DNA from: Actinomycetota bacterium
GTDB lineage: Bacteria > Actinomycetota > Acidimicrobiia > Acidimicrobiales > Ilumatobacteraceae
Direction: 5' to 3'
DNA length: 64,000 bases
Assembly (NCBI GenBank): GCA_009701715.1
Contig: WLJO01000006.1
Span: 1-64,000, forward strand
A model generated the notes under the pieces. The model did not search any database. It was not told the origin of the DNA and worked only from the letters and a program-made list of their open reading frames with translations. This document shows, in pieces, positions 1 to 64,000 of the stretch (its first letter is position 1; each line of letters starts with the position of its first letter). The translations under genes were made by a program, and so were the position numbers.

Positions 1-539
1 AGGATGTCGGCAACGGCCTGCTCCTGAATGAGGTGCAGGGTGGTCCAGGCCGTGCCGAGGCCGCGTGCGCGGGCGGCGAGCATGAAACTCCACATTGCGG
101 GGAGGATGTTGCCCATCATCGAGGCGCCAACCATGCCGTTCTGGCCGTCGGTGCGAGCGCCAGCGGCGTTGCAGGCGATGACGAGCACCGGGGCGTCGCC
201 CATGCGCTCGCCGAGGAAGTCAGCCGAGGAAGCGCTGCGCTGCTGTTGTGCGTTCTCCTCAGCCGTTGCCTTCTCGATGGAGCCGATGTAGCGCCCGTCC
301 CAGGTCTTGTAGAGCTCGAAGCATTCGCGGTAGACGGCGCCTACCGCCTTTCGCTTCGCCGCGTCCTTGACGATCACGAACGACATCGACGGGTTGTTCG
401 AGCCCGACGGCGACTGCTGGGCCATTGCCACGCACTCGCGGATCAGGGCGTCCGGCACGGGCTTGTCGAAATCGAGCCGCTTGCGCACGGCGCGAGTGGT
501 GGAGAGCAGTTCATCGGGATTGAGCGGCAGGAGCGACAT
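1..539 (-). CDS. Nitroreductase family protein (C-terminus cut by window edge)
   Basis: The frame is open from an ATG at 539 to the window edge, so only the first ~179 residues are visible. The N-terminus carries the nitroreductase FMN-binding pattern TTRAVRKRLDF followed by AQQSPSGSNNPSMSFVIV, and later a stretch GMVGASMMGNILPAMWSFML and RARGLGTAWTTLHL, all typical of NfnB/BluB-like NAD(P)H-dependent flavoenzymes. These enzymes reduce nitro compounds, quinones or related acceptors in the cytosol; the substrate here cannot be told. The 86-bp region upstream of its start contains one arm of the inverted repeat that boxes the neighbouring NUDIX gene, so that arm may sit in its promoter. Confidence 0.85.
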   Translation of the reverse strand, partial: MSLLPLNPDELLSTTRAVRKRLDFDKPVPDALIRECVAMAQQSPSGSNNPSMSFVIVKDAAKRKAVGAVYRECFELYKTWDGRYIGSIEKATAEENAQQQRSASSADFLGERMGDAPVLVIACNAAGARTDGQNGMVGASMMGNILPAMWSFMLAARARGLGTAWTTLHLIQEQAVADI

Positions 540-550
540 CTCCCGACCTT

Positions 551-610
551 ACCCCACCTGCGTTCTGACGGGACTTTCCCCACGCATACGGGGGGAAACC
601 TTGCCCAGAA
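551..610. repeat. Inverted repeat arm 1 (pairs with 1383-1440)
   Basis: About 60 bp that reads as the reverse complement of 1383-1440, with roughly five substitutions and one 3-nt gap over the aligned length. The core CTTTCCCCACGCATA followed by a G run is itself able to form a hairpin (TTTCCCC against GGGGAAA). It fills most of the gap between the NUDIX stop and the nitroreductase start. Confidence 0.85.
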
Positions 611-625
611 CGGTCAGGGACTGCC

Positions 626-1333
626 TCAGGCCTCGGGCGTGCCCCGCCACATCGGGCTGCGGGGCGGCTCGAACGCTGCGGCGAGCTTTTCACCGCGGAT
701 GGCGGCGAACGCCATCGGTCCCCACCAACTGGCCCCGGCGGTCGGGAACGGGAGGTCGTCCTCGGCGAAGAAGCCAACACCAGCCGTCTCGAGCGGGTGT
801 CCCTGCAGCGAACCACCGACGGCGCGGCAGTGGAACAGGATCATGTACATGCCGAATCGGGTGAACCCCATTCGTTGGCCGTCGATGACCGCAATGACTT
901 GCTCGGGAACACACTCGATGCCGGTCTCCTCGAGCACCTCTTTCACCGCCACCTCGCTCGGCGAGTACCCGACATCAGCCCATCCCGTGGGATACAGCCA
1001 GATACCGGAGTCGGGCCGCTTGACCAGCAGGATCCGGCCCTCGTCGTCGTGACAGATGATGCCGATCGCGACCTTGGGTGTGACGTAACCAGGAACCCCC
1101 TCACCTACCGAGTCCATCCACTCCTGCACGAAGTGGTCCTGCTCCCGGCGCACCTCGAGCGCGTCGTCTGCTGCGGCCTTGATGTCTGCGGCAACGTGGA
1201 GCACCTCCTCGAAGCGCTCCTTTTCGTAGAGGCTCTGGGTGAAACCGAGCCCGGTCCGGGCGATTGCTGCGAGTGACTCACTCCAGCGGACGAGGTCCCT
1301 CGTGAAATCTCCGGCGCCCAACTGCTCGCTCAT
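626..1333 (-). CDS. NUDIX hydrolase with N-terminal extension
   Basis: A 235-aa protein starting at ATG 1333. Residues ~75-200 form a NUDIX domain: the Nudix box region reads GWADVGYSPSEVAVKEVLEE and TG, with K replacing the usual Arg and Tyr at the first Glu position. This GWADVG variant is characteristic of the NUDIX group that has a helical N-terminal domain (PF12535-like, ADP-ribose or related nucleoside-diphosphate substrates). The N-terminal ~70 residues fit that helical domain. The enzyme would cleave a nucleoside diphosphate linked to another moiety, using Mg2+. It is transcribed in the same direction as glnD (105 bp upstream) and nitroreductase (86 bp downstream), and a 60-bp inverted repeat occupies both flanking gaps, so it could have moved as a unit. 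Confidence 0.85.
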   Translation of the reverse strand: MSEQLGAGDFTRDLVRWSESLAAIARTGLGFTQSLYEKERFEEVLHVAADIKAAADDALEVRREQDHFVQEWMDSVGEGVPGYVTPKVAIGIICHDDEGRILLVKRPDSGIWLYPTGWADVGYSPSEVAVKEVLEETGIECVPEQVIAVIDGQRMGFTRFGMYMILFHCRAVGGSLQGHPLETAGVGFFAEDDLPFPTAGASWWGPMAFAAIRGEKLAAAFEPPRSPMWRGTPEA

Positions 1334-1382
1334 TCACCCGACCCTAATCCATCCCCTTTCCGGCAGGCCCAACCTCGGGTCC

Positions 1383-1440
1383 TTCTGGGCAAGGATTCCC
1401 CCTCTATGCGTGGGGAAAGTGCCGTCAGAATGCTGGGGTT
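1383..1440. repeat. Inverted repeat arm 2 (pairs with 551-610)
   Basis: Reverse-complement partner of 551-610. It begins exactly at the glnD stop codon (TAA, 1439-1441 on the minus strand) and ends 50 bp before the NUDIX start. It contains the same hairpin-forming C-run/G-run core. Read on the minus strand it could also act as an intergenic transcript-end structure for glnD, although no T-run follows. Confidence 0.85.
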
Positions 1441-3754
1441 AGGAGAGGGCGTGGAGGATGGCGCGCTCGATCTCCTTGAGGTGGAACGGGTCCAGCACCT
1501 TCAGCCGATCAGCCGTGCGTACGTAGAACGTGTCCACCACCTCATTGCCCATCGTCTGCACCTTCGCGTGGCGGATATCGAGGCCGAGCTCCCCGAGGGA
1601 CTTGGTGATCCGGTGGAGGATGCCGATCTTGTCCGGCGCCCGAACCTCGATGACCGTCGCGTTCGACGACGCATCGTTGTGGATCCGGACCGATGGCGGG
1701 CTCACCGTTGCGGACAGCATCTTGCGGCGACGGTACGTCTTGGCCCGCTCCGCAAGGCGGGCCTCGATCGCCAGTTGCCCGTCGAGGGCACGCTGGAGAT
1801 CGTCCACCACACGGTCCCACTTGATCCCCTCCTTGGGCGGGAGCAGCCGGAACTCGTTGGCCGCCATCGCCTGGCGACCTGCGACCGAATCGTCGGAGTG
1901 CGCCTCGGCATCGAGCACATCGAGACCGTGCAGGCTCAGGACGCCGGCGACCCGCGAGAACAGCCCGGGACGGTCCGGCGCCACCACGGTCACCCGGTCC
2001 TCGGTGGTGCGGATGGCGGTGGTGCCCTCCCCCATCAGCTCGAGCACCTCTGAGGTCGGGAACAGCCGCCAGTTCACCTGGGTGAAGTCCCCGCCACCGA
2101 GTACGTGGTGTGTCCGGTCGACGAGCAGCGTCACGAGCTCACGCTTCCACGACCCCCACGCCGACGGACCGGTTGCGAGCGAGTCCGCCTCGGTGAGCGC
2201 GGACAACAGGTCGAGCGTCACGTCGTTGCCCACGGCCTCGGCGACAGCGTTGATCGTTCCGTCATCGGACAGGTCACGTCGCGTCGCGACATCGGGCAGG
2301 AGAAGGTGTTCGCGCACCATTGTCACGATGACATCGACGTCATCATCGATGAGGCCGAGCCGCGGCCCGATCACACGGACGAGATCCACGCCGACATCGG
2401 TGTGGTCCCCCGGGTACCCCTTGCCGATGTCGTGCAACAGCGCACCGAGCACGAGGAGATCCGGTCGGGTTACGCGATGGACAAGCGCGGCCGCGTTGGC
2501 CGCCGTCTCCCAGAGGTGTCGGTCCACCGTGAAGCGGTGGTACGCGTTTCGCTGTGGCTTGGAGCGGACCGGTGCCCATTCCGGCAGGATGCGCACGAGG
2601 AGGTCGTAGTGGTCGAGTGCCTCGAACACCGGGATCGCGCGGTGACCCGAGAGCAGCAGGCCGACGAGGTCGTCAACCGCCCCCGTCGGCCACGGCGCCG
2701 GCAGCACGGCCGCTGACAACTCGAGCCGCTCGAGTGTCGCGCGGCTGATACGCGCCCCCGATTCGGCAGCGGTGCGGGCCACGCGCAGCATCAGCGTCGG
2801 GTCCTGCGACGGGTCGGCCGCCGCCTCCAGTTCCACCTCGCCACCACGCAGGAACACACCGCTCGCAAGCACGTGGTCGCTGGCCACTGGGGGCAGCCCG
2901 TTCACGCGGGACCAGGTCTCGTCGCCGATCCACACCACCCGTCGCGCGGCGACCGAGACGGCTGCCATGAGCACGTCGGAGTCCCGGAACCCCGCCTCGG
3001 GAGCAACGGTCTCCTGCTCCTGCAGCAGCAGCACGTCACCTGCCCGCCCGGTTGTTCGGTGCAGTGCAACCCGCACGGCCAGAAGGGTGTCCTCTGCCTG
3101 CGCGAGAGCAGTGCGGTCGGCCGGGGCGATGAGTGCTCCCGCCGCCTCTGCCCAGCGCAGCGCATGGACATCCCGGAGGCCCCCGCTGCTCTCCTTCAGG
3201 TTCGGCTCGAGCAGGAACGCCGCCTCGCCGGCCTCCTCATGGCGGGAGGCAACGCCCGCTGCGAGCACGGCAAGCCAGCGAGCCCTCCGGGAACGCCAGT
3301 CCGACGCGATGATGCCGAGCAGGTCCGAGGTCAGCGCTGCATCCCCGGCAAGGTGTCTGGCCGTGAGCAACGAGGTTGCGGTGTCGAGGTCATCGGACGC
3401 CAGCACCTTGGCTTCCTTGACGGTGCGGACGGCGTGGCCGAGCTTGATCTTGTCCGCCCCCTTGGAGGCATCCCAGATCGGGTACCAGAGCCGCTCTGCG
3501 ACCTGGGCGACGGTCTTGGGGCTGTCGTGCAGCAGCAGCACATCGAGGTCGCTGTATGGCGCAAGTTCGCCGCGGCCATAGCCGCCGGTGGCCACGAGAG
3601 CGAAGCGCCCCTTGATCCCGGCCGTTGCCGCCCCGAAGAGACCGATGAGCCACTCGTCGGTGGCATCGGACAGCGCACGGCACAGCGCACGGCCGCCGAC
3701 CGAACGGTCCGCGAGCACGGCGTTGCGGTGCTCAGTGCCGGAAATGACGCTCAC
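1439..3754 (-). CDS. glnD: [Protein-PII] uridylyltransferase / uridylyl-removing enzyme
   Basis: A 771-aa bifunctional nitrogen sensor that uridylylates or adenylylates PII and reverses this according to glutamine. The domain order is complete: nucleotidyltransferase with [20 protein letters not shown] at ~58-76, a central GlnD-type helical region, an HD phosphohydrolase domain with [20 protein letters not shown] near 430-450, and two C-terminal ACT domains ([40 protein letters not shown]). Start is GTG 3754, which lies inside the end of purH: the two genes overlap by 23 bp, implying translational coupling. No glnB or amtB is in the window, although in many Actinomycetota glnD follows them. 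Confidence 0.93.
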
Positions 3755-5249
3755 CTGTGAACACCATCACGAGGCCGTGCTCGTTGGCTGCCGCAATCAC
3801 CTCGTCGTCCCGGACCGAGCCGCCGGGCTGCACGACCGCACGCACGCCTGCTGCCGCAACCGCATCGAGACCGTCACGGAAGGGGAAGAATGCGTCGCTC
3901 GCGCACACCCCACCCACGGCGCGGCCCGCTGCACGGTCCTGCGCGATCCGGGCAGAATCCAGACGGTTCTGCTGGCCCGCCCCGACACCGAACGCCTGAC
4001 GGTCCTTGACGAGCACGATGGCATTGGAGCTCACGGCTGCGCACACCTGCCAACCGAACACGATGTCGTCCCACAGCGAGGCATCGGGCTGCGCCTCGGT
4101 GACGACACGCCACGCCGAGCGGTCCACCGACACCGGGTCCACCTGCTGCACGAGCAGCCCACCGTCGATGGATCGCAGGTCCAGCGCCGCACCGTACGGC
4201 TTCGGCGCCGACAACACCCGCACGTTCTTCTTCGCAGTGAGCACCTCGAGAGCATCCGCGTCGTAGCCGGGGGCGATCACCACCTCGGTGAACACCGGAG
4301 CGAGCGCCTCGGCCATCGCACGGGTGACCGTCCGGTTCGCCGCCACGATGCCGCCGAATGCGCTCACCGGGTCGCACGCATTGGCCCGCACGTACGCCGC
4401 AGCGATGTCGTCGGCCACCGCAACGCCACACGGGTTCGCGTGCTTCACGATCACTACGGCCGGTCCGGCGAGGGAGTTGGCCAACCGCCACGCTGCCTCG
4501 GAGTCGAACAGGTTGAGGTAGCTGAGTTCCTTGCCGCCGTGCTGGACCATGTCGTCCCACCAGCTGCTGCGGCCCTCGATGCGGTAGCGCGCCCCCTGTT
4601 GATGCGGGTTCTCGCCGTAGCGGAGGTCCTGCGCGCGCACGAGCGAGTAGTGCAGGGACCTCGGGAGCACCTCCCCATCGCCGTTCGCAAGGTCGGTCTC
4701 GTCGAACCAGGTGACGATTGCGGCGTCGTAGGCAGCAGTGTGCGCGAAGGCGTCGCGCGCGAGCCGGCGGCGTGTGCCCGCGGCGAGCACGTTGCCGTTT
4801 GCGCGCAGTTCGTCGAGCAGCGGCGCATACTGCGCCGGATCGGTCACCACGCCGACGTGCGCGTGGTTCTTGGCGGCGGCCCGCACCATGGTGGGACCGC
4901 CCACATCGATCAGCTCGATCCCCGGGTTTGACGTGAACGGGTAGAGGTTGACGACGGCCAGCGCGATGGGTTCGTAGCCCATGTTCGCCAGATCAGCGAG
5001 ATGATCGGCCTGATCCACGTCGGCAAGCAGGCCCGCGTGCACGGCTGGGTGCAGCGTGACCACGCGGTGGCCGAGGATGGCGGGAAAGCCCGTGAGGTCC
5101 GCGACATCAGTGACCGGAAGACCCGCCTCGGAGATCACCCGGGCCGTGCCCCCCGAGGAGATCAGTTCCCAGCCGAGGTCCACGAGCCCGCTCGCAAGCT
5201 CGACCACACCGGTCTTGTCGTACACCGAGAGCAGAGCGCGTTTGGCCAC
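3732..5249 (-). CDS. purH: Bifunctional AICAR transformylase / IMP cyclohydrolase
   Basis: A ~505-aa enzyme for the last two steps of IMP synthesis. The N-terminal MGS-like IMP cyclohydrolase domain begins [20 protein letters not shown] and contains [20 protein letters not shown]. The AICAR transformylase domain includes [14 protein letters not shown], the catalytic region around [13 protein letters not shown], and a C-terminal [11 protein letters not shown] and [15 protein letters not shown] chose GTG 5249, which gives the normal family N-terminus; another in-frame GTG lies 24 nt upstream at 5273. Its 3' end overlaps the start of glnD by 23 bp. A terminator for sucCD lies just upstream, so purH has its own promoter. 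Confidence 0.95.
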
Positions 5250-5305
5250 CCGGCAAGGGTAGGCGTCAGGCACCTCTGGACCCGAGCCGTTTACCGATCA
5301 GCAAC

Positions 5306-5342
5306 AAAAAACTGACGGGCCCGGCCTACTGGCCGGGCCCGT
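5306..5342 (-). terminator. Rho-independent terminator of the sucCD operon
   Basis: Perfect 12-bp GC-rich stem (5315-5326 with 5331-5342, loop TACT) followed on the minus strand by a run of six T (5306-5311). It lies ~100 bp downstream of the sucD stop and just upstream of purH. Confidence 0.93.
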
Positions 5343-5438
5343 TTCAGTAAGTCGTCCACCGGCTACTGCACGGCGGCGAGGGAAGCGCTAGCTGTGACAA
5401 CCGGGGACGTTGTCCCTGCCGGTGGCTATGCCCGAGCA

Positions 5439-6335
5439 TTACAAGCCCTTGACGATCTCCGCCATCAGTTCGCCGGCCTCGGTCGGGTTCAGCCCGATCT
5501 TTACCCCGGCGGCGCGCAGTGCGTCCATCTTGCCCTGGGCGGTGCCCTTGCCGCCCGACACGATCGCACCGGCGTGGCCCATCTTCTTGCCCTCCGGTGC
5601 AGTGACACCGGCGATGTACGCGCTCATCGGCTTGGTGACGTTGGCCTTAATGAACTCGGCGGCCTCTTCCTCGGCCGAACCACCGATCTCGCCGATCATG
5701 ATGATCGCGTGGGTGTCCGGATCCGCCTGGAACTCGCGCAGGCAGTCGATGAAGTTGGTGCCCGGGACCGGGTCCCCGCCGATGCCGACGCAGGTGGACA
5801 CGCCGATGCCCTTCTGCTTCAGCTCGTACAGCGCTTGGTAGGTGAGCGTGCCCGAGCGGGACACGATGCCCACGTTGGGCCCCTTGGCGGTCGGCAGTTC
5901 GGCAATCTCGCCGGCGGTGATGCCGATGTTGCACTTGCCTGGGCTGATGATGCCGGGGCAGTTCGGCCCGAGGAGGCGGGTGTTCGGGTAGTCCCGCACG
6001 AGCGTGTTGTACACACGGGCTTCGTCCTGGGCCGGGATGCCCTCGGTGATGCACACGATGAAGCGCACACCGGCCTCGGCGGCCTCGAGGATGGCTGCCG
6101 ACGCGGCCTTCGGCGGCACCGCGATGAACGACGCATCCGCACCGGTTGCCGCAACGGCCTCCTTCACGGAGTTGAAGACCGGGATGCCCTCGACGTCCGT
6201 GCCGCCCTTGCCGGGCGTGACGCCGCCGACGACGTTGGTGCCGTATGCCTTGTTGCGCAGACCGTGGAAGCGGCCCTGGCCGCCCGTGAGGCCCTGCACG
6301 ATGACCTTGGTGTTCTCGTTGACGAAGATGGCCAT
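5439..6335 (-). CDS. sucD: Succinyl-CoA synthetase alpha subunit
   Basis: 298 aa, normal length. It carries the CoA-binding Rossmann region ([14 protein letters not shown] near residue 12) and the phosphohistidine loop around [17 protein letters not shown], where the His is phosphorylated during catalysis; [17 protein letters not shown] is also typical. With SucC it converts succinyl-CoA to succinate with synthesis of ATP or GTP in the TCA cycle. It starts at ATG 6335, 9 nt after the sucC stop, and ends in a strong terminator. Confidence 0.97.
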
Positions 6336-6344
6336 GTCAGTGCC

Positions 6345-7496
6345 TCAGTTTCCCTTCGCGAGTGCAACAGCGGCACGCGCAGCTTCGAGCATGGTGGGCT
6401 TGGAGATGAGCTTGGACTCGGGGATACCGGCCGACTTCAGGATCTCGCGACCCTCCTCGGCGTTGGTGCCGTCTAGGCGGATGACGATCGGTGCGCGCAG
6501 CTCGACACGGCCGAGTGCCTGCACGATGCCCTTGGCAACTTCCTCGCCGCGGGTGATACCGCCGAAGATGTTGATGAAGATGCTCTTGACGTCCTTGTCG
6601 AAGTTGATCACCTCGAGCGCAGCCGTCATCACGTCGGCGTTGGCGCCGCCACCGATATCGAGGAAGTTGGCAGCCTTGCCACCGACCTGGTTGACCACGT
6701 CGAGCGTGGACATGGCGAGCCCGGCACCGTTGGCGATGATGCCGACGTTCCCCTCGAGTCCGATGTACTGCAGGTCGTGCGTACGAGCCAACTGCTCGCG
6801 CTCGTCGAGCTCCTCGGTGGCGCGGTACTCGTCCCACTCGGGGTGACGGAACGCCGCGTTGTTGTCGAGGCTGACCTTGGCGTCGAGTGCGTGCACACCG
6901 CCGTCCGGGCGGAAGATAAGCGGGTTGATCTCCGCAAGGTCACAGTCGCCCTTGGTGAAGCACTCGTAGAGCTTCACAAGGATTTCGGCGGCACCGTCGA
7001 CGGCCTTCGGGTTGATCTTCGCGTCCACACAGGCCTTATGGGCCTCGGCAGCGGACAGACCGACCACCGGGTCGATGTGCAGCATGATGATCGCGTCGGG
7101 GTCCTTCTCAGCGGTGACCTCGATCTCGACGCCGCCCTGTGCGGACAGCATGAGGAGGTGCTTCTTGGCGGCACGGTCGAGCGTGAACGATGCGTAGTAC
7201 TCCTCGACGATGTCCGAGGCGTGCTCCACCCAGATGCGCTTCACGAGGTGGCCCTTGATATCCATGCCCAAGATGTTCCCGGCGTGGAGGCGGACTTCGT
7301 CGGCGTTGTTGGCGAGCTTGATGCCGCCAGCCTTGCCGCGACCGCCCACCTGCACCTGGGCCTTCACCACAACCGGGTAGCCCGCCTGCTCGGCGACCGT
7401 GACGGCTTGGTCCACCGTGTCGGCAACACCACCAGGCGACACCGCGATGCCGAACCGGGCGAAGTACTGCTTGCCCTGATACTCGAAGAGATCCAC
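6345..7496 (-). CDS. sucC: Succinyl-CoA synthetase beta subunit
   Basis: 383 aa beginning (GTG)DLFEYQGKQYFARFGIAVS, the standard SucC N-terminus, with ATP-grasp elements (VVKAQVQVGGRGKAGGIKLA; EINPLIFRPDGGVHALDAKV) and the C-terminal ligase domain (FLDIGGGANADVMTAALEVI; FINIFGGITRGEEVAKGI). The GTG at 7496 is supported by a strong Shine-Dalgarno 8 nt upstream that lies inside the end of the preceding B12-domain gene. A longer open frame extends to 7658 but reads through that gene in another frame and is rejected. The arrangement B12 domain-sucC-sucD suggests co-expression. Confidence 0.96.
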   Translation of the reverse strand: MDLFEYQGKQYFARFGIAVSPGGVADTVDQAVTVAEQAGYPVVVKAQVQVGGRGKAGGIKLANNADEVRLHAGNILGMDIKGHLVKRIWVEHASDIVEEYYASFTLDRAAKKHLLMLSAQGGVEIEVTAEKDPDAIIMLHIDPVVGLSAAEAHKACVDAKINPKAVDGAAEILVKLYECFTKGDCDLAEINPLIFRPDGGVHALDAKVSLDNNAAFRHPEWDEYRATEELDEREQLARTHDLQYIGLEGNVGIIANGAGLAMSTLDVVNQVGGKAANFLDIGGGANADVMTAALEVINFDKDVKSIFINIFGGITRGEEVAKGIVQALGRVELRAPIVIRLDGTNAEEGREILKSAGIPESKLISKPTMLEAARAAVALAKGN

Positions 7497-7497
7497 T

Positions 7498-7902
7498 TCA
7501 GTCTCCTTCTCTGGCGTCGAGCGTTTCCTCGAGCCATGTTCCGATCTTGCGCAGGGAGGCGCCGGGTGTGAACAGTTCGGACACTCCCTGCTCCTTGAGA
7601 ATCTTGATATCCGCCTCGGGGATGGTGCCGCCGCCGAACACGACCAGGTCGAGGTCACGCTTGCGGAGTTCCTCCATCACCCGGGGGAACAGCGTGAGGT
7701 GCGCACCGGACAGCAGCGACAGCCCGACGGCATCAACGTCTTCCTGCAGAGCCGTCTCAGCGATCTGTTCAGGGGTCTGGTGCAGACCGGTGTAGATCAC
7801 TTCGAAGCCATGGTCCCGCAGGGCGCGGGACACTGTCTTCGCGCCGCGGTCATGACCGTCGAGGCCCGGCTTGGCCACCACAACTCGATAGGGACGCTTC
7901 AC
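7498..7902 (-). CDS. Stand-alone cobalamin B12-binding domain protein (methylmalonyl-CoA mutase small-domain type)
   Basis: 134 aa, entirely a B12-binding flavodoxin-like fold. It has the DxHxxG signature ([14 protein letters not shown], the His being the lower axial cobalt ligand), [19 protein letters not shown], and [19 protein letters not shown]. This is the C-terminal domain of methylmalonyl-CoA mutase or its separate small subunit. The large mutase subunit is not in this window. The stop lies one nucleotide before the sucC start, suggesting the pair serves conversion of methylmalonyl-CoA to succinyl-CoA and on to succinate. Other acyl-CoA mutases (ethylmalonyl-, isobutyryl-CoA) use the same small domain, so the exact substrate is open. 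Confidence 0.88.
7502..7510 (-). promoter_or_regulatory. Strong ribosome-binding site deciding the sucC start
   Basis: AGAAGGAGA on the minus strand, 5-6 nt upstream of the GTG at 7496. It lies at the very end of the B12-domain gene (stop TGA 7498-7500), so sucC translation is probably coupled to it. Confidence 0.85.
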
Positions 7903-8006
7903 GAGGGTGTGACGCTATCGCTGGGAGGGCCCTCCGGCGAAAGCCGGGGCGGCGGGGCCGCGCCGCCACCCTCACCTGACCGGCTTCGTGGTTGACTGAG
8001 GAGCAG

Positions 8007-8552
8007 ATGGAACCCAAGCGCCGGATCCCCCGACAACTCCCCCGCCTGCGTACCCCGCTGGCGCGGGCTGTGGTGCCGGTCGTAGCCGGAATCCTGTTTT
8101 TTGCGGCCCTTGGGGGCATCACCTACGGCATCGCCGCGCTCCTCTCCGGTAACGGCGAGGGCATCCGGTTGGGCGACCGTGAGTTCGTCATCGGTCGGGT
8201 GGACATTGCAGCCGCACGGATCGTCCGGCACGGCCCGCTGCTGTACGCCGACCTGCGCGGCACCGACGGCAAGCAGGCGATCGTGGTTGATCACGACCCG
8301 AAGCTTCCCGATACCGAGGGCTGGGCGGTCTACTTCGCCTACCGGGCCGACCGGGGCCCCGAGTGCCTCATCTCGGTCAACGAGGCCACCCAGGCGCTTC
8401 AGGACTGCAACGGGACAACGGTCACAGTCGCGGACCTCGAGCGGGCCGAGCCCGCTGCCGAAGTTGTCGTGGAGATGACCAAACGCCCGACAGTGAAGAT
8501 CCGCTTCGCCGCTGCGCTGCCGACGACGACCACAACCGACGCCTCGGTGTAA
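8007..8552 (+). CDS. Hypothetical single-pass membrane protein
   Basis: 181 aa, unrecognised. A basic N-terminus (EPKRRIPRQLPRLR) is followed by one hydrophobic segment (about residues 21-46, VVPVVAGILFFAALGGITYG...), then an extracytoplasmic domain of ~130 aa with two Cys (ECLIS, LQDCNG) that could form a disulfide, and a Thr-rich tail. Start ATG 8007 is preferred over the upstream in-frame TTG 7992 because GAGGAG sits just upstream. It is divergent from the B12-domain gene across a ~100-bp GC-rich gap. No function can be assigned. Confidence 0.7.
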   Translation: MEPKRRIPRQLPRLRTPLARAVVPVVAGILFFAALGGITYGIAALLSGNGEGIRLGDREFVIGRVDIAAARIVRHGPLLYADLRGTDGKQAIVVDHDPKLPDTEGWAVYFAYRADRGPECLISVNEATQALQDCNGTTVTVADLERAEPAAEVVVEMTKRPTVKIRFAAALPTTTTTDASV

Positions 8553-8582
8553 CGACGGGACTGCTGTCCCCGCGACCGGTAC

Positions 8583-9014
8583 TCAGGCAGTAGCAAGATT
8601 GCCGAGCAGTCGGGAGACGTACTCCTCGGCGTGCTGGTCCAGTTTCTTGCGGTGCAATGCCAGACCACCGAGCACCGTCGCGCCCTTGGACTCGAGCACA
8701 CCGGACATCTTCGCGGGCACGTTGCCCGGGTTGAGCGCGTAGGTGCAGAACGCTGCGGCCTTCTTGCCGGCGATCGAGGGCATACCCCACAGGTGACCGG
8801 CACCGCCAGGGCGCTGGGCAGCAACGAAGATGCCATCGGTCCATGAGCCGAGCAGCACGAGGTCAGCGGTCTCGAGAGCGTGGAGATCGGGCTTGCGGAC
8901 CGAGCAGACCGAACTCACCCCCCAACCGGACTGCCGCAGATTCGCAGCGATCTTCTCGCCGGCTTTCCAGGTGTTGCCGGTGAGGCTCTCGATGAGGACG
9001 ATTGCGTTGCTCAC
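8583..9014 (-). CDS. Flavodoxin-like protein
   Basis: 143 aa starting at GTG 9014. The N-terminus IVLIESLTGNTWKAGEKIAA matches the flavodoxin FMN-phosphate loop (S/T-x-T-G-N-T) right after the first beta strand, and ADLVLLGSWTDGIFVAAQRP and AAFCTYALNPGNVPAKMSG fit the second and third flavin loops. It is likely a small FMN electron carrier or NAD(P)H-dependent reductase partner in the cytosol. It converges with the membrane protein gene at 8552 and is divergent from the SDR at 9124. Confidence 0.75.
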   Translation of the reverse strand: MSNAIVLIESLTGNTWKAGEKIAANLRQSGWGVSSVCSVRKPDLHALETADLVLLGSWTDGIFVAAQRPGGAGHLWGMPSIAGKKAAAFCTYALNPGNVPAKMSGVLESKGATVLGGLALHRKKLDQHAEEYVSRLLGNLATA

Positions 9015-9123
9015 GTCCCCTATTGAACCACGGCAGGGCGCGCGGTACCGGGGTCCTTCGTCCCGACGCTGTCCAGCAGCGGCGGCCGGGGCGCTCACGG
9101 GGCGACCGTGAGAAACTGTTCGC

Positions 9124-9951
9124 ATGGATCTTCTGGGACGGGTAGCAGTAATAACCGGCGGGGCAAGCGGGATCGGTCTGGCAACGGCAAAAGGGCTGAG
9201 GGAGCGGGGTGCGAGCCTCGTGCTCGCGGACATCGAAAAGGGCCCGCTGGATGCGGTGGCAGCCAAGCTCGGTGCGCTCGGCGTGGTGTGCGACGTCAGC
9301 TCCAAGGCATCGGTCGATGCGCTGGCGGACGCCACGTTCTCCCGGTTCGGGCGCGCCGACATCGTCTTCAACAACGCCGGCGTCGCTGTCGGTGGCCCGA
9401 CGGTGGACATGACGCATGCCGACTGGGAGTGGCTGATGGCCGTCAACATGTGGGGACCGATCCACGGGGTCGAGGCGTTCCTGCCGCGCATGGTGGAGGC
9501 CGCCAAGGCGAATCCCGGGCCGGCACGGGGTCACCTGCTCTTCACGTCCTCCTTCGCCGGGCTCACGCCGAACGTCGGGCTCGGTCCGTACTGCGTCACC
9601 AAATACGGCGTGGTTGCGCTGGCCGAGGTGCTGCACAAGGAGCTTCGCAACGACGGGATCGCCGTGAGCGTGCTCTGCCCGATGCGTGTGGCGACGAACA
9701 TCGGCAAGTCCGAGCGCAACCGGCCCGAGGAGTTCGGCGGGCCGGACGATGTGTCCCACGAGGTGCTCGATCAGGACGAGGCAAACGAGGAGCTCGCAGG
9801 CCGGGTACTCCCGGTGGAGTTCGTGGCCGATCAGGTCCTCGCTTCGCTGTTCACCGACCGCCTGTACATCGTGCCGCATGACGAGGCCCGCAAGGCTGTG
9901 CGGCGCCGGTTCGAGCGGATCGACAAGGCGTTCGAGAACCCGCCGGCTTGA
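9124..9951 (+). CDS. Short-chain dehydrogenase/reductase
   Basis: 275 aa, classical SDR. Cofactor motif AVITGGASGIGLATAKGL at residues ~8-25, NNAG at ~80-86 (DIVFNNAGVAVGG), catalytic Ser in LLFTSSFAGLTP and the YxxxK pair in GPYCVTKYGVVAL. Asp (LADIEKG) after beta-2 suggests NAD(H) preference. The C-terminal ~60 residues carry a longer substrate loop. A second SDR follows 40 bp downstream on the same strand, so the two may be co-transcribed. Confidence 0.9.
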   Translation: MDLLGRVAVITGGASGIGLATAKGLRERGASLVLADIEKGPLDAVAAKLGALGVVCDVSSKASVDALADATFSRFGRADIVFNNAGVAVGGPTVDMTHADWEWLMAVNMWGPIHGVEAFLPRMVEAAKANPGPARGHLLFTSSFAGLTPNVGLGPYCVTKYGVVALAEVLHKELRNDGIAVSVLCPMRVATNIGKSERNRPEEFGGPDDVSHEVLDQDEANEELAGRVLPVEFVADQVLASLFTDRLYIVPHDEARKAVRRRFERIDKAFENPPA

Positions 9952-9991
9952 GCCGCGGGGCAACCGGGCCCGAATCCCCTTGAATGGCCCC

Positions 9992-10768
9992 ATGACCACG
10001 TATCCCTTCACACGGGCCCTCGTCACCGGGGCATCGAGCGGTATCGGCGAGGCCATCGCCCGCGAACTCGGCGCGGCCGGTATCCCGCTCGTCGTCGTGG
10101 CGCGCCGGGCCGAGCGCCTGGGCGAACTCGCCCGGGCGTATCCGGGCACCGAGGTGATCGCCGGCGACCTGCAGACCCGTGAGGGGCGCTTACTCGTGGA
10201 GGCCCGGTTGGCGTCGCCCGTCAACCCGGTCGACCTGCTGGTCAACAACGCCGGGTTCGGCACGTCCGGGGACTTTGCGTCCGTCGACCCGGACCGCTCC
10301 GAGGACGAGATCGGCCTGAACGTTGTGGCGCTCACCCGACTCACCCGAGCGGTGCTCCCGCGGCTCATCGATGCCCGGCGCGGCTGGGTGCTCAACGTGT
10401 CGTCGGTGGTGGCCTTCCAACCGGCTCCGTACCTGAACGTGTACGCCGGCACGAAGGCGTACGTCCAGAGTTTCTCCGAGGGCCTCCACGAGGAACTCCG
10501 CAAGTCCGGCGTGGTGATCACCTCGCTCTGCCCGGGCCTCACCAAGACCGAGTTCCAGAGCGTGAGCAACACCGAGCACTACGCCAAGCAGTACCCGGCG
10601 ATGGCCTGGCTCTCGGCTGAGCGGGTGGCACGCGACGGCCTGGCGGACTGTGCCAGGGGGCGGGCGATCAGCGTGCCCGGTGCCCAGTACAAGGGAATGG
10701 TTGCCCTCGTCGGCATTACCCCACGACGTCTGCTCCGGAGGCTCTCCGGGCTCGTACAGCGCCAGTAA
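9992..10768 (+). CDS. Short-chain dehydrogenase/reductase (DltE/YqjQ-like)
   Basis: 258 aa starting at ATG 9992. TGASSGIGEAIARELG cofactor loop, Arg-rich VVVARRAERLGELA after beta-2 (suggesting NADP preference), LLVNNAGFGTSGDFA, catalytic VLNVSSVVAFQPAP and YAGTKAYVQSFSEGL. The signature LVNNAGFG and the C-terminus VAYP/RRLLRRLSG-type basic tail are like the DltE/acyl-modifying SDR subfamily. It follows another SDR with a short gap and is followed by a 32-codon membrane peptide gene. Confidence 0.88.
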   Translation: MTTYPFTRALVTGASSGIGEAIARELGAAGIPLVVVARRAERLGELARAYPGTEVIAGDLQTREGRLLVEARLASPVNPVDLLVNNAGFGTSGDFASVDPDRSEDEIGLNVVALTRLTRAVLPRLIDARRGWVLNVSSVVAFQPAPYLNVYAGTKAYVQSFSEGLHEELRKSGVVITSLCPGLTKTEFQSVSNTEHYAKQYPAMAWLSAERVARDGLADCARGRAISVPGAQYKGMVALVGITPRRLLRRLSGLVQRQ

Positions 10769-10777
10769 CTTCGTCGC

Positions 10778-10876
10778 ATGTCGATGTCACCGCGTGTCCG
10801 CAACGGCCTCATCGCCGGAGTTTTCGGCCTCGTCGTCGGGGTTGGCGGAGCGATCCTCATGATCCTGCTCTCCTGA
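10778..10876 (+). CDS. Tiny single-pass membrane protein, 32 aa
   Basis: A short frame from ATG 10778 (or ATG 10784) to TGA 10876. It encodes MSMSPRVRNGLIAGVFGLVV followed by GVGGAILMILLS: a positively charged N-terminus and one hydrophobic helix, the classic layout of a small N-in membrane protein. It starts 9 nt after the upstream SDR stop, in the same direction, so it is probably translated from the same mRNA. No function is recognised, and I cannot rule out a chance frame. Confidence 0.5.
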   Translation: MSMSPRVRNGLIAGVFGLVVGVGGAILMILLS

Positions 10877-10891
10877 CCCTGCTGTACTCAG

Positions 10892-13800
10892 TTAGGCCTT
10901 CTGGATCGGGGTCCATGCAAGCACGAACGTCTTGGAGCCCACGCCCGGGAACCGAATCGTTGCCTCGGTCTTCTCGCCCGAACCGCGCAGCTCGAGGATG
11001 ACTCCCTCTCCGTACTTGGGGTGCCGCACGTCCTCGCCCACACGGAACCCGCTCTCGTGGGCGTTCGACGGCTTGGGCATCGCTGCACGCTGGCCCGCAG
11101 CGATGGCGGCGTCCACGACGCGCTCACGGTGCGCCGCGCCCTGCGGGTCGTCGTCCCGGTCCCACCGGCGACCGGCGTACGGCCGTTCGGCCCAGTCGTC
11201 GTCGTACCGGTCGCCGCGCTCGCTGGAGCGCCCATAGGTCTTGGGCGAACCACTCGACAGGATCAGGTCCGACGGGATCTCCTCCACGAAGCGTGACGGC
11301 GGGTTGTACTGCGTCGTACCGAACAGGCTGCGGCTCCACGCGTGCGAGAGGTGAAGCTTCTCCTCCGCGCGGGTGATCCCGACGTAGGCGAGGCGACGCT
11401 CCTCCTCCATCTCGTCGGGCTCGGTGAGGGCACGCACGTGCGGGAAGATCCCCTCCTCCATGCCGACGAGGAACACGATCGGGTACTCGAGGCCCTTGGC
11501 GCTGTGCAGGGTCATGAGCACGACCTTGCTCTCGTCGCCGCCGACCTGGTCCGTGTCCGATACGAGCGCTACCTGTTCGAGGAACTCGTCCACCGTCTCG
11601 AACTTCTCCGCCGAGCCAATGAGCTCGGTGATGTTCTCGATGCGACCGTGGGCCTCCACAGTGTTCTCGGCCTCGAACTGGGCGATCATGCCGCTGCGCT
11701 CGATCGCCTCGCCGAGCACCGTTGCGGGGCCGGCCGCAACGTACCCCTCGAGTGCATCGACGAGTTCGACGAATGCCCCGATGCCGCGCAGGGCGGACCC
11801 ACCCACGCCGGCCTCATCGGCGCGCCGCAGCGCTGCCGAGAATGTCTGCCCGGTGAGGTTTGCCCATGCGTCGAGCTTCGCGATTGACGTGTCACCGACG
11901 CCGCGCTTGGGCTCGTTGATGACGCGCTTGATGCTCACCTCATCCGCAGGGTTCACCACAGCCTTCAGGTAGGCGATGGCGTCCTTGATCTCCTTGCGGT
12001 CGTAGAAGCGCGTGCCACCAACCACCTTGTACGGCACGCCCATCCGCATGAAGGACTCCTCCACCACACGGCTCTGCGCATTGGTCCGGTAGAAAACGGC
12101 GAGGTCTCCCCACCGGTAGCGGTCCGCGCTGGTGTAACTGGTGCACATGCGGGCAACCCACTGCGCCTCGTCCTGCTCGTCCTGCGCGTGGTAGCGCACG
12201 ATCTGCTCGCCGCCGCCCTTGTCGCTCCACAACTGCTTCGGCGTGCGGCCGAGGTTCTTGTCGATGACTGAGTTGGCGGCGTCGAGAATCGTCTGGGTGC
12301 TGCGGTAGTTCTGGTCCAGTACGACCGTGATGGCATCGGGGTATGCCTGGTCGAACTGCATGATGTTGCGGATGTCTGCCCCGCGGAAGCGGTAGATGCT
12401 GTTGTGGACGAGGATGCCATTTGCGACGTAGGTGTGCGCTTCATCTACCTCGAGGTCGTGTACCGGACCGTCGTACCAGTCGGTGTCCGTCTCCTCGATC
12501 GATGCCTCGACGAGCTGTCCGTCCTCCTCCACGAGCACCACCATCCCGGGGCGGAGATGGGCAAGCGGTGTGAGCGGGTAGATCGTGCTGCCGACTTGGA
12601 CCCGACGGTTGATCTCCATCCCCCCGAGGTCGGCCACGTGGTGCGCAAGGGCGAGGATCTCCCGGTACGAGGTGCGAGTCAGCTCGATCCGCGCACCGCC
12701 CTTTGAATCGGAACGCACTGGGAGGCCGGCAGCCGCTAGGCGCTCCGCACGGTCCGCGTTCGAGGAGCTCCACTGGAGGCGGTGCATCCCAACCTCTCGG
12801 GTACGCCGGTCCTGGTACATCGTGAGGTTGATGGTCTGGCGTCGCTCGCCGCCCTGTGCCCGTCCATGCGGGAACTCGAGGTGGAGATGGAGTTCGTCCA
12901 TGAGCACCTTGGCGCGGGTCTCGGTATCGAGGGCGTCGTAGAGCCGCCGAATTGCAGCGTCGTCGAGCGCAAGCCGCCGGCCTACTGCGTGGAAACACGC
13001 TGTGGGGAGTCCGTACTCAGCGGCGAACCGTGCCTCCCAGTAGCCGGAATCAGCACGGCTCTCGCAGACCTTCAACACCCACAGCTTGTCGGCATGCTCA
13101 CCAAGAAGACGCACCCGGAAGCCCACGTCGGGGTCATCGGGCTTGCGATATCGCGTGGCTTTGCACTGGCCAATGCGGTAACCGCGATCCGCCCGATACA
13201 TGAGATAGACGAACCATCGGTCGTCGAGCGCCGGAAAGCGTGCCGGGACAAGGTGGTGTGGCGTGCCGACGAGCTCGCGCCCACCAGCGACCACCCGGTA
13301 CACGCGGCCGCGGTACCGACCCGGGGCAACGGTCGATACCCCGCGCTCGACCATGCGCTCGGGGTTACCGCCCGTGGCCGTCACCGAGTTGCCGACAGCA
13401 ACATCCTCCACCGCAACCCGGCCGCCCGGAACAGAGATCTTGGTACCAGGTACGAGGCACTGGTCGCTGTCGCCAACAACCATGACGTTGCGGTGCTTCT
13501 CCCCGAGCAGGACGACGATCTCGTTCTGCGCGGTGTTGGTGTCCTGGTACTCGTCCACGAGCACGTGGAGGAAGCGATCGCGGTAGTACTCGAGCACGTC
13601 AGGAGCCGTGCGGAACAGCCTCACCGTGTTCACCAAGAGGTCGTCAAAGTCCATCGCGCCGGCCTTAAGCAGCCGCGCCTCGTACTCCCTGTACACGTCG
13701 GCAATCTTGCGCTCGAAGATGTTCGCTGCCCGGTCCGCGGCATGGGGGGCCGAGACGAGGTCGTTCTTGAACGCGCTGATCTGGGCGTGCACACCGCGCG

Positions 13801-14227
13801 CGGGGAACCGCTTGGCGTCGAGACCGAGATCCCGAATGACGTAGCCGACCAGACGGTTGGCATCGGCCTGGTCGTAGATGCTGAACGACTTCGGGAACCC
13901 GATGCGCTCGGCGTCACGACGGAGGAACCGCACACACGCCGAGTGGAACGTGCTCACCCACATCTGCCGGGCGACCGGTCCGATGAGCGCCTCGACACGC
14001 CGCTTCATCTCGTCCGCGGCCTTGTTCGTGAAGGTGATGGCCAGGATGCGCATGGGGTGCACCTGGTGGTGCCCGATGAGGTGTGCAATGCGGTTGGTGA
14101 GCACCCGGGTCTTACCCGAACCGGCGCCGGCGATGACTAGTAGCGGGCCGCCCGCATGCACCACGGCATCGAGCTGGTCCGGGTTGAGACCCTCGGTGGG
14201 CGATGGAGTACGCATGGCTTGGGTCAT
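10892..14227 (-). CDS. pcrA: ATP-dependent DNA helicase PcrA/UvrD, interrupted by an intein
   Basis: 1111 aa as encoded; removal of a 353-aa intein leaves ~758 aa, the usual PcrA length. SF1A helicase motifs: Walker A VIAGAGSGKTRVLTNRIAHL, TFTNKAADEMKRRV, FHSACVRFLRR, DEExx-equivalent LVDEYQDTN, motif III split by the intein (VGDSDQ | SIYRFRGADI), LDQNYRSTQ, VFYRTNAQSRVVEE, VVLMTLHSAKGLEYPIVFL and YVGITRAEEKLHLSHA. The C-terminus (VGEDVRHPKYGEGVI...) is the Tudor-like domain of PcrA. It unwinds DNA 3' to 5' in repair and replication-conflict resolution. ATG 14227 is chosen; ATG 14215 is an alternative. Unspliced protein would be inactive because motif III is interrupted. Confidence 0.96.
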   Translation of the reverse strand: MTQAMRTPSPTEGLNPDQLDAVVHAGGPLLVIAGAGSGKTRVLTNRIAHLIGHHQVHPMRILAITFTNKAADEMKRRVEALIGPVARQMWVSTFHSACVRFLRRDAERIGFPKSFSIYDQADANRLVGYVIRDLGLDAKRFPARGVHAQISAFKNDLVSAPHAADRAANIFERKIADVYREYEARLLKAGAMDFDDLLVNTVRLFRTAPDVLEYYRDRFLHVLVDEYQDTNTAQNEIVVLLGEKHRNVMVVGDSDQCLVPGTKISVPGGRVAVEDVAVGNSVTATGGNPERMVERGVSTVAPGRYRGRVYRVVAGGRELVGTPHHLVPARFPALDDRWFVYLMYRADRGYRIGQCKATRYRKPDDPDVGFRVRLLGEHADKLWVLKVCESRADSGYWEARFAAEYGLPTACFHAVGRRLALDDAAIRRLYDALDTETRAKVLMDELHLHLEFPHGRAQGGERRQTINLTMYQDRRTREVGMHRLQWSSSNADRAERLAAAGLPVRSDSKGGARIELTRTSYREILALAHHVADLGGMEINRRVQVGSTIYPLTPLAHLRPGMVVLVEEDGQLVEASIEETDTDWYDGPVHDLEVDEAHTYVANGILVHNSIYRFRGADIRNIMQFDQAYPDAITVVLDQNYRSTQTILDAANSVIDKNLGRTPKQLWSDKGGGEQIVRYHAQDEQDEAQWVARMCTSYTSADRYRWGDLAVFYRTNAQSRVVEESFMRMGVPYKVVGGTRFYDRKEIKDAIAYLKAVVNPADEVSIKRVINEPKRGVGDTSIAKLDAWANLTGQTFSAALRRADEAGVGGSALRGIGAFVELVDALEGYVAAGPATVLGEAIERSGMIAQFEAENTVEAHGRIENITELIGSAEKFETVDEFLEQVALVSDTDQVGGDESKVVLMTLHSAKGLEYPIVFLVGMEEGIFPHVRALTEPDEMEEERRLAYVGITRAEEKLHLSHAWSRSLFGTTQYNPPSRFVEEIPSDLILSSGSPKTYGRSSERGDRYDDDWAERPYAGRRWDRDDDPQGAAHRERVVDAAIAAGQRAAMPKPSNAHESGFRVGEDVRHPKYGEGVILELRGSGEKTEATIRFPGVGSKTFVLAWTPIQKA
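12401..13459 (-). mobile_element. Intein in PcrA motif III (353 aa, non-LAGLIDADG insert)
   Basis: Begins with Cys (CLVPGTKISV, splicing block A), has block B VGTPHHLVPA at residues ~64-73, and ends with EAHTYVANGILVHN (blocks F/G, His-Asn), followed by Ser as the +1 extein residue. All residues needed for protein splicing are therefore present. The inserted region between the splicing halves (~80-330) lacks a recognisable LAGLIDADG dodecapeptide. Instead residues 84-98 read VYLMYR...YRIGQ with Arg residues shortly after and a Glu at ~142 (GYWEARFAAEYG), which resembles a diverged GIY-YIG nuclease core. That assignment is inference. Confidence 0.93.
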
Positions 14228-14313
14228 CCTACGGACGGGGTGTTGTGCGCCCTGCGACGCCCCACAAGCAGGTGGTTCCCGGTATCTCGATGTCGATGAC
14301 GGAGAATAGGGAC

Positions 14314-15627
14314 ATGTCCGGAATACCGCCGTCAGCACCCCCGTGGCTGGCCGTACTCGCACGCCGGAACCGGGAGCACGCCTATCTCGCCGCGTCGCTC
14401 GTGCGTTGGATCATCCTCGGCTCCGTGTCGGGCGGCCTCGCCGGGCTCTCCGGATGGGTCTTCCTCACCGTGCTCGACCGGATCACGGACTTCCGCCTCG
14501 AGCACGACCGCATGTACTTCATGCTCCCCGTTGCCGGCCTCATCCTCGGCGGGATGTACCACTTCTTCGGTGGCCGGGCCAAGGGCGGCAGCCCGTTGCT
14601 TATCGAGCAGATCCACGAACCCACGGAGTGGCTTCCCCGCCGGATGGCGCCGATGATCCTGCTCGGAACCTGGGCATCGCAACTGTTCGGAGCCTCGGTC
14701 GGCCGGGAGGGCACCGCACTCCAAATGTCGGGCGGTCTCACCGACACCTTCGCGCGCCTCATCCGGCTGAAGCCCGACGACCGACGAACCCTGCTGATCG
14801 CTGCGCTCGCCGGGGGTTTTGGTGCCGTCTTCGGAGTGCCCGTCGCCGGGGCCGTCTTCGCGCTCGAGGTGCAGTCGCTCGGCCGTGTGCGCTACGAGGC
14901 AATCGTTCCAGCGCTCAGTGCCTCGATCGTCGGCGACCTGATCGTGCGAGGTCTCGGCTACCACCACGCCCTTCGGGTACCTCTCGACCCGAGAATCGAC
15001 ACGTGGCTCATCCTGAAACTGCTGCTCGGCGGTGTGGCTTTCGGTCTGGCCGGTGCCGCGTTCATCGAGCTCACCGAAGGCCTCAAGTCGGCCACGGCAC
15101 GGTTCATTCGCTTCCCACCGCTGCGCACGTTCCTCGGCGGCCTTGCTCTGGTGGGCCTCACCGCATGGGTGGGCCACGACTATCTCGGCATGTCGCTCGG
15201 CATTATCGACAGGGCCCTCGCAGGCGACCGTCTGTCGTTCGCTGTCTTCGCACTGAAGATCCTGTTCGCAGCGATCTCGATCGGGACGCTCTTCCCCGGC
15301 GGAGAGGTGACGCCGCTGTTTGCCATTGGGGCAACGCTCGGGGTTGCGCTCGCCACCCCACTGAACATCGAACCCTCACTGCTGGCGGGATTGGGATTCG
15401 TTGCGGTGTTTGCCGGTGCTTCAAACACGCCGCTGGCCTGCACCATCCTCGGTATTGAGATCTTCGGCGGGGGTGCTGCGGTCCCCTTCGCGGTGGTCTG
15501 CGTCGTTGCATTCGTGTTCTCCGGGCACCGGAGCATCTATCCAACGCAGCGCGTCGCGATCACCAAGACCGGCCGGAACCTCGAGCACCGTCCCAGGATC
15601 CACGGGTGGCACTCCCGACCCGAGTAA
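14314..15627 (+). CDS. Voltage-gated chloride channel / ClC-type transporter
   Basis: 437 aa integral membrane protein with about ten hydrophobic segments. ClC selectivity-filter elements: GRAKGGSPLLIEQIH (first region), ASVGREGTALQMSGGL (GREGP-like), and GAVFGVPVAGAVFALEV; later LFPGGEVTPLFAIGATLG. The first filter reads GGSPLL rather than GSGIP, as in the subgroup related to fluoride/ClC-F-like or divergent bacterial ClCs, so ion choice is uncertain. No CBS domain is present. Start ATG 14314 is supported by GGAG ~9 nt upstream; in-frame ATGs at 14290 and 14296 are possible. Confidence 0.88.
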   Translation: MSGIPPSAPPWLAVLARRNREHAYLAASLVRWIILGSVSGGLAGLSGWVFLTVLDRITDFRLEHDRMYFMLPVAGLILGGMYHFFGGRAKGGSPLLIEQIHEPTEWLPRRMAPMILLGTWASQLFGASVGREGTALQMSGGLTDTFARLIRLKPDDRRTLLIAALAGGFGAVFGVPVAGAVFALEVQSLGRVRYEAIVPALSASIVGDLIVRGLGYHHALRVPLDPRIDTWLILKLLLGGVAFGLAGAAFIELTEGLKSATARFIRFPPLRTFLGGLALVGLTAWVGHDYLGMSLGIIDRALAGDRLSFAVFALKILFAAISIGTLFPGGEVTPLFAIGATLGVALATPLNIEPSLLAGLGFVAVFAGASNTPLACTILGIEIFGGGAAVPFAVVCVVAFVFSGHRSIYPTQRVAITKTGRNLEHRPRIHGWHSRPE

Positions 15628-15649
15628 CCCGGGTTGCTGGTGGTCCCCG

Positions 15650-16096
15650 CTAGTGCGCCTGCCTGCGCACGAACGTTATGTCGCACCGACGGGTGGCGAA
15701 CCGCCAACCATCGGGTGTGCGCACGAAGGTGTCTCGGTACTCACCGACGAACTTCGGGGTATCGGAGGGCGCCGGCATCTCCGCCTCACCGGTGGGCGAG
15801 TCGTGCCGATAGTTGATGAGATAGCAGATTCCTGTGGCGCGATCGCCGTCGATCACGTCGATGAGCACGTTCGTGCAGAGGTGCCGTGACGTGCGCCGGG
15901 TGACGTCCTGGCGCTTTGCGAACTCCCGACGGATCCCGTCCTGGCCGACCATCCGGATCGAGTCGTTCTCCCACCAACCATCCTCGGTGAACAGTTCGGC
16001 GATCCGGCTCGCCTCTCCGAAGTCCACAAAGAGGCAGTACTGGTTGATGAGTCGCTCGCACTCCCGCTCGACGAGCAGTTTCTGGATGTCGTCCAT
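15650..16096 (-). CDS. SnoaL-like / NTF2-fold protein
   Basis: 148 aa starting MDDIQKLLVERECERLINQY, an N-terminal helix typical of the SnoaL_4 / ring-hydroxylating-dioxygenase-beta-like NTF2 fold. A central LFTEDGWWENDSIRMVGQDG and a C-terminal strand pair (KFVGEYRDTFVRTPDGWRFA) complete the cone. Such proteins are small cyclases, isomerases or dehydratases acting on hydrophobic, often steroid- or polyketide-like substrates; the actual reaction is not predictable. It converges with the ClC gene and is divergent from the EVE gene 40 bp away. Confidence 0.82.
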   Translation of the reverse strand: MDDIQKLLVERECERLINQYCLFVDFGEASRIAELFTEDGWWENDSIRMVGQDGIRREFAKRQDVTRRTSRHLCTNVLIDVIDGDRATGICYLINYRHDSPTGEAEMPAPSDTPKFVGEYRDTFVRTPDGWRFATRRCDITFVRRQAH

Positions 16097-16136
16097 GCCG
16101 TGATCCTCGCAGACAGCACAGGGGTAGCGTGGCGGC

Positions 16137-16595
16137 GTGGCGACCTGGCTGATGAAGAGCGAACCGAATGCCTACTCGATCGACGACCTGAAGCGGGACA
16201 AGAAGACGATGTGGGACGGGGTGCGCAACTATCAGGCGCGCAACTTCATGCGCTCGATGGCCATCGGTGATCAGATCCTCTTCTATCACTCGAACTGCGA
16301 CGTACCCGGCGTCGTCGGCCTGGCCAAGGTCGTCGGGCTGGCCTACGTCGACCCGACCCAGTTCGACCCGTCGGACAAGCACTACGACCCCGCGTCCAAG
16401 CCCGAGGACCCGCGTTGGTCGCTCGTCGACATCGGGTTCGTCAAGAAGTTCAAGCGAACGGTGAGTCTTACCGAACTGAAGGCGCGCGCCGACGAGCTGG
16501 GCGACTTTGCGCTCACCCGCACTGGCAACCGCCTCAGCGTGATGTCGGTGACGCAGGCCCAGTTCGACCTGGTGGTCTCGCTCGCTGTCAGCTGA
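16137..16595 (+). CDS. EVE domain-containing protein
   Basis: 152 aa from GTG 16137, entirely an EVE (PUA-like) domain: [57 protein letters not shown] and a C-terminal LMSVTQ-like segment ([15 protein letters not shown]). EVE proteins are thought to bind modified nucleic-acid bases such as 5-methylcytosine, and may serve in RNA metabolism or restriction. Its stop codon overlaps the convergent gene at 16588 by 8 bp. Confidence 0.93.
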
Positions 16596-18849
16596 TCCGT
16601 GCGCTCAGCACGACCGAGGCAGCACTCGCCGTCGTGCTGGTGAACCGGAACGCGAGCGTGTCTCCTGCGGCGAACGTCACCGGAGTACCGACGAAACTGC
16701 ATGCTGTGGCAGCGGACATGCTGCACGTGACCGTGGTGGCTGCCCCGTTCTTGAAAACCGTGACCGTTCCGGTGATCGCGATGCTGGACCGGGCGAACAG
16801 CGTGCCCACGGCGCCGCCAGACACCGGCACGTTGGTCGGGGTTGTCGCTGTCGACGTCAGCACACCGGGCGCCGCGTACAGCGTGTTGTTGTTCAGTCCC
16901 GCTACACCTGCGGTGACCAGAACGGCACCGGTCGGGCCGGTTGCCCCGATTGCCCCGATCGGGCCCAAGAGACCGGACGGTCCGATGGGTCCTGTTGCCC
17001 CTCTCACGCCGGTCGCACCCGCGGGACCGGCCAAACCGGTCGCACCACGTACACCCGTCGCACCCGTGACGCCCGCGCCCGTCGCACCCGCCGGACCGGC
17101 CAAACCGGTCGCACCACGTACACCCGTGACGCCCGCGCCCGTCGCACCCGCCGGACCGGCCAAACCGGTCGCACCACGTACACCCGTCGCACCCGTGGCA
17201 CCCGCAGGTCCAGTCGGTCCGAGCAGCCCCGACGCCCCAACCAGTCCGGTCGCACCCGTTACGCCAGCACCCGCAGCGCCCGTCGCACCCGCCGGACCCG
17301 TCGCTCCGAGATCACCCTTGGCTCCCGTCGCACCCGTGGCACCCGCAGGTCCAGTCGGTCCGAGCAGCCCCGACGCCCCAACCAGTCCGGTTGCACCCCG
17401 GTCACCGGTTGCGCCCTTGAGCCCTGTTGCGCCCACAGGTCCGGTCGCGCCCTGCAAACCCTGCACCCCTTGAAGTCCCTGTGCGCCAGTAGCTCCTCGG
17501 ACACCGGTAGCACCAGTGGTACCGGCACCCGTGGCACCGCGCGCACCGGTGGCCCCCACTGCGCCGGTTGCCCCGGTGGCGCCGCCGGTACCCGGGTTGA
17601 CCTGCCCCGCGGAAGCATCAAAGCGAACGATCCGGTTCGTGGTCACTCCGTTGTACTGGGTGAAACTGCCGACGGCGACCACTTTGGCGTCGAGTTGGAC
17701 TGCCATTGCGTACACATCGCCGTTGAACGCTTGCCCAACATTCGAGGCGAACACGGTGTCCGTGCTCCCGTCGGTGTTCAGCCGGGCGACGTGACCCGCA
17801 AGCGTGCCACCGAGTTGCACGAAGGTTCCGCCCAACAGGATCTCGTCATCGGGCTGCACGACCACGCTGTAGACGTCGGAGTTGAACCCAGCGCCGATCG
17901 TGGAGAGAAAAGCGGTGTCGGGTGACCCGTCGCTGTTGAGTCGGGCGGCGTAACCGGCACCGGTTCCCGCCAGCGTCGTGAACACGCCGCCGACCACCAC
18001 CTTGTCGTTGCTCTGCGCATCGAGTGCGTACACAGTCGAGTCGAGACCGGTGCCGAGTGCACTGGTGAACGCAGCATCGTTCGTCCCGTCGGTGTTCAGC
18101 CTCACCAGGTACTTCGCACTGGCGGAACCCAACTGGGTGAAGGCGCCACCGATCACGATCTTCCCGGTCGACTGCAGAGCTATCGAGTACACGTCGAGGT
18201 TCAGGCCGCTGCCGACGTTGCCGGCGAACGTGGAGTCCTTCGTGCCGTCCGCATTGAGCCGGGCTACGTAGGCCGGGCCACCTCCCTGGAACTGGGTGAA
18301 CGCGCCGCCTGCGAGAATCTTGCCGTCCGACTGCAAGGCGAGCGCGTTCACGTCGAAGTTAAAGCCCGAGCCAACCGACGCTGTGAACGCCGTATCCGGC
18401 GTTCCGTCACTGTTCAGGCGGGCGATGTACTTCACCGCTGACCCGTTGAGTTGCGTAAAGCCACCCCCGATGACGATCTTGTTGTCAAGCTGAACCACGA
18501 TCGAGTTGACGTACCCGTTTACCGTTGCGGTGAACGAGGTGTCTTTCGTGCCATCAGCATTCAGGCGGATGAGATAGCTGACTGCAGAACCGCTGAACTG
18601 GGTGAAATCACCGCCCACAACGATCTTCCCGTTCGACTGGATCGCCACCGAGTAGACGAAGTTGTTGAAGCCGGTTCCGGTGTTGGTGGTGAACGTGACG
18701 TCCCGAGAGCCGTCCAGCCCGACAGCCGGGCCGACCCCAACGAGTCCGACGACGGGCACCGCCAGCAGCGCAACCAAGGCCGCTGCCCAACGCCGCCTGC
18801 GCAAGAGCCCGTGCCACCTCGACATCTTCGATTCCGGACGTGCCACCAT
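16588..18849 (-). CDS. Secreted delta-60 beta-propeller protein with collagen-like stalk
   Basis: 753 aa. A twin-basic N-terminus and hydrophobic signal ([20 protein letters not shown]) precede about seven delta-60/DUF5122 repeats of ~53 aa with the consensus [20 protein letters not shown] ... [12 protein letters not shown] (residues ~45-425). Residues ~430-645 are Gly-X-Y collagen-like repeats, mainly GATGAxG/GPAGATG, with no interruption longer than a few residues. The C-terminal ~105 aa ([20 protein letters not shown]...) is a beta-rich cap like the C-terminal domains of bacterial collagen-like surface proteins. No sortase motif or C-terminal membrane helix is seen. It is probably a trimeric surface or extracellular filament protein. 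The DNA for the collagen part is a mosaic of near-exact repeats. Confidence 0.85.
17023..17400. repeat. Tandem DNA repeats in the collagen-like region
   Basis: Near-identical ~60-bp units run from about 17023 to 17190 (the segment 17101-17160 matches the following one with a 60-nt period; an earlier unit has 9 extra nt). A second ~55-bp block at about 17195-17250 recurs at about 17336-17390. They encode repeated Gly-X-Y triplets and are prone to slippage and length variation. Confidence 0.85.
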
Positions 18850-18981
18850 TACTCCTCATTGAGCCGAGCCACCGCTGCGACATGCACTACGACTCTAGAC
18901 CGGCGCGAACGGTGTCGCGATAGGGGCACTCGCCATGGCCGGAGGCAGCACGCCCTCTGCCGAATGGGCAAGAATTGGGGG

Positions 18982-19740
18982 ATGACCACCAAGAACCTCT
19001 TCGACATGTCCGGCAAGGTCGCCCTCGTTACCGGCGGCAGTCGCGGCCTCGGACGCGAGATGGCGCTGGCGTTCGCCGACCACGGCGCCGACGTCATCAT
19101 CGCCAGCCGCAAGCTGGAGAACTGCGAGACCGTCGCCAACGAGGTTCGGGAACGCGGCCGCAAGGCTCTCGCTGTTGCGTATCACGCCGCGTCGTGGAGC
19201 GGGGCCGAGGCCCTCGCCAAGGCCGCGTACGACGAGTTCGGCCGGATTGACGTTCTCGTGAACAACGCCGGCATGTCGCCGCTCTACGAGACGCTGGAGG
19301 GCATCACCGAGGACCTCTACGACAAGGTGCTCGACGTCAACCTCAAGGGACCGTTCCGGCTCACGGCGATCGTCGGTACGAAGATGGCCGAGGGTGCCGG
19401 CGGCTCGGTGATCTTCGTGTCCTCCACGGCATCCCTGAAGGCATCAAAGGGTGAGGCACCGTACGGTGCGGCCAAGGCGGGCGTGAACAGCCTCACACTC
19501 TCCTTTGCACAGGCATTCGCCCCCAAGGTTCGCGTGAACTGCATCGTGCCCGGCCCGTTCCTCACGGATATCGCCAAAGCCTGGGACATGGAAACCTTCA
19601 ACAAGAACGCAAGGGCAACCATCGGCCTGCAACGGGGCGGGCAACCGAGTGAGATCGTCGGGGCGGCGCTGTACCTCGCGAGCAACGCGTCCAGCTTCAC
19701 CACCGGCGAGTGGCTCCGCGTGGACGGTGGCGTGTGGTGA
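18982..19740 (+). CDS. Short-chain dehydrogenase/reductase (FabG-like)
   Basis: 252 aa from ATG 18982. TGGSRGLGREMALAFADHGA cofactor loop, VLVNNAGMSPLYETL, FVSSTASLKASKGEAPYGAA with YxxxK (YGAAKAG) and the C-terminal SFTTGEWLRVDGGVW typical of FabG-like SDRs. The last four bases of its stop region overlap the GTG start of the P450 gene (GTGA), and the GH2 gene begins directly after the P450, so all three form one operon. An alcohol/ketone redox step next to a P450 suggests modification of a hydroxylated lipid or sterol-like substrate, but this is inference. Confidence 0.92.
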   Translation: MTTKNLFDMSGKVALVTGGSRGLGREMALAFADHGADVIIASRKLENCETVANEVRERGRKALAVAYHAASWSGAEALAKAAYDEFGRIDVLVNNAGMSPLYETLEGITEDLYDKVLDVNLKGPFRLTAIVGTKMAEGAGGSVIFVSSTASLKASKGEAPYGAAKAGVNSLTLSFAQAFAPKVRVNCIVPGPFLTDIAKAWDMETFNKNARATIGLQRGGQPSEIVGAALYLASNASSFTTGEWLRVDGGVW

Positions 19741-20957
19741 GCGGGATCGTCGATTGGGTAGACCTCAAGGCCGCCGACACCTACGCGAACGGGCATCCGT
19801 GGGACGCGTACGCTCGACTCCGCAACGAGTCCCCGGTTGCGTGGCATCCCGAGAGCGACGGCCCCGGCTTCTGGGCGCTGTCGAAATGGGCCGATGTGCG
19901 TACCGTCTCTCGCCAACCGCAGCGCTTCTCGTCGTACCGACGCGGCGTGATGATGGAGGAGATCGACGAGGCCCAGCTCGGCGCGCAACGGTTGATGATG
20001 CTGAACATGGACCCTCCCCAGCACGACCGTTTCAAGCTGCTCGTCTCGCGTGGTTTCACGCCGAAGGCCGCTGCGGGTCTGGTGCCCCGCATCCACGACC
20101 TCGCGCGGGAGATCGTCGACGACGTCATCGGTCGCGGCGAGGGTGACTTCGTTGCGGACCTCGCCGGACGGCTTCCGAGCGGCTTGATCGCCGAGTTCAT
20201 GGGCATCCCGCGCAGTGACGGCGAGCACCTCTACGAGCTCACCGAGATCATGCATACCACCGACGAGACGATCGCTCCTCCCGAGAGGAAGATGGCGGCA
20301 ATCGGCGAGATGCTCGGCTATGCGGCGGGGGTTGCCCAGTCCAAGCGGAGGAACCCTGGCGAGGACATCGGTACCGCACTCGTGCAGGCCGAGGTGGACG
20401 GCGTGTCGCTCACCGACGAGGAGTTCCAGTGGTTCTTCCTGCTGCTCGTCAACGCCGGCGGCGACACGACGCGCAATCTGGTGGCGGCGGGGATGCAGTT
20501 GTTGTTCGAACACCCGGACCAGAGGGCGCGGCTCACTGCCGACCTAGACGGCCTGATGGGTAGCGCCATCGAGGAGATGCTGCGCTACACCACCCCGGTC
20601 ATCTACTTCCGCCGGACGCTCACCGAGGACACCGAGATCCGGGACGTACCGATGCGGGCGGGCGACAAGGTGGTCATGCTGTACGGATCGGTGAACCGCG
20701 ATGAGGAAGTGTTCGAGGACGCCGACCGTTTCGACGTCGGCCGCACACCGAACCCGCACATGGCCTTCGGCGGTGGCGGTCCACACCTCTGTCTGGGCAT
20801 GCACGTGGCGCGCATCGAGATCGACGCGATGTTCCGCCAGATCCTCACCCGCATGCCCGACCTGCGGCCCGCCGGCGAGCGTCATCTGATGGCCTCCAAC
20901 TTCATCGCCGGTGTGCACTCGATGCCCGTACAGTGGACGCCCGGAGGCGTGTCCTGA
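19737..20957 (+). CDS. Cytochrome P450
   Basis: 406 aa. I-helix oxygen-activation motif LLLVNAGGDTTRNLVAAGMQ, K-helix ExxR in EEMLRY, and heme-binding AFGGGGPHLCLGMHVARIE with the axial Cys. MNMDPPQHDRFKLLVSRGFT and NAGGDTTRN resemble the CYP125/CYP142/CYP124 group of actinobacterial sterol and lipid oxidases; subfamily assignment is tentative. The GTG start at 19737 overlaps the stop of the SDR (4 bp). It needs ferredoxin and reductase partners that are not seen in this window. Confidence 0.94.
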   Translation: MSGIVDWVDLKAADTYANGHPWDAYARLRNESPVAWHPESDGPGFWALSKWADVRTVSRQPQRFSSYRRGVMMEEIDEAQLGAQRLMMLNMDPPQHDRFKLLVSRGFTPKAAAGLVPRIHDLAREIVDDVIGRGEGDFVADLAGRLPSGLIAEFMGIPRSDGEHLYELTEIMHTTDETIAPPERKMAAIGEMLGYAAGVAQSKRRNPGEDIGTALVQAEVDGVSLTDEEFQWFFLLLVNAGGDTTRNLVAAGMQLLFEHPDQRARLTADLDGLMGSAIEEMLRYTTPVIYFRRTLTEDTEIRDVPMRAGDKVVMLYGSVNRDEEVFEDADRFDVGRTPNPHMAFGGGGPHLCLGMHVARIEIDAMFRQILTRMPDLRPAGERHLMASNFIAGVHSMPVQWTPGGVS

Positions 20958-23084
20958 GTGGATCTTTCGGGTACCTGGCGAGCGACGCTCGCCGACGATG
21001 AACTACGGCGAAGTGGCATCGGACCCGAGTTCGATGACTCGTCGTGGGAACCCGTCGCGGTGCCCGGGCACTGGCGCAGCACCCCGGCATTCTCCGACTC
21101 CGACGGCCCGTTGCTGTTCCGCCGTCCTGTCGAGATCAGCGCCGCCGCGCCGGGCGATCGCCAGTGGTTGGTGTTCGACGGGCTCTTCTACCAAGCCGAT
21201 GTCTGGTTCGACGGCGTCTATCTCGGCGACCCCGAGGGCTACTTCTTCCCGCACTCGTTCGACATCACGTCCATCGCACGGCTCGGCTCCGAGCACGCAC
21301 TCGCCGTCGAGGTGAACTGCGCGCCGCAGCGCAACAAGACGGCCAAGCGGAACCTCACGGGTGTCTTCCAGCACTGGGATGCTCTGGACCCCGATTGGAA
21401 TCCCGGTGGTATCTGGCGCCCGGTCCGTATCGAGACCACCGGCCCCGTGCGCATCGACCGCCTTCGGGTGCTGTGCCGCGACGCGAACGCCGGCCGGGCG
21501 AACCTGCTGCTGCACGCGCGTCTGGACAGCGACGCGCCCCACTCGGTCCGCATCCGCACCACGGTCAACGGCTACACGCAGCGCGAGCGGGTGCAGCCCC
21601 TCGCCAAGGGCGCCAACGAGGTCGAGTGGACATTCGGCGTGGACAACCCACGTCTGTGGTGGCCGTGGAGCATGGGTGCCCAGGAGCTCACCGACGTGAC
21701 CGTCGAGGTGTTCATTGAGGGGGGCGAGCAGGCGAGCGATACTGCGGTTCGCCGGACAGGGCTGCGCCAGGTTGCGCTGGACCGGTGGCAGTTGTCGGTG
21801 AACGGTGAGCGCCTGTTCATCAAGGGTGCCAACCACGGCCCCACCCGCATGCAGATCGGCGAGGCAACCGCCGCCGAGCTACGACGCGATGTTGAGCTCG
21901 CACAGGACGCCGGGCTCGACCTCTTGCGCATCCACGCCCACATCACGCGCCCGGAGCTCTACGAGGCAGCCGACGAGCTCGGCATGCTGCTCTGGCAGGA
22001 TCTCCCGCTCCAGTGGGGGTACGCACGCAGCGTTCGCAAGCAGGCCACCGCGCAGGCGCGCGAAGCCGTCGATCTGCTCGGTCACCACCCGTCCATCGCC
22101 GTATGGTGCGGCCACAACGAACCGTTCCGCCTCGACGTCGAGCCGGGCAGGCCGACGAACATGCCGTTGCTCGCCGCAAAGTGGATCGCCGGCCAGCAAC
22201 TCCCCACGTGGAACAAGACGGTCCTGGACCGCTGGATCAAGCGTTCGCTGGAGCGCAGCGACGGCAGCAGGCCGGTCGTGGCTCACTCCGGTGTCCTTCC
22301 CCACCTGCCGATGCTCGACGGCACGGACAGCCACCTCTACTTCGGCTGGTACCACGGCAACGAGCGCGACCTGCCGGGCTTCGCGGCCGCAGTCCCGAGC
22401 ATGGTGCGCTTCGTGAGCGAATTCGGAGCTCAGGCTGTGCCAGCGAGTGCTGCATTCATGGAGCCCGAGCGCTGGCCCAACCTCGACTGGGCCCATCTGG
22501 AGCGGCATCACGCGCTACAGAAGTCGATCTTCGACAAGCGCGTCCCCCCGGCGGACTACGACACGTTCGAGGACTGGCAGGCCGCTACGCAGCAGTACCA
22601 GGCGATGCTCCTCAAGCACCACATCGAGACCCTGCGGCGCCTCAAATACCGACCCACCGGCGGATTCTGCCTGTTCGCCTTCGCGGACGGGAACCCGGGC
22701 GTGACGTGGAGCATCCTCGACCACGACCGGCAGCGCAAGCGCGGCTTCGACGCTGTCACCGATGCCTGTCGTCCGGTGATCGTCGTTGCCGACCGCATGC
22801 CCGAGCACACGAAACCTGGCGCGTCGCTCGCCCTGAACGTCCACGTCGTCAACGACCTCCGGCACGCGCTCGTCGATGCCGTGGTTGTTGCTCGGCTCTC
22901 GTGGCCCGGGGGTGAGCGATCGTGGCGATTCGCTGGAACCGTGCGTGCCGACGCCTGCGCCCTCGTCGGCACGCTGCAGTTCGTTACTCCCGATGTCACC
23001 GGGGCGCTCACGCTGGACCTCACGCTCGAGCACGCTGCAGCAGCCGCCACCAACCGCTACGGCACGCTGCTGACCGCTTCCTAA
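20958..23084 (+). CDS. Glycoside hydrolase family 2 protein (beta-mannosidase/beta-galactosidase-like)
   Basis: 708 aa from a GTG that directly follows the P450 stop. Domains in order: galactose-binding-like N-terminal domain (DLSGTWRATLADDELRRSGI, to ~170), an immunoglobulin-like sandwich (~175-265), and a TIM barrel with LFIKGANHGPTRMQIGEATA, the acid/base Glu in VWCGHNEPFRLDV and a likely nucleophile Glu in RFVSEFGAQAVP. A C-terminal beta domain follows. No signal peptide is visible, so it appears cytosolic. Its place directly behind an SDR and a P450 is unusual; it could deglycosylate a glycoside that the other two enzymes then process. Confidence 0.88.
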   Translation: MDLSGTWRATLADDELRRSGIGPEFDDSSWEPVAVPGHWRSTPAFSDSDGPLLFRRPVEISAAAPGDRQWLVFDGLFYQADVWFDGVYLGDPEGYFFPHSFDITSIARLGSEHALAVEVNCAPQRNKTAKRNLTGVFQHWDALDPDWNPGGIWRPVRIETTGPVRIDRLRVLCRDANAGRANLLLHARLDSDAPHSVRIRTTVNGYTQRERVQPLAKGANEVEWTFGVDNPRLWWPWSMGAQELTDVTVEVFIEGGEQASDTAVRRTGLRQVALDRWQLSVNGERLFIKGANHGPTRMQIGEATAAELRRDVELAQDAGLDLLRIHAHITRPELYEAADELGMLLWQDLPLQWGYARSVRKQATAQAREAVDLLGHHPSIAVWCGHNEPFRLDVEPGRPTNMPLLAAKWIAGQQLPTWNKTVLDRWIKRSLERSDGSRPVVAHSGVLPHLPMLDGTDSHLYFGWYHGNERDLPGFAAAVPSMVRFVSEFGAQAVPASAAFMEPERWPNLDWAHLERHHALQKSIFDKRVPPADYDTFEDWQAATQQYQAMLLKHHIETLRRLKYRPTGGFCLFAFADGNPGVTWSILDHDRQRKRGFDAVTDACRPVIVVADRMPEHTKPGASLALNVHVVNDLRHALVDAVVVARLSWPGGERSWRFAGTVRADACALVGTLQFVTPDVTGALTLDLTLEHAAAAATNRYGTLLTAS

Positions 23085-23146
23085 AACTGAAAACCGGGCC
23101 GGTTACCGCCGCGCAGGGCTTCGGCAACCGATCCGGTACTACCGGG

Positions 23147-23207
23147 ACTCACTTGTTGCGAGCGAGTTCCTTGCGGTTCTTCAGCTTGGACTTGCGGTAG
23201 TCCTTGT
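23147..23207 (-). repeat. Displaced copy of the sdhB 3' end (direct repeat A)
   Basis: 61 bp identical at 59 positions to 24976-25036, which is the genuine 3' end of sdhB. On the minus strand it still encodes the last 18 residues of SdhB ([18 protein letters not shown]) plus the stop. Both differences are synonymous. The similarity ends abruptly on each side. It lies 62 bp past the stop of the convergent GH2 gene. Confidence 0.95.
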
Positions 23208-23213
23208 CGGGAT

Positions 23214-23753
23214 CTACTGCACAACCCGCACGGGCGTGCACAGATACACGGAACGGGTGGGCTCGGGCGATGAGTAGGTTCGACAGATTCGGTAATTTCC
23301 TGGCACTATCCGCGGCGGAACCGGAAGGACGACGCTCATCGAGTACGCCACTCCGACGCCGAGCACCTCCCACGTCGGCTGAGAACTGCTGAATCTGTGC
23401 ACTTCGCTCCCCCATTCGTCTGCGATTACCCCCCACAGGGTCACCCATTCTCCACTGACTTGGGCATCGAAGTATGCGGCGACGCCTCCAATCCAAGCCT
23501 CTGTCGTGTCGGCCTGTGGGCTGACCGTCAGCGTCCCGCCGGGGCGCACCTCCGTGGGATTCACCCGGATACCGATCACGGCGTTGAGCGATTCCGACGA
23601 TGCCGTGACGCCGTCGTTTCCGGCCGGTTGAGTTGTTGCTGCCGAACAACCCCCGATTAGCGCCAGTGCCCAGACGCTTGTGATCAGTCTGTGTAGACGA
23701 CGTGCTCCTGCAGCGCCCTTCGGAGAGGAAGCACCCACGCCGCCGCTCCTCAT
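23214..23753 (-). CDS. Putative secreted lipoprotein
   Basis: 179 aa from ATG 23753, whose ATGA overlaps the stop of the protease remnant upstream. The N-terminus has basic residues, a hydrophobic core and a lipobox (ITSVWALALIGGCSAATT, Cys at ~35), so it is likely lipid-anchored outside the membrane. The mature part (VIGIRVNPTEVRPGGTLTVS ... GNYRICRTYSSPEPTRSVYL) looks like an Ig-like/Big-type beta domain. It ends 7 bp from the displaced sdhB tail. Not recognised as a named family. Hand counts of two 60-nt lines in this segment give ~57-58% GC, lower than in neighbouring genes (~63-68%). Confidence 0.65.
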   Translation of the reverse strand: MRSGGVGASSPKGAAGARRLHRLITSVWALALIGGCSAATTQPAGNDGVTASSESLNAVIGIRVNPTEVRPGGTLTVSPQADTTEAWIGGVAAYFDAQVSGEWVTLWGVIADEWGSEVHRFSSSQPTWEVLGVGVAYSMSVVLPVPPRIVPGNYRICRTYSSPEPTRSVYLCTPVRVVQ

Positions 23754-24711
23754 CCGACTGCGATAGCGCCCGAGGTCGTATGCGCTATCCAAAACACCAT
23801 TGAGAATCGGGTGAGGTTGGTGGTGCACGAGATAACCGTCCCAGCTGCGGTCGCTGTAGTGGAACTTGGCGTTGCGTACACAGGACCGCCGCTGTCGCCA
23901 AGGAGGCATGTTCTAGCGATTGTCCCGGTGTGTAGGTACATCACGCCGTTCACCATCATGTCCACGTCATTGCCCGTGACGGCCCCACAGCCGGTACCGG
24001 AGTTTCGGCCGCTCATGCAAAGACTCCCGGACGAAACGCCACCTGACCCGAATGCCCCCGTGATTGTCCGATGGCTATTGACAGAGGTGTATATGCGTGG
24101 CGTTGCATTGCCCGCCCGATCGAAGCGTCGTGGACCACTTCAACTGGAATGTTGCCCGCAACGCCCGAATCTTGGATCTGCTGTGCAACCTGCGACAAGT
24201 CGGCTGTCGCTCTTTCATCGACCCTGACGAGAATTCGACCGGCAACGACCTGCGGTTCAACAGACCAATTCACCCCGCGCCCGAGCAACGGGATCAACTG
24301 TGCTGTGACGCGAAGTTTGGCTGATCGAACGTCGTAATCGCCGTACGGTACGCCTCTCAGCCTGACGGGGGTTGTCTCATCGATAGACCCTCGGAGCGCC
24401 CAACGCGCATCCACCCAGTCTTGGGCCGTTGGCGAGACGAGGAAGACAAGTACCTGACTCCCGTCGGAGACTTGTTGTGCCGCTCCGAATCGACAATCGA
24501 AAGTCCGCCGAAGTACGGCCTCGACATCCACCCGATCCGGAGGTACCGATGCCGCGGGCGTGGGTGAATCCGCTAGGAGAGGCGCCTCAATCGTTGGTGA
24601 GAGCTCTTCTCCGCAGCTCGAAATCGAACTTGCCAGCGCGCTCGTGAACCCGGCCGAGGTCACCGTCACAAGCGACACGGCGACGAGACCCACGACAGCG
24701 CTCGTTTTCAC
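23750..24711 (-). pseudogene. Secreted chymotrypsin-like serine protease remnant, frameshifted and internally deleted
   Basis: Two frames make one broken gene. From ATG 24711 a signal peptide (KTSAVVGLVAVSLVTVTSAG) and a propeptide-like domain run in one frame to about 24140, then the frame drifts to a stop at 24013. In the other frame, open from 24139, the sequence continues RIYTSVNSHRTITGAF, SLCMSGRNSGTGCG and the catalytic-Ser motif CLLGDSGGPVY, ending at 23750. This matches the end of streptogrisin/alpha-lytic-type S1 proteases. The part that should hold the catalytic His and Asp is absent, so it cannot be an active protease. A coupled two-protein reading (ATGA overlap at 24013-24016) is formally possible but unlikely, because homology in the second frame begins well before that ATG. 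Confidence 0.75.
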
Positions 24712-24905
24712 GTCTTCCCTCTATCCACCGCCCGGGGCACTCCGAACACGCCTATGTTGAGCGCACGCGTGTAAGGGTGTCAACGATCAGTCTGAAAAAC
24801 TCTCGACTGGGCGAGACGGGCAACTGCTACTAAACGGTCGTCGGTAGCGGTGCATGGAACCGCACAGCCGGAGCGCCACGACGAGTCGACAAACCACCCT
24901 GGCTG

Positions 24906-24940
24906 CCACCGCACCCCGTGCACTGCCCGGGGTGCGGTGG
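24906..24940 (-). terminator. Hairpin downstream of sdhB
   Basis: Perfect 13-bp stem (24906-24918 with 24928-24940, 9-nt loop), 38 bp past the sdhB stop on the minus strand. There is no T-run, so it is a transcript-end or stabilising hairpin rather than a clear intrinsic terminator. The rest of 24712-24977 shows no gene. Confidence 0.6.
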
Positions 24941-24975
24941 ACATCGGCGAGTTACGCGGCCCCTCGGATGAACAC

Positions 24976-25036
24976 ACTCACTTGTTGCGAGCGAGTTCCT
25001 TACGGTTCTTCAGCTTGGACTTGCGATAGTCCTTGT
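24976..25036 (-). repeat. sdhB 3' end (direct repeat B)
   Basis: The in-place copy of the 61-bp repeat, forming the final codons and stop of sdhB; its partner is 23147-23207. Together the copies bound a 1.77-kb segment, in the manner of att sites left when an element integrates at the 3' end of a gene. Confidence 0.95.
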
Positions 25037-25750
25037 GCATGATCGCGATGACGTCGATGCTGATCGCCTTCGGGCACGCTGCCTCGCACTCACCGTGGTT
25101 GGTGCACGAGCCGAAGTACTCGTTCATCGTCTCCACCATGGCCTCGGTGCGCTTGTAGCGCTCGGCCTGACCCTGCGGGAGCAGGTTGAGGTGCGAGATC
25201 TTCGCCGACGTGAACAGGTGTGCAGCGCCGTTCGGGCACGCCGCCACGCAGGCGCCACAGCCGATGCAGGCAGCGGAGTCCATTGCGGCATCGGCGACCG
25301 GCTTCGGGATCGGGATGAGGTTTGCGTCCGGCGCGCCACCGGTGGGGGAGGTGATGAAGCCGCCCGACTCGATGATGCGGTCGAAGGCAGAGCGGTCCAC
25401 CATGAGGTCCTTCAGGATCGGGAAGGCCGATGCCCGGAAGGGTTCCACGGTGATGACGTCGCCGCTCGTGAACTTGCGCATGTGCAACTGGCACGTTGCC
25501 GTGGACTTCTCCGGGCCGTGCGACTGTCCGTTGATCATGAGGCCACACGTTCCACAGATGCCCTCGCGACAGTCGGAGTCGAACGTGATCGGTTCCTTGC
25601 CCTCGGTGATCAGGTTCTCGTTGACCACGTCGAGCAGTTCGAGGAACGAAGCCTCGTCGGTGACGGAGTCCACCTTGTACGTCTCGAATCGACCCTGGGC
25701 GGCGGGACCGTCCTGGCGCCAGATCTTGAGGGTGATGTTCCTGATGAGAC

Positions 25751-25754
<4 letters not shown>
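24978..25754 (-). CDS. sdhB: Succinate dehydrogenase iron-sulfur subunit
   Basis: 258 aa. It carries all three cluster motifs: 2Fe-2S ([17 protein letters not shown] plus a later Cys in [11 protein letters not shown]), 4Fe-4S ([15 protein letters not shown]) and 3Fe-4S ([15 protein letters not shown]). It passes electrons from SdhA flavin to the membrane quinone site. The GTG start at 25754 overlaps the sdhA stop (GTGA, 4 bp). The longer open frame to 25844 is rejected. Its last 18 codons are duplicated 1.8 kb downstream. Confidence 0.97.
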
Positions 25755-27687
<1,933 letters not shown>

Positions 27688-27691
<4 letters not shown>

Positions 27692-28446
27692 GAGTGAACC
27701 TCCACGACCTTGCAGAGAACCAGAACCGGGAATGAAATATTGCCGAGCACGATGACGGAGGCAAGGCCACCGGCGAGGTGACGGCGCCACTTGTTGAAGC
27801 GCGGGTGCGACCATCCGAGGGACTGGAACAGGCTCCAGACGCCGTGGAACAGGTGCACACCGAGCGCCAGGTTGGCGAGGATGTACGCCGCCGCCACGAC
27901 CGGGCGGTTGAGCGAGTGCGCCACGTTGTTGTAGGCATCACCGCGGACGAAATTCCCGCCGTTCGCGGTGCCGGCCGTGAGGTCGAGGAGGTGCCACACG
28001 ATGAACAGCAGCACGATCGTCCCGGTCCAGCGCATCGAGCGGCTGGCGAAGCTGGCAACCTGATAGTCACGGGCCGACTGGTACTTCACCGGGCGTGCCT
28101 GACGGTTCATCCGGGTCAGCGTCACGGCGGCGTGAAGGTGGCCGAGGACCGCAGCGATCAGGCCGCCTCGCAGGATCCAGAGCAGGACCGTGCGGGGAAA
28201 GATCGGTACGAGCAACTCGCGCAGGAACTCGGCGTAGTGGTTGTAGTCCTCCCGACCGAGATACATCTTGAGGTTGCCCACCATGTGGACGAGCACGAAG
28301 CCCACGCCCATCAGGCCGGTGAGGGCCATGACGTACTTCTTGCCCACAGAGGTGCTGTACAGGTCCAACAAGAAAGGTTGCTTCTTGCGGGCCCTGGTTG
28401 CGGTGCCCGATACGGGCCCTCGCTGACGGTTGATCACCTGCGCCAT
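27688..28446 (-). CDS. sdhC: Succinate dehydrogenase cytochrome b subunit (single anchor, b558 type)
   Basis: 252 aa with five hydrophobic segments; putative heme-ligand His residues in [37 protein letters not shown] and [13 protein letters not shown]. This is the SdhC family that alone anchors SdhAB and holds two hemes. Start is uncertain: ATG 28446 (GGGAGG 13 nt upstream) is chosen over GTG 28503. No sdhD is present or expected. Divergent from hppA. Confidence 0.9.
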
Positions 28447-28702
28447 CGTTGCCGCCGGCCTCCCAGTCGATTCGATGTGACGTGGCCCCGACGAAGGAGC
28501 CACAATCTGAAACTACCGGGGACCGTGGCCGACAACGTCATGACGCGTCGGAACATGGACCGTAACCAGTCCGTAACAGGGGAAACTTCCCGGGCACCTG
28601 TCGATGGTTTCGGCTTATCGCGTCCGCTTCACCTACACTCTTGGCCGTTGCAACCCTGCTTCGTTCCAGATGGGACGGGCCCGAGATACCCGGAGATCAC
28701 CG

Positions 28703-31057
<2,355 letters not shown>

Positions 31058-31080
31058 CGCACTCCAGAAACGGTTACTCG

Positions 31081-31117
31081 AGCACCCCGGGCCAACGCCC
31101 GGGGTGCTCTCTTTTTT
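31081..31117 (+). terminator. Rho-independent terminator of hppA
   Basis: Perfect 12-bp stem (31081-31092 with 31097-31108, loop CAAC) followed directly by CTCTTTTTT. It starts 24 bp after the hppA stop. Confidence 0.95.
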
Positions 31118-31179
31118 GGCGGCGGTCGGACGGGACATGACACGACACCCCGCAGGGCGAGCACTAGCCTCGCTCACGC

Positions 31180-31809
31180 ATGCTCGCCATCCTCGCCCTG
31201 CTCAATGTCGAAAACATCCTCAAAAGCGGCGGGCTCGCCCTCCTTGCTGTCATTGTCTTCGCTGAGAGCGGCATGCTCGTCGGCTTCTTTCTCCCGGGCG
31301 ACTCGCTGCTGTTCATCGCCGGGTTCCTCGCCTCAACCGCTGGCGGCAACAAGCTGCCAGCGCTTCCTTGGGTCATCCTCACCGTGGTGATCGCCGCGAT
31401 CGCGGGCGATCAGGTCGGTTACCTCATCGGGCGGAAGCTCGGGCCGCGTCTGTTCAACCGGGAAAACTCGAGGCTGCTCAACCCGAAGAACATCGACAAG
31501 ACCCAGGCCTTCTTCGAGCACCACGGACCGAAGTCGATTGTTCTGGCGCGATTCGTCCCGGTCGTACGGGCCTTCGTCGCGGTGATCGCCGGGGCAGGTC
31601 GGATGAACTACCGGACGTTCGTGTCGTACAACATCATCGGCGGTGCCCTCTGGGGCATCGGCCTCCCCGTTCTCGGCTTCTACCTCGGGGAGCGCAAGTG
31701 GGTGAAGGACAACATCGAGATCGTCCTCATCCTCGTCGTCGTGCTGTCACTCGTGCCAGTGGCGATCGAGCTCCTACGCCACCGCCGCGCCGCCGCGCGC
31801 ACCCACTGA
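31180..31809 (+). CDS. DedA family membrane protein
   Basis: 209 aa with 4-5 membrane segments and the DedA/SNARE-associated signature: FAESGMLVGFFLPGDSLLFI, AIAGDQVGYLIGRKLGPRLF, IVLARFVPVVRAFVAVIAGA followed by GRMNYRTFVSYNIIGGALWG. DedA proteins are proposed lipid (undecaprenyl-phosphate or phospholipid) translocases that keep membrane homeostasis. Start ATG 31180. Monocistronic by appearance, between the hppA terminator and the quinone reductase gene. Confidence 0.93.
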   Translation: MLAILALLNVENILKSGGLALLAVIVFAESGMLVGFFLPGDSLLFIAGFLASTAGGNKLPALPWVILTVVIAAIAGDQVGYLIGRKLGPRLFNRENSRLLNPKNIDKTQAFFEHHGPKSIVLARFVPVVRAFVAVIAGAGRMNYRTFVSYNIIGGALWGIGLPVLGFYLGERKWVKDNIEIVLILVVVLSLVPVAIELLRHRRAAARTH

Positions 31810-31855
31810 ACACGCCCTCCGGGACTCACCCACGTACGCCGCGTACGCTCGGGCA

Positions 31856-32824
31856 ATGCGAGCCGTTGTCTGCCACGAACTGGGTCCCGTCGAGAACCTG
31901 AGGGTGGAGGAGCTCCCCACACCAGACCCGGTTCCGGGTACGGTCCGGATCCGTGTGGAAGCGGCAGGCGCCTCGTTCGTGGACGCGTTGCAGGTGGCCG
32001 GCAAGTACCAGTTCGCCTCCAAACCTCCGTACACGCCCGGAGGTGAGGCGGCTGGCGTCGTCGATGCGCTTGGGGAGGGCGTGACCGACATCGCAGTCGG
32101 GGACCGCGTGCTGGCCTCCACCTTCACCGGGGCGTGGGCCGACACCCTGATAGCGAAACCCCACCAGCTGTACCGCATCCCGGCAACCCTCGACGCTGCC
32201 CGCGCAGCAACGTTCCTGCAGGTGTACGGAACAGCATGGTTCGCCCTCACGAGACGGACACAGGTGAACGCCGGCGAGACGGTGCTCGTTACCGGTGCAG
32301 GCGGCGGTGTGGGTCTCGCGGCCATCGACGTAGCCCGGTCGTTCGGCGCACGGGTGATTGCAGTTGCCTCCACCGAGGAGAAGCGTTCGCTCGCGCTGCG
32401 TGCGGGTGCCGATGCGGCGATCGCGAGCGACGACGACGTGAAGTCCCGCTCGCGGGAGTTGACCGACGGCCAGGGGATCGATGTGGTCTACGACGTGACC
32501 GGTGGTGATGTTGCCGAGCAGGCACTTCGTGCACTGCGCTTCGACGGGCGGTACGTCGTGATCGGGTTCACGGCGGGAATCCCCCGCATTCCCCTCAACC
32601 TGGTGCTGCTCAACAACCGCACCGTCGTGGGCGTGGAGTGGGGTGGTTGGGTGCAGCGCAACCCGCAGACGAACCAAGTGCTCGTGAACGAGGTGATCGA
32701 CGCGATCGGGGCTGGGCGGCTCTCCCCGATTGCCCCGTTCGTGCGCCCGCTCACCGACGCAGCCGAGGTGTGCAGCGAACTGCTGACACGCAGGGCGGTC
32801 GGCAAGATCGCGTTCGTTCCCTGA
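31856..32824 (+). CDS. Quinone oxidoreductase-like MDR family enzyme
   Basis: 322 aa. GroES-like N-terminal domain (AVVCHELGPVENLRVEELPT ... KPPYTPGGEAAGVVDALGEG) and a Rossmann domain with VLVTGAGGGVGLAAIDVARS, typical of the zinc-free NADPH:quinone reductase (QOR) branch of medium-chain dehydrogenases; the Cys/His zinc ligands are missing. Likely reduces quinones or enoyl compounds with NADPH. It converges with the DUF3097 gene (3 bp between stops). Confidence 0.9.
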   Translation: MRAVVCHELGPVENLRVEELPTPDPVPGTVRIRVEAAGASFVDALQVAGKYQFASKPPYTPGGEAAGVVDALGEGVTDIAVGDRVLASTFTGAWADTLIAKPHQLYRIPATLDAARAATFLQVYGTAWFALTRRTQVNAGETVLVTGAGGGVGLAAIDVARSFGARVIAVASTEEKRSLALRAGADAAIASDDDVKSRSRELTDGQGIDVVYDVTGGDVAEQALRALRFDGRYVVIGFTAGIPRIPLNLVLLNNRTVVGVEWGGWVQRNPQTNQVLVNEVIDAIGAGRLSPIAPFVRPLTDAAEVCSELLTRRAVGKIAFVP

Positions 32825-32827
32825 TTC

Positions 32828-33643
32828 TCAGCCGAGAAAGTCGAGCAGGAGCTCGACAGCACCGACGAGTTCGGGCTCGAGGTCTGCGTAGGTATTCACC
32901 CGGTTGCGCAGCTTCGGCCAGAGGCCGGTGAGCTCGGTCCCGAGCGCGCGGGCCATGCCCTCCTTCCACGGGATGCCGCGGGGGATGTCCGGCCATGCCT
33001 CGCGACCGATCGCCTTCGGCCGGATACCGGCCCACACGTCCACGAACGGGTGGCCGGTAACGAGCACGAACTCTCCCCGTACCGCTGCCGCCAGCCGCCA
33101 TTCCTTCGAGCCGTCAACGAGATGGTCAACGAGGATGCCGAGCCGACGCTCCGGCGACGGACCGAACTCGCGCACGGCATCCTCGAGATGATCGATCCCG
33201 TGCATCGGCTCCACCACGATGCCCAGTTCGCGCAGGTCATCGCCCCACACGTGTTCGAGCAGTTCGGCATCGTGACGGCCCTCCACCCAGATTCGGCTCG
33301 CGCGTGCAACGCGTGCAGCGGCCGGCCTGCCGCTCGCCACCGAGCCAGAAGCGGTGAGTCGCGGTCCCGTCGGCTTCGCTGCTTCCTCCCGCACAAGCGT
33401 CACCCGCTTGCCCTCGACGAGGAAACCCCCGTCTTTCCAGGTGAAGTGCCGCAACTGTCCCTTGCGGTCGCGCAGCGTCACCGCCTCGAACGTGGCCTTG
33501 ACGATGTCGCCGCAAAACCCGCTGGAGCGATCCTCCACGACGAGACCAGGAACCGCCGTCACCTTGGGGTAGGTGGGCTTTCGCCGCGGGTCGAAGTTCT
33601 CGAGGACATCACGCTCGTAGGCCACGGCACTATTGTCCGTCAT
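32828..33643 (-). CDS. DUF3097 family protein
   Basis: 271 aa, an actinobacterial conserved family of unknown role. Recognised by KPTYPKVTAVPGLVVEDRSS, the segment IWVEGRHDAELLEHVWGDDL (a Toprim-like EGRHD motif), GILVDHLVDGSKEWRLA and LVTGHPFVDVWAGIRPKAIG. The EGxxD and later DHLVDG acidic patches suggest a Toprim-like metal-binding fold, which is inference. The ATG at 33643 overlaps the stop of the upstream gene (ATGA), giving a coupled pair. Confidence 0.87.
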   Translation of the reverse strand: MTDNSAVAYERDVLENFDPRRKPTYPKVTAVPGLVVEDRSSGFCGDIVKATFEAVTLRDRKGQLRHFTWKDGGFLVEGKRVTLVREEAAKPTGPRLTASGSVASGRPAAARVARASRIWVEGRHDAELLEHVWGDDLRELGIVVEPMHGIDHLEDAVREFGPSPERRLGILVDHLVDGSKEWRLAAAVRGEFVLVTGHPFVDVWAGIRPKAIGREAWPDIPRGIPWKEGMARALGTELTGLWPKLRNRVNTYADLEPELVGAVELLLDFLG

Positions 33644-34317
33644 GTGGCAGGGTGAACCCATGCATGCCAGCCGTCGGCAGCGAGCACCTGCTCCACCCCG
33701 CTGCCGTCGCGGCGGCGGTATGGGGCACGCAGCCCCCAACCTGTCGGCCCGCTCGGGGACTGCGGCAGCCACGGGCGGCCCCACACGTGCACACGGCGGC
33801 CTGGGCCGGTGAGGCGGAAGATCCCCTCCCGCAACTCGATCTCCGCGTCCACCTCTCCGCTCTGCTCGTATCCCCCGTCGACGGCTACCGGGCCACCGGA
33901 CGCGTACCACTCAACATCGAACGTGACCGGAACCAGTTCGCCGTACGCGCGCCCGAGCGCCTCGTCCGGTTCGTCGAGCAGCACACCGTGCGCCTCGTTG
34001 CCGAACGACCATTGCTCGAACGGTTCGTCGCAGGTGTGTCCCGCCCACATCTCGGGTGGCTTGATCTCGAGCCCGGCGCGCAGACCGGTGCCGTCGAGTT
34101 CGACAATGTGCAGGTAGGGCTCGCCCGCCCTCACGAGACCGGCCCAGTAGTCGAATCGCTGACCGGTGATCTCCAGACCCACGTACAGCCCGGCCGATGC
34201 CGCAACGTCCCAGCCCCAGAACCACCACGCCTCCACCGGTGCGCTCGGGTGGCGGCCTTCATCAGACGGCCGCCACCGTGCCGGCAACCCAACCGGCTGG
34301 TCCGCGTGTTCGGTCAT
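33640..34317 (-). CDS. Conserved hypothetical protein
   Basis: 225 aa, not recognised. Trp/Tyr-rich and acidic, without signal peptide or membrane segment: PVEAWWFWGWDVAASAGLYV, EMWAGHTCDEPFEQWSFGNE, GRRVHVWGRPWLPQSPSGP. The pattern suggests a beta-sandwich of the sort seen in lipocalin-like or hydroxyneurosporene-synthase-like domains, but this is weak. Its ATG at 34317 is divergent from the SCP2 gene, and its stop overlaps the DUF3097 start, so the two are probably made together. Confidence 0.7.
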   Translation of the reverse strand: MTEHADQPVGLPARWRPSDEGRHPSAPVEAWWFWGWDVAASAGLYVGLEITGQRFDYWAGLVRAGEPYLHIVELDGTGLRAGLEIKPPEMWAGHTCDEPFEQWSFGNEAHGVLLDEPDEALGRAYGELVPVTFDVEWYASGGPVAVDGGYEQSGEVDAEIELREGIFRLTGPGRRVHVWGRPWLPQSPSGPTGWGLRAPYRRRDGSGVEQVLAADGWHAWVHPAT

Positions 34318-34354
34318 GGCGACGAACGGTACCCGACGGGCCAGAATAGGGGCC

Positions 34355-34759
34355 GTGCGATACCTCAGTCTCGAATGGATCGATGCCCTGACCAAGGCCG
34401 TTGCGGCCGACGCGGCGATGCAGCGCGCTGCGGCGGAGAACACCATCGCCATCACCCAGGTCGTCACCGGAACGCCCGAGGGCGACGTGACCTATCACCT
34501 CGCGGTGTCCAACGGCAGAGCCGAGTTCGGTGCCGGACCAGCGACCGACGAGGACCTACGAATGATGCAGGACTGGGACACCGCTGTCGGCGTCGCAACC
34601 AGAACGGTCAACCCGCAGGACGCGCTGATCGACGGGCGCATCCGGCTCGGCGGCGACCCGATGAAACTGATGGCGGCCGAGTCGCTGTTCGTGGCGCTCG
34701 ACGGGATCTTCAACGAGGTCAGCAAGGTCACCACCTACGACGTTCCCGACAAGCCGTGA
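34355..34759 (+). CDS. SCP2 sterol-binding domain protein
   Basis: 134 aa from GTG 34355 (RYLSLEWIDALTKAVAADAA). The pattern of amphipathic N-terminal helix, a beta sheet with DVTYHLAVSNGRAEFGAG, and C-terminal GRIRLGGDPMKLMAAESLFV fits the SCP2 fold that binds lipids, acyl-CoAs or sterols in a hydrophobic tunnel. Stand-alone SCP2 proteins are common in Actinomycetota with lipid catabolism. 33 bp upstream of the glycosylase gene and on the same strand. Confidence 0.85.
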   Translation: MRYLSLEWIDALTKAVAADAAMQRAAAENTIAITQVVTGTPEGDVTYHLAVSNGRAEFGAGPATDEDLRMMQDWDTAVGVATRTVNPQDALIDGRIRLGGDPMKLMAAESLFVALDGIFNEVSKVTTYDVPDKP

Positions 34760-34792
34760 GGCCCGAGCGGGTGTCGGCAGAGGGGTAGCGCG

Positions 34793-35632
34793 ATGCCCGA
34801 ACTGCCCGAACTGCAGGCCCATGCCGAACGGTTGACGAAGGCGTTTGGCGACAAGGTGCTCGAGTCGTTCACGCCGTTCGGCTTCACCGTGCTGAAGACG
34901 GCGACGCCACGACCCACCGAGGCGGTTGGCGAGGTGCTCCAGCGGGTGTGGCGCCGCGGCAAGTACCTCCTCGTCGAGTTCGAGCCAGTGACGTTCGCCG
35001 TGCATCTCATGCAGGGCGGCCGCCTCCACCCGGACGACAAGCACGCCATCAAACCGCGCGGCGGCCAGGCGCGCTGGCGCTTCACCGACGGGTCGGCGCT
35101 GCTCCTCACCGAACAGGGAACGGAACGTCGCGTCGGGGTGTGGTGCCTGCCGACGGCCAAGGCGCTCGCCAGTCCCCCGCTCGCCTCGCTCGGCCCGGAC
35201 GCCGCCGAGGTGGACGCCGAGACGCTCAGCGACCTCTTCCTCATCCACCCGATGCGTCTGCACGGGTTCCTCCGGGACCAGCATCAGATTGCCGGTCTCG
35301 GCCGACGCCTCGCGAACGAGGTCTGTCACCGGGCGCGGCTGTCGCCATTCGCGAACACGGCTCGGCTCGGCATCGAGGGCGCCACCCGGGTGGTTGACGC
35401 GATCGAAGCCGCCTGCGACGAAAGCCTTGCGCACGAACGCGAGCAGGACGAGATGAGTGGCTCGGCCACGAGACCGAGCAAGGTGCACCACCGCGAGGGG
35501 CAGCCGTGTCCGGAGTGCAGTGACATCATCCGGGCAATCGAGTATTCGGGGTACACGATCAATTACTGCCCAGCGTGCCAGACCGGTGGGAAGGTGCTCG
35601 CCGACAACACGACGAGCAAATTCCTTAAGTAG
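34793..35632 (+). CDS. Fpg/Nei family DNA glycosylase
   Basis: 279 aa beginning MPELPELQAHAERLTKAFGD; mature N-terminal Pro2 is the Schiff-base nucleophile and Glu3 the acid. The H2TH domain follows (~130-220) and a C-terminal zinc finger CPECSD...YCPACQ. KYLLVEFEPVTFAVHLMQGG holds the conserved Lys and beta-hairpin. It removes oxidised bases and cleaves the AP site. The first residues PELPEL rather than PELPEV fit the actinobacterial Nei2-like branch, but Fpg cannot be excluded. Confidence 0.92.
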   Translation: MPELPELQAHAERLTKAFGDKVLESFTPFGFTVLKTATPRPTEAVGEVLQRVWRRGKYLLVEFEPVTFAVHLMQGGRLHPDDKHAIKPRGGQARWRFTDGSALLLTEQGTERRVGVWCLPTAKALASPPLASLGPDAAEVDAETLSDLFLIHPMRLHGFLRDQHQIAGLGRRLANEVCHRARLSPFANTARLGIEGATRVVDAIEAACDESLAHEREQDEMSGSATRPSKVHHREGQPCPECSDIIRAIEYSGYTINYCPACQTGGKVLADNTTSKFLK

Positions 35633-35663
35633 ACCCCAGAACTATCGGATCAGCAGGGCTGGA

Positions 35664-36650
35664 TCAGATGAACCCGAGGTCGCGAACGGCGTCGCGCTCC
35701 TCGGCAAGCTCGGCCACCGTCGCGTCGATCTTGCCGCGGCTGTAAGCGTCGATGTCAAGGCCCTGAACGATCTCGTACTTGCCGTCCTTGCACACGCAGG
35801 GGAACGATGAGATGAGGCCCTCGGGCACACCGTACGAGCCGTCGGAGGGGATGCCCATCGACACCCAGTCACCGTCCGCGGTGCCGAGCGACCACGACCG
35901 GATGTGATCAATAGCGGCGTTGGCGGCCGAGGCGGCCGACGAGGCGCCGCGTGCCTCAATGATCGCTGCACCACGCTTGGCGACGGACGGGATGTACGTG
36001 CCGTCCACCCACGCGTGGTCGTTCACCTGCGAATAGGCCTGCTTGCCGCCGACCTCGCAGTGGAAGAGGTCCGGATACTGGGTGGTGGAGTGGTTGCCCC
36101 AGATCGTCATCTTCTTGACGGCCGTGACGGGCTGACCGAGACGCTGCGCGATCTGTGTGACCGCACGGTTGTGGTCGAGGCGCGTCATGGCGGTGAAGTT
36201 GCGCGGGTTCATGCCCTTCGCATTGTTCATCGCGATGAGCGCGTTGGTGTTGGCCGGGTTGCCGACCACGAGCACCTTGATGTCCTTGTTCGCGTTGCGG
36301 GCAATCGCCTCGCCCTGCGGCTTGAAGATCCCGCCGTTGGCGGACAGCAGGTCGCTGCGCTCCATGCCGGCCTTGCGCGGCATCGCGCCGACGAGCAGGG
36401 CAACGTCGGCGTCGCCGAACGCCACGTTCGCGTCGTCGGTGCCCACGACACCGGCGAGCAACGGGAATGCGCAGTCGTCCAACTCCATCCTCACGCCCTC
36501 GAGCGCCTTGAGGGCAGGGGTCACCTCGAGCAACTGGAGGATGACCGGGGTGTCTGGGCCGAGCATGGCACCCGAAGCAATACGGAACAGGAGGCTGTAG
36601 CCGATCTGGCCGGCGGCGCCGGTAACGGCAACTCGAACTGGGGTCTGCAT
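35664..36650 (-). CDS. mdh: Malate dehydrogenase (NAD)
   Basis: 328 aa, starting [20 protein letters not shown] at ATG 36650. Cofactor loop [10 protein letters not shown], substrate arginines in [15 protein letters not shown] and MTRLDHNRA, and catalytic His in [16 protein letters not shown]. This is the cytosolic-type MDH found in Actinomycetota. It converges with the glycosylase gene. The first 17 residues of the longer frame to 36701 are rejected. Confidence 0.97.
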
Positions 36651-36734
36651 AGGTATCCCAGCGTACTCATCCGCGCTGCAGGCTCCCCGAATCGGATGCA
36701 TGGAGAACAGGCGCAGCGCGGCCCGCGGGGCACC

Positions 36735-38828
36735 TCAGCCAACGGCTTTGGTAATAGCGCCGACGATGAGTGAGGTGAAGTACCGCTGACCGGCTGGCGC
36801 CAGGTGGATGCGGTCCGCCCAGAAATACGCGCGCCCCGGCGACGACACCCCCTTGGCACCCCAGTAGTAACGCAGTTTGCTCTGCGTCAGCCGCTGCCAG
36901 TCGAGGATCGTGACGTTCGGGAAGCGGTCCCTCGCGGCGAGCAGCAGCCGGTGGTTCCTGGCCTCCTTGGGCAGGCCGTTCACCTGGGGGGTGACCACGA
37001 TCACGTGGTCCACGCCGGTCAGCTTGCCGAGGATGACGTCGATGAGGCGGGCGCTCAGGTTGTCGTTCCCGCCGAGCGCGAGCACGACCACCTCCCCGAG
37101 TTGTCCCGACGCTCGGTACCGGTCGATGAGGCCCTCGGCCTTGCCGAAGCGCCTTGCCTCACCGGCATCCACCCGTATTCCCGCTGCCTCGAGGCGCCCC
37201 TTGGCCCCGAGCATCACTGAGTCGCCGAGCGCGAGCGGCTTGATCGGCATCAGTGGCACGGTGACCGCAGCGGGGGCAGGTGGCGGGGTGCCACCCTGCA
37301 AGGTCGCCACCGGCTTGGTCATAGTGGTGGTCGGGGCGGGAACCATCGTGGTCAACGGTACGAGGGAGGCATTGGTGGGCGACGCCGCTGGCGGCGCGCT
37401 GGTGGGGACACCGATGGTTGCGGGCACCTCGGCCGTGGTGGTTGGCGCCGCGGCGGGCTCGGTATCGGTCCCCAGCATCTCGCAGGCAGCCGGATCACGG
37501 TTACACGCAGCCTGGTCGGCGAGAACGTCCGCTGCGGCGAACGACGACGCCGTCGGCACGACGGTGACGAGCATCGCGACAGCAGCGACAGCAGCAAGCA
37601 CCCTGCTGCGCGCGTAGCCGAGGCCACTGCGCACCGGCACCTCGAGCAGTCGGTACGACAGCTCGGTCAGCACCACCGTGATGAGCAATCGCAGCACCAG
37701 CGCGGGTAGCCATCCCCAGCGAACGTCCGGGCTCGACGGGTCGAGGAGCGACAGGTCGCCGCGCGGCCGTGTCAGCTGAAAGACCGGCCAGTGCCACAGA
37801 TACAGGCCGTAGGAACGCTTGCCGACCCACACGAGCGGTCGAGCGGAGAGCACACGTGACGCCAGCAGCGAGCCGGGGTGGGTGACCGCCACGATCGTCA
37901 TCACCGTGGCGATCCCGATGATGAGGAACCCGCCGCGGAACAACAGGTTGTAGCCATGCACTGCGGATACACCGTCGACAACGAGGTGCCAGCGGAGGAA
38001 GGCCCACACGAGCACGCCGAGTCCTACCGTGCCGGCGACGTCGGTCCAACGACCGTGCCGAGACACCGAGGCCGTGGCGAGGCGCCACGGCCTCCAGAAG
38101 ATCGCGAGTGCGGACCCGAGCAGCAGTCCCGACAGACGCGTCGGCGTGGACAGGTACAAGAAGTTGATGCGCCCGAGGTTCTCAGACCGGTACACGAGCG
38201 CCACCACGAGCGCGATGGCACCGGCCAGGGCGGCGAACACCACGCCAACTGCGGGGAGACGGTGCCGGAAGCGACGCAGCACGAACCACATCACGATCGG
38301 CCACACGAGGTAGAACTGCTCCTCGACCGCGAGCGACCAGAGGTGCCGGAGCAGGGACGGGCGCCCGAGCCGGTCCGAGTACTCGAGCCCGGCGATCACC
38401 TGGTACCAGTTCGTCAGGTACAGCCAGGCAGACACCCACGTCCCGCGGAATGCGCGTACGTGCTCACGCAGCGAATCACTGCTGCTGCCGCCGATCCCCA
38501 CGATTCCCATCGTCACGATGAGCACTGCGAACAGGGCGGGCAGCAGTCGGCGTGCTCGACGCGCCCAGAACTGCTTGATGTCGATCCGGTCGGTTCGTTC
38601 GTGCTCGGCTACAAGCAGTGTCGTAATCAGGTACCCCGAGATCACGAAGAACACCTCGACACCGAGGAACCCACCGGGCATCCAGGACGACGGCATGTTC
38701 TGCTGCGCGTGGTACAGCACGACTGCGGCAACCGCTATCGCGCGCAGGCCGTCGAGGCCCGGGACGTAGGCGAGCGATGCACGCGCCCTCCCGAACAGCG
38801 AGGTGCCCGCAACCGGTGTCGGGTCCAC
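36735..38828 (-). CDS. Acyltransferase 3 with C-terminal SGNH domain (OafA/YrhL-like)
   Basis: 697 aa. N-terminal ~400 residues hold about ten membrane segments with the acyltransferase-3 pattern (YVPGLDGLRAIAVAAVVLYH, GGFLGVEVFFVISGYLITTL, RRARRLLPALFAVLIV, SLAVEEQFYLVWPIVMW). A Thr/Pro/Ala-rich linker (~470-545) leads to an extracytoplasmic SGNH hydrolase domain: ALGDSVMLGAKGRL, LALGGNDNLSARL and a C-terminal ADRIHLAPAGQRYF giving the Ser-Asp-His set. It probably O-acetylates a cell-envelope glycan. GTG 38828 lies 2 nt after the metF stop. Confidence 0.92.
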   Translation of the reverse strand: MDPTPVAGTSLFGRARASLAYVPGLDGLRAIAVAAVVLYHAQQNMPSSWMPGGFLGVEVFFVISGYLITTLLVAEHERTDRIDIKQFWARRARRLLPALFAVLIVTMGIVGIGGSSSDSLREHVRAFRGTWVSAWLYLTNWYQVIAGLEYSDRLGRPSLLRHLWSLAVEEQFYLVWPIVMWFVLRRFRHRLPAVGVVFAALAGAIALVVALVYRSENLGRINFLYLSTPTRLSGLLLGSALAIFWRPWRLATASVSRHGRWTDVAGTVGLGVLVWAFLRWHLVVDGVSAVHGYNLLFRGGFLIIGIATVMTIVAVTHPGSLLASRVLSARPLVWVGKRSYGLYLWHWPVFQLTRPRGDLSLLDPSSPDVRWGWLPALVLRLLITVVLTELSYRLLEVPVRSGLGYARSRVLAAVAAVAMLVTVVPTASSFAAADVLADQAACNRDPAACEMLGTDTEPAAAPTTTAEVPATIGVPTSAPPAASPTNASLVPLTTMVPAPTTTMTKPVATLQGGTPPPAPAAVTVPLMPIKPLALGDSVMLGAKGRLEAAGIRVDAGEARRFGKAEGLIDRYRASGQLGEVVVLALGGNDNLSARLIDVILGKLTGVDHVIVVTPQVNGLPKEARNHRLLLAARDRFPNVTILDWQRLTQSKLRYYWGAKGVSSPGRAYFWADRIHLAPAGQRYFTSLIVGAITKAVG

Positions 38829-38830
38829 GG

Positions 38831-39691
38831 TCAGGAGGTGGGCAGCCCGAGCCGGCCGTAGATCTCCCGGGTGGCGTTCGAGCGGTTCATCGTGAAGAAG
38901 TGCAGCCCGGGTGCGCCTCCGTCGAGGAGCGTGGCGCACAGTTCCGTGGCCACCTCCACACCGATACGCGCCACCTCGGCCTCGTCGCCGGAGTCCCCGA
39001 TCCGCTCGGCCAGCCAGGCCGGGAACACCGAGCCGGAGAGCTCTGCCATGCGCTTCACCTGGTTCTTGTTGGTGACGGGCATGATCCCCGGGATGATCGG
39101 CTTGTCCACGCCGAGCGACGCGAGTTCGTCGACCATCCGGAAGTAGTGGTCCGCCTCGAAGAAGAACTGGGTGATCGCGAAGTCCGCCCGCTTCAGCTTC
39201 TCGGCGAGGTGCCGACGGTCACTGGCACGGTCCGCCGAGCGGGGGTGCATCTCGGGGTGCGCCGCGACTCCGATCGAGAAACCGTCTGCGGAGGCGATGT
39301 GCTCGACGAGGTCGAGCGCATAGGAGTAGTCGCTCGGCCCCGGGTCCGCCCCGGCGGCAGGTGGGTCTCCCCCGAGGGCGAGGATGTTCTCCACTCCCGC
39401 ATCGGTGTAGTTGGCCAGGATCTCGCTGATGTCGGCGCGGGTGTGGGCCGTGCACGTGAGGTGCGCCATCGGCGTGATGTGGGTCTCCTTGCGGACCCAC
39501 TCCACCACTGCGTGCGTACGGGCGCGTGTGCTGCCTCCTGCGCCATAGGTAACGCTCACGAAGCCCGGCGAGAGCGACTCGAGCTCCGCGATCGTTCTGC
39601 CCAGCGTTAGCTGTGCGTAGTCGGTCTTGGGTGGGAAGAACTCGAAGGAGAAGGTGCGGCCGCGCGCAAGGAGATCTGCAATGCGGGCCAT
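38831..39691 (-). CDS. metF: 5,10-methylenetetrahydrofolate reductase
   Basis: 286 aa from ATG 39691 (MARIADLLARGRTFSFEFFP). The catalytic Glu sits in EFFPPKT, and FVSVTYGAGGSTRART, NILALGGDPP and a TIM-barrel QFFFEADHYF are all family markers. It reduces methylene-THF to methyl-THF for methionine synthesis using FAD. Its first 85 bp overlap the 3' end of the upstream membrane-protein gene, and the acyltransferase follows 2 nt after its stop. Confidence 0.95.
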   Translation of the reverse strand: MARIADLLARGRTFSFEFFPPKTDYAQLTLGRTIAELESLSPGFVSVTYGAGGSTRARTHAVVEWVRKETHITPMAHLTCTAHTRADISEILANYTDAGVENILALGGDPPAAGADPGPSDYSYALDLVEHIASADGFSIGVAAHPEMHPRSADRASDRRHLAEKLKRADFAITQFFFEADHYFRMVDELASLGVDKPIIPGIMPVTNKNQVKRMAELSGSVFPAWLAERIGDSGDEAEVARIGVEVATELCATLLDGGAPGLHFFTMNRSNATREIYGRLGLPTS

Positions 39692-40419
39692 TCCCAAAAC
39701 GCTAGCGGTGCCATCAGTACCCCGGCGGCGATGGTCAGCCATGACCAGGACGGGGCGAGAGCCGAGTCGTATTCGGACCACACCCGATGGGCAACGCCAA
39801 CGGCGATCACCGACGCAGCAACGAGCGCGACTGCCGCTCTGCTGGACCTCCCGAGCGCGATCACCGTCGCGGTTGCGGCGAGCGAGAACGATGCTGCTGC
39901 CATCCCGCCGTAGTGGTACCGCACACCGTGGACATCACCACCGGAAACGTTCTGGAAGCGAAGGTACGCCGGCGCGTTCACGATGGCAACCCACCAGAGC
40001 AGGCCGGCGGAGACGGCCGCCAGCAGAGCAAGGCGGTCCACCCGGACCAACCATGCACTCCGTCGGTCCTCGACGGGCCACAACAGCAGCATGGTGCCGA
40101 GCGGCAGCCAGGACCCGGACCCGAGGGCATCACCGGTGCAGAGCGCCACCACAAGGATCACAACGGCACTGGCAAGTGCAAGGCGCCACATCGAGAGGTC
40201 GTGACGCCGGTGGGCCCAGACGAGGACCGGCACGGCCCACAGCGGCAGGTACTGCACCGAACCGACAGTGTCGTGGATGCGGTGGATGACCTCGGTGCTG
40301 TCCCAGAACCCGCGGAGCGGATACGGAGCGACTGCGACGATCATCACACCGCCGATGCCGTAGCCCCAGAGTCTTCTCAGCAGGGTGAGACGGCGCGCCC
40401 ACCCCACCGATTCAGCCAA
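39607..40419 (-). CDS. Polytopic membrane protein of unknown function
   Basis: Up to 270 aa with about seven or eight hydrophobic segments (for example YGIGGVMIVAVAPYPLRGFW, LALASAVVILVVALCTGDAL, LALLAAVSAGLLWWVAIVNA, SLAATATVIALGRSSRA) and a Ser/Pro-rich tail. The start is doubtful: TTG 40419 sits on the hemQ stop, GTG 40407 is 12 nt further. Its 3' end overlaps the 5' end of metF by 85 bp, a long overlap, so the true C-terminus could be questioned, but the membrane pattern persists up to the overlap. Confidence 0.65.
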   Translation of the reverse strand: MAESVGWARRLTLLRRLWGYGIGGVMIVAVAPYPLRGFWDSTEVIHRIHDTVGSVQYLPLWAVPVLVWAHRRHDLSMWRLALASAVVILVVALCTGDALGSGSWLPLGTMLLLWPVEDRRSAWLVRVDRLALLAAVSAGLLWWVAIVNAPAYLRFQNVSGGDVHGVRYHYGGMAAASFSLAATATVIALGRSSRAAVALVAASVIAVGVAHRVWSEYDSALAPSWSWLTIAAGVLMAPLAFWEWPALQISLRAAAPSPSSSSHPRPTTHS

Positions 40420-41080
40420 GCAGTTCCTCGACCGGTGTGATCATGCCCACGTAGAAGGTACCGAACTCGGCGTACACGGCGGAGGCCTCGTCGAAGCGCA
40501 TCGTGTACACGACCTCCTTGAGGTCGTCGATGTGCACGCCGAACAGCGTGACACCCCACTCGAAGTCATCGAGACCGGTGGATCCAGTGACGAGCTGCAG
40601 CACGCGACCGGCGAAGGTGCGCCCGCTCCTGCCGTGCTCGTGCATCAGTGCTTCACGGCGCTCGTATGCCTCGGTGAACCAGTTTGCGTATCCCTCGCGC
40701 CGCTTCGACATGGGATAGAAGCAGAAGGCGGGCTTATCTGCCGGGGGAAGCTGCGGGTATAGGCGTGTCTGCTTCATCGCGTCGGGAACGCCCTTCGCGT
40801 ACTCGCTCACCTCCGTGATGGACACGTAGGAGTCGACCACGTCGAGACCGGCGTGCTGCAGCGCCGTCTGGAGACGGCGCAGCTCGCGGAGGTCCGGACC
40901 GAGGGCAAGCACGCACACGTCTGCCTTGTGGCCAAGCATGTCCGCGCAGATCACCTGGTGATCAGCGGCCTGGGTGGCCTTGACAGCAGCAACTACCGCC
41001 TCACGGTCGACGCTGGCGGTGGGCTTGCAGAACAGGTGGAGGACGCCCCACCCAACGCTTGGGCTGATCGGTTCGGTCAC
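40412..41080 (-). CDS. hemQ: Coproheme decarboxylase (chlorite-dismutase family)
   Basis: 222 aa from GTG 41080 (TEPISPSVGWGVLHLFCK). The C-terminal ferredoxin-like half has FCFYPMSKRREGYANWFTEA (YPMSKRR marks actinobacterial HemQ), the proximal heme His in ALMHEHGRSGRTFAGRV, and TGLDDFEWGVTLFGVHIDDL. It converts coproheme III to heme b, the final step of the coproporphyrin-dependent route of Gram-positive bacteria. The other hem genes are not here. Confidence 0.93.
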   Translation of the reverse strand: MTEPISPSVGWGVLHLFCKPTASVDREAVVAAVKATQAADHQVICADMLGHKADVCVLALGPDLRELRRLQTALQHAGLDVVDSYVSITEVSEYAKGVPDAMKQTRLYPQLPPADKPAFCFYPMSKRREGYANWFTEAYERREALMHEHGRSGRTFAGRVLQLVTGSTGLDDFEWGVTLFGVHIDDLKEVVYTMRFDEASAVYAEFGTFYVGMITPVEELLG

Positions 41081-41120
41081 CCCACCGAGGCTACCGACCG
41101 GGGCGACTGGCCACAGGCCG

Positions 41121-41948
41121 CTATCGGTCGTTGCGCAGTTGGTGATCGACGCGCTCAGGCGAATAGACGTTGAAGCGATCGTCACGGACGAAGCCGACGA
41201 GAGTGATCCCCGCCCGACGCGCCGTATCGACTGCGAGGGCAGTTGGTGCGCTCACGGAGACCACCGTGCCGAATCCGGCCGCCCAGGCCTTCTGCACGAT
41301 CTCGAAACTCGCCCTCCCCGACACGTACAGAGCGAGTGCGGAGGCAGGCAGCGCGCCGTCCAGCAGCAGGCGCCCCACCACCTTGTCCACGGCGTTGTGT
41401 CGCCCCACATCCTCTCGGGCGATCACCACCGAACCGCTGCTGTCGAACGCCACGGCCGCGTGAACCGCACCGGTCGCGTCGAACAGAGGCTGGCTGGCAA
41501 GCGCCCTGTCGGGCAGGTCAGCGAGCAGCGACAGGTCGAAGCGGGTGAGGCCCGTCGGGTCGATCGGGGCCAGTCGCCCGGCCAGGTCGTCGAGGCTCGC
41601 GCTGCCGCACAGCCCACAGCTCGAGGTGGTGGTCGTGAGGCGTGCAGTGGGTCTCGGGGCGAGGCCGCCGCTTGAGACCGTGACGATGTTAAAGCCGGAC
41701 TCCACCGCGGAGCCGTTCGCGCAGTAGCGCACCTCGGTCACCGGCGCGCCGGCGAGCAACCCCTCGGTGTGGAGGAAGCCTGCCGCTAGCTCGAAATCGT
41801 GACCGGGTGTGCGCATCGTGGTGGAGACGCGTACGTCGTCGAGCTCGATCGCCATCGGCTCCTCGACGATGAGATCGTCCGGCACGCGGCGGCCCGACCC
41901 GCCTTCCATCCTGGTGATCAACAGACTTGCCATCCGCCGCCGTGCCAT
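41121..41948 (-). CDS. fdhD: Formate dehydrogenase accessory sulfurtransferase FdhD
   Basis: 275 aa. FdhD hallmarks: DDLIVEEPMAIELDDVRVST, MRTPGHDFELAAGFLHTEGL, the Cys pair SSCGLCGSAS, GVGRHNAVDKVVG-like EDVGRHNAVDKVVGRLLLD, and FEIVQKAWAAG. It transfers sulfur from IscS to the molybdenum cofactor of formate dehydrogenases. No formate dehydrogenase lies in the window. Start ATG 41948. Confidence 0.95.
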   Translation of the reverse strand: MARRRMASLLITRMEGGSGRRVPDDLIVEEPMAIELDDVRVSTTMRTPGHDFELAAGFLHTEGLLAGAPVTEVRYCANGSAVESGFNIVTVSSGGLAPRPTARLTTTTSSCGLCGSASLDDLAGRLAPIDPTGLTRFDLSLLADLPDRALASQPLFDATGAVHAAVAFDSSGSVVIAREDVGRHNAVDKVVGRLLLDGALPASALALYVSGRASFEIVQKAWAAGFGTVVSVSAPTALAVDTARRAGITLVGFVRDDRFNVYSPERVDHQLRNDR

Positions 41949-42002
41949 CGCCGGAGACTACCGGCACGAGGACCGCAGCGACCCGCCGCGCACCGCACGC
42001 GC

Positions 42003-42030
42003 AACGGCCCGGGCGCTCGCCCGGGCCGTT
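42003..42030 (-). terminator. Hairpin between groL and fdhD
   Basis: Perfect 12-bp GC stem (42003-42014 with 42019-42030, loop GCTC) 26 bp past the groL stop on the minus strand. No T-run on that strand, so termination strength is uncertain. Confidence 0.65.
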
Positions 42031-42055
42031 ATCAGTTCTTGTTGGCAATCGGGGA

Positions 42056-43769
<1,714 letters not shown>

Positions 43770-43866
43770 CACTCTACGGGTGTGACTGCTAATGCGACAA
43801 CCGTCCACCCAGCCCAGCCCACACCCCCTGTGGAATACCCCGGGCCGGAGGCGAGTTTCACCCAGC

Positions 43867-45366
43867 ATGGCAACGTCCCGCGCAATGCAGACCCGGTCCG
43901 GCAAGCGGGTCATCGTGGTCGGGGGCGGGGTGTCGGGGCTCTCGACAGCCCTAAAGCTCGGCCGGGCGGGGTTCGCCGTGTCCGTTTTGGAGCGCGATCC
44001 TGTCGAGATGCCCTCCAGCGCCGACGAGGCGTTCGAATGGGACCGACGGGGCGCCCCTCAGGTTCGCCACAGCCATGCCTTCCTCGGGCGGCTGTACGGC
44101 CTGCTCCGGGACAGTGAACCGGATCTGCTTGCGGCCCTGCTCGATGCCGGCGCCACCGAGATGCGCTTCGGCGACAACGTTCCTGACACCCTCGAGGACT
44201 TCCGACCCGAACCAGGTGACGAAGACCTCGTGATGCTCGCATGCCGCCGCACCACCTTCGAATGGGTGCTGCGCCGCACGGCGCTCGCCGAGGGCAACGT
44301 GGAGTTCCGCGCCGGGGTCGCTGCGGAGGGCTTCACCGTCGCACCCGGCCGAGGCGATGGCGAGCCCCCGTTGGTGAACGGTGTTCGGCTCGCGGACGGC
44401 TCGAATCTCGCAGCCGACCTTGTTGTGGTGGCCGCCGGCCGGCGCTCGGTGCTGCCCGAGTGGCTGGACGCAATCGGTTGCGCGCCGATGCCCGAGGCCG
44501 TCGAGGACACGGGGATCATCTACCTCTCACGCTTCTACCGACTCCGCTACGGTCACAACCTCCCGCCCCGCAACGGCCTCATCGGCGGAGACCTCGGCTA
44601 CCTCAAGTACGGCGTGTTCGTCGGCGACAACCGCACCTTCTCGCTCACGCTCGCCACACCGTCCGACGACGATCACCTGCGCAGACTGCTCTCCGACGAC
44701 GAGACCTTCGAGCACGCTGCCCGCACACTCGACGTTGCCGAGCCGTATGTGGACGGGCGGGCCGAAGCGCTCACGGACGTGCACGTAATAGCCGGCCTGC
44801 TCAACCGGCGCCGTGAGTTCGTGGTGGACGGCCGGCCGCTTGCGCTCGGTGTCCATCCCGTCGGCGACTCCATGGTGTGCACCAACCCGCTCTACGGCCG
44901 TGGCTGCACAACCGGCTACTGGAGTGCACACCTGTTGTCCCGCTCAATCACCGAGTTCCCCGATGACCTCGAGGCCCAGTCGCTCCGCTTCCACGCACTC
45001 GTGGCCGACGAGATCGTGCCGTGGTACGACTCCGGTGTCGCCCAGGACGCCGAGGCCCGGCGCGTGGCGACTGCGTTGATAGCCGGCGAGGACCCCGATG
45101 CGGACGCCAGCGACCCGCGGGCGTTCATGCGCGGCGTGTTCCGTGACGGACTGGCACCGGCGCTGCGTTTCGACCCGGTGGTGCTGCGCGCCTTCATGCG
45201 CACCGTGAACCTGCTCACACCGCCCGATGCCTTGCTCAAGGATCAGGACGTGATGGCACGCATCTTCGCGATCTGGAACGACCGCGAGAACCGGCCGCCC
45301 GAACCGCAACTGGGGCCCAAGACCCGCGCCGAGATGCTCGATCTGATGGACGCGTTCGCCGCCTGA
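43867..45366 (+). CDS. FAD-dependent monooxygenase/oxidoreductase (UbiH/lycopene-cyclase-like)
   Basis: ~499 aa. Rossmann FAD loop RVIVVGGGVSGLSTALKLGR near residue 15-35, and VLERDPVEMP following. Mid-protein VVVAAGRRSVLPEWLD and the second FAD motif GVHPVGDSMVCTNPLYGRGC match p-hydroxybenzoate-hydroxylase/halogenase-like flavoproteins. Start is uncertain (ATG 43867 or 43885; the frame is open to 43792). Substrate unknown. It is divergent from groL and convergent with the CysO-like gene. Confidence 0.85.
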   Translation: MATSRAMQTRSGKRVIVVGGGVSGLSTALKLGRAGFAVSVLERDPVEMPSSADEAFEWDRRGAPQVRHSHAFLGRLYGLLRDSEPDLLAALLDAGATEMRFGDNVPDTLEDFRPEPGDEDLVMLACRRTTFEWVLRRTALAEGNVEFRAGVAAEGFTVAPGRGDGEPPLVNGVRLADGSNLAADLVVVAAGRRSVLPEWLDAIGCAPMPEAVEDTGIIYLSRFYRLRYGHNLPPRNGLIGGDLGYLKYGVFVGDNRTFSLTLATPSDDDHLRRLLSDDETFEHAARTLDVAEPYVDGRAEALTDVHVIAGLLNRRREFVVDGRPLALGVHPVGDSMVCTNPLYGRGCTTGYWSAHLLSRSITEFPDDLEAQSLRFHALVADEIVPWYDSGVAQDAEARRVATALIAGEDPDADASDPRAFMRGVFRDGLAPALRFDPVVLRAFMRTVNLLTPPDALLKDQDVMARIFAIWNDRENRPPEPQLGPKTRAEMLDLMDAFAA

Positions 45367-45388
45367 CGCTCCCCGGTAGGGGCGAGGG

Positions 45389-45664
45389 TCAGCCGCCGGC
45401 GACGGCGGGGATGATCGAGACGGTCTCCCCGGCCGGCACAGCGGTGTTCAGGCCGTCGAGATACCGAACGTCGTCGTCGGAAACGAACACGTTCACGAAC
45501 TTGCGCAGCGCGCCGTTGTCGTCGAGGAGACGGTCCGAAAAACCCGGGTGGCTAGCGTCGAGGTTCTTCAGGACCTCGGCCAGCGTTGCACCCTCCACGG
45601 ACACCGTGGCGTTGCCGCCAGACAGGGGGCGCAGGGTGGTGGGGATGCGAACGGTGACGGCCAT
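45389..45664 (-). CDS. MoaD/ThiS-family sulfur carrier protein (CysO-like)
   Basis: 91 aa ubiquitin-fold protein ending in the diglycine tail PAVAGG, which is thiocarboxylated for sulfur transfer. TVRIPTTLRPLSGGNATVSV, FVNVFVSDDDVRYLDGLNTA and ETVSIIPAVAGG follow the mycobacterial CysO sequence closely (TILRP...FVNIYVNDEDVRF...ILPAVAGG from memory), so a role in cysteine synthesis with CysM is more likely than in molybdopterin synthesis. No cysM or mec neighbours are present in the window. Confidence 0.88.
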   Translation of the reverse strand: MAVTVRIPTTLRPLSGGNATVSVEGATLAEVLKNLDASHPGFSDRLLDDNGALRKFVNVFVSDDDVRYLDGLNTAVPAGETVSIIPAVAGG

Positions 45665-45708
45665 AGGCGATTGAGGCTAGCGGTGAAAGACGACGGGTGC
45701 GGTCGGGA

Positions 45709-47145
45709 TTAGGCGCGGGTGGGCGGGCGCAGGTTCCACCACGGGAACATCGCCTCGAGTTGCGAGGCAACACGGATCAGGAGGTCCTCGCGAAATGGTG
45801 CCGCAACCAGTTGCACACCGATCGGCAGCCCGGCGGTGTTCCAGTGCAATGGGAGCGAGATCGCCGGCTGGCCCGTGACGTTGAACTGTGCGGTGTACTG
45901 GAGCCACGGCACCATTCGACGACCCGCGCCCGGACCGGCGAGCACCCCAATCTCGGCCGGTGGTGCACCGAGCGTGGGAGTGAGCAGCAGGTCGTACTGA
46001 TCCCACCACGACACCACCCGACGGCTCCACAGCCGCAGCCACTCAAAGCTCTCCAGATACTCGAGGCCGGTCAGCGAGCGACCCCACTGAGCGAACTCGA
46101 GGGCATCGGGCTCAATGTCGTCGTCGCCAGCCTCCCGTCCGAGGATGGCTGCGATCTTGTCAATCTCGGAGGCCGTGCTCACCGCCACGATGTTCGAGAA
46201 GTGCTTCATCTGAGCCTCGTGTTCCTCGAGCGCACCAGGGTACGAAGGCTCCACGAGATGTCCGACGGCGGCGAGCATTCGTGCGGCCTTGTCCACCGCA
46301 TCCGCGCAGTCCGGATCCCGCGGGAGATCCGTGGGAATCGGGTGATCGAGGAACCCGATGCGCAGTTGCCCGGTTGCGACCCGCATCTCTGAGGACAGCG
46401 GCCGTGTGAACGGCGGGGCAGCGAACGGGTCCCCCATCTCATAGCCGGATACGAAGTCGAGCATTGCTGCACTGTCGCGAACGGTTTTGCTCACGATGCC
46501 GTCGGTGGTGCAACCGGCCCACGAGTCGTAACCGGGAGAGCCGGAGATACGGCCCCGGCTCGGCTTCAGGCCCACCAGTCCGCAGGCCGAAGCCGGGATT
46601 CGAATAGATCCGCCGCCGTCGCTCGCATGCGCCATCGGAACGAGGCCCGCGGCCACGGCGGCCGCCGAACCGCCGGACGAGCCGCCGGTGGAGCGATTCG
46701 TGTCCCACGGATTTCTGGTGGGACCGAACGAGAGCGGCTCAGTGGCGATCACGCTGCCCAACTCGGGAGTGTTCGTGCGGCCGAGCACCACGAGCCCGGC
46801 CTCACGGAAGCGGCGGGCGAGCGCCGAATCCCGGTCGGCGCGGTAGCCGATGTTCTTCAGTGCACGGGTGCCCGCGTAGTACGGCTCGTCGGCCATCATG
46901 AGGCCGAGGTCCTTCACGAGGAATGGCACACCGCGGAACGGGCCGTCGGGAAGCGCGCCCCTCGCCTCGGCGCGGGCGCGCTCGAAGCGTTCGCTGATGA
47001 CGGCGTTGATCGTGGGGTTCACGCGCTCGATGCGCTCGATCGCTGCGTCCACGAGCCCGAGCGGGCTGATCTGGCCGGAACGAACCAGTTCGGCCTGCCC
47101 CACACCGTCGAATGTGGTGAGGTCCGACATGTCATTGGTCTGCAT
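45709..47145 (-). CDS. Amidase (amidase-signature family)
   Basis: 478 aa. Catalytic Ser-cisSer-Lys set: Lys in [20 protein letters not shown], cis-Ser and nucleophile in the [20 protein letters not shown] loop, and [20 protein letters not shown]. Typical of amidases that hydrolyse aliphatic or aromatic amides; the C-terminal specificity region gives no clear substrate. ATG 47145. It is divergent from the glycerate kinase gene. The gap of 44 bp to the CysO-like gene on the same strand allows co-transcription. Confidence 0.92.
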
Positions 47146-47218
47146 GTCGTGACCCTAGAACGCGGGACGGGTGTGGGCCCACGGCGGCCACCACATCCGC
47201 ACGGATAACGTCCTAGAC

Positions 47219-48208
47219 GTGCGCGTGTTGGCAGCGGTGGACAAGTTCCGGGGCACCGCAACGGCGCGCGAGGTCGCCAAGGCGATCGGTAGCGCCTGTT
47301 GGGACCTCGGCCACGACTGCGACGAGGCGCCGCTTGGCGACGGTGGCGAGGGAACGCTCGAGGTGCTCGGCGGCGCGAACCGCACGACACGCGTGGACGG
47401 GCCGCTCGGTGGGCCGGTGGAAGCTGGGTGGCGCATGCAGAACCGCACCGCCGTGATCGAGATGGCGCAGGCATCGGGGCTGCTGCTCACTGGTGGGGCC
47501 GAGGGCAACGACCCGGTCAACGCCTCCACCCGCGGCACGGGGCAGCTGATTGCTGCGGCACTCAGCGCCGGCGCCCGCAAGATCATCGTGTGCCTCGGTG
47601 GTTCTGCGACAACCGACGGTGGCCTGGGGGCGCTGCAGGCCCTGCCGTCCACGACACGCCTGCGCGGGGTGGAACTGCTCGTTGCGTGCGACGTCACCAC
47701 CCGGTTCACGGACGCGGCGCGGGTGTTCGGTCCGCAGAAGGGCGCCTCAGCCATCGAGGTGGAACTGCTCACCAACCGTCTCGACGCGCTCGGCGAGCGC
47801 TACCTCGACGAGTTCGGCGTGGACGTTCGCAGCATCGCCGGTGCCGGAGCCGCCGGGGGTCTCGCCGGGGCACTCGCCGCTGTTGGCGGAAGGCTCGTTC
47901 CCGGCTTCGACCTCGTGGCGGACGAGATTGACCTGCACGACCGGATTGACGCGGCGGACCTCGTGATCACCGGCGAGGGTTACCTCGACGAGCAATCCTT
48001 CGAGGGCAAGGTGGTGGGCGGTGTGCTGACGCTCACCAAGATGGCGCACCGGCAGGCGCACGTGATCGTCGGAAACGGCGACCACGAACTCGTGGAACGT
48101 CTCGGGGCGATCACCCTCGTGGACGAGTACGGCGAACAGGATGCGTTCGCGCGGACCATGTGGTGCGTCGAGCAGGCGACTCGATCGATCTTGTCGACGC
48201 TGCGCTGA
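47219..48208 (+). CDS. Glycerate kinase (GlxK/GarK type)
   Basis: 329 aa from GTG 47219 (RVLAAVDKFRGTATAREVAK). PLGDGGEGTLEVLGG, STRGTGQLIAAALSAGARKI, LGGSATTDGGLGALQAL and ITGEGYLDEQSFEGKVVGGV are glycerate-kinase family 1 markers. It phosphorylates D-glycerate (to 2-phosphoglycerate in this family), linking glyoxylate or glycerate catabolism to glycolysis. No glyoxylate carboligase is nearby. Confidence 0.93.
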   Translation: MRVLAAVDKFRGTATAREVAKAIGSACWDLGHDCDEAPLGDGGEGTLEVLGGANRTTRVDGPLGGPVEAGWRMQNRTAVIEMAQASGLLLTGGAEGNDPVNASTRGTGQLIAAALSAGARKIIVCLGGSATTDGGLGALQALPSTTRLRGVELLVACDVTTRFTDAARVFGPQKGASAIEVELLTNRLDALGERYLDEFGVDVRSIAGAGAAGGLAGALAAVGGRLVPGFDLVADEIDLHDRIDAADLVITGEGYLDEQSFEGKVVGGVLTLTKMAHRQAHVIVGNGDHELVERLGAITLVDEYGEQDAFARTMWCVEQATRSILSTLR

Positions 48209-48232
48209 GCCGCACGGCCCCGCGCCGGACGC

Positions 48233-48901
48233 TCAGGAACCGGTCGTGATGGTCTCGGCAGCGGCCGTGATCGACACTTCGGTATTGGGCACACCCGCAT
48301 CGCCGGCGAGAGGCAGCAACGACTGACCTGCCTTGTCCAGACCGAGCAGGATCACCACGGTTGCACCGCTGACATCGGACTGCTTCACCGGAGCGCTCTC
48401 GTCAAGCGGGCCGGGCGTTCCGTCGAGCCCCATCTCGGCCATGACGGACTTCGCAACGGCGAGCGCTGCTTCGTCGCCGGGCGCCACGAGCACCTGCGTG
48501 GTGTCGTTGAGGGTGCCGGAGTTGGCGGTGAACGCCTTGCCGGCGTCGTACCCGCGCGCCTTCAGTTCGTCGGTGAGCGCACCAGCGGCGCCCTTCTTGC
48601 CCGAGGCATTGGACACCACGACCATCGCGCCGGTACGCACCAGCACCGGAAGGGTGACGTCGGGGACGCTGCTGTCATCGGTGAAAGTCGTGTCGTCGGT
48701 CGGTTCCGTGGTGTCGGTGATCTCTGTCGTGTCGCTATTCGTGTTGCCGGCGTCGCTCTTCACGTCGCGCAGGACGATGAGGCCGATGAGGCCAGCGACC
48801 GCAGCAATAACAACGGCGATGATCGGTGTTGCGGGCCGGGATGCGGGCGCGGACTGTCCCGGTCGGGGCCGTGCCGGCCGGTTGGGGTCCTGCATGCTCA
48901 T
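48233..48901 (-). CDS. LytR_C domain membrane protein (VirR-like)
   Basis: 222 aa: cytoplasmic Pro/Arg-rich N-terminus, one membrane helix (~27-47, IIAVVIAAVAGLIGLIVLRD), Thr/Asp-rich linker (~50-85), and a LytR_C domain (~92-222: VVVSNASGKKGAAGALTDEL, GYDAGKAFTANSG, TQVLVAPGDEAALAVAKSVM, ATVVILLGLDKAG). It follows a DUF3263 gene as in mycobacterial Rv0430-Rv0431 (virR), where the product affects envelope permeability and vesicle release. The equivalent role here is inferred from arrangement only. Confidence 0.9.
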   Translation of the reverse strand: MSMQDPNRPARPRPGQSAPASRPATPIIAVVIAAVAGLIGLIVLRDVKSDAGNTNSDTTEITDTTEPTDDTTFTDDSSVPDVTLPVLVRTGAMVVVSNASGKKGAAGALTDELKARGYDAGKAFTANSGTLNDTTQVLVAPGDEAALAVAKSVMAEMGLDGTPGPLDESAPVKQSDVSGATVVILLGLDKAGQSLLPLAGDAGVPNTEVSITAAAETITTGS

Positions 48902-48919
48902 GTCCGGCTACCTCCTGGA

Positions 48920-49180
48920 TTATTTCGCGTGTGCTTCGGTGCCCGAGCCATCCACACGTGCCCGAAGCCGTCGGTCCCGAAGTCGCATCAAACGGCGGAC
49001 TACGAGAGGGTCGGCTTCCAGCGCAGCGGGGTCCTCGAGCACTTGGTTGAGTTCCTCATAGTACGTGTCCGGGGCACACGCGAACCGTCTGCGGACGAGG
49101 AGATCCTTTTCGCCATCCATCGTCCACCAGGTGCGCTCGAACTCGAGGATCGCGTGTTGCCGCTCAGATAAGCCCATCAT
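48920..49180 (-). CDS. DUF3263 family protein
   Basis: 86 aa helical protein (GLSERQHAILEFERTWWTMD, FACAPDTYYEELNQVLEDPA, ADPLVVRRLMRLRDRRLRAR), a conserved actinobacterial family with a DNA-binding-like helical pattern. ATG 49180 is chosen because GGGAGG lies ~6 nt upstream; ATG 49186 would abut it. It is 18 bp upstream of the LytR_C gene, the arrangement known in mycobacteria. Confidence 0.9.
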   Translation of the reverse strand: MMGLSERQHAILEFERTWWTMDGEKDLLVRRRFACAPDTYYEELNQVLEDPAALEADPLVVRRLMRLRDRRLRARVDGSGTEAHAK

Positions 49181-49302
49181 GACCATCCTCCCGCGTGCGG
49201 CAGCACGTTACAAGCACCCCCTCTGAACAGGGCTTTTGTGCTCTAGACGCGCCGGACGGCCGCCCCCTGGCTCCGGGGAGACCAAGGGGCGACCGTCGAC
49301 GG

Positions 49303-50937
49303 TCAGGCGGAGATGGACTCCTTGCCGAGATGGAAGCCGACGTAACCGGCGGCAGCGACCTCGTCGCACTTCTGGCGATAGGCGCCGACACCGCCGACGT
49401 ACGGCATGAACACCCGCGGCTTGCCCGGGATGTTCGCCCCCAGGTACCACGAGTCGGCCTGCATGAAGAGCGTCGTTGACGCGAGTTCGTTGACGTGGGC
49501 AACCCAGTCCGTCTGGGCCTGCTCATCGGCCTCGAACGTCGCGAGGTCGTCCTTCTGCATGCATTCGATCACGCCTGAGATCCACTCCACGTGCTGCTCG
49601 ATCGAGACGGGCATGTTGCTGAGCACCGACGGGGAGCCCGGTCCGGTGATCATGAACAGGTTCGGGAAGCCCGCCGTGGACACGCCGAGATAGGTGAGCG
49701 GACCTGCGGCCCACACGTCCTTCAGTGCCAGACCGTCGTGGCCCCGGATGTCCATCTTGTTGTAGGTGCCGGTCATCGCATCGAAGCCCGTGGCGTACAC
49801 GAGAACGTCGAACTCGTACTCACCATCTGCGGTACGGATGCCGGTAGGCGTGATCTCCTGAATCGGCGCGCTGCGGATGTCAACCAGCGTGACGTTGTCA
49901 CGGTTGTAGGTGTCGAAATAGTTCGTGTCGATCAGCGGGCGCTTCGAGCCGAACGGGTGATCGACGGGAGACAGCTTCGAGGCAACCGCGGGATCCTTCA
50001 CGATCTCGCGAATCTTCTTGCGGATGAAGTCTGAAGCCGTGTCGTTCGCCCGGATGTCGGAGCCGATGTCGTTGAACGAACCGAACAGGAACTTCGCTCC
50101 GCCCTCTTCCCACCCTCGCTCGTAGGTTGCGTTGCGCTCCTCCTCGCTGACCTCCAGCGCCGATTGTCCGCTCTGCTCGTAGTGCATCCCCACGGCAGAC
50201 GCGCGCGCCTTGGCCATGATGTCGTCGTACTGCTTCTTGACCTCGTCAAGGGATTCCTTCGTAACGGTGCCGTGACGGGCAGGAACCGAGTAGTTCGGCG
50301 TCCGCTGGAACACGAAGAGATGCTTCGCCTGCTCTGCGATTACAGGGATCGACTGGATTCCGCTCGAACCGGTACCGATGATCCCGACGCGCTTGCCCGT
50401 GAAGTCCACGCCCTCGTGCGGCCATTCACCCGTGTGGTACGACGGGCCGCTGAACGAGTCCTGACCGGTGATTTTCGGCTTCTGCGTCGACGACAGGCAA
50501 CCAATACCTGTGACCAGCCACTTGCACGACACGGAATCACCCTGATCAGTGCCCACCGTCCATCGGTTCGTCAGATCGCTCCAGTGGGCCGACGTGACTC
50601 GCGTATTGAACGTCATGTTGCTGCGCAGGTTGTAGCGATCTGCGACATGGCCTAGGTAGCGGAGGATCTCCGGCTGTTCCGGATACTTTCCGCTCCACTC
50701 CCAGTCCTGCATCAGCTGCTTGTCGAAGGTCAAACAGTAGAGGAACGACTCGGAGTCACAGCGGGCTCCGGGATAACGATTCCAGTACCACGTACCGCCC
50801 ACGTCGTTGCCTGCCTCGAAGACACGAACACTCAATCCCATCTCGTCACGAAGCCGACGGTTCATGCCCAAGCCTGCAAAGCCGGCACCGATGACTACCG
50901 CATCGACTTCTTCGGTCACATTGCTATTACCGCTCAT
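49303..50937 (-). CDS. Baeyer-Villiger-type flavin monooxygenase, copy 1
   Basis: 544 aa. FAD loop VIGAGFAGLGMNRRLRDEMG, the BVMO fingerprint FSGPSYHTGEWP (FxGxxxHxxxW-P), NADPH loop RVGIIGTGSSGIQSIPVIAE, and FEAGNDVGGTWYWNRYPGAR are those of cyclohexanone/steroid monooxygenases. It inserts oxygen next to a ketone. The C-terminus LGKESISA parallels copy 2. ATG 50937. The tandem paralog at 51118 is highly similar throughout. Confidence 0.94.
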   Translation of the reverse strand: MSGNSNVTEEVDAVVIGAGFAGLGMNRRLRDEMGLSVRVFEAGNDVGGTWYWNRYPGARCDSESFLYCLTFDKQLMQDWEWSGKYPEQPEILRYLGHVADRYNLRSNMTFNTRVTSAHWSDLTNRWTVGTDQGDSVSCKWLVTGIGCLSSTQKPKITGQDSFSGPSYHTGEWPHEGVDFTGKRVGIIGTGSSGIQSIPVIAEQAKHLFVFQRTPNYSVPARHGTVTKESLDEVKKQYDDIMAKARASAVGMHYEQSGQSALEVSEEERNATYERGWEEGGAKFLFGSFNDIGSDIRANDTASDFIRKKIREIVKDPAVASKLSPVDHPFGSKRPLIDTNYFDTYNRDNVTLVDIRSAPIQEITPTGIRTADGEYEFDVLVYATGFDAMTGTYNKMDIRGHDGLALKDVWAAGPLTYLGVSTAGFPNLFMITGPGSPSVLSNMPVSIEQHVEWISGVIECMQKDDLATFEADEQAQTDWVAHVNELASTTLFMQADSWYLGANIPGKPRVFMPYVGGVGAYRQKCDEVAAAGYVGFHLGKESISA

Positions 50938-51031
50938 GTCGCACCCTTTCTGGAGTGTTAATCAATTGTCTTTCGTGCTGCGCTTACCCCTTGCCGGGAA
51001 CTGTTTGGTGGCCCCGAGAGGCCGGCCATCG

Positions 51032-51065
51032 CGACAGGGCTCCGAGAACTCCGGAGTCCCTGTCG
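51032..51065 (-). terminator. Hairpin between the two monooxygenase genes
   Basis: Stem CGACAGGG (51032-51039) with CCCTGTCG (51058-51065), extended by CTCCG/CGGAG with one bulge. It lies ~50 bp past the stop of copy 2 on the minus strand and ~95 bp upstream of copy 1. No T-run; it may attenuate or process the transcript between copies. Confidence 0.6.
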
Positions 51066-51117
51066 GAACAACTTGGTTGCAACGCCCGTGTCGATGCTGT
51101 GGTGAAGACTTCCGCTA

Positions 51118-52749
51118 CTAGGCGGAGACGGACTCCTTGCCGAGGGTGAAGCCCTCGTAGCCGGCGGCCGCGACCTCGTCGCACTTCTGGCGGTACGTAC
51201 CCACCCCGCCCACGTACGGCATGAACACCCGCGGCTTGCCCGGGACGTTTGCCCCCAAGTACCACGAGTTCGCCTGCATGAAGAGGGTCTGCGAAGCGAG
51301 GTCGTTCACGTGGGCCACCCAGTCGGTCTGGGCCTGCTCCTGGGCCTCGAACGTGGAGATCCCGGCCGAGCGCATGTGCTCGATGACGCCGGAGATCCAG
51401 CCAACGTGCTGCTCGATCGAGACAGGCATGTTGCTGAGCACCGACGGGGAACCCGGGCCGGTGATCATGAACAGGTTCGGGAAGCCCGCTGAGGTGACAC
51501 CGAGATAGGTGAGCGGACCGGCCGCCCACACGTCTTTCAGCGCGAGGCCGTTACGGCCACGGATGTCCATCTTGTTGTACGTGCCGGTCATCGCGTCGAA
51601 GCCCGTGGCGAACACGATGATGTCCAGGTCGTACGTGCCGTCCTGTGTGCGGATGCCCGTCGGTGTGATCTCCTCGATCGGGGCTGCGTGGATGTCCACG
51701 AGTGTGACGTTGTCACGGTTGTAGGTGTCGAAGTAGTCGGTGTCGATGAGCGGGCGCTTCGACGCAAACGGGTGGTCGACGGGGGCCAGCTTGTCGGCGA
51801 CTGCCGGGTTCTTGACGATCTCCCGGATCTTCTTGCGGATGAACTCCGAAGCGGTTGCATTCGCGTCGAGGTTGACGGCGATGTCGTTGAACGTGTCCTG
51901 GAGGAACTTGAAACCGCCCTCCGCCCACGCCCGCTCGTAGATCGCTTCCCGCTCCTCGTCGCTGACCGACATCGCCGAGATCTCGCTCATGTCGTAATGC
52001 GAGCCGCCGGTGGACCAACGCGACTTCTCCATGATCGCGTCGTAGTTCTTCTTCACCTCGTCGAGCGAGGCCTTCGTGACCGTGCCATGGCGGGCGGGCA
52101 CGGTGTAGTTGGGCGTGCGCTGGAAGACGTACAGGTGCTCGGCCTGCTTCGCCATCACCGGGATGGACTGGACGCCGCTCGAGCCGGTGCCGATGACGCC
52201 GACACGCTTGCCCGTGAGATCTACACCCTCGTGCGGCCACTCACCCGTGTGGTACGAGGGGCCGGCGAAGGAGTCCCGGCCCTTGATGTTGGGCTTCTGC
52301 GTGGAGGACAGACAGCCGACGCCAGTGATGAGGTACTTGGCAGAGACGCTGTCCCCAGCGTCGGTGCCGACAAGCCAGCGGTTGGTGCTCTCGTCGAAGT
52401 GCGCCGACGTGACACGGGTGTTGAACGTCATGTTGCTGCGCAGGTCGAAGCGGTCCGCAACATGGGTGAGGTAACGGAGGATCTCGGGCTGCTCGGGATA
52501 CTTGCCGCTCCACTCCCAGTCCTGCATGAGCTGCTTGTCGAAGGTGAGGCAGTACAGGAACGACTCGGAGTCGCAGCGCGCCCCGGGATAGCGGTTCCAG
52601 TACCAGGTACCGCCGACATCGTGGCCGGCCTCGAAGACACGAACGCTCATGCCCATGTCGTCACGGAGGCGTCGGTTCATAGCGAGGCCGGAGAACCCGG
52701 CACCAATGACGACAGCGTCGACGGTCTCGGTGATTGGTGTGTTGCTCAT
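51118..52749 (-). CDS. Baeyer-Villiger-type flavin monooxygenase, copy 2
   Basis: 543 aa, co-linear paralog of the 49303 gene along its length: VIGAGFSGLAMNRRLRDDMG, FAGPSYHTGEWP, RVGVIGTGSSGVQSIPVMAK and the same C-terminus LGKESVSA. The main differences cluster in the middle (WSTGGSHYDMSEISAMSV versus ASAVGMHYEQSGQSALEV), the region that usually lines the substrate pocket, suggesting different ketone specificity. ATG 52749 with AAAGG upstream; the open frame to 52995 is rejected. Confidence 0.94.
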   Translation of the reverse strand: MSNTPITETVDAVVIGAGFSGLAMNRRLRDDMGMSVRVFEAGHDVGGTWYWNRYPGARCDSESFLYCLTFDKQLMQDWEWSGKYPEQPEILRYLTHVADRFDLRSNMTFNTRVTSAHFDESTNRWLVGTDAGDSVSAKYLITGVGCLSSTQKPNIKGRDSFAGPSYHTGEWPHEGVDLTGKRVGVIGTGSSGVQSIPVMAKQAEHLYVFQRTPNYTVPARHGTVTKASLDEVKKNYDAIMEKSRWSTGGSHYDMSEISAMSVSDEEREAIYERAWAEGGFKFLQDTFNDIAVNLDANATASEFIRKKIREIVKNPAVADKLAPVDHPFASKRPLIDTDYFDTYNRDNVTLVDIHAAPIEEITPTGIRTQDGTYDLDIIVFATGFDAMTGTYNKMDIRGRNGLALKDVWAAGPLTYLGVTSAGFPNLFMITGPGSPSVLSNMPVSIEQHVGWISGVIEHMRSAGISTFEAQEQAQTDWVAHVNDLASQTLFMQANSWYLGANVPGKPRVFMPYVGGVGTYRQKCDEVAAAGYEGFTLGKESVSA

Positions 52750-53092
52750 GATCGTGCCTTTCATTGGAACGAATATCGGTCGCAGCGAGAGCGCTGCGGC
52801 CGGGATGACGTGGGACGAGACACGAGGGAGCAATCGGGAGATGGCGCGACGCAGCACGGGCGAGCGATGTGCTCGAGCCGATGTCCAGAAGCGACATGTA
52901 CCACTCAGACCCCCCAGTCCGAAGGGTGAGCGACGGCAGCACCGCTGCTCACGGGGCGAACCTAACAACGATTCGAGAAGTGGGCAAGGGGCCAAAAGCC
53001 CCTAGCGGGGGCGATCACGTGGCCGCTCCCGCCGGGGCCGGGGCAATTCGGTCGCCACAGCGCGTCCGGGCCGGTTCGTGTAGAACTCGGGG
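52750..53092. other. 343-bp intergenic region, divergent promoters
   Basis: No gene is supported here. It separates the minus-strand monooxygenase from the plus-strand NTF2-like gene and must hold both promoters. An open minus-strand frame reaches 52995 but has no start context or family resemblance. I see no strong palindrome or operator beyond minor GC hairpins. Confidence 0.6.
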
Positions 53093-53500
53093 ATGGACAC
53101 CGAAGCAACCCGCACCCTCGTCAAGCAGTTCCTCGCCGCCCGATCGGCCGGCGACCTGGCAGGAATCACGGCGGCACTGGCAGATGACGCCGTGTGGGTG
53201 CTGCCGCAGTCGTCCTCCTTCGGCCCGTTCGAGGGTCGCGATGCGGTGGCCAAGGCTCTGGGCGGTGGGGTGTCCGGCACGCTGTTCGACCCGGCAACGA
53301 TCCGCCGGGACATCCACAAGATGGTGGTGGAGGGCGACACGGCCATGGTGCAGCAGCGCCTGAGCGCCACCACCCTGAAGGGCGCTGAGTACGTGAACGA
53401 GTACTGCTGGGTGTACACGTGCCGAGACGGCAAGATCGCCCGGCTCGAGGAGTACGCCGACACGCTCCACGCCGGCCGCGTGTTCGGCACCGTCAGCTGA
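53093..53500 (+). CDS. SnoaL-like / NTF2-fold protein
   Basis: 135 aa: DTEATRTLVKQFLAARSAGD, WVLPQSSSFGPFEGRDAVAK, DTAMVQQRLSATTLKGAEYV and CRDGKIARLEEYADTLHAGR follow the SnoaL_2 / ketosteroid-isomerase-like pattern. It is often a small isomerase or cyclase partner of oxygenases, and its position beside two Baeyer-Villiger enzymes fits a shared ketone or steroid-like substrate, which is inference. ATG 53093. Confidence 0.88.
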   Translation: MDTEATRTLVKQFLAARSAGDLAGITAALADDAVWVLPQSSSFGPFEGRDAVAKALGGGVSGTLFDPATIRRDIHKMVVEGDTAMVQQRLSATTLKGAEYVNEYCWVYTCRDGKIARLEEYADTLHAGRVFGTVS

Positions 53501-53541
53501 GCGGACTAAACTTAACGGCGAGGCCGTTTGATTGCGCGGCC

Positions 53542-53823
53542 TCAGGCCGTGTGAAGGAACTGTCGGAGTGCCTCACGAATCACTTCGCTGGCGGTGCGGT
53601 GGTCGGCGCTTGCGCGAGCGTCGAGAGCGGCCCGCAGTTCGGGATCGAGCCTGACCGGCACGACGGTTGCGGGGCCGGATCCGATGGTTGGCCTGCCACC
53701 GCGCGACTTTGCCACGGTGACGTCGTAGCCAACCTCTGCCTCGGCATTCATCAACTCGATATCAGCCTCGGTAACGGCTTGGTCGCGTGATCTGCCCACG
53801 ATGGGGCTCGACTTCTTCGTCAT
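53542..53823 (-). CDS. Ribbon-helix-helix antitoxin-like protein
   Basis: 93 aa from ATG 53823. The C-terminal half VVPVRLDPELRAALDARASA followed by DHRTASEVIREALRQFLHTA is a ribbon-helix-helix DNA-binding domain; the N-terminal half (VTEADIELMNAEAEVGYDVT) is the usual neutralising region of toxin-binding RHH antitoxins. Its ATG overlaps (ATGA) the stop of a short toxin-like frame upstream, the normal order for this toxin-antitoxin type. It would repress its own promoter. Confidence 0.82.
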   Translation of the reverse strand: MTKKSSPIVGRSRDQAVTEADIELMNAEAEVGYDVTVAKSRGGRPTIGSGPATVVPVRLDPELRAALDARASADHRTASEVIREALRQFLHTA

Positions 53824-53966
53824 GTCGGGTCTCCGTGGTTGGGCAAGAGGTCTTGGTACAGGGTGCGCATAGGCATGGCGTGGATCACGATGTCGCGTCC
53901 GTCGTCGAAATGGAGCCCGTCGTCTTGCTGCACGCCGTGTTTGGACGCTGCTCGGTGAAACTCCAC
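53820..53966 (-). pseudogene. Truncated toxin of a toxin-antitoxin pair
   Basis: A 48-codon frame from GTG 53966 to TGA 53820, overlapping the antitoxin ATG. It reads VEFHRAASKHGVQQDD then directly LHFDDGRDIVIHAMPMRTL. These match the N-terminus and C-terminus of the ~90-aa actinobacterial toxin family paired with such antitoxins (x-FHxSAxKHGI ... DDGRxxVIHAMxxR), with the ~40 central residues missing. An internal in-frame deletion most likely inactivated the toxin while leaving the antitoxin coupled. Family details are from memory. Confidence 0.6.
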
Positions 53967-54307
53967 GCGGAATCAATGTATTACGAAACCTCGATTCCTG
54001 CGACGCTCCCCACCGGTCGGCGTACGGCAGAGACGGTCCTGTGCTTCGGCGGGCACACGCATCGTGCGGGGCTTCCTGCCGGGCGGCGGCGCGAAGTATC
54101 TACATGGAGGGCAGAAGACTGCCGTCTGTGCGCACAGTTCCCCGAGTCATGTAGTCATCGACGGGGCGTGTGAGATTTCCCGCGGGAAATTTCGCGGTGG
54201 TCGGCGGGGCCCGTTCTGCGCTCCACGATCCACGACGCAACCCAAGCGGCTAAGCACCTCGAACTGCGTAGCCAGGGTGCCGAAACGGGCACTCCTCCCA
54301 CACAGTT
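53967..54307. other. 341-bp region without a supported gene; contains a perfect 16-bp palindrome
   Basis: Upstream of the toxin-antitoxin pair. The only clear structure is a perfect palindrome at 54175-54190 (ATTTCCCGCGGGAAAT). No frame here resembles a known protein, and visible frames look like chance. Confidence 0.6.
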
Positions 54308-54477
54308 CGTCGCGTGGAGCCGGGTGCGAGATCCGTCGCTGCGCTCCTCCCGATTCTGTCGGGCCGTCTGGAGGCGACTTCGTCGCGTGGAGCCGGGTGC
54401 GAGATCCGTCGCTGCGCTCCTCCCGATTCTGTCGGGCCGTCTGGAGGCGACTTCGTCGCGTGGAGCCGGGTGCGAGA
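54308..54477 (-). repeat. 73-bp tandem repeats ending in the tRNA-Thr 3' tail
   Basis: Two complete identical-looking 73-bp units (54308-54380, 54381-54453) and a third, partial one that merges into the tRNA gene. Each unit contains, on the minus strand, the tRNA 3' T-arm/acceptor end TCTCGCACCCGGCTCC followed by the same downstream sequence. The units thus look like repeated duplication of the tRNA tail with its flank. Confidence 0.9.
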
Positions 54478-54536
54478 ATCGAACTCGCGACCTCATGATT
54501 ACAAGTCAAGTGCTCTGCCAACTGAGCTAACCCGGC
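54464..54536 (-). tRNA. tRNA-Thr (anticodon TGT)
   Basis: Minus-strand cloverleaf: acceptor GCCGGGT with ACCCGGC, D-arm GCTC...GAGC, anticodon loop CTTGTAA (TGT, Thr ACA codon), T-arm GCGAG-TTCGATT-CTCGC, no encoded CCA. The anticodon stem is CTTGA against TCATG, with a U-U mismatch at pair 28-42, where TCAAG would be expected. The gene may still work but this is an odd blemish. Confidence 0.9.
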
Positions 54537-54700
54537 GGGGACTGTGCGTAATCCTGTGCGATATTCGGTGCGCAGGTTTGTGCAGGCCGGTTGTCAGGCT
54601 AACGGGTGGCTCGAAGGTCCGGAAATGGTGCTTCGAGGGGGCTTCGACCGTGGTTACGGGAGCCGGTTTGGGTGTTTGGGCGCGCCGGGGCCGGTGCGGG

Positions 54701-55464
54701 TCAGACTGCGGCTGGCTGTTTCGGCTTGCGCGTGGGCTCTGGCGGTTTGTAGTGCCCGAATCTGGAGCTGATGTCGCCTCCGGTGTGCCGGTACCACTGG
54801 ATCATCGCGAGCTGATTCGAGACCATGATGTACGAGTAGTTGTGAACGGTCCTGTCGGCGAGGCCGTAGGTGCGGGCCCGTTTGTTCGGGCGGCGCTGCT
54901 TCATGTTGTGGTTGAGGGACTCGGCGAGCTGGCGGAGCCCGTAGAGGTCGGGGAAGTCGGGGTCGTCCTCGGGGATCGGCCGGAGGTGGGTGCCTGCTCG
55001 TTGGCCGGCGGCAAGTTGTTCGTCGGTGGAGTTGTGGCGGACACGGACGATCGCTCCGTGCTGGCGCTCGGGGATGGCGGGGTGGGCGGGAACTTTCCAC
55101 TCGACGTACAGCGCGTAACGGCCGTTCTCGGTGTCGCGGGGTTCGTTCCACTGGATCTTGTGGCGGTCGAGGAGGATGAAGTGTTTGCCGTGCTCGTCAG
55201 CGACCTGGATCGCGGGGTGACCGTTGACGGCCCACACGGTTTCGTTGAAGGAGGTCTTTCCCGACTTGCGGAATGTCTTGTCGCCGAGGTTCTTGTAGGG
55301 GACGTTGCCGCCCTTGGCGCGGGCCACGCCGTTGATGACGAGGAGCCGGTGGTCGGCTGCCCGGCTGTGGTGTTTGGCGGTCGCCGACTTGTCGTGAACG
55401 AGTCCTTGGAGGCCGGGCAGGCGGTCCTTGAGCCCGACGACTCGCCGAACGACGCCGAACGGCT
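54701..55464 (-). pseudogene. Transposase-like fragment (N-terminus missing)
   Basis: A frame open from inside the end of the neighbouring gene (about 55500) to TGA at 54701; GTG 55327 is the first usable start (208 aa). The sequence KGGNVPYKNLGDKTF, RHNSTDEQLAAGQRAG, LYGLRQLAESLNHNMKQR and MVSNQLAMIQWYRHTGG resembles the C-terminal half of DDE transposases of actinobacterial insertion sequences, where an acidic residue in the Y-x-R/L-x-x-x-E-S-x-N helix completes the triad. The N-terminal catalytic part is absent and the frame runs into the delta-60 gene, so it is a remnant. No inverted repeats were found. The assignment is moderate. Confidence 0.45.
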
Positions 55465-56673
55465 TTACGCCGCGGCGTGCTTGCGCCGGCGAGTGACTGC
55501 GGTGCCGGCGGCAGCACTACCCACGGCCACTGCTGCGATCACCACGATCCAGACACCGTTGCCTCCCCCGCCTCCCGAGATGGTGCCACCGACTCCGGAA
55601 GGGGCAACGCTGTAGAGGCGCTTGATCCCCCCGGTGAACTCGCCGGCAATGACGATCCTGCCGTCCGTCTGCATCACAACCGCCCGGACAGCACCATTTA
55701 GCGTCGGAACGCTGAACGAGGTATCCACGGTGCCGGTGGCAGCGAGGCGCTTGATCCGCCCGGTGAACTCGCCACCGACAACGATCCTGCCGTCCGCCTG
55801 GATCGCAAGCGCCCGGACAGCGCCGTCGAGCGCCGGTTTGGCAAAAGTGCTGTCGATGTCGCTATTAACGTTGTAGCGCGCGATGTTGACGAGGGGGGCG
55901 GGACGCGGATTTGGCCGGTCAAGAAACGACATCGTGAAGCTACCCCCGACGATGACCTTGCCGTCGGCCTGCAACGCGACCGAGTACACGCTGCCGGTGT
56001 CGTCGAAGCCGCTGGAGTACCAAGCTTCGTCTCGTGCTCCGTTGGATAGGTAACGGGAAAACGTCGAGTTGTCGCCGCCGAGATAGATCTTCTGATCGGC
56101 CCGTACCGCAATCGCCCAGACCGGGTTTGACACGCCCTCCGCCCCAAACGTGTCGTCGTTGCTCCCGTTGGTGTTGAGGCGTCGCACGTTTCCGGAGAAG
56201 GTGCCGCCGATGATGATCTTGCCATCGGCTTGGATTGCAACCGAAATCACTGCGAAGGAGAGGTAAGGCGCGGTGAAGGTTGCGTCGATGGTGCCGTTGG
56301 CGTTGAGGCGCTTCACGAATGCGGGCAGGCCCCCGACCACGACGATCTTCCCGTCGGTCTGCACCGCAATCGCATTGACGGGACTGGTGAACGACTGTTG
56401 GGCAAAAGTCGTGTCGATGGTGCCGTCGGTGTTCAGTCTCTTCACAAATGCCGACTTGGACGTTACATAGATTCCAACGATGATCTTTCCGTCGGCCTGC
56501 ACCGCGATCGCCTGAACAGTGCCGCCCAGTGCCGGTGCGCTGAACGAGGAATCCACGGATCCGGCTGCCACTTGAGCAACGACGGGTTCGGTAGCGAACA
56601 ACATGGTGGCGCCGATGGTCACCATCAGCACGGCAAGTGTCGCAAGGTTGCGTCCGGTGACTCTCCAGAACAT
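55465..56673 (-). CDS. Secreted delta-60 repeat protein with C-terminal membrane anchor
   Basis: 402 aa from ATG 56673 (GGGAGAG upstream). Signal/membrane segment NLATLAVLMVTIGATMLFAT, then about seven delta-60/DUF5122 repeats (AIAVQADGKIIVGGxF...RLNTDGTIDTTF) giving a beta-propeller, and a tail GGTISGGGGG, a hydrophobic helix and TRRRKHAAA. That tail resembles a cell-surface sorting signal but has no LPxTG. It is related to the 16588 gene (same repeats) but lacks the collagen part. The closely packed transposase-like frame follows its stop. Confidence 0.85.
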   Translation of the reverse strand: MFWRVTGRNLATLAVLMVTIGATMLFATEPVVAQVAAGSVDSSFSAPALGGTVQAIAVQADGKIIVGIYVTSKSAFVKRLNTDGTIDTTFAQQSFTSPVNAIAVQTDGKIVVVGGLPAFVKRLNANGTIDATFTAPYLSFAVISVAIQADGKIIIGGTFSGNVRRLNTNGSNDDTFGAEGVSNPVWAIAVRADQKIYLGGDNSTFSRYLSNGARDEAWYSSGFDDTGSVYSVALQADGKVIVGGSFTMSFLDRPNPRPAPLVNIARYNVNSDIDSTFAKPALDGAVRALAIQADGRIVVGGEFTGRIKRLAATGTVDTSFSVPTLNGAVRAVVMQTDGRIVIAGEFTGGIKRLYSVAPSGVGGTISGGGGGNGVWIVVIAAVAVGSAAAGTAVTRRRKHAAA

Positions 56674-56917
56674 CGCTTGACTCTCCCTCGGTCGGCCAAT
56701 GTAGCCCCGACGGAGCTGAACCTCGGCCAGATCGTATCGGGAGTGCCTTTCGCCCGGTGGAGCGTGCAGCAACCAGTACGAGCACGTTGCCAAGAACTAC
56801 CAAGCCACCACCCGTGCCCGGGTGAACGTCGGTGTCTGCGTAACCCAGCTGCGTCGTCACTGGCAGTAAGTTCCCCTCAGTAACGGGAGGTCAGCGCGAT
56901 GTCTCTCGGGGGGATCG
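56674..56917. other. Divergent intergenic region between two secreted repeat proteins
   Basis: 244 bp containing the promoters of the delta-60 gene (minus) and the secreted propeller gene (plus). No frame or repeat of note; base composition is lower in GC than the housekeeping regions. Confidence 0.5.
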
Positions 56918-58534
56918 ATGATGAAGCACACTTTCGTTCGCACTGGGGTAGCCGGGCTCGTCGCCTCAGCGCTTGTCGTTGTGGTTCCAACGTTGGAGGC
57001 ATCAGCGGCCTCAACGTCGTGGTCGTGGGGTGACACCGCGCAAGTATCGGACGCGCCGCAGTTCTCGTATCGACCGAGAATCGCGATGTCGGCTGATGGT
57101 TCGAGAGCAATTGCAATCTGGTTGTGGAGTGACGGCGGGAATCTCAAGCTTCAGTCGAAGTCCGCAACGATCGTCAACGGTGTCGCAACATGGAGCACTG
57201 CCACTGTCATCGCTGATCGACTCCATCAATACGGTGACGACCCACAGATCGTGATGTCTGCCGACGGCACGTCTGCGGCCGCTGCATGGCTTACCTCTGT
57301 GGGCGGCAACTCGGTGGTCTACTCACGGGTGGCAACGGTTACCTCGAGTGGGGTCGCTTGGGGTTCGGTGGCGGGGCTATCGGATGTCACGAGCATCGCG
57401 AGGCGTCCACGCATCGCCCAGTCCGCGAACGGAGCGATGCTCACTGCCGTTTGGTTGCAGCAGCGAGATGGTCGCTCAGTCGTCCAGTCACGTTCAGCCA
57501 TAGTGGGCGCCTCGAACGCGTCGTGGGGAACCACGAGTGATCTGTCGGATCCTGGGGGCGATGTTCGAGACCTCTCGATTGTGTTGTCAGCCGCAGGAAC
57601 AACGTCGGTCGCGACGTGGATGTGGTTGGAGGAGGAGCGGTACTACGCCTACCTCGTGCAGACGAGGCCCGCCATGATTGTCGACAACGTCGCCACCTGG
57701 GGCCCGACCACAGATCTGTCGGATGGCGCCGAAGGTGACGGGAATTATCCGCAGGTTGCGCTCTCGGCGGACGGTGCTCGGGCTACGGCCGTGTGGAGTG
57801 GCTGGGACGGACAGAGCAGCACGATGACGGCCCAGTCGAAGTCGGCGACGATTCTCGGCAACGTTGCTACGTGGAGCACGGCGACCAACCTGTCCGACAC
57901 TGCGCAGAACGCCCACGACACTCAGGTGGCGCTCTCGTCCGACGGCACCAAGGCGACTGCGTTGTGGTCCAGGTTCAACGGAAGCGCGATGGTGCTTCAG
58001 TCCTGCTCGGCAACGATTGTCGGCACCGCCGCAACGTGGGGTGCTGTGAGCGACCTTGGGGAGACCGGCGAGCCGCAGGATGCAGCACAGAAGGATCGTC
58101 CACAAGCAGCGATGTCGGCGGATGGCGCACGGGTTACGGCGCTCTGGCTGCTGGTGGGCAGCGAAGGTGAGTCCCTGCTGCAAACAGGATCAGCGACGAT
58201 CGCCGGCACCGTCGCCGCGTGGACCGACGTCAGCACCTTGTCCCAGCCGGACGAGAACCCCGGCTACCCGCAACTTGCGATGTCCGCCGATGGCACCACC
58301 GCCACTGTCGTCTGGTACGGATCGACGGCGACTCGCGATTACGCCAAGATCCGCGCGCGCACGGGCAGAGTGGTCGATGGCGTTGCTCCATCCCGAGGCG
58401 GCACGTTGACGGGTAGCGGGAGCAGCAACACCGTGTGGATTGTGCTGATCGCCGTCGCAGGCGGACTGCTGCTGGTGTCGGGCGGCTTTGCTGTGGCGCG
58501 CAGACGCAGGTCAGCCAGTCAGGCCGCCCAGTGA
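56918..58534 (+). CDS. Secreted beta-propeller repeat protein with C-terminal membrane anchor
   Basis: 538 aa. Signal peptide (VRTGVAGLVASALVVVVPTL), then about eight degenerate repeats of ~55 aa with the consensus PQIAMSADGTxAxAxW ... QSxSATIxGxxATWxxxTDLS, which would fold as a beta-propeller. The tail RGGTLTGSGSSNTVWIVLIA then a helix and ARRRRSASQ parallels the tail of the divergent 55465 protein. A hand count of one line gives ~52% GC, well below the genome-like ~65%, so recent transfer is plausible. Function unknown; likely surface adhesion or binding. Confidence 0.8.
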   Translation: MMKHTFVRTGVAGLVASALVVVVPTLEASAASTSWSWGDTAQVSDAPQFSYRPRIAMSADGSRAIAIWLWSDGGNLKLQSKSATIVNGVATWSTATVIADRLHQYGDDPQIVMSADGTSAAAAWLTSVGGNSVVYSRVATVTSSGVAWGSVAGLSDVTSIARRPRIAQSANGAMLTAVWLQQRDGRSVVQSRSAIVGASNASWGTTSDLSDPGGDVRDLSIVLSAAGTTSVATWMWLEEERYYAYLVQTRPAMIVDNVATWGPTTDLSDGAEGDGNYPQVALSADGARATAVWSGWDGQSSTMTAQSKSATILGNVATWSTATNLSDTAQNAHDTQVALSSDGTKATALWSRFNGSAMVLQSCSATIVGTAATWGAVSDLGETGEPQDAAQKDRPQAAMSADGARVTALWLLVGSEGESLLQTGSATIAGTVAAWTDVSTLSQPDENPGYPQLAMSADGTTATVVWYGSTATRDYAKIRARTGRVVDGVAPSRGGTLTGSGSSNTVWIVLIAVAGGLLLVSGGFAVARRRRSASQAAQ

Positions 58535-58846
58535 CGTCGGCCGAATCGACGCGCGACCAACTGCCGACGTCTAGCCACCGTCGTCTACATGCACCCCGAA
58601 CGACAACCTCGGCGCCTGCCCCTGTTCGTGCAGGCCGGCGCTCCGGCTTCCGGAATGGTTCGTTGCCGAGGTTCGGGTTGAGCAAGCCCCCGAACAGAAC
58701 CTGCTCGGTGGCAATGCACCGGTTGAGTTACTCGATGCGGGCACGGGCCTCGGGGAGTTTCCGGCACTTCTCGCGGAGCCAGTACACCTGAAACCGGTGC
58801 GGTGCCGTGTGGTGCAGCCGCTGCCCGAACCGCAAGACTCCTCCAC
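58535..58846. other. 312-bp region without a supported gene
   Basis: On the minus strand a short open stretch reads FQVYWLREKCRKLPEARARI before a stop at ~58728; it could be the worn end of an unidentified gene but has no matching start. Otherwise nothing is recognised. It precedes the photolyase start. Confidence 0.45.
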
Positions 58847-60058
58847 ATGGCGCACCTCCCCACCCCTCCCTTCGATCGGGCTGCCGACTGGGTGGGGCAG
58901 CACCTCGGTCACCTCGTCTGCGACCCGGGCACGCCGGCTGAACCGGCGCGGCGCGGCGGCCAGCGCGCCGCTGATTCCGCGCTGGCATCACTTGACATTG
59001 CTGGCTACGCCAAGCGGCGCAGCCAGGTGCACCCTGCACCCAGCCGCGGGGCGACGGTGCTGTCGCCGTACATCCGGTACGGCCTGATCTCCCTCGCCGA
59101 GGCGACGGCCGCCGTTGCCGATGCACCGGCCGCCGATCGACGCAAGTTCGTGGACGAACTGTGGTGGCAGGAATACGCACGCCACCTGTACGCACGCGTC
59201 GGCACCCGGAACGCCGCACCGCTGCGACGTGAACCCGCGGTGGCCGCCACCCCTTGGCCCGAGCCGCTCCGCGACGACATGGTGTGTATGCGCGAGACGC
59301 GGGATGAGCTTGAGCGAACAGGATGGCTGGTGAACCAGACCCGGATGTGGCTGGCATCACACTGGTCGGTGAGGGCGGGCAACGACTGGCGTGACGGCGA
59401 GGAGTGGATGTTCCGTCACCTGCTCGACGGCTCACGCGCAGCGAACCGGTACGGGTGGCAGTGGTCGGTAGGTGCCATGGCCGCGGAGGCCTACGGCTTC
59501 TCGCGATGGCAGGTGGACAAGCGTGCCCAGGCGTGGTGTGGTTCGTGCCCGCTCGCTGAGAACTGCCCGATCGAGGACTGGCCCACGGCCACACCCGGTG
59601 GGGCGGTGGATGATGCGCTGTTACGTTCCGGGCCGGACCTCGCCGGTCCCGAAGCGGCAGAGATAGCCGGGATACCCGAGCAGGTGTGGCTGACCGCAGA
59701 GTCACTCGGCGAGCGGGATCCGGCACTGGCCGCGTGGCCGCACACCCCTGCGGTGTTCGTGTTCGACGAACCACTCCTCCACCAACTCCGGCTCAGCACC
59801 AAGCGCCTCGTGTTCCTCACCGAGACCCTCGCCGAGATTGCCGAACAGCGTGAGGTGCGCATCCTGTTGGGCGACCCCGTTGCCGAACTGGCCGGCGTGG
59901 CGCTCGCGTCCACCTTCGCCCCGGTGCCCGGCTACGAGCGACGGGTGGCGAAGCTGAACGTGGTGGCTGCCTATCCGTATCCGTGGGCCCGACGACCGAG
60001 CGGTGGCGATGTGCGCAGCCACAGCGCATGGATACGCAACAGTCCCTCGCGTCGCTAG
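58847..60058 (+). CDS. Photolyase/cryptochrome-like protein with permuted domain order
   Basis: 403 aa from ATG 58847. Residues ~1-250 are the photolyase FAD-binding domain (TVLSPYIRYGLISLAEATAA, FVDELWWQEYARHLYARVG, DWRDGEEWMFRHLLDGSRAA and NRYGWQWSVGAMAAEAYGFS). They are followed by a Cys cluster WCGSCPLAENCPIEDWP and then (~300-375) a segment VFVFDEPLLHQLRLSTKRLV ... REVRILLGDPVAEL that matches the N-terminal antenna domain of ordinary photolyases. In those proteins this domain precedes the FAD domain, so the order is swapped. Repair activity is likely but unproven. Confidence 0.85.
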   Translation: MAHLPTPPFDRAADWVGQHLGHLVCDPGTPAEPARRGGQRAADSALASLDIAGYAKRRSQVHPAPSRGATVLSPYIRYGLISLAEATAAVADAPAADRRKFVDELWWQEYARHLYARVGTRNAAPLRREPAVAATPWPEPLRDDMVCMRETRDELERTGWLVNQTRMWLASHWSVRAGNDWRDGEEWMFRHLLDGSRAANRYGWQWSVGAMAAEAYGFSRWQVDKRAQAWCGSCPLAENCPIEDWPTATPGGAVDDALLRSGPDLAGPEAAEIAGIPEQVWLTAESLGERDPALAAWPHTPAVFVFDEPLLHQLRLSTKRLVFLTETLAEIAEQREVRILLGDPVAELAGVALASTFAPVPGYERRVAKLNVVAAYPYPWARRPSGGDVRSHSAWIRNSPSRR

Positions 60059-60090
60059 CAGGGCAAGCGACTCGCACCGCCCTGTTTCGC

Positions 60091-61245
60091 TCAGCGTCCC
60101 CCAGGGAGCGAGGTACTCGCCCCGATATCGGCATGGTCTGCCGCTGCCCGACCCGCCCACCATCCGGCCGCGTCGTACGAACGTGACCGCATCGGCTTCA
60201 CGTTCGGGAATGCGGCGGTGTACGCGGCCTCCACTGCGGTGGCACGGTTCGCGAGCACCGGTGCGAGCGCTGAGCCGTAGGTTGCCTCCGCATCACTTCG
60301 GCCCGCGCGCCCTGCTTCCTCCAGGCGCTCAGCGATGCGGTTCGCGAACGACACGAGGAAGGCCCGCTTGAAAGTGGGCGCCTTGCGACGGGGGTCCTTG
60401 CTGACCGCCTGTGCGGACGACTGCGCAGCCTGGACGAGCAACGACGTGAAGAGCAGTTCGGTGAGCTGCAGGTCCACCGGGAAGCCCATGAGCGTTGCGA
60501 ACCCACACCAGTCGCTCCATACACACCGAACGCCGTTGACCTCGGCGAGCATCGAGAGAAACGTTGCCTTCTCGGGGGCGTAAGGGTTCTCGATGTGCAC
60601 GCGCCGCGAGGTGATGCCGGCCCCGCCCACCGCGCCGGCGGCGTGTGCATCTACGGCAAGCATTGCTGCATCGATGCTGTGGCGAGTCATCATCTCCTGT
60701 GCCTTTGCGGTGAAGGTGTCTGCCTCCGCCTCAAAGTCGGTGCCCTCGGCCTGGGCAAGCAGCGCGCGCACCGTGCGCAGCACCTTGGCATCGGCGGTGC
60801 TGGCGACGGGCTCGCTGGACAGGCCACGGTTCGTTGCGGTCCACAGCCGCGGCGGGGTGAGGAGCACAGCGATGCGTGGCGCCAAGCGCAGCAGTTGCTC
60901 CACCTGGAGCACCGCGGCTTGCACGTCATCGGGGTGTATGCGCTCGGTGTTCGCCCACTTTGCAGTGAACCCTGCGTGACCGCCCACGACGCGATCGGCA
61001 GCAGGGTCGAACACCCCGATGTCGACAAGCTGTTGTACCCAGTGGTGCGGCGCACGGTGCGGCGCATCGGTACGGCGGGCGTGATGAGCGATGGCGCTGG
61101 CGACGAGCCGGGACTGACGCTGCGTGGTGTGCTGGCGTGCGAGGTGCACGAGATCGGCAGGTTGCCACCCGTGCTCGAAGAGATGCTCGATGCACGCGGC
61201 GAGACGCTCGTCGGTCTCGGGCTGTTGAGGGGCGTGAGTAGTCAT
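60091..61245 (-). CDS. DUF2786 domain protein
   Basis: 384 aa from ATG 61245 (TTHAPQQPETDERLAACIEH, LFEHGWQPADLVHLARQHTT). The DUF2786 helix-rich core lies around KVLRTVRALLAQAEGTDFEA, EADTFTAKAQEMMTRHSIDA. C-terminal AFLVSFANRIAERLEEAGRA and a zincin-like domain seen in the family follow. The family occurs in actinobacteria and phages; function is unknown. The open frame continues to 61758 but overlaps the LPPTG gene in antisense, so it is cut back. Converges with the photolyase gene. Confidence 0.85.
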   Translation of the reverse strand: MTTHAPQQPETDERLAACIEHLFEHGWQPADLVHLARQHTTQRQSRLVASAIAHHARRTDAPHRAPHHWVQQLVDIGVFDPAADRVVGGHAGFTAKWANTERIHPDDVQAAVLQVEQLLRLAPRIAVLLTPPRLWTATNRGLSSEPVASTADAKVLRTVRALLAQAEGTDFEAEADTFTAKAQEMMTRHSIDAAMLAVDAHAAGAVGGAGITSRRVHIENPYAPEKATFLSMLAEVNGVRCVWSDWCGFATLMGFPVDLQLTELLFTSLLVQAAQSSAQAVSKDPRRKAPTFKRAFLVSFANRIAERLEEAGRAGRSDAEATYGSALAPVLANRATAVEAAYTAAFPNVKPMRSRSYDAAGWWAGRAAADHADIGASTSLPGGR

Positions 61246-61461
61246 GGTGAGGATGGTGAAGGAGGGGTGCGCGCCGGTTGCTGCCGTGCAGTGGCGACCC
61301 ACCCCGAATCTGTTCCCCCAGCGTGCCGGGAGCGACACCTTGGCGACAAGCACTCGCTCCACTCGGCACAGATTGCTCAACATGGTGTACATTTCGTCGT
61401 ACCATTCTGCGGATTGAGCCATGAGCGGCCCCGGCGCAGCCGAACGAAGGGCCAACCATAG

Positions 61462-62340
61462 AACTTCCGCAAGTACCTTGCGGTAGCCGTTGCTGCCGCT
61501 GCTGTCTCTGCATTCGCGGCCGCAGCACCCGCACACGCCGCAGCCGGTGACATCAGCACCGTCGCCGGCACCGGGGTGCTCGGGTCCAGTGGCGACAGCG
61601 GACTGGCCACCGCCGCACAGCTCAACGGCCCGTCGGACGTAGCCATTGATACTGCCGGCAACCTGTACATCGTCGACTCCGGCAACAACCGCATCCGCAA
61701 GGTCACTGCGGCCACCGGCATCATCACCACCATCGCCGGCGACGGCACCGCCAGCCACACCGGCGACGACGCACTCGCCACAGGCGCGACACTGAACACT
61801 CCGGTATCAGTGTCGCTGGACGCCGCCGGGAACATCTATATCGCCGAGTACGCGGGCAACACCGTCCGCAAGATCACGGCCTTCACCGGCATCATCACCT
61901 CGGTCGCCGGCGGCGGCAGCAGTGGCCTGGGCGACAGCGGCCTCGCAACCCTCGCCGAGCTCAACGGCCCGGAGGATGCCATTGTGGACGCCACCGGCAA
62001 CCTCTACATCTCCGAATACGAGAGCAGCCGGATCCGCAAGGTCGCTGCCGATACCGGCATCATCACCACGATCGCCGGCGGCGGCAGCAGCGGCCTGGGC
62101 GACGGCGAGCTCGCAACCGTCGCCGAGCTCAATGGCCCCGGCTATATCACGCTCGACGGTGACGGCAACCTGTACGTCGCCGACTACAACAACAACCGGA
62201 TCCGCAAGGTCACCGGTCTTGTCGCACCGTTCACCCTGCCCCCCACCGGGGCGAGCACCGATGGTCTCGTGTGGCTTGCCGCAGCCCTGCTCGGCGCCGG
62301 AGTGGTGCTCGTCACCACCCGCCGCCGCCACACCGTCTAA
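61462..62340 (+). CDS. NHL-repeat surface protein with LPPTG sortase signal; start codon apparently disrupted
   Basis: ~292 codons open from 61462. The first residues NFRKYLAVAVAAAAVSAFAA and APAHA form a clear signal peptide, but no ATG, GTG or TTG precedes them in frame; 61459-61461 is TAG. The sequence ATAGAAC would read ATGAAC with one base removed, and AAGGG lies at the right distance. The next in-frame start is GTG 61576, which would lose the signal. The mature part has four or five NHL-type repeats (GLATAAQLNGPSDVAIDTAG NLYIVDSGNNRIRKV...). The end has LPPTG, a hydrophobic helix and RRRHTV, a complete sortase signal. Treated as a gene with a start defect or a sequence error. Confidence 0.75.
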   Translation, partial: NFRKYLAVAVAAAAVSAFAAAAPAHAAAGDISTVAGTGVLGSSGDSGLATAAQLNGPSDVAIDTAGNLYIVDSGNNRIRKVTAATGIITTIAGDGTASHTGDDALATGATLNTPVSVSLDAAGNIYIAEYAGNTVRKITAFTGIITSVAGGGSSGLGDSGLATLAELNGPEDAIVDATGNLYISEYESSRIRKVAADTGIITTIAGGGSSGLGDGELATVAELNGPGYITLDGDGNLYVADYNNNRIRKVTGLVAPFTLPPTGASTDGLVWLAAALLGAGVVLVTTRRRHTV

Positions 62341-62353
62341 CCAAGAAATCCCT

Positions 62354-62389
62354 GGGTTCTGTCCCGGTGCGAGCACCGGGACAGAACCC
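62354..62389 (+). terminator. Hairpin after the LPPTG protein gene
   Basis: Perfect 16-17-bp stem (62354-62370 with 62373-62389), 14 bp after the stop, without a T-run. Strong structure but not a canonical intrinsic terminator. Confidence 0.7.
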
Positions 62390-62418
62390 GCCATCAGCTT
62401 CCTGACAGACTCCACTCC

Positions 62419-63348
62419 ATGAACTTGCGCCCCGGTGAGGTACTCCCGGGGCGTGAGTCTTTTTTGCAGCGGATTCCGGTGTGGGTGCTGTTCTGCTCCG
62501 TGGCGTCGTTCTGGGGGATGAACACTGTCGCCATGCGTGTCGCCGGCCGCGCCGTGCCTCCGCTCACCGTTGCCGCCGCCCGTGCACTGATCGGGGCGGT
62601 GCTGTTGCTCACCATCGCACGGCGCAAGCGTGCCGACTGGCCACGAACCCTCGAGGAGTGGAAGGGCGTGGTTGCAATCGGTTTGGTGATGACCGGGCTG
62701 TCCACCGCCTGCCTGTTCCTCGCGGCGAAGAACATCCCGGCCGGCATGGTGTCGATCCTCACCAACACGATGCCGATCTGGGTGGCGATCCTCGCCCCAC
62801 TCATGCTCGGCGAGCGAGCCACCGCACGGAGCATCACGGGCCTTGCCGTCGGCCTGTGCGGAACGGTGATCGTTGCCTGGCGCGCCATCGAGGGCAACGT
62901 GCGCCCGATCGGCATCCTCTACGGATTGGGGGCAGCGGCCACGACCGCGCTCGGAAGCCTGCTGTACAAGCGCTACCCACTCGCGCGGCTGGACCGAACG
63001 ATGGTGGTGGCGATGCAACTCTTCGCGTCCACCGTGCTGCTCGGACTGCTCTCGATCCCTAACGACCTCTCCCACGTGCGCTTCCCGTGGACGTCGACGG
63101 TTGCCTTCGTGTACCTGTCGATCATGGGCTTGGCGCTGTCGTTCGTGCTCTTCTCCGAGTTGATGCGGCGCGGCTCAGGGCTGCAGGCAAGCGCAGTGTC
63201 GTACCTGTCGACGGTGCTGGGAGTCTCGTTCGGCGCGATCTTCCTGCACGAGCGCCTGTCGTGGCTCACCCTGCTGGGCGGCGCGATCGCGATCGCCGGC
63301 GTGGTGATCGTGCAGAGCCCGTCGTTCGGCAGTCGCCGCCACCGCTGA
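62419..63348 (+). CDS. EamA/DMT-superfamily transporter
   Basis: 309 aa with ten predicted membrane segments in two EamA halves (~20-140, ~160-300): SVASFWGMNTVAMRVAGRAV, PPLTVAAARALIGAVLLLTI, LFLAAKNIPAGMVSILTNTM PIWVAILAPLMLGERATA and SYLSTVLGVSFGAIFLHERL SWLTLLGGAIAIAGVVIV. Exports or takes up small metabolites such as amino acids or nucleotide derivatives; substrate unknown. ATG 62419. Confidence 0.93.
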   Translation: MNLRPGEVLPGRESFLQRIPVWVLFCSVASFWGMNTVAMRVAGRAVPPLTVAAARALIGAVLLLTIARRKRADWPRTLEEWKGVVAIGLVMTGLSTACLFLAAKNIPAGMVSILTNTMPIWVAILAPLMLGERATARSITGLAVGLCGTVIVAWRAIEGNVRPIGILYGLGAAATTALGSLLYKRYPLARLDRTMVVAMQLFASTVLLGLLSIPNDLSHVRFPWTSTVAFVYLSIMGLALSFVLFSELMRRGSGLQASAVSYLSTVLGVSFGAIFLHERLSWLTLLGGAIAIAGVVIVQSPSFGSRRHR

Positions 63349-63382
63349 CTACCGACAAGCGCTCGAGCGGCGGGCAGCCCGT

Positions 63383-64000
63383 CTATCGTTCGAGACCAAC
63401 GAGCCGAGCGACGAAAACCAGCAGGATCGTGAGAGACAACGACGTCTGCAACATCATGAGCAGTTTCACGTGGCGGGACTTCACCAGTTCCGCCGTGGGA
63501 CCGAAGGTGGAGTTCGTGTTGAACGAGATGAATACGTAGTCGACGAGGTTCGGACTGAAGGCCGGATTCACGTCCGCCTCCGGGAAACCGAATGCCCCGC
63601 CGGGAACGCTGTGGTCGAGCAGCCAATACCACCCCGCGAACACCGCGACTATCTGGAGGTAGGCGCCACCCAGTACACCGACGCCCCACAGAAGTGACTC
63701 CCCGTACGGTCGGCCGCTCGACACGAGGTAGAAGACGTTGGCGATCGTCTGCACGGTGGCGAACGCCAAGTACACGATTGCGAGTCGATTGATGGCGACG
63801 TTGCGGCCACTCCGGACACGCAGCACAACCACCACGAACATCAGAAGGAACACAGCGGCCGGGACGGCGTCGACCACGATGAGGACCACAAAGTCGGTAC
63901 CTGGGAACCGGTAGCCGGCGAGGATCCCCAACGAGGCAACCAGATTCACCAGTTCGAGCGCGAGGAGTCCGATACCCACCCGGAATCCTGCACCCCGCTG
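63383..64000 (-). CDS. Ion-channel-like membrane protein (5' end beyond window)
   Basis: At least 205 codons, with the frame open to the window edge; GTG 63979 is the first start in view but the sequence QRGAGFRVGIGLLALELVNL before it also reads as coding. Several hydrophobic helices, then a pore-loop-like VDYVFISFNTNSTFGPTAEL and a final helix LLMMLQTSLSLTILLVFVAR. This loop-helix pattern (F-T/N-S-x-F-x-P-T) is seen in the two-TM channel-like domain of the DUF1345/Ion_trans_2 neighbourhood. A selectivity filter TVGYG is absent, so potassium selectivity is not claimed. Confidence 0.65.
   Translation of the reverse strand, partial: QRGAGFRVGIGLLALELVNLVASLGILAGYRFPGTDFVVLIVVDAVPAAVFLLMFVVVVLRVRSGRNVAINRLAIVYLAFATVQTIANVFYLVSSGRPYGESLLWGVGVLGGAYLQIVAVFAGWYWLLDHSVPGGAFGFPEADVNPAFSPNLVDYVFISFNTNSTFGPTAELVKSRHVKLLMMLQTSLSLTILLVFVARLVGLER

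Follow-up and report, generated by a model that had tools for sequence, protein, structure and literature searches.

An actinobacterial photolyase gene with its FAD domain first and an antenna-domain homologue last

A photolyase whose antenna domain follows the FAD-binding domain raises two questions: whether the second domain really is an antenna domain, and whether such a protein can still be expected to repair DNA. We examined a gene of this kind in a window of 64,000 nucleotides, the whole stretch analysed here, from contig WLJO01000006.1 of an Ilumatobacteraceae assembly (Actinomycetota; GCA_009701715.1). A preliminary description, made from the sequence alone, had proposed an N-terminal FAD-binding domain, a fragment resembling an antenna domain behind it, a Cys cluster in between and possibly a changed role. 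The features discussed below are collected in Table 1.

The open reading frame of the photolyase gene is intact. A GTG upstream of the ATG is a second candidate start; alignments of relatives to the protein begin at about residues 3-5, which makes the ATG a plausible start. Codon-position differences to one relative (L001) were 0.19/0.11/0.53 in the FAD domain and 0.20/0.10/0.50 in the C-terminal part, indicating that purifying selection acts alike on both domains. We rejected a pseudogene or frameshift reading on the grounds of the intact frame, the retained invariant residues and these codon-position differences.

Table 1. Features of the reverse-order photolyase gene in the window (coordinates are window positions)
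Feature	Coordinates	Strand	Evidence or remark
Photolyase gene, domain order reversed	58847..60058	+	403 aa; ATG 58847, GTG 58802 possible
N-terminal FAD-binding catalytic domain (aa ~26-242)	58922..59572	+	Pfam PF03441, phmmer, hhalign
E104 and W107, matching the CPD contacts E283 and W286 of A. nidulans	59156..59167	+	phmmer alignment; invariant 26/26
Q108, aligned with the FAD contact R287	59168..59170	+	alignment; Q in 23/26, R in Deinococcus
C147, first putative Fe-S ligand	59285..59287	+	invariant 26/26
N163, matching N349 (A. nidulans) / N341 (E. coli)	59333..59335	+	alignment
S196, aligned with the FAD contact D382	59432..59434	+	alignment; S in 23/26, D in Deinococcus
W204-Q205-W206, equivalents of W382 (electron transfer) and W384 (lesion contact), E. 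coli numbering	59456..59464	+	alignment
C231-x2-C234-x5-C240, other putative Fe-S ligands	59537..59566	+	invariant 26/26
Variable linker between domains	59573..59677	+	family alignment
C-terminal antenna-type alpha/beta domain (aa ~278-383)	59678..59995	+	hhalign, AF2, VIA-align, blind genome scan
C-terminal tail with conserved Trp (W395), then stop	59996..60058	+	W395 invariant 26/26

The FAD domain does stand at the N-terminus, as the preliminary description had it. Pfam FAD_binding_7 (PF03441, cut-off 27 bits) matched residues 154-213 with 38 bits and E 1.5e-9, phmmer aligned residues 26-215 with class I photolyases (1tez/1owl/1iqr) in their FAD domains, and hhalign of the N-terminal domain against the class I FAD domain gave 99.9% (E 2e-32). 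NCBIfam models of class I photolyases matched weakly, hmmsearch reached class I CPD photolyases at E 3.5e-29 versus E 6.5e-6 for PhrB (4dja), and the superfamily residues R166, D194, N200 and W204 are invariant in the family alignment. A FAD-domain match that begins at residue 26 leaves no room for an antenna domain ahead of it. With the FAD domain starting at about residue 26 and the antenna domain at about residue 278, the order is the opposite of that in ordinary photolyases and departs from the canonical class I/III arrangement.

Behind the linker lies a whole antenna domain. The preliminary description was right about the resemblance; what it took for a fragment is a complete five-strand domain, and the segment that it quoted (FDEPLL...LSTKRLVFL...LLGDP) is the middle of it. 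When the C-terminal columns of 26 family sequences were compared by hhalign with 14 class I antenna domains, the match reached 96.6% (E 6.4e-10), with 97.4% over 129 columns for the Deinococcus sequences alone and 95.1% for the actinobacterial and Chloroflexota sequences alone; neither control matched, the column-reversed one giving 0.1% and the comparison with the FAD domain of class I 0.3%. Searched blind with the C-terminal profile, 396 genomes of the phylum yielded 26 members of the family (E 1.3e-50 or better) and six other genes (E 1e-7 to 1e-6). In all six of these, the matched region was an antenna domain N-terminal to a photolyase FAD domain, that is, in canonical order. Against PDB sequences, the same profile ranked photolyase/cryptochrome antenna domains first, with a weak E of 0.14, which we did not count as proof. 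Pfam DNA_photolyase gave no match at the C-terminus of the window protein and weak matches below the cut-off in two Deinococcus relatives.

Structure prediction led to the same result. A whole-chain AlphaFold2 model from eight sequences was poor (pLDDT 49) and its Foldseek matches were meaningless, so the C-terminal domain was modelled alone. This model (pLDDT 82.7) has five strands, at residues 279-282, 302-307, 337-342, 352-356 and 371-376, with helices between them. Among the VIA-align matches listed for it, all 50 were photolyases or cryptochromes (Z 7.1-10.1), and in nearly all of those listed the alignment started at chain residue 1-6. A predicted C-terminal fold of some other kind would have spoken against the preliminary description; the model gave no such result. 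We conclude that what follows the linker is a genuine and entire homologue of the antenna domain. The genome that contains the window also encodes an FO synthase, so that the host has 8-HDF at its disposal as a possible antenna pigment.

Four Cys are invariant in the 26 aligned family sequences, with a spacing of 84/3/6. The cluster that had been placed between the domains is indeed there in its last three members; the remaining one, C147, lies inside the FAD domain. This set likely points to an Fe-S cofactor, as judged from sequence conservation.

A changed role, by contrast, finds no footing in the catalytic residues, since the CPD-contacting positions are intact. Residues were matched by alignment with the enzymes of A. 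nidulans and E. coli. E104, W107, N163 and W206, which we take to be CPD contacts as in class I photolyases, are invariant in the family alignment, and so are N200, presumably the Asn at flavin N5, and W181 and W204, presumably electron-transfer Trp. M167 is Met in 23 of the 26 aligned sequences. With its CPD contacts and its flavin N5 residue kept, the protein should still repair CPDs. Two positions stand out in the flavin pocket, corresponding to R287 and D382, both among the listed FAD-contact residues (PMC9426592). In all 23 actinobacterial and Chloroflexota members they are replaced as a pair, R287 by Q and D382 by S with an Arg following directly, and the same Q/S pair, again followed by Arg, is present in 12 further genomes. 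R and D are kept in Deinococcus, in the readable NewPHL-like sequences (by motif search) and in class I, where two sequences have E for D.

In a tree of FAD domains, the 23 actinobacterial and Chloroflexota sequences, that of the window included, formed one group (100/100), separate from class I (100/99) and from NewPHL-like proteins (100/100). The Deinococcus relatives joined the window clade weakly (74/44), and for this reason we regard a shared ancestor of these two reverse-order Cys groups as no more than likely. Homologues with the full FAD-then-antenna architecture occur in Actinomycetota, in Chloroflexota MAGs and, at ~30% identity, on Deinococcus plasmids. Of 246 genomes sampled from the phylum, 17 contained the family in a whole-protein search, and 26 of 396 did in the C-terminal-profile search; three genera of another actinobacterial family also carry it (18/201 genomes). 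Viral contigs that were searched yielded no relatives. The distribution is patchy but wide. On a plasmid of Deinococcus sp. QL22 (L042:2908-4199), the FAD and antenna domains are two genes overlapping by ATGA, a split that is apparently independent of the Synechococcus phr4/phr5 split, yet like it.

Most carriers have another photolyase: 16 of the 17 family-carrying genomes gave a second, canonical-type match, and the genome of the window itself encodes a canonical class I-like photolyase with an N-terminal antenna domain (L009:652-2142, contig C60). Gene neighbourhoods of the window and of six relatives (L001-L006) shared only the photolyase gene itself and ORFs antisense to it. Within the window, three predicted secreted or surface proteins surround the gene (55465-56793 on the minus strand, 56918-58534 and 61576-62340 on the plus strand); they have short repeats, propeller-like by eye, and a C-terminal hydrophobic stretch with a basic tail. 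Further upstream, a tRNA-Thr (tgt) at 54461-54536 on the minus strand is overlain by a long plus-strand ORF (54314-55615) that is probably spurious.

It is thus highly probable, as far as sequence can tell, that the gene product is a bacterial photolyase for CPDs in which the domain order is reversed, and that it belongs with the Fe-S-type short-photolyase-like or Phr4-5-6 proteins, as judged from their published descriptions. The actinobacterial protein most likely functions in CPD repair and binds FAD and a [4Fe-4S] cluster. In such an enzyme, light would reduce and excite FAD, and excited FADH- would give an electron to a cyclobutane pyrimidine dimer that has been flipped into the pocket, splitting it. 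The four Cys would hold the [4Fe-4S] cluster, which may stabilise the FAD domain on its C-terminal side as well as the contact of this domain with DNA, while the C-terminal domain would pack on the FAD domain and may bind an antenna pigment such as 8-HDF. The reverse-order enzyme would most likely act alongside the canonical photolyase, perhaps in other DNA contexts such as single strands. A domain-level permutation or gene rearrangement, as had been suggested, would fit as the origin of the order, as might a separate fusion. More tentatively, and with the balance leaning somewhat against it, the actinobacterial/Chloroflexota clade may be a distinct reverse-order Fe-S photolyase subclass in which R287 and D382 were replaced together; the replacements may tune the flavin differently, and the C-terminal domain may work as an antenna that binds pigment and is reached from the other end of the chain.

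Several other explanations must be weighed against a CPD photolyase. The replacement of two FAD-contacting residues across the clade, in hosts that mostly have a canonical photolyase already, is what one might expect of a cryptochrome-like photoreceptor or signalling protein that kept the fold and lost repair. Yet the mappable CPD contacts are invariant, and the neighbourhoods compared between the window and L001-L006 contain no conserved gene hinting at signalling; we consider this role unlikely. Repair of a different lesion is similarly improbable. The four Cys recall PhrB, which hmmsearch also reaches, and the authors of the mBio paper allow for a (6-4) photolyase as the product of phr4/phr5 (PMC9426592), so that the protein might be a (6-4) photolyase like those of the Fe-S class FeS-BCP; against this, its sequence is much nearer to class I CPD photolyases than to PhrB, by the E-values given above, and the class I CPD contacts are retained.

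The remaining alternative concerns the C-terminal segment, which might look like an antenna domain but be an unrelated domain of Rossmann-like type, such as a universal stress protein. USP and PPAT folds do appear among weak Foldseek matches. This explanation is nevertheless very hard to sustain given the profile homology to antenna domains with its failing controls, the blind genome scan, which beyond the family matched only photolyase antenna domains, and the VIA-align matches listed, every one of them a photolyase or cryptochrome. We therefore retain a reverse-order CPD photolyase with a C-terminal antenna homologue as the preferred reading.

How does this protein compare with known systems? 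The preliminary description implied novelty, and in this it was overtaken by the literature: reverse-order photolyases are already in print (PMC9426592, PMC13274461). Picocyanobacterial (marine Synechococcus/Cyanobium) Phr4/Phr5 and Phr6 have the reversed order and four Cys (PMC9426592). As in the window protein, their FAD domain is followed by a photolyase antenna domain, and the Cys of Synechococcus Phr4 (C169, C254, C257 and C263) are spaced 85/3/6, close to the spacing found here (PMC9426592). Single-gene and split-gene versions exist in both families, the split in ours being that in Deinococcus. The FAD contacts differ: according to the authors, those of Phr4/5/6, including R287 and D382, are kept (PMC9426592), whereas the window clade has Q and S.

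PhrB of the FeS-BCP class has FAD and four Cys that hold a [4Fe-4S] cluster; the window protein has a four-Cys pattern and a putative cluster. The alpha/beta domain of PhrB is similar in fold to our C-terminal model (VIA-align Z 9.5). However, PhrB has canonical domain order and (6-4) specificity, and its Cys 350, 438, 441 and 454 are spaced 88/3/13 rather than 84/3/6.

For SPL proteins, the one tested in 2021 by Xu and colleagues reportedly came from Rhodococcus fascians. By published description, SPL proteins have no N-terminal alpha/beta domain and are close to class I/III CPD photolyases, and the same is true of the window protein; they are described as being without the alpha/beta domain, whereas the window protein has one at its C-terminus. 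They are also described as CPD repair enzymes, and the class is credited with an Fe-S cluster (Xu et al. 2021, as cited in PMC9649867 and PMC9178010).

NewPHL proteins share the inverted topology, with the FAD domain at the N-terminus and a further domain at the C-terminus (Emmerich et al. 2020, as cited in PMC9426592 and PMC13274461); NewPHL and SPL proteins with inverted topology are summarised in PMC13274461. Unlike the window protein, NewPHL-like plasmid proteins are without the four Cys, and by profile comparison (hhalign 9.9%) their C-terminus scarcely registers as an antenna domain. They form a branch of their own in the FAD-domain tree, with which the window protein does not group. Their genes, on alphaproteobacterial plasmids (L043, L046, L048, L049), are annotated only as FAD-binding domain-containing and lie near DUF3429 or AarF/UbiB-kinase genes.

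Set beside these systems, what is new is the actinobacterial/Chloroflexota clade with its two FAD-pocket substitutions, together with direct evidence for genuine homology between its C-terminal part and the antenna domain. The clade is present in complete-quality actinobacterial genomes as well as in MAGs, so expressible proteins should exist. It has been proposed that such proteins may lie at the root of the entire photolyase/cryptochrome family. That this clade has a true antenna homologue, placed at the opposite end of the chain, weakens "short" as an ancestral trait for it, and suggests instead that the antenna domain was relocated or fused separately.
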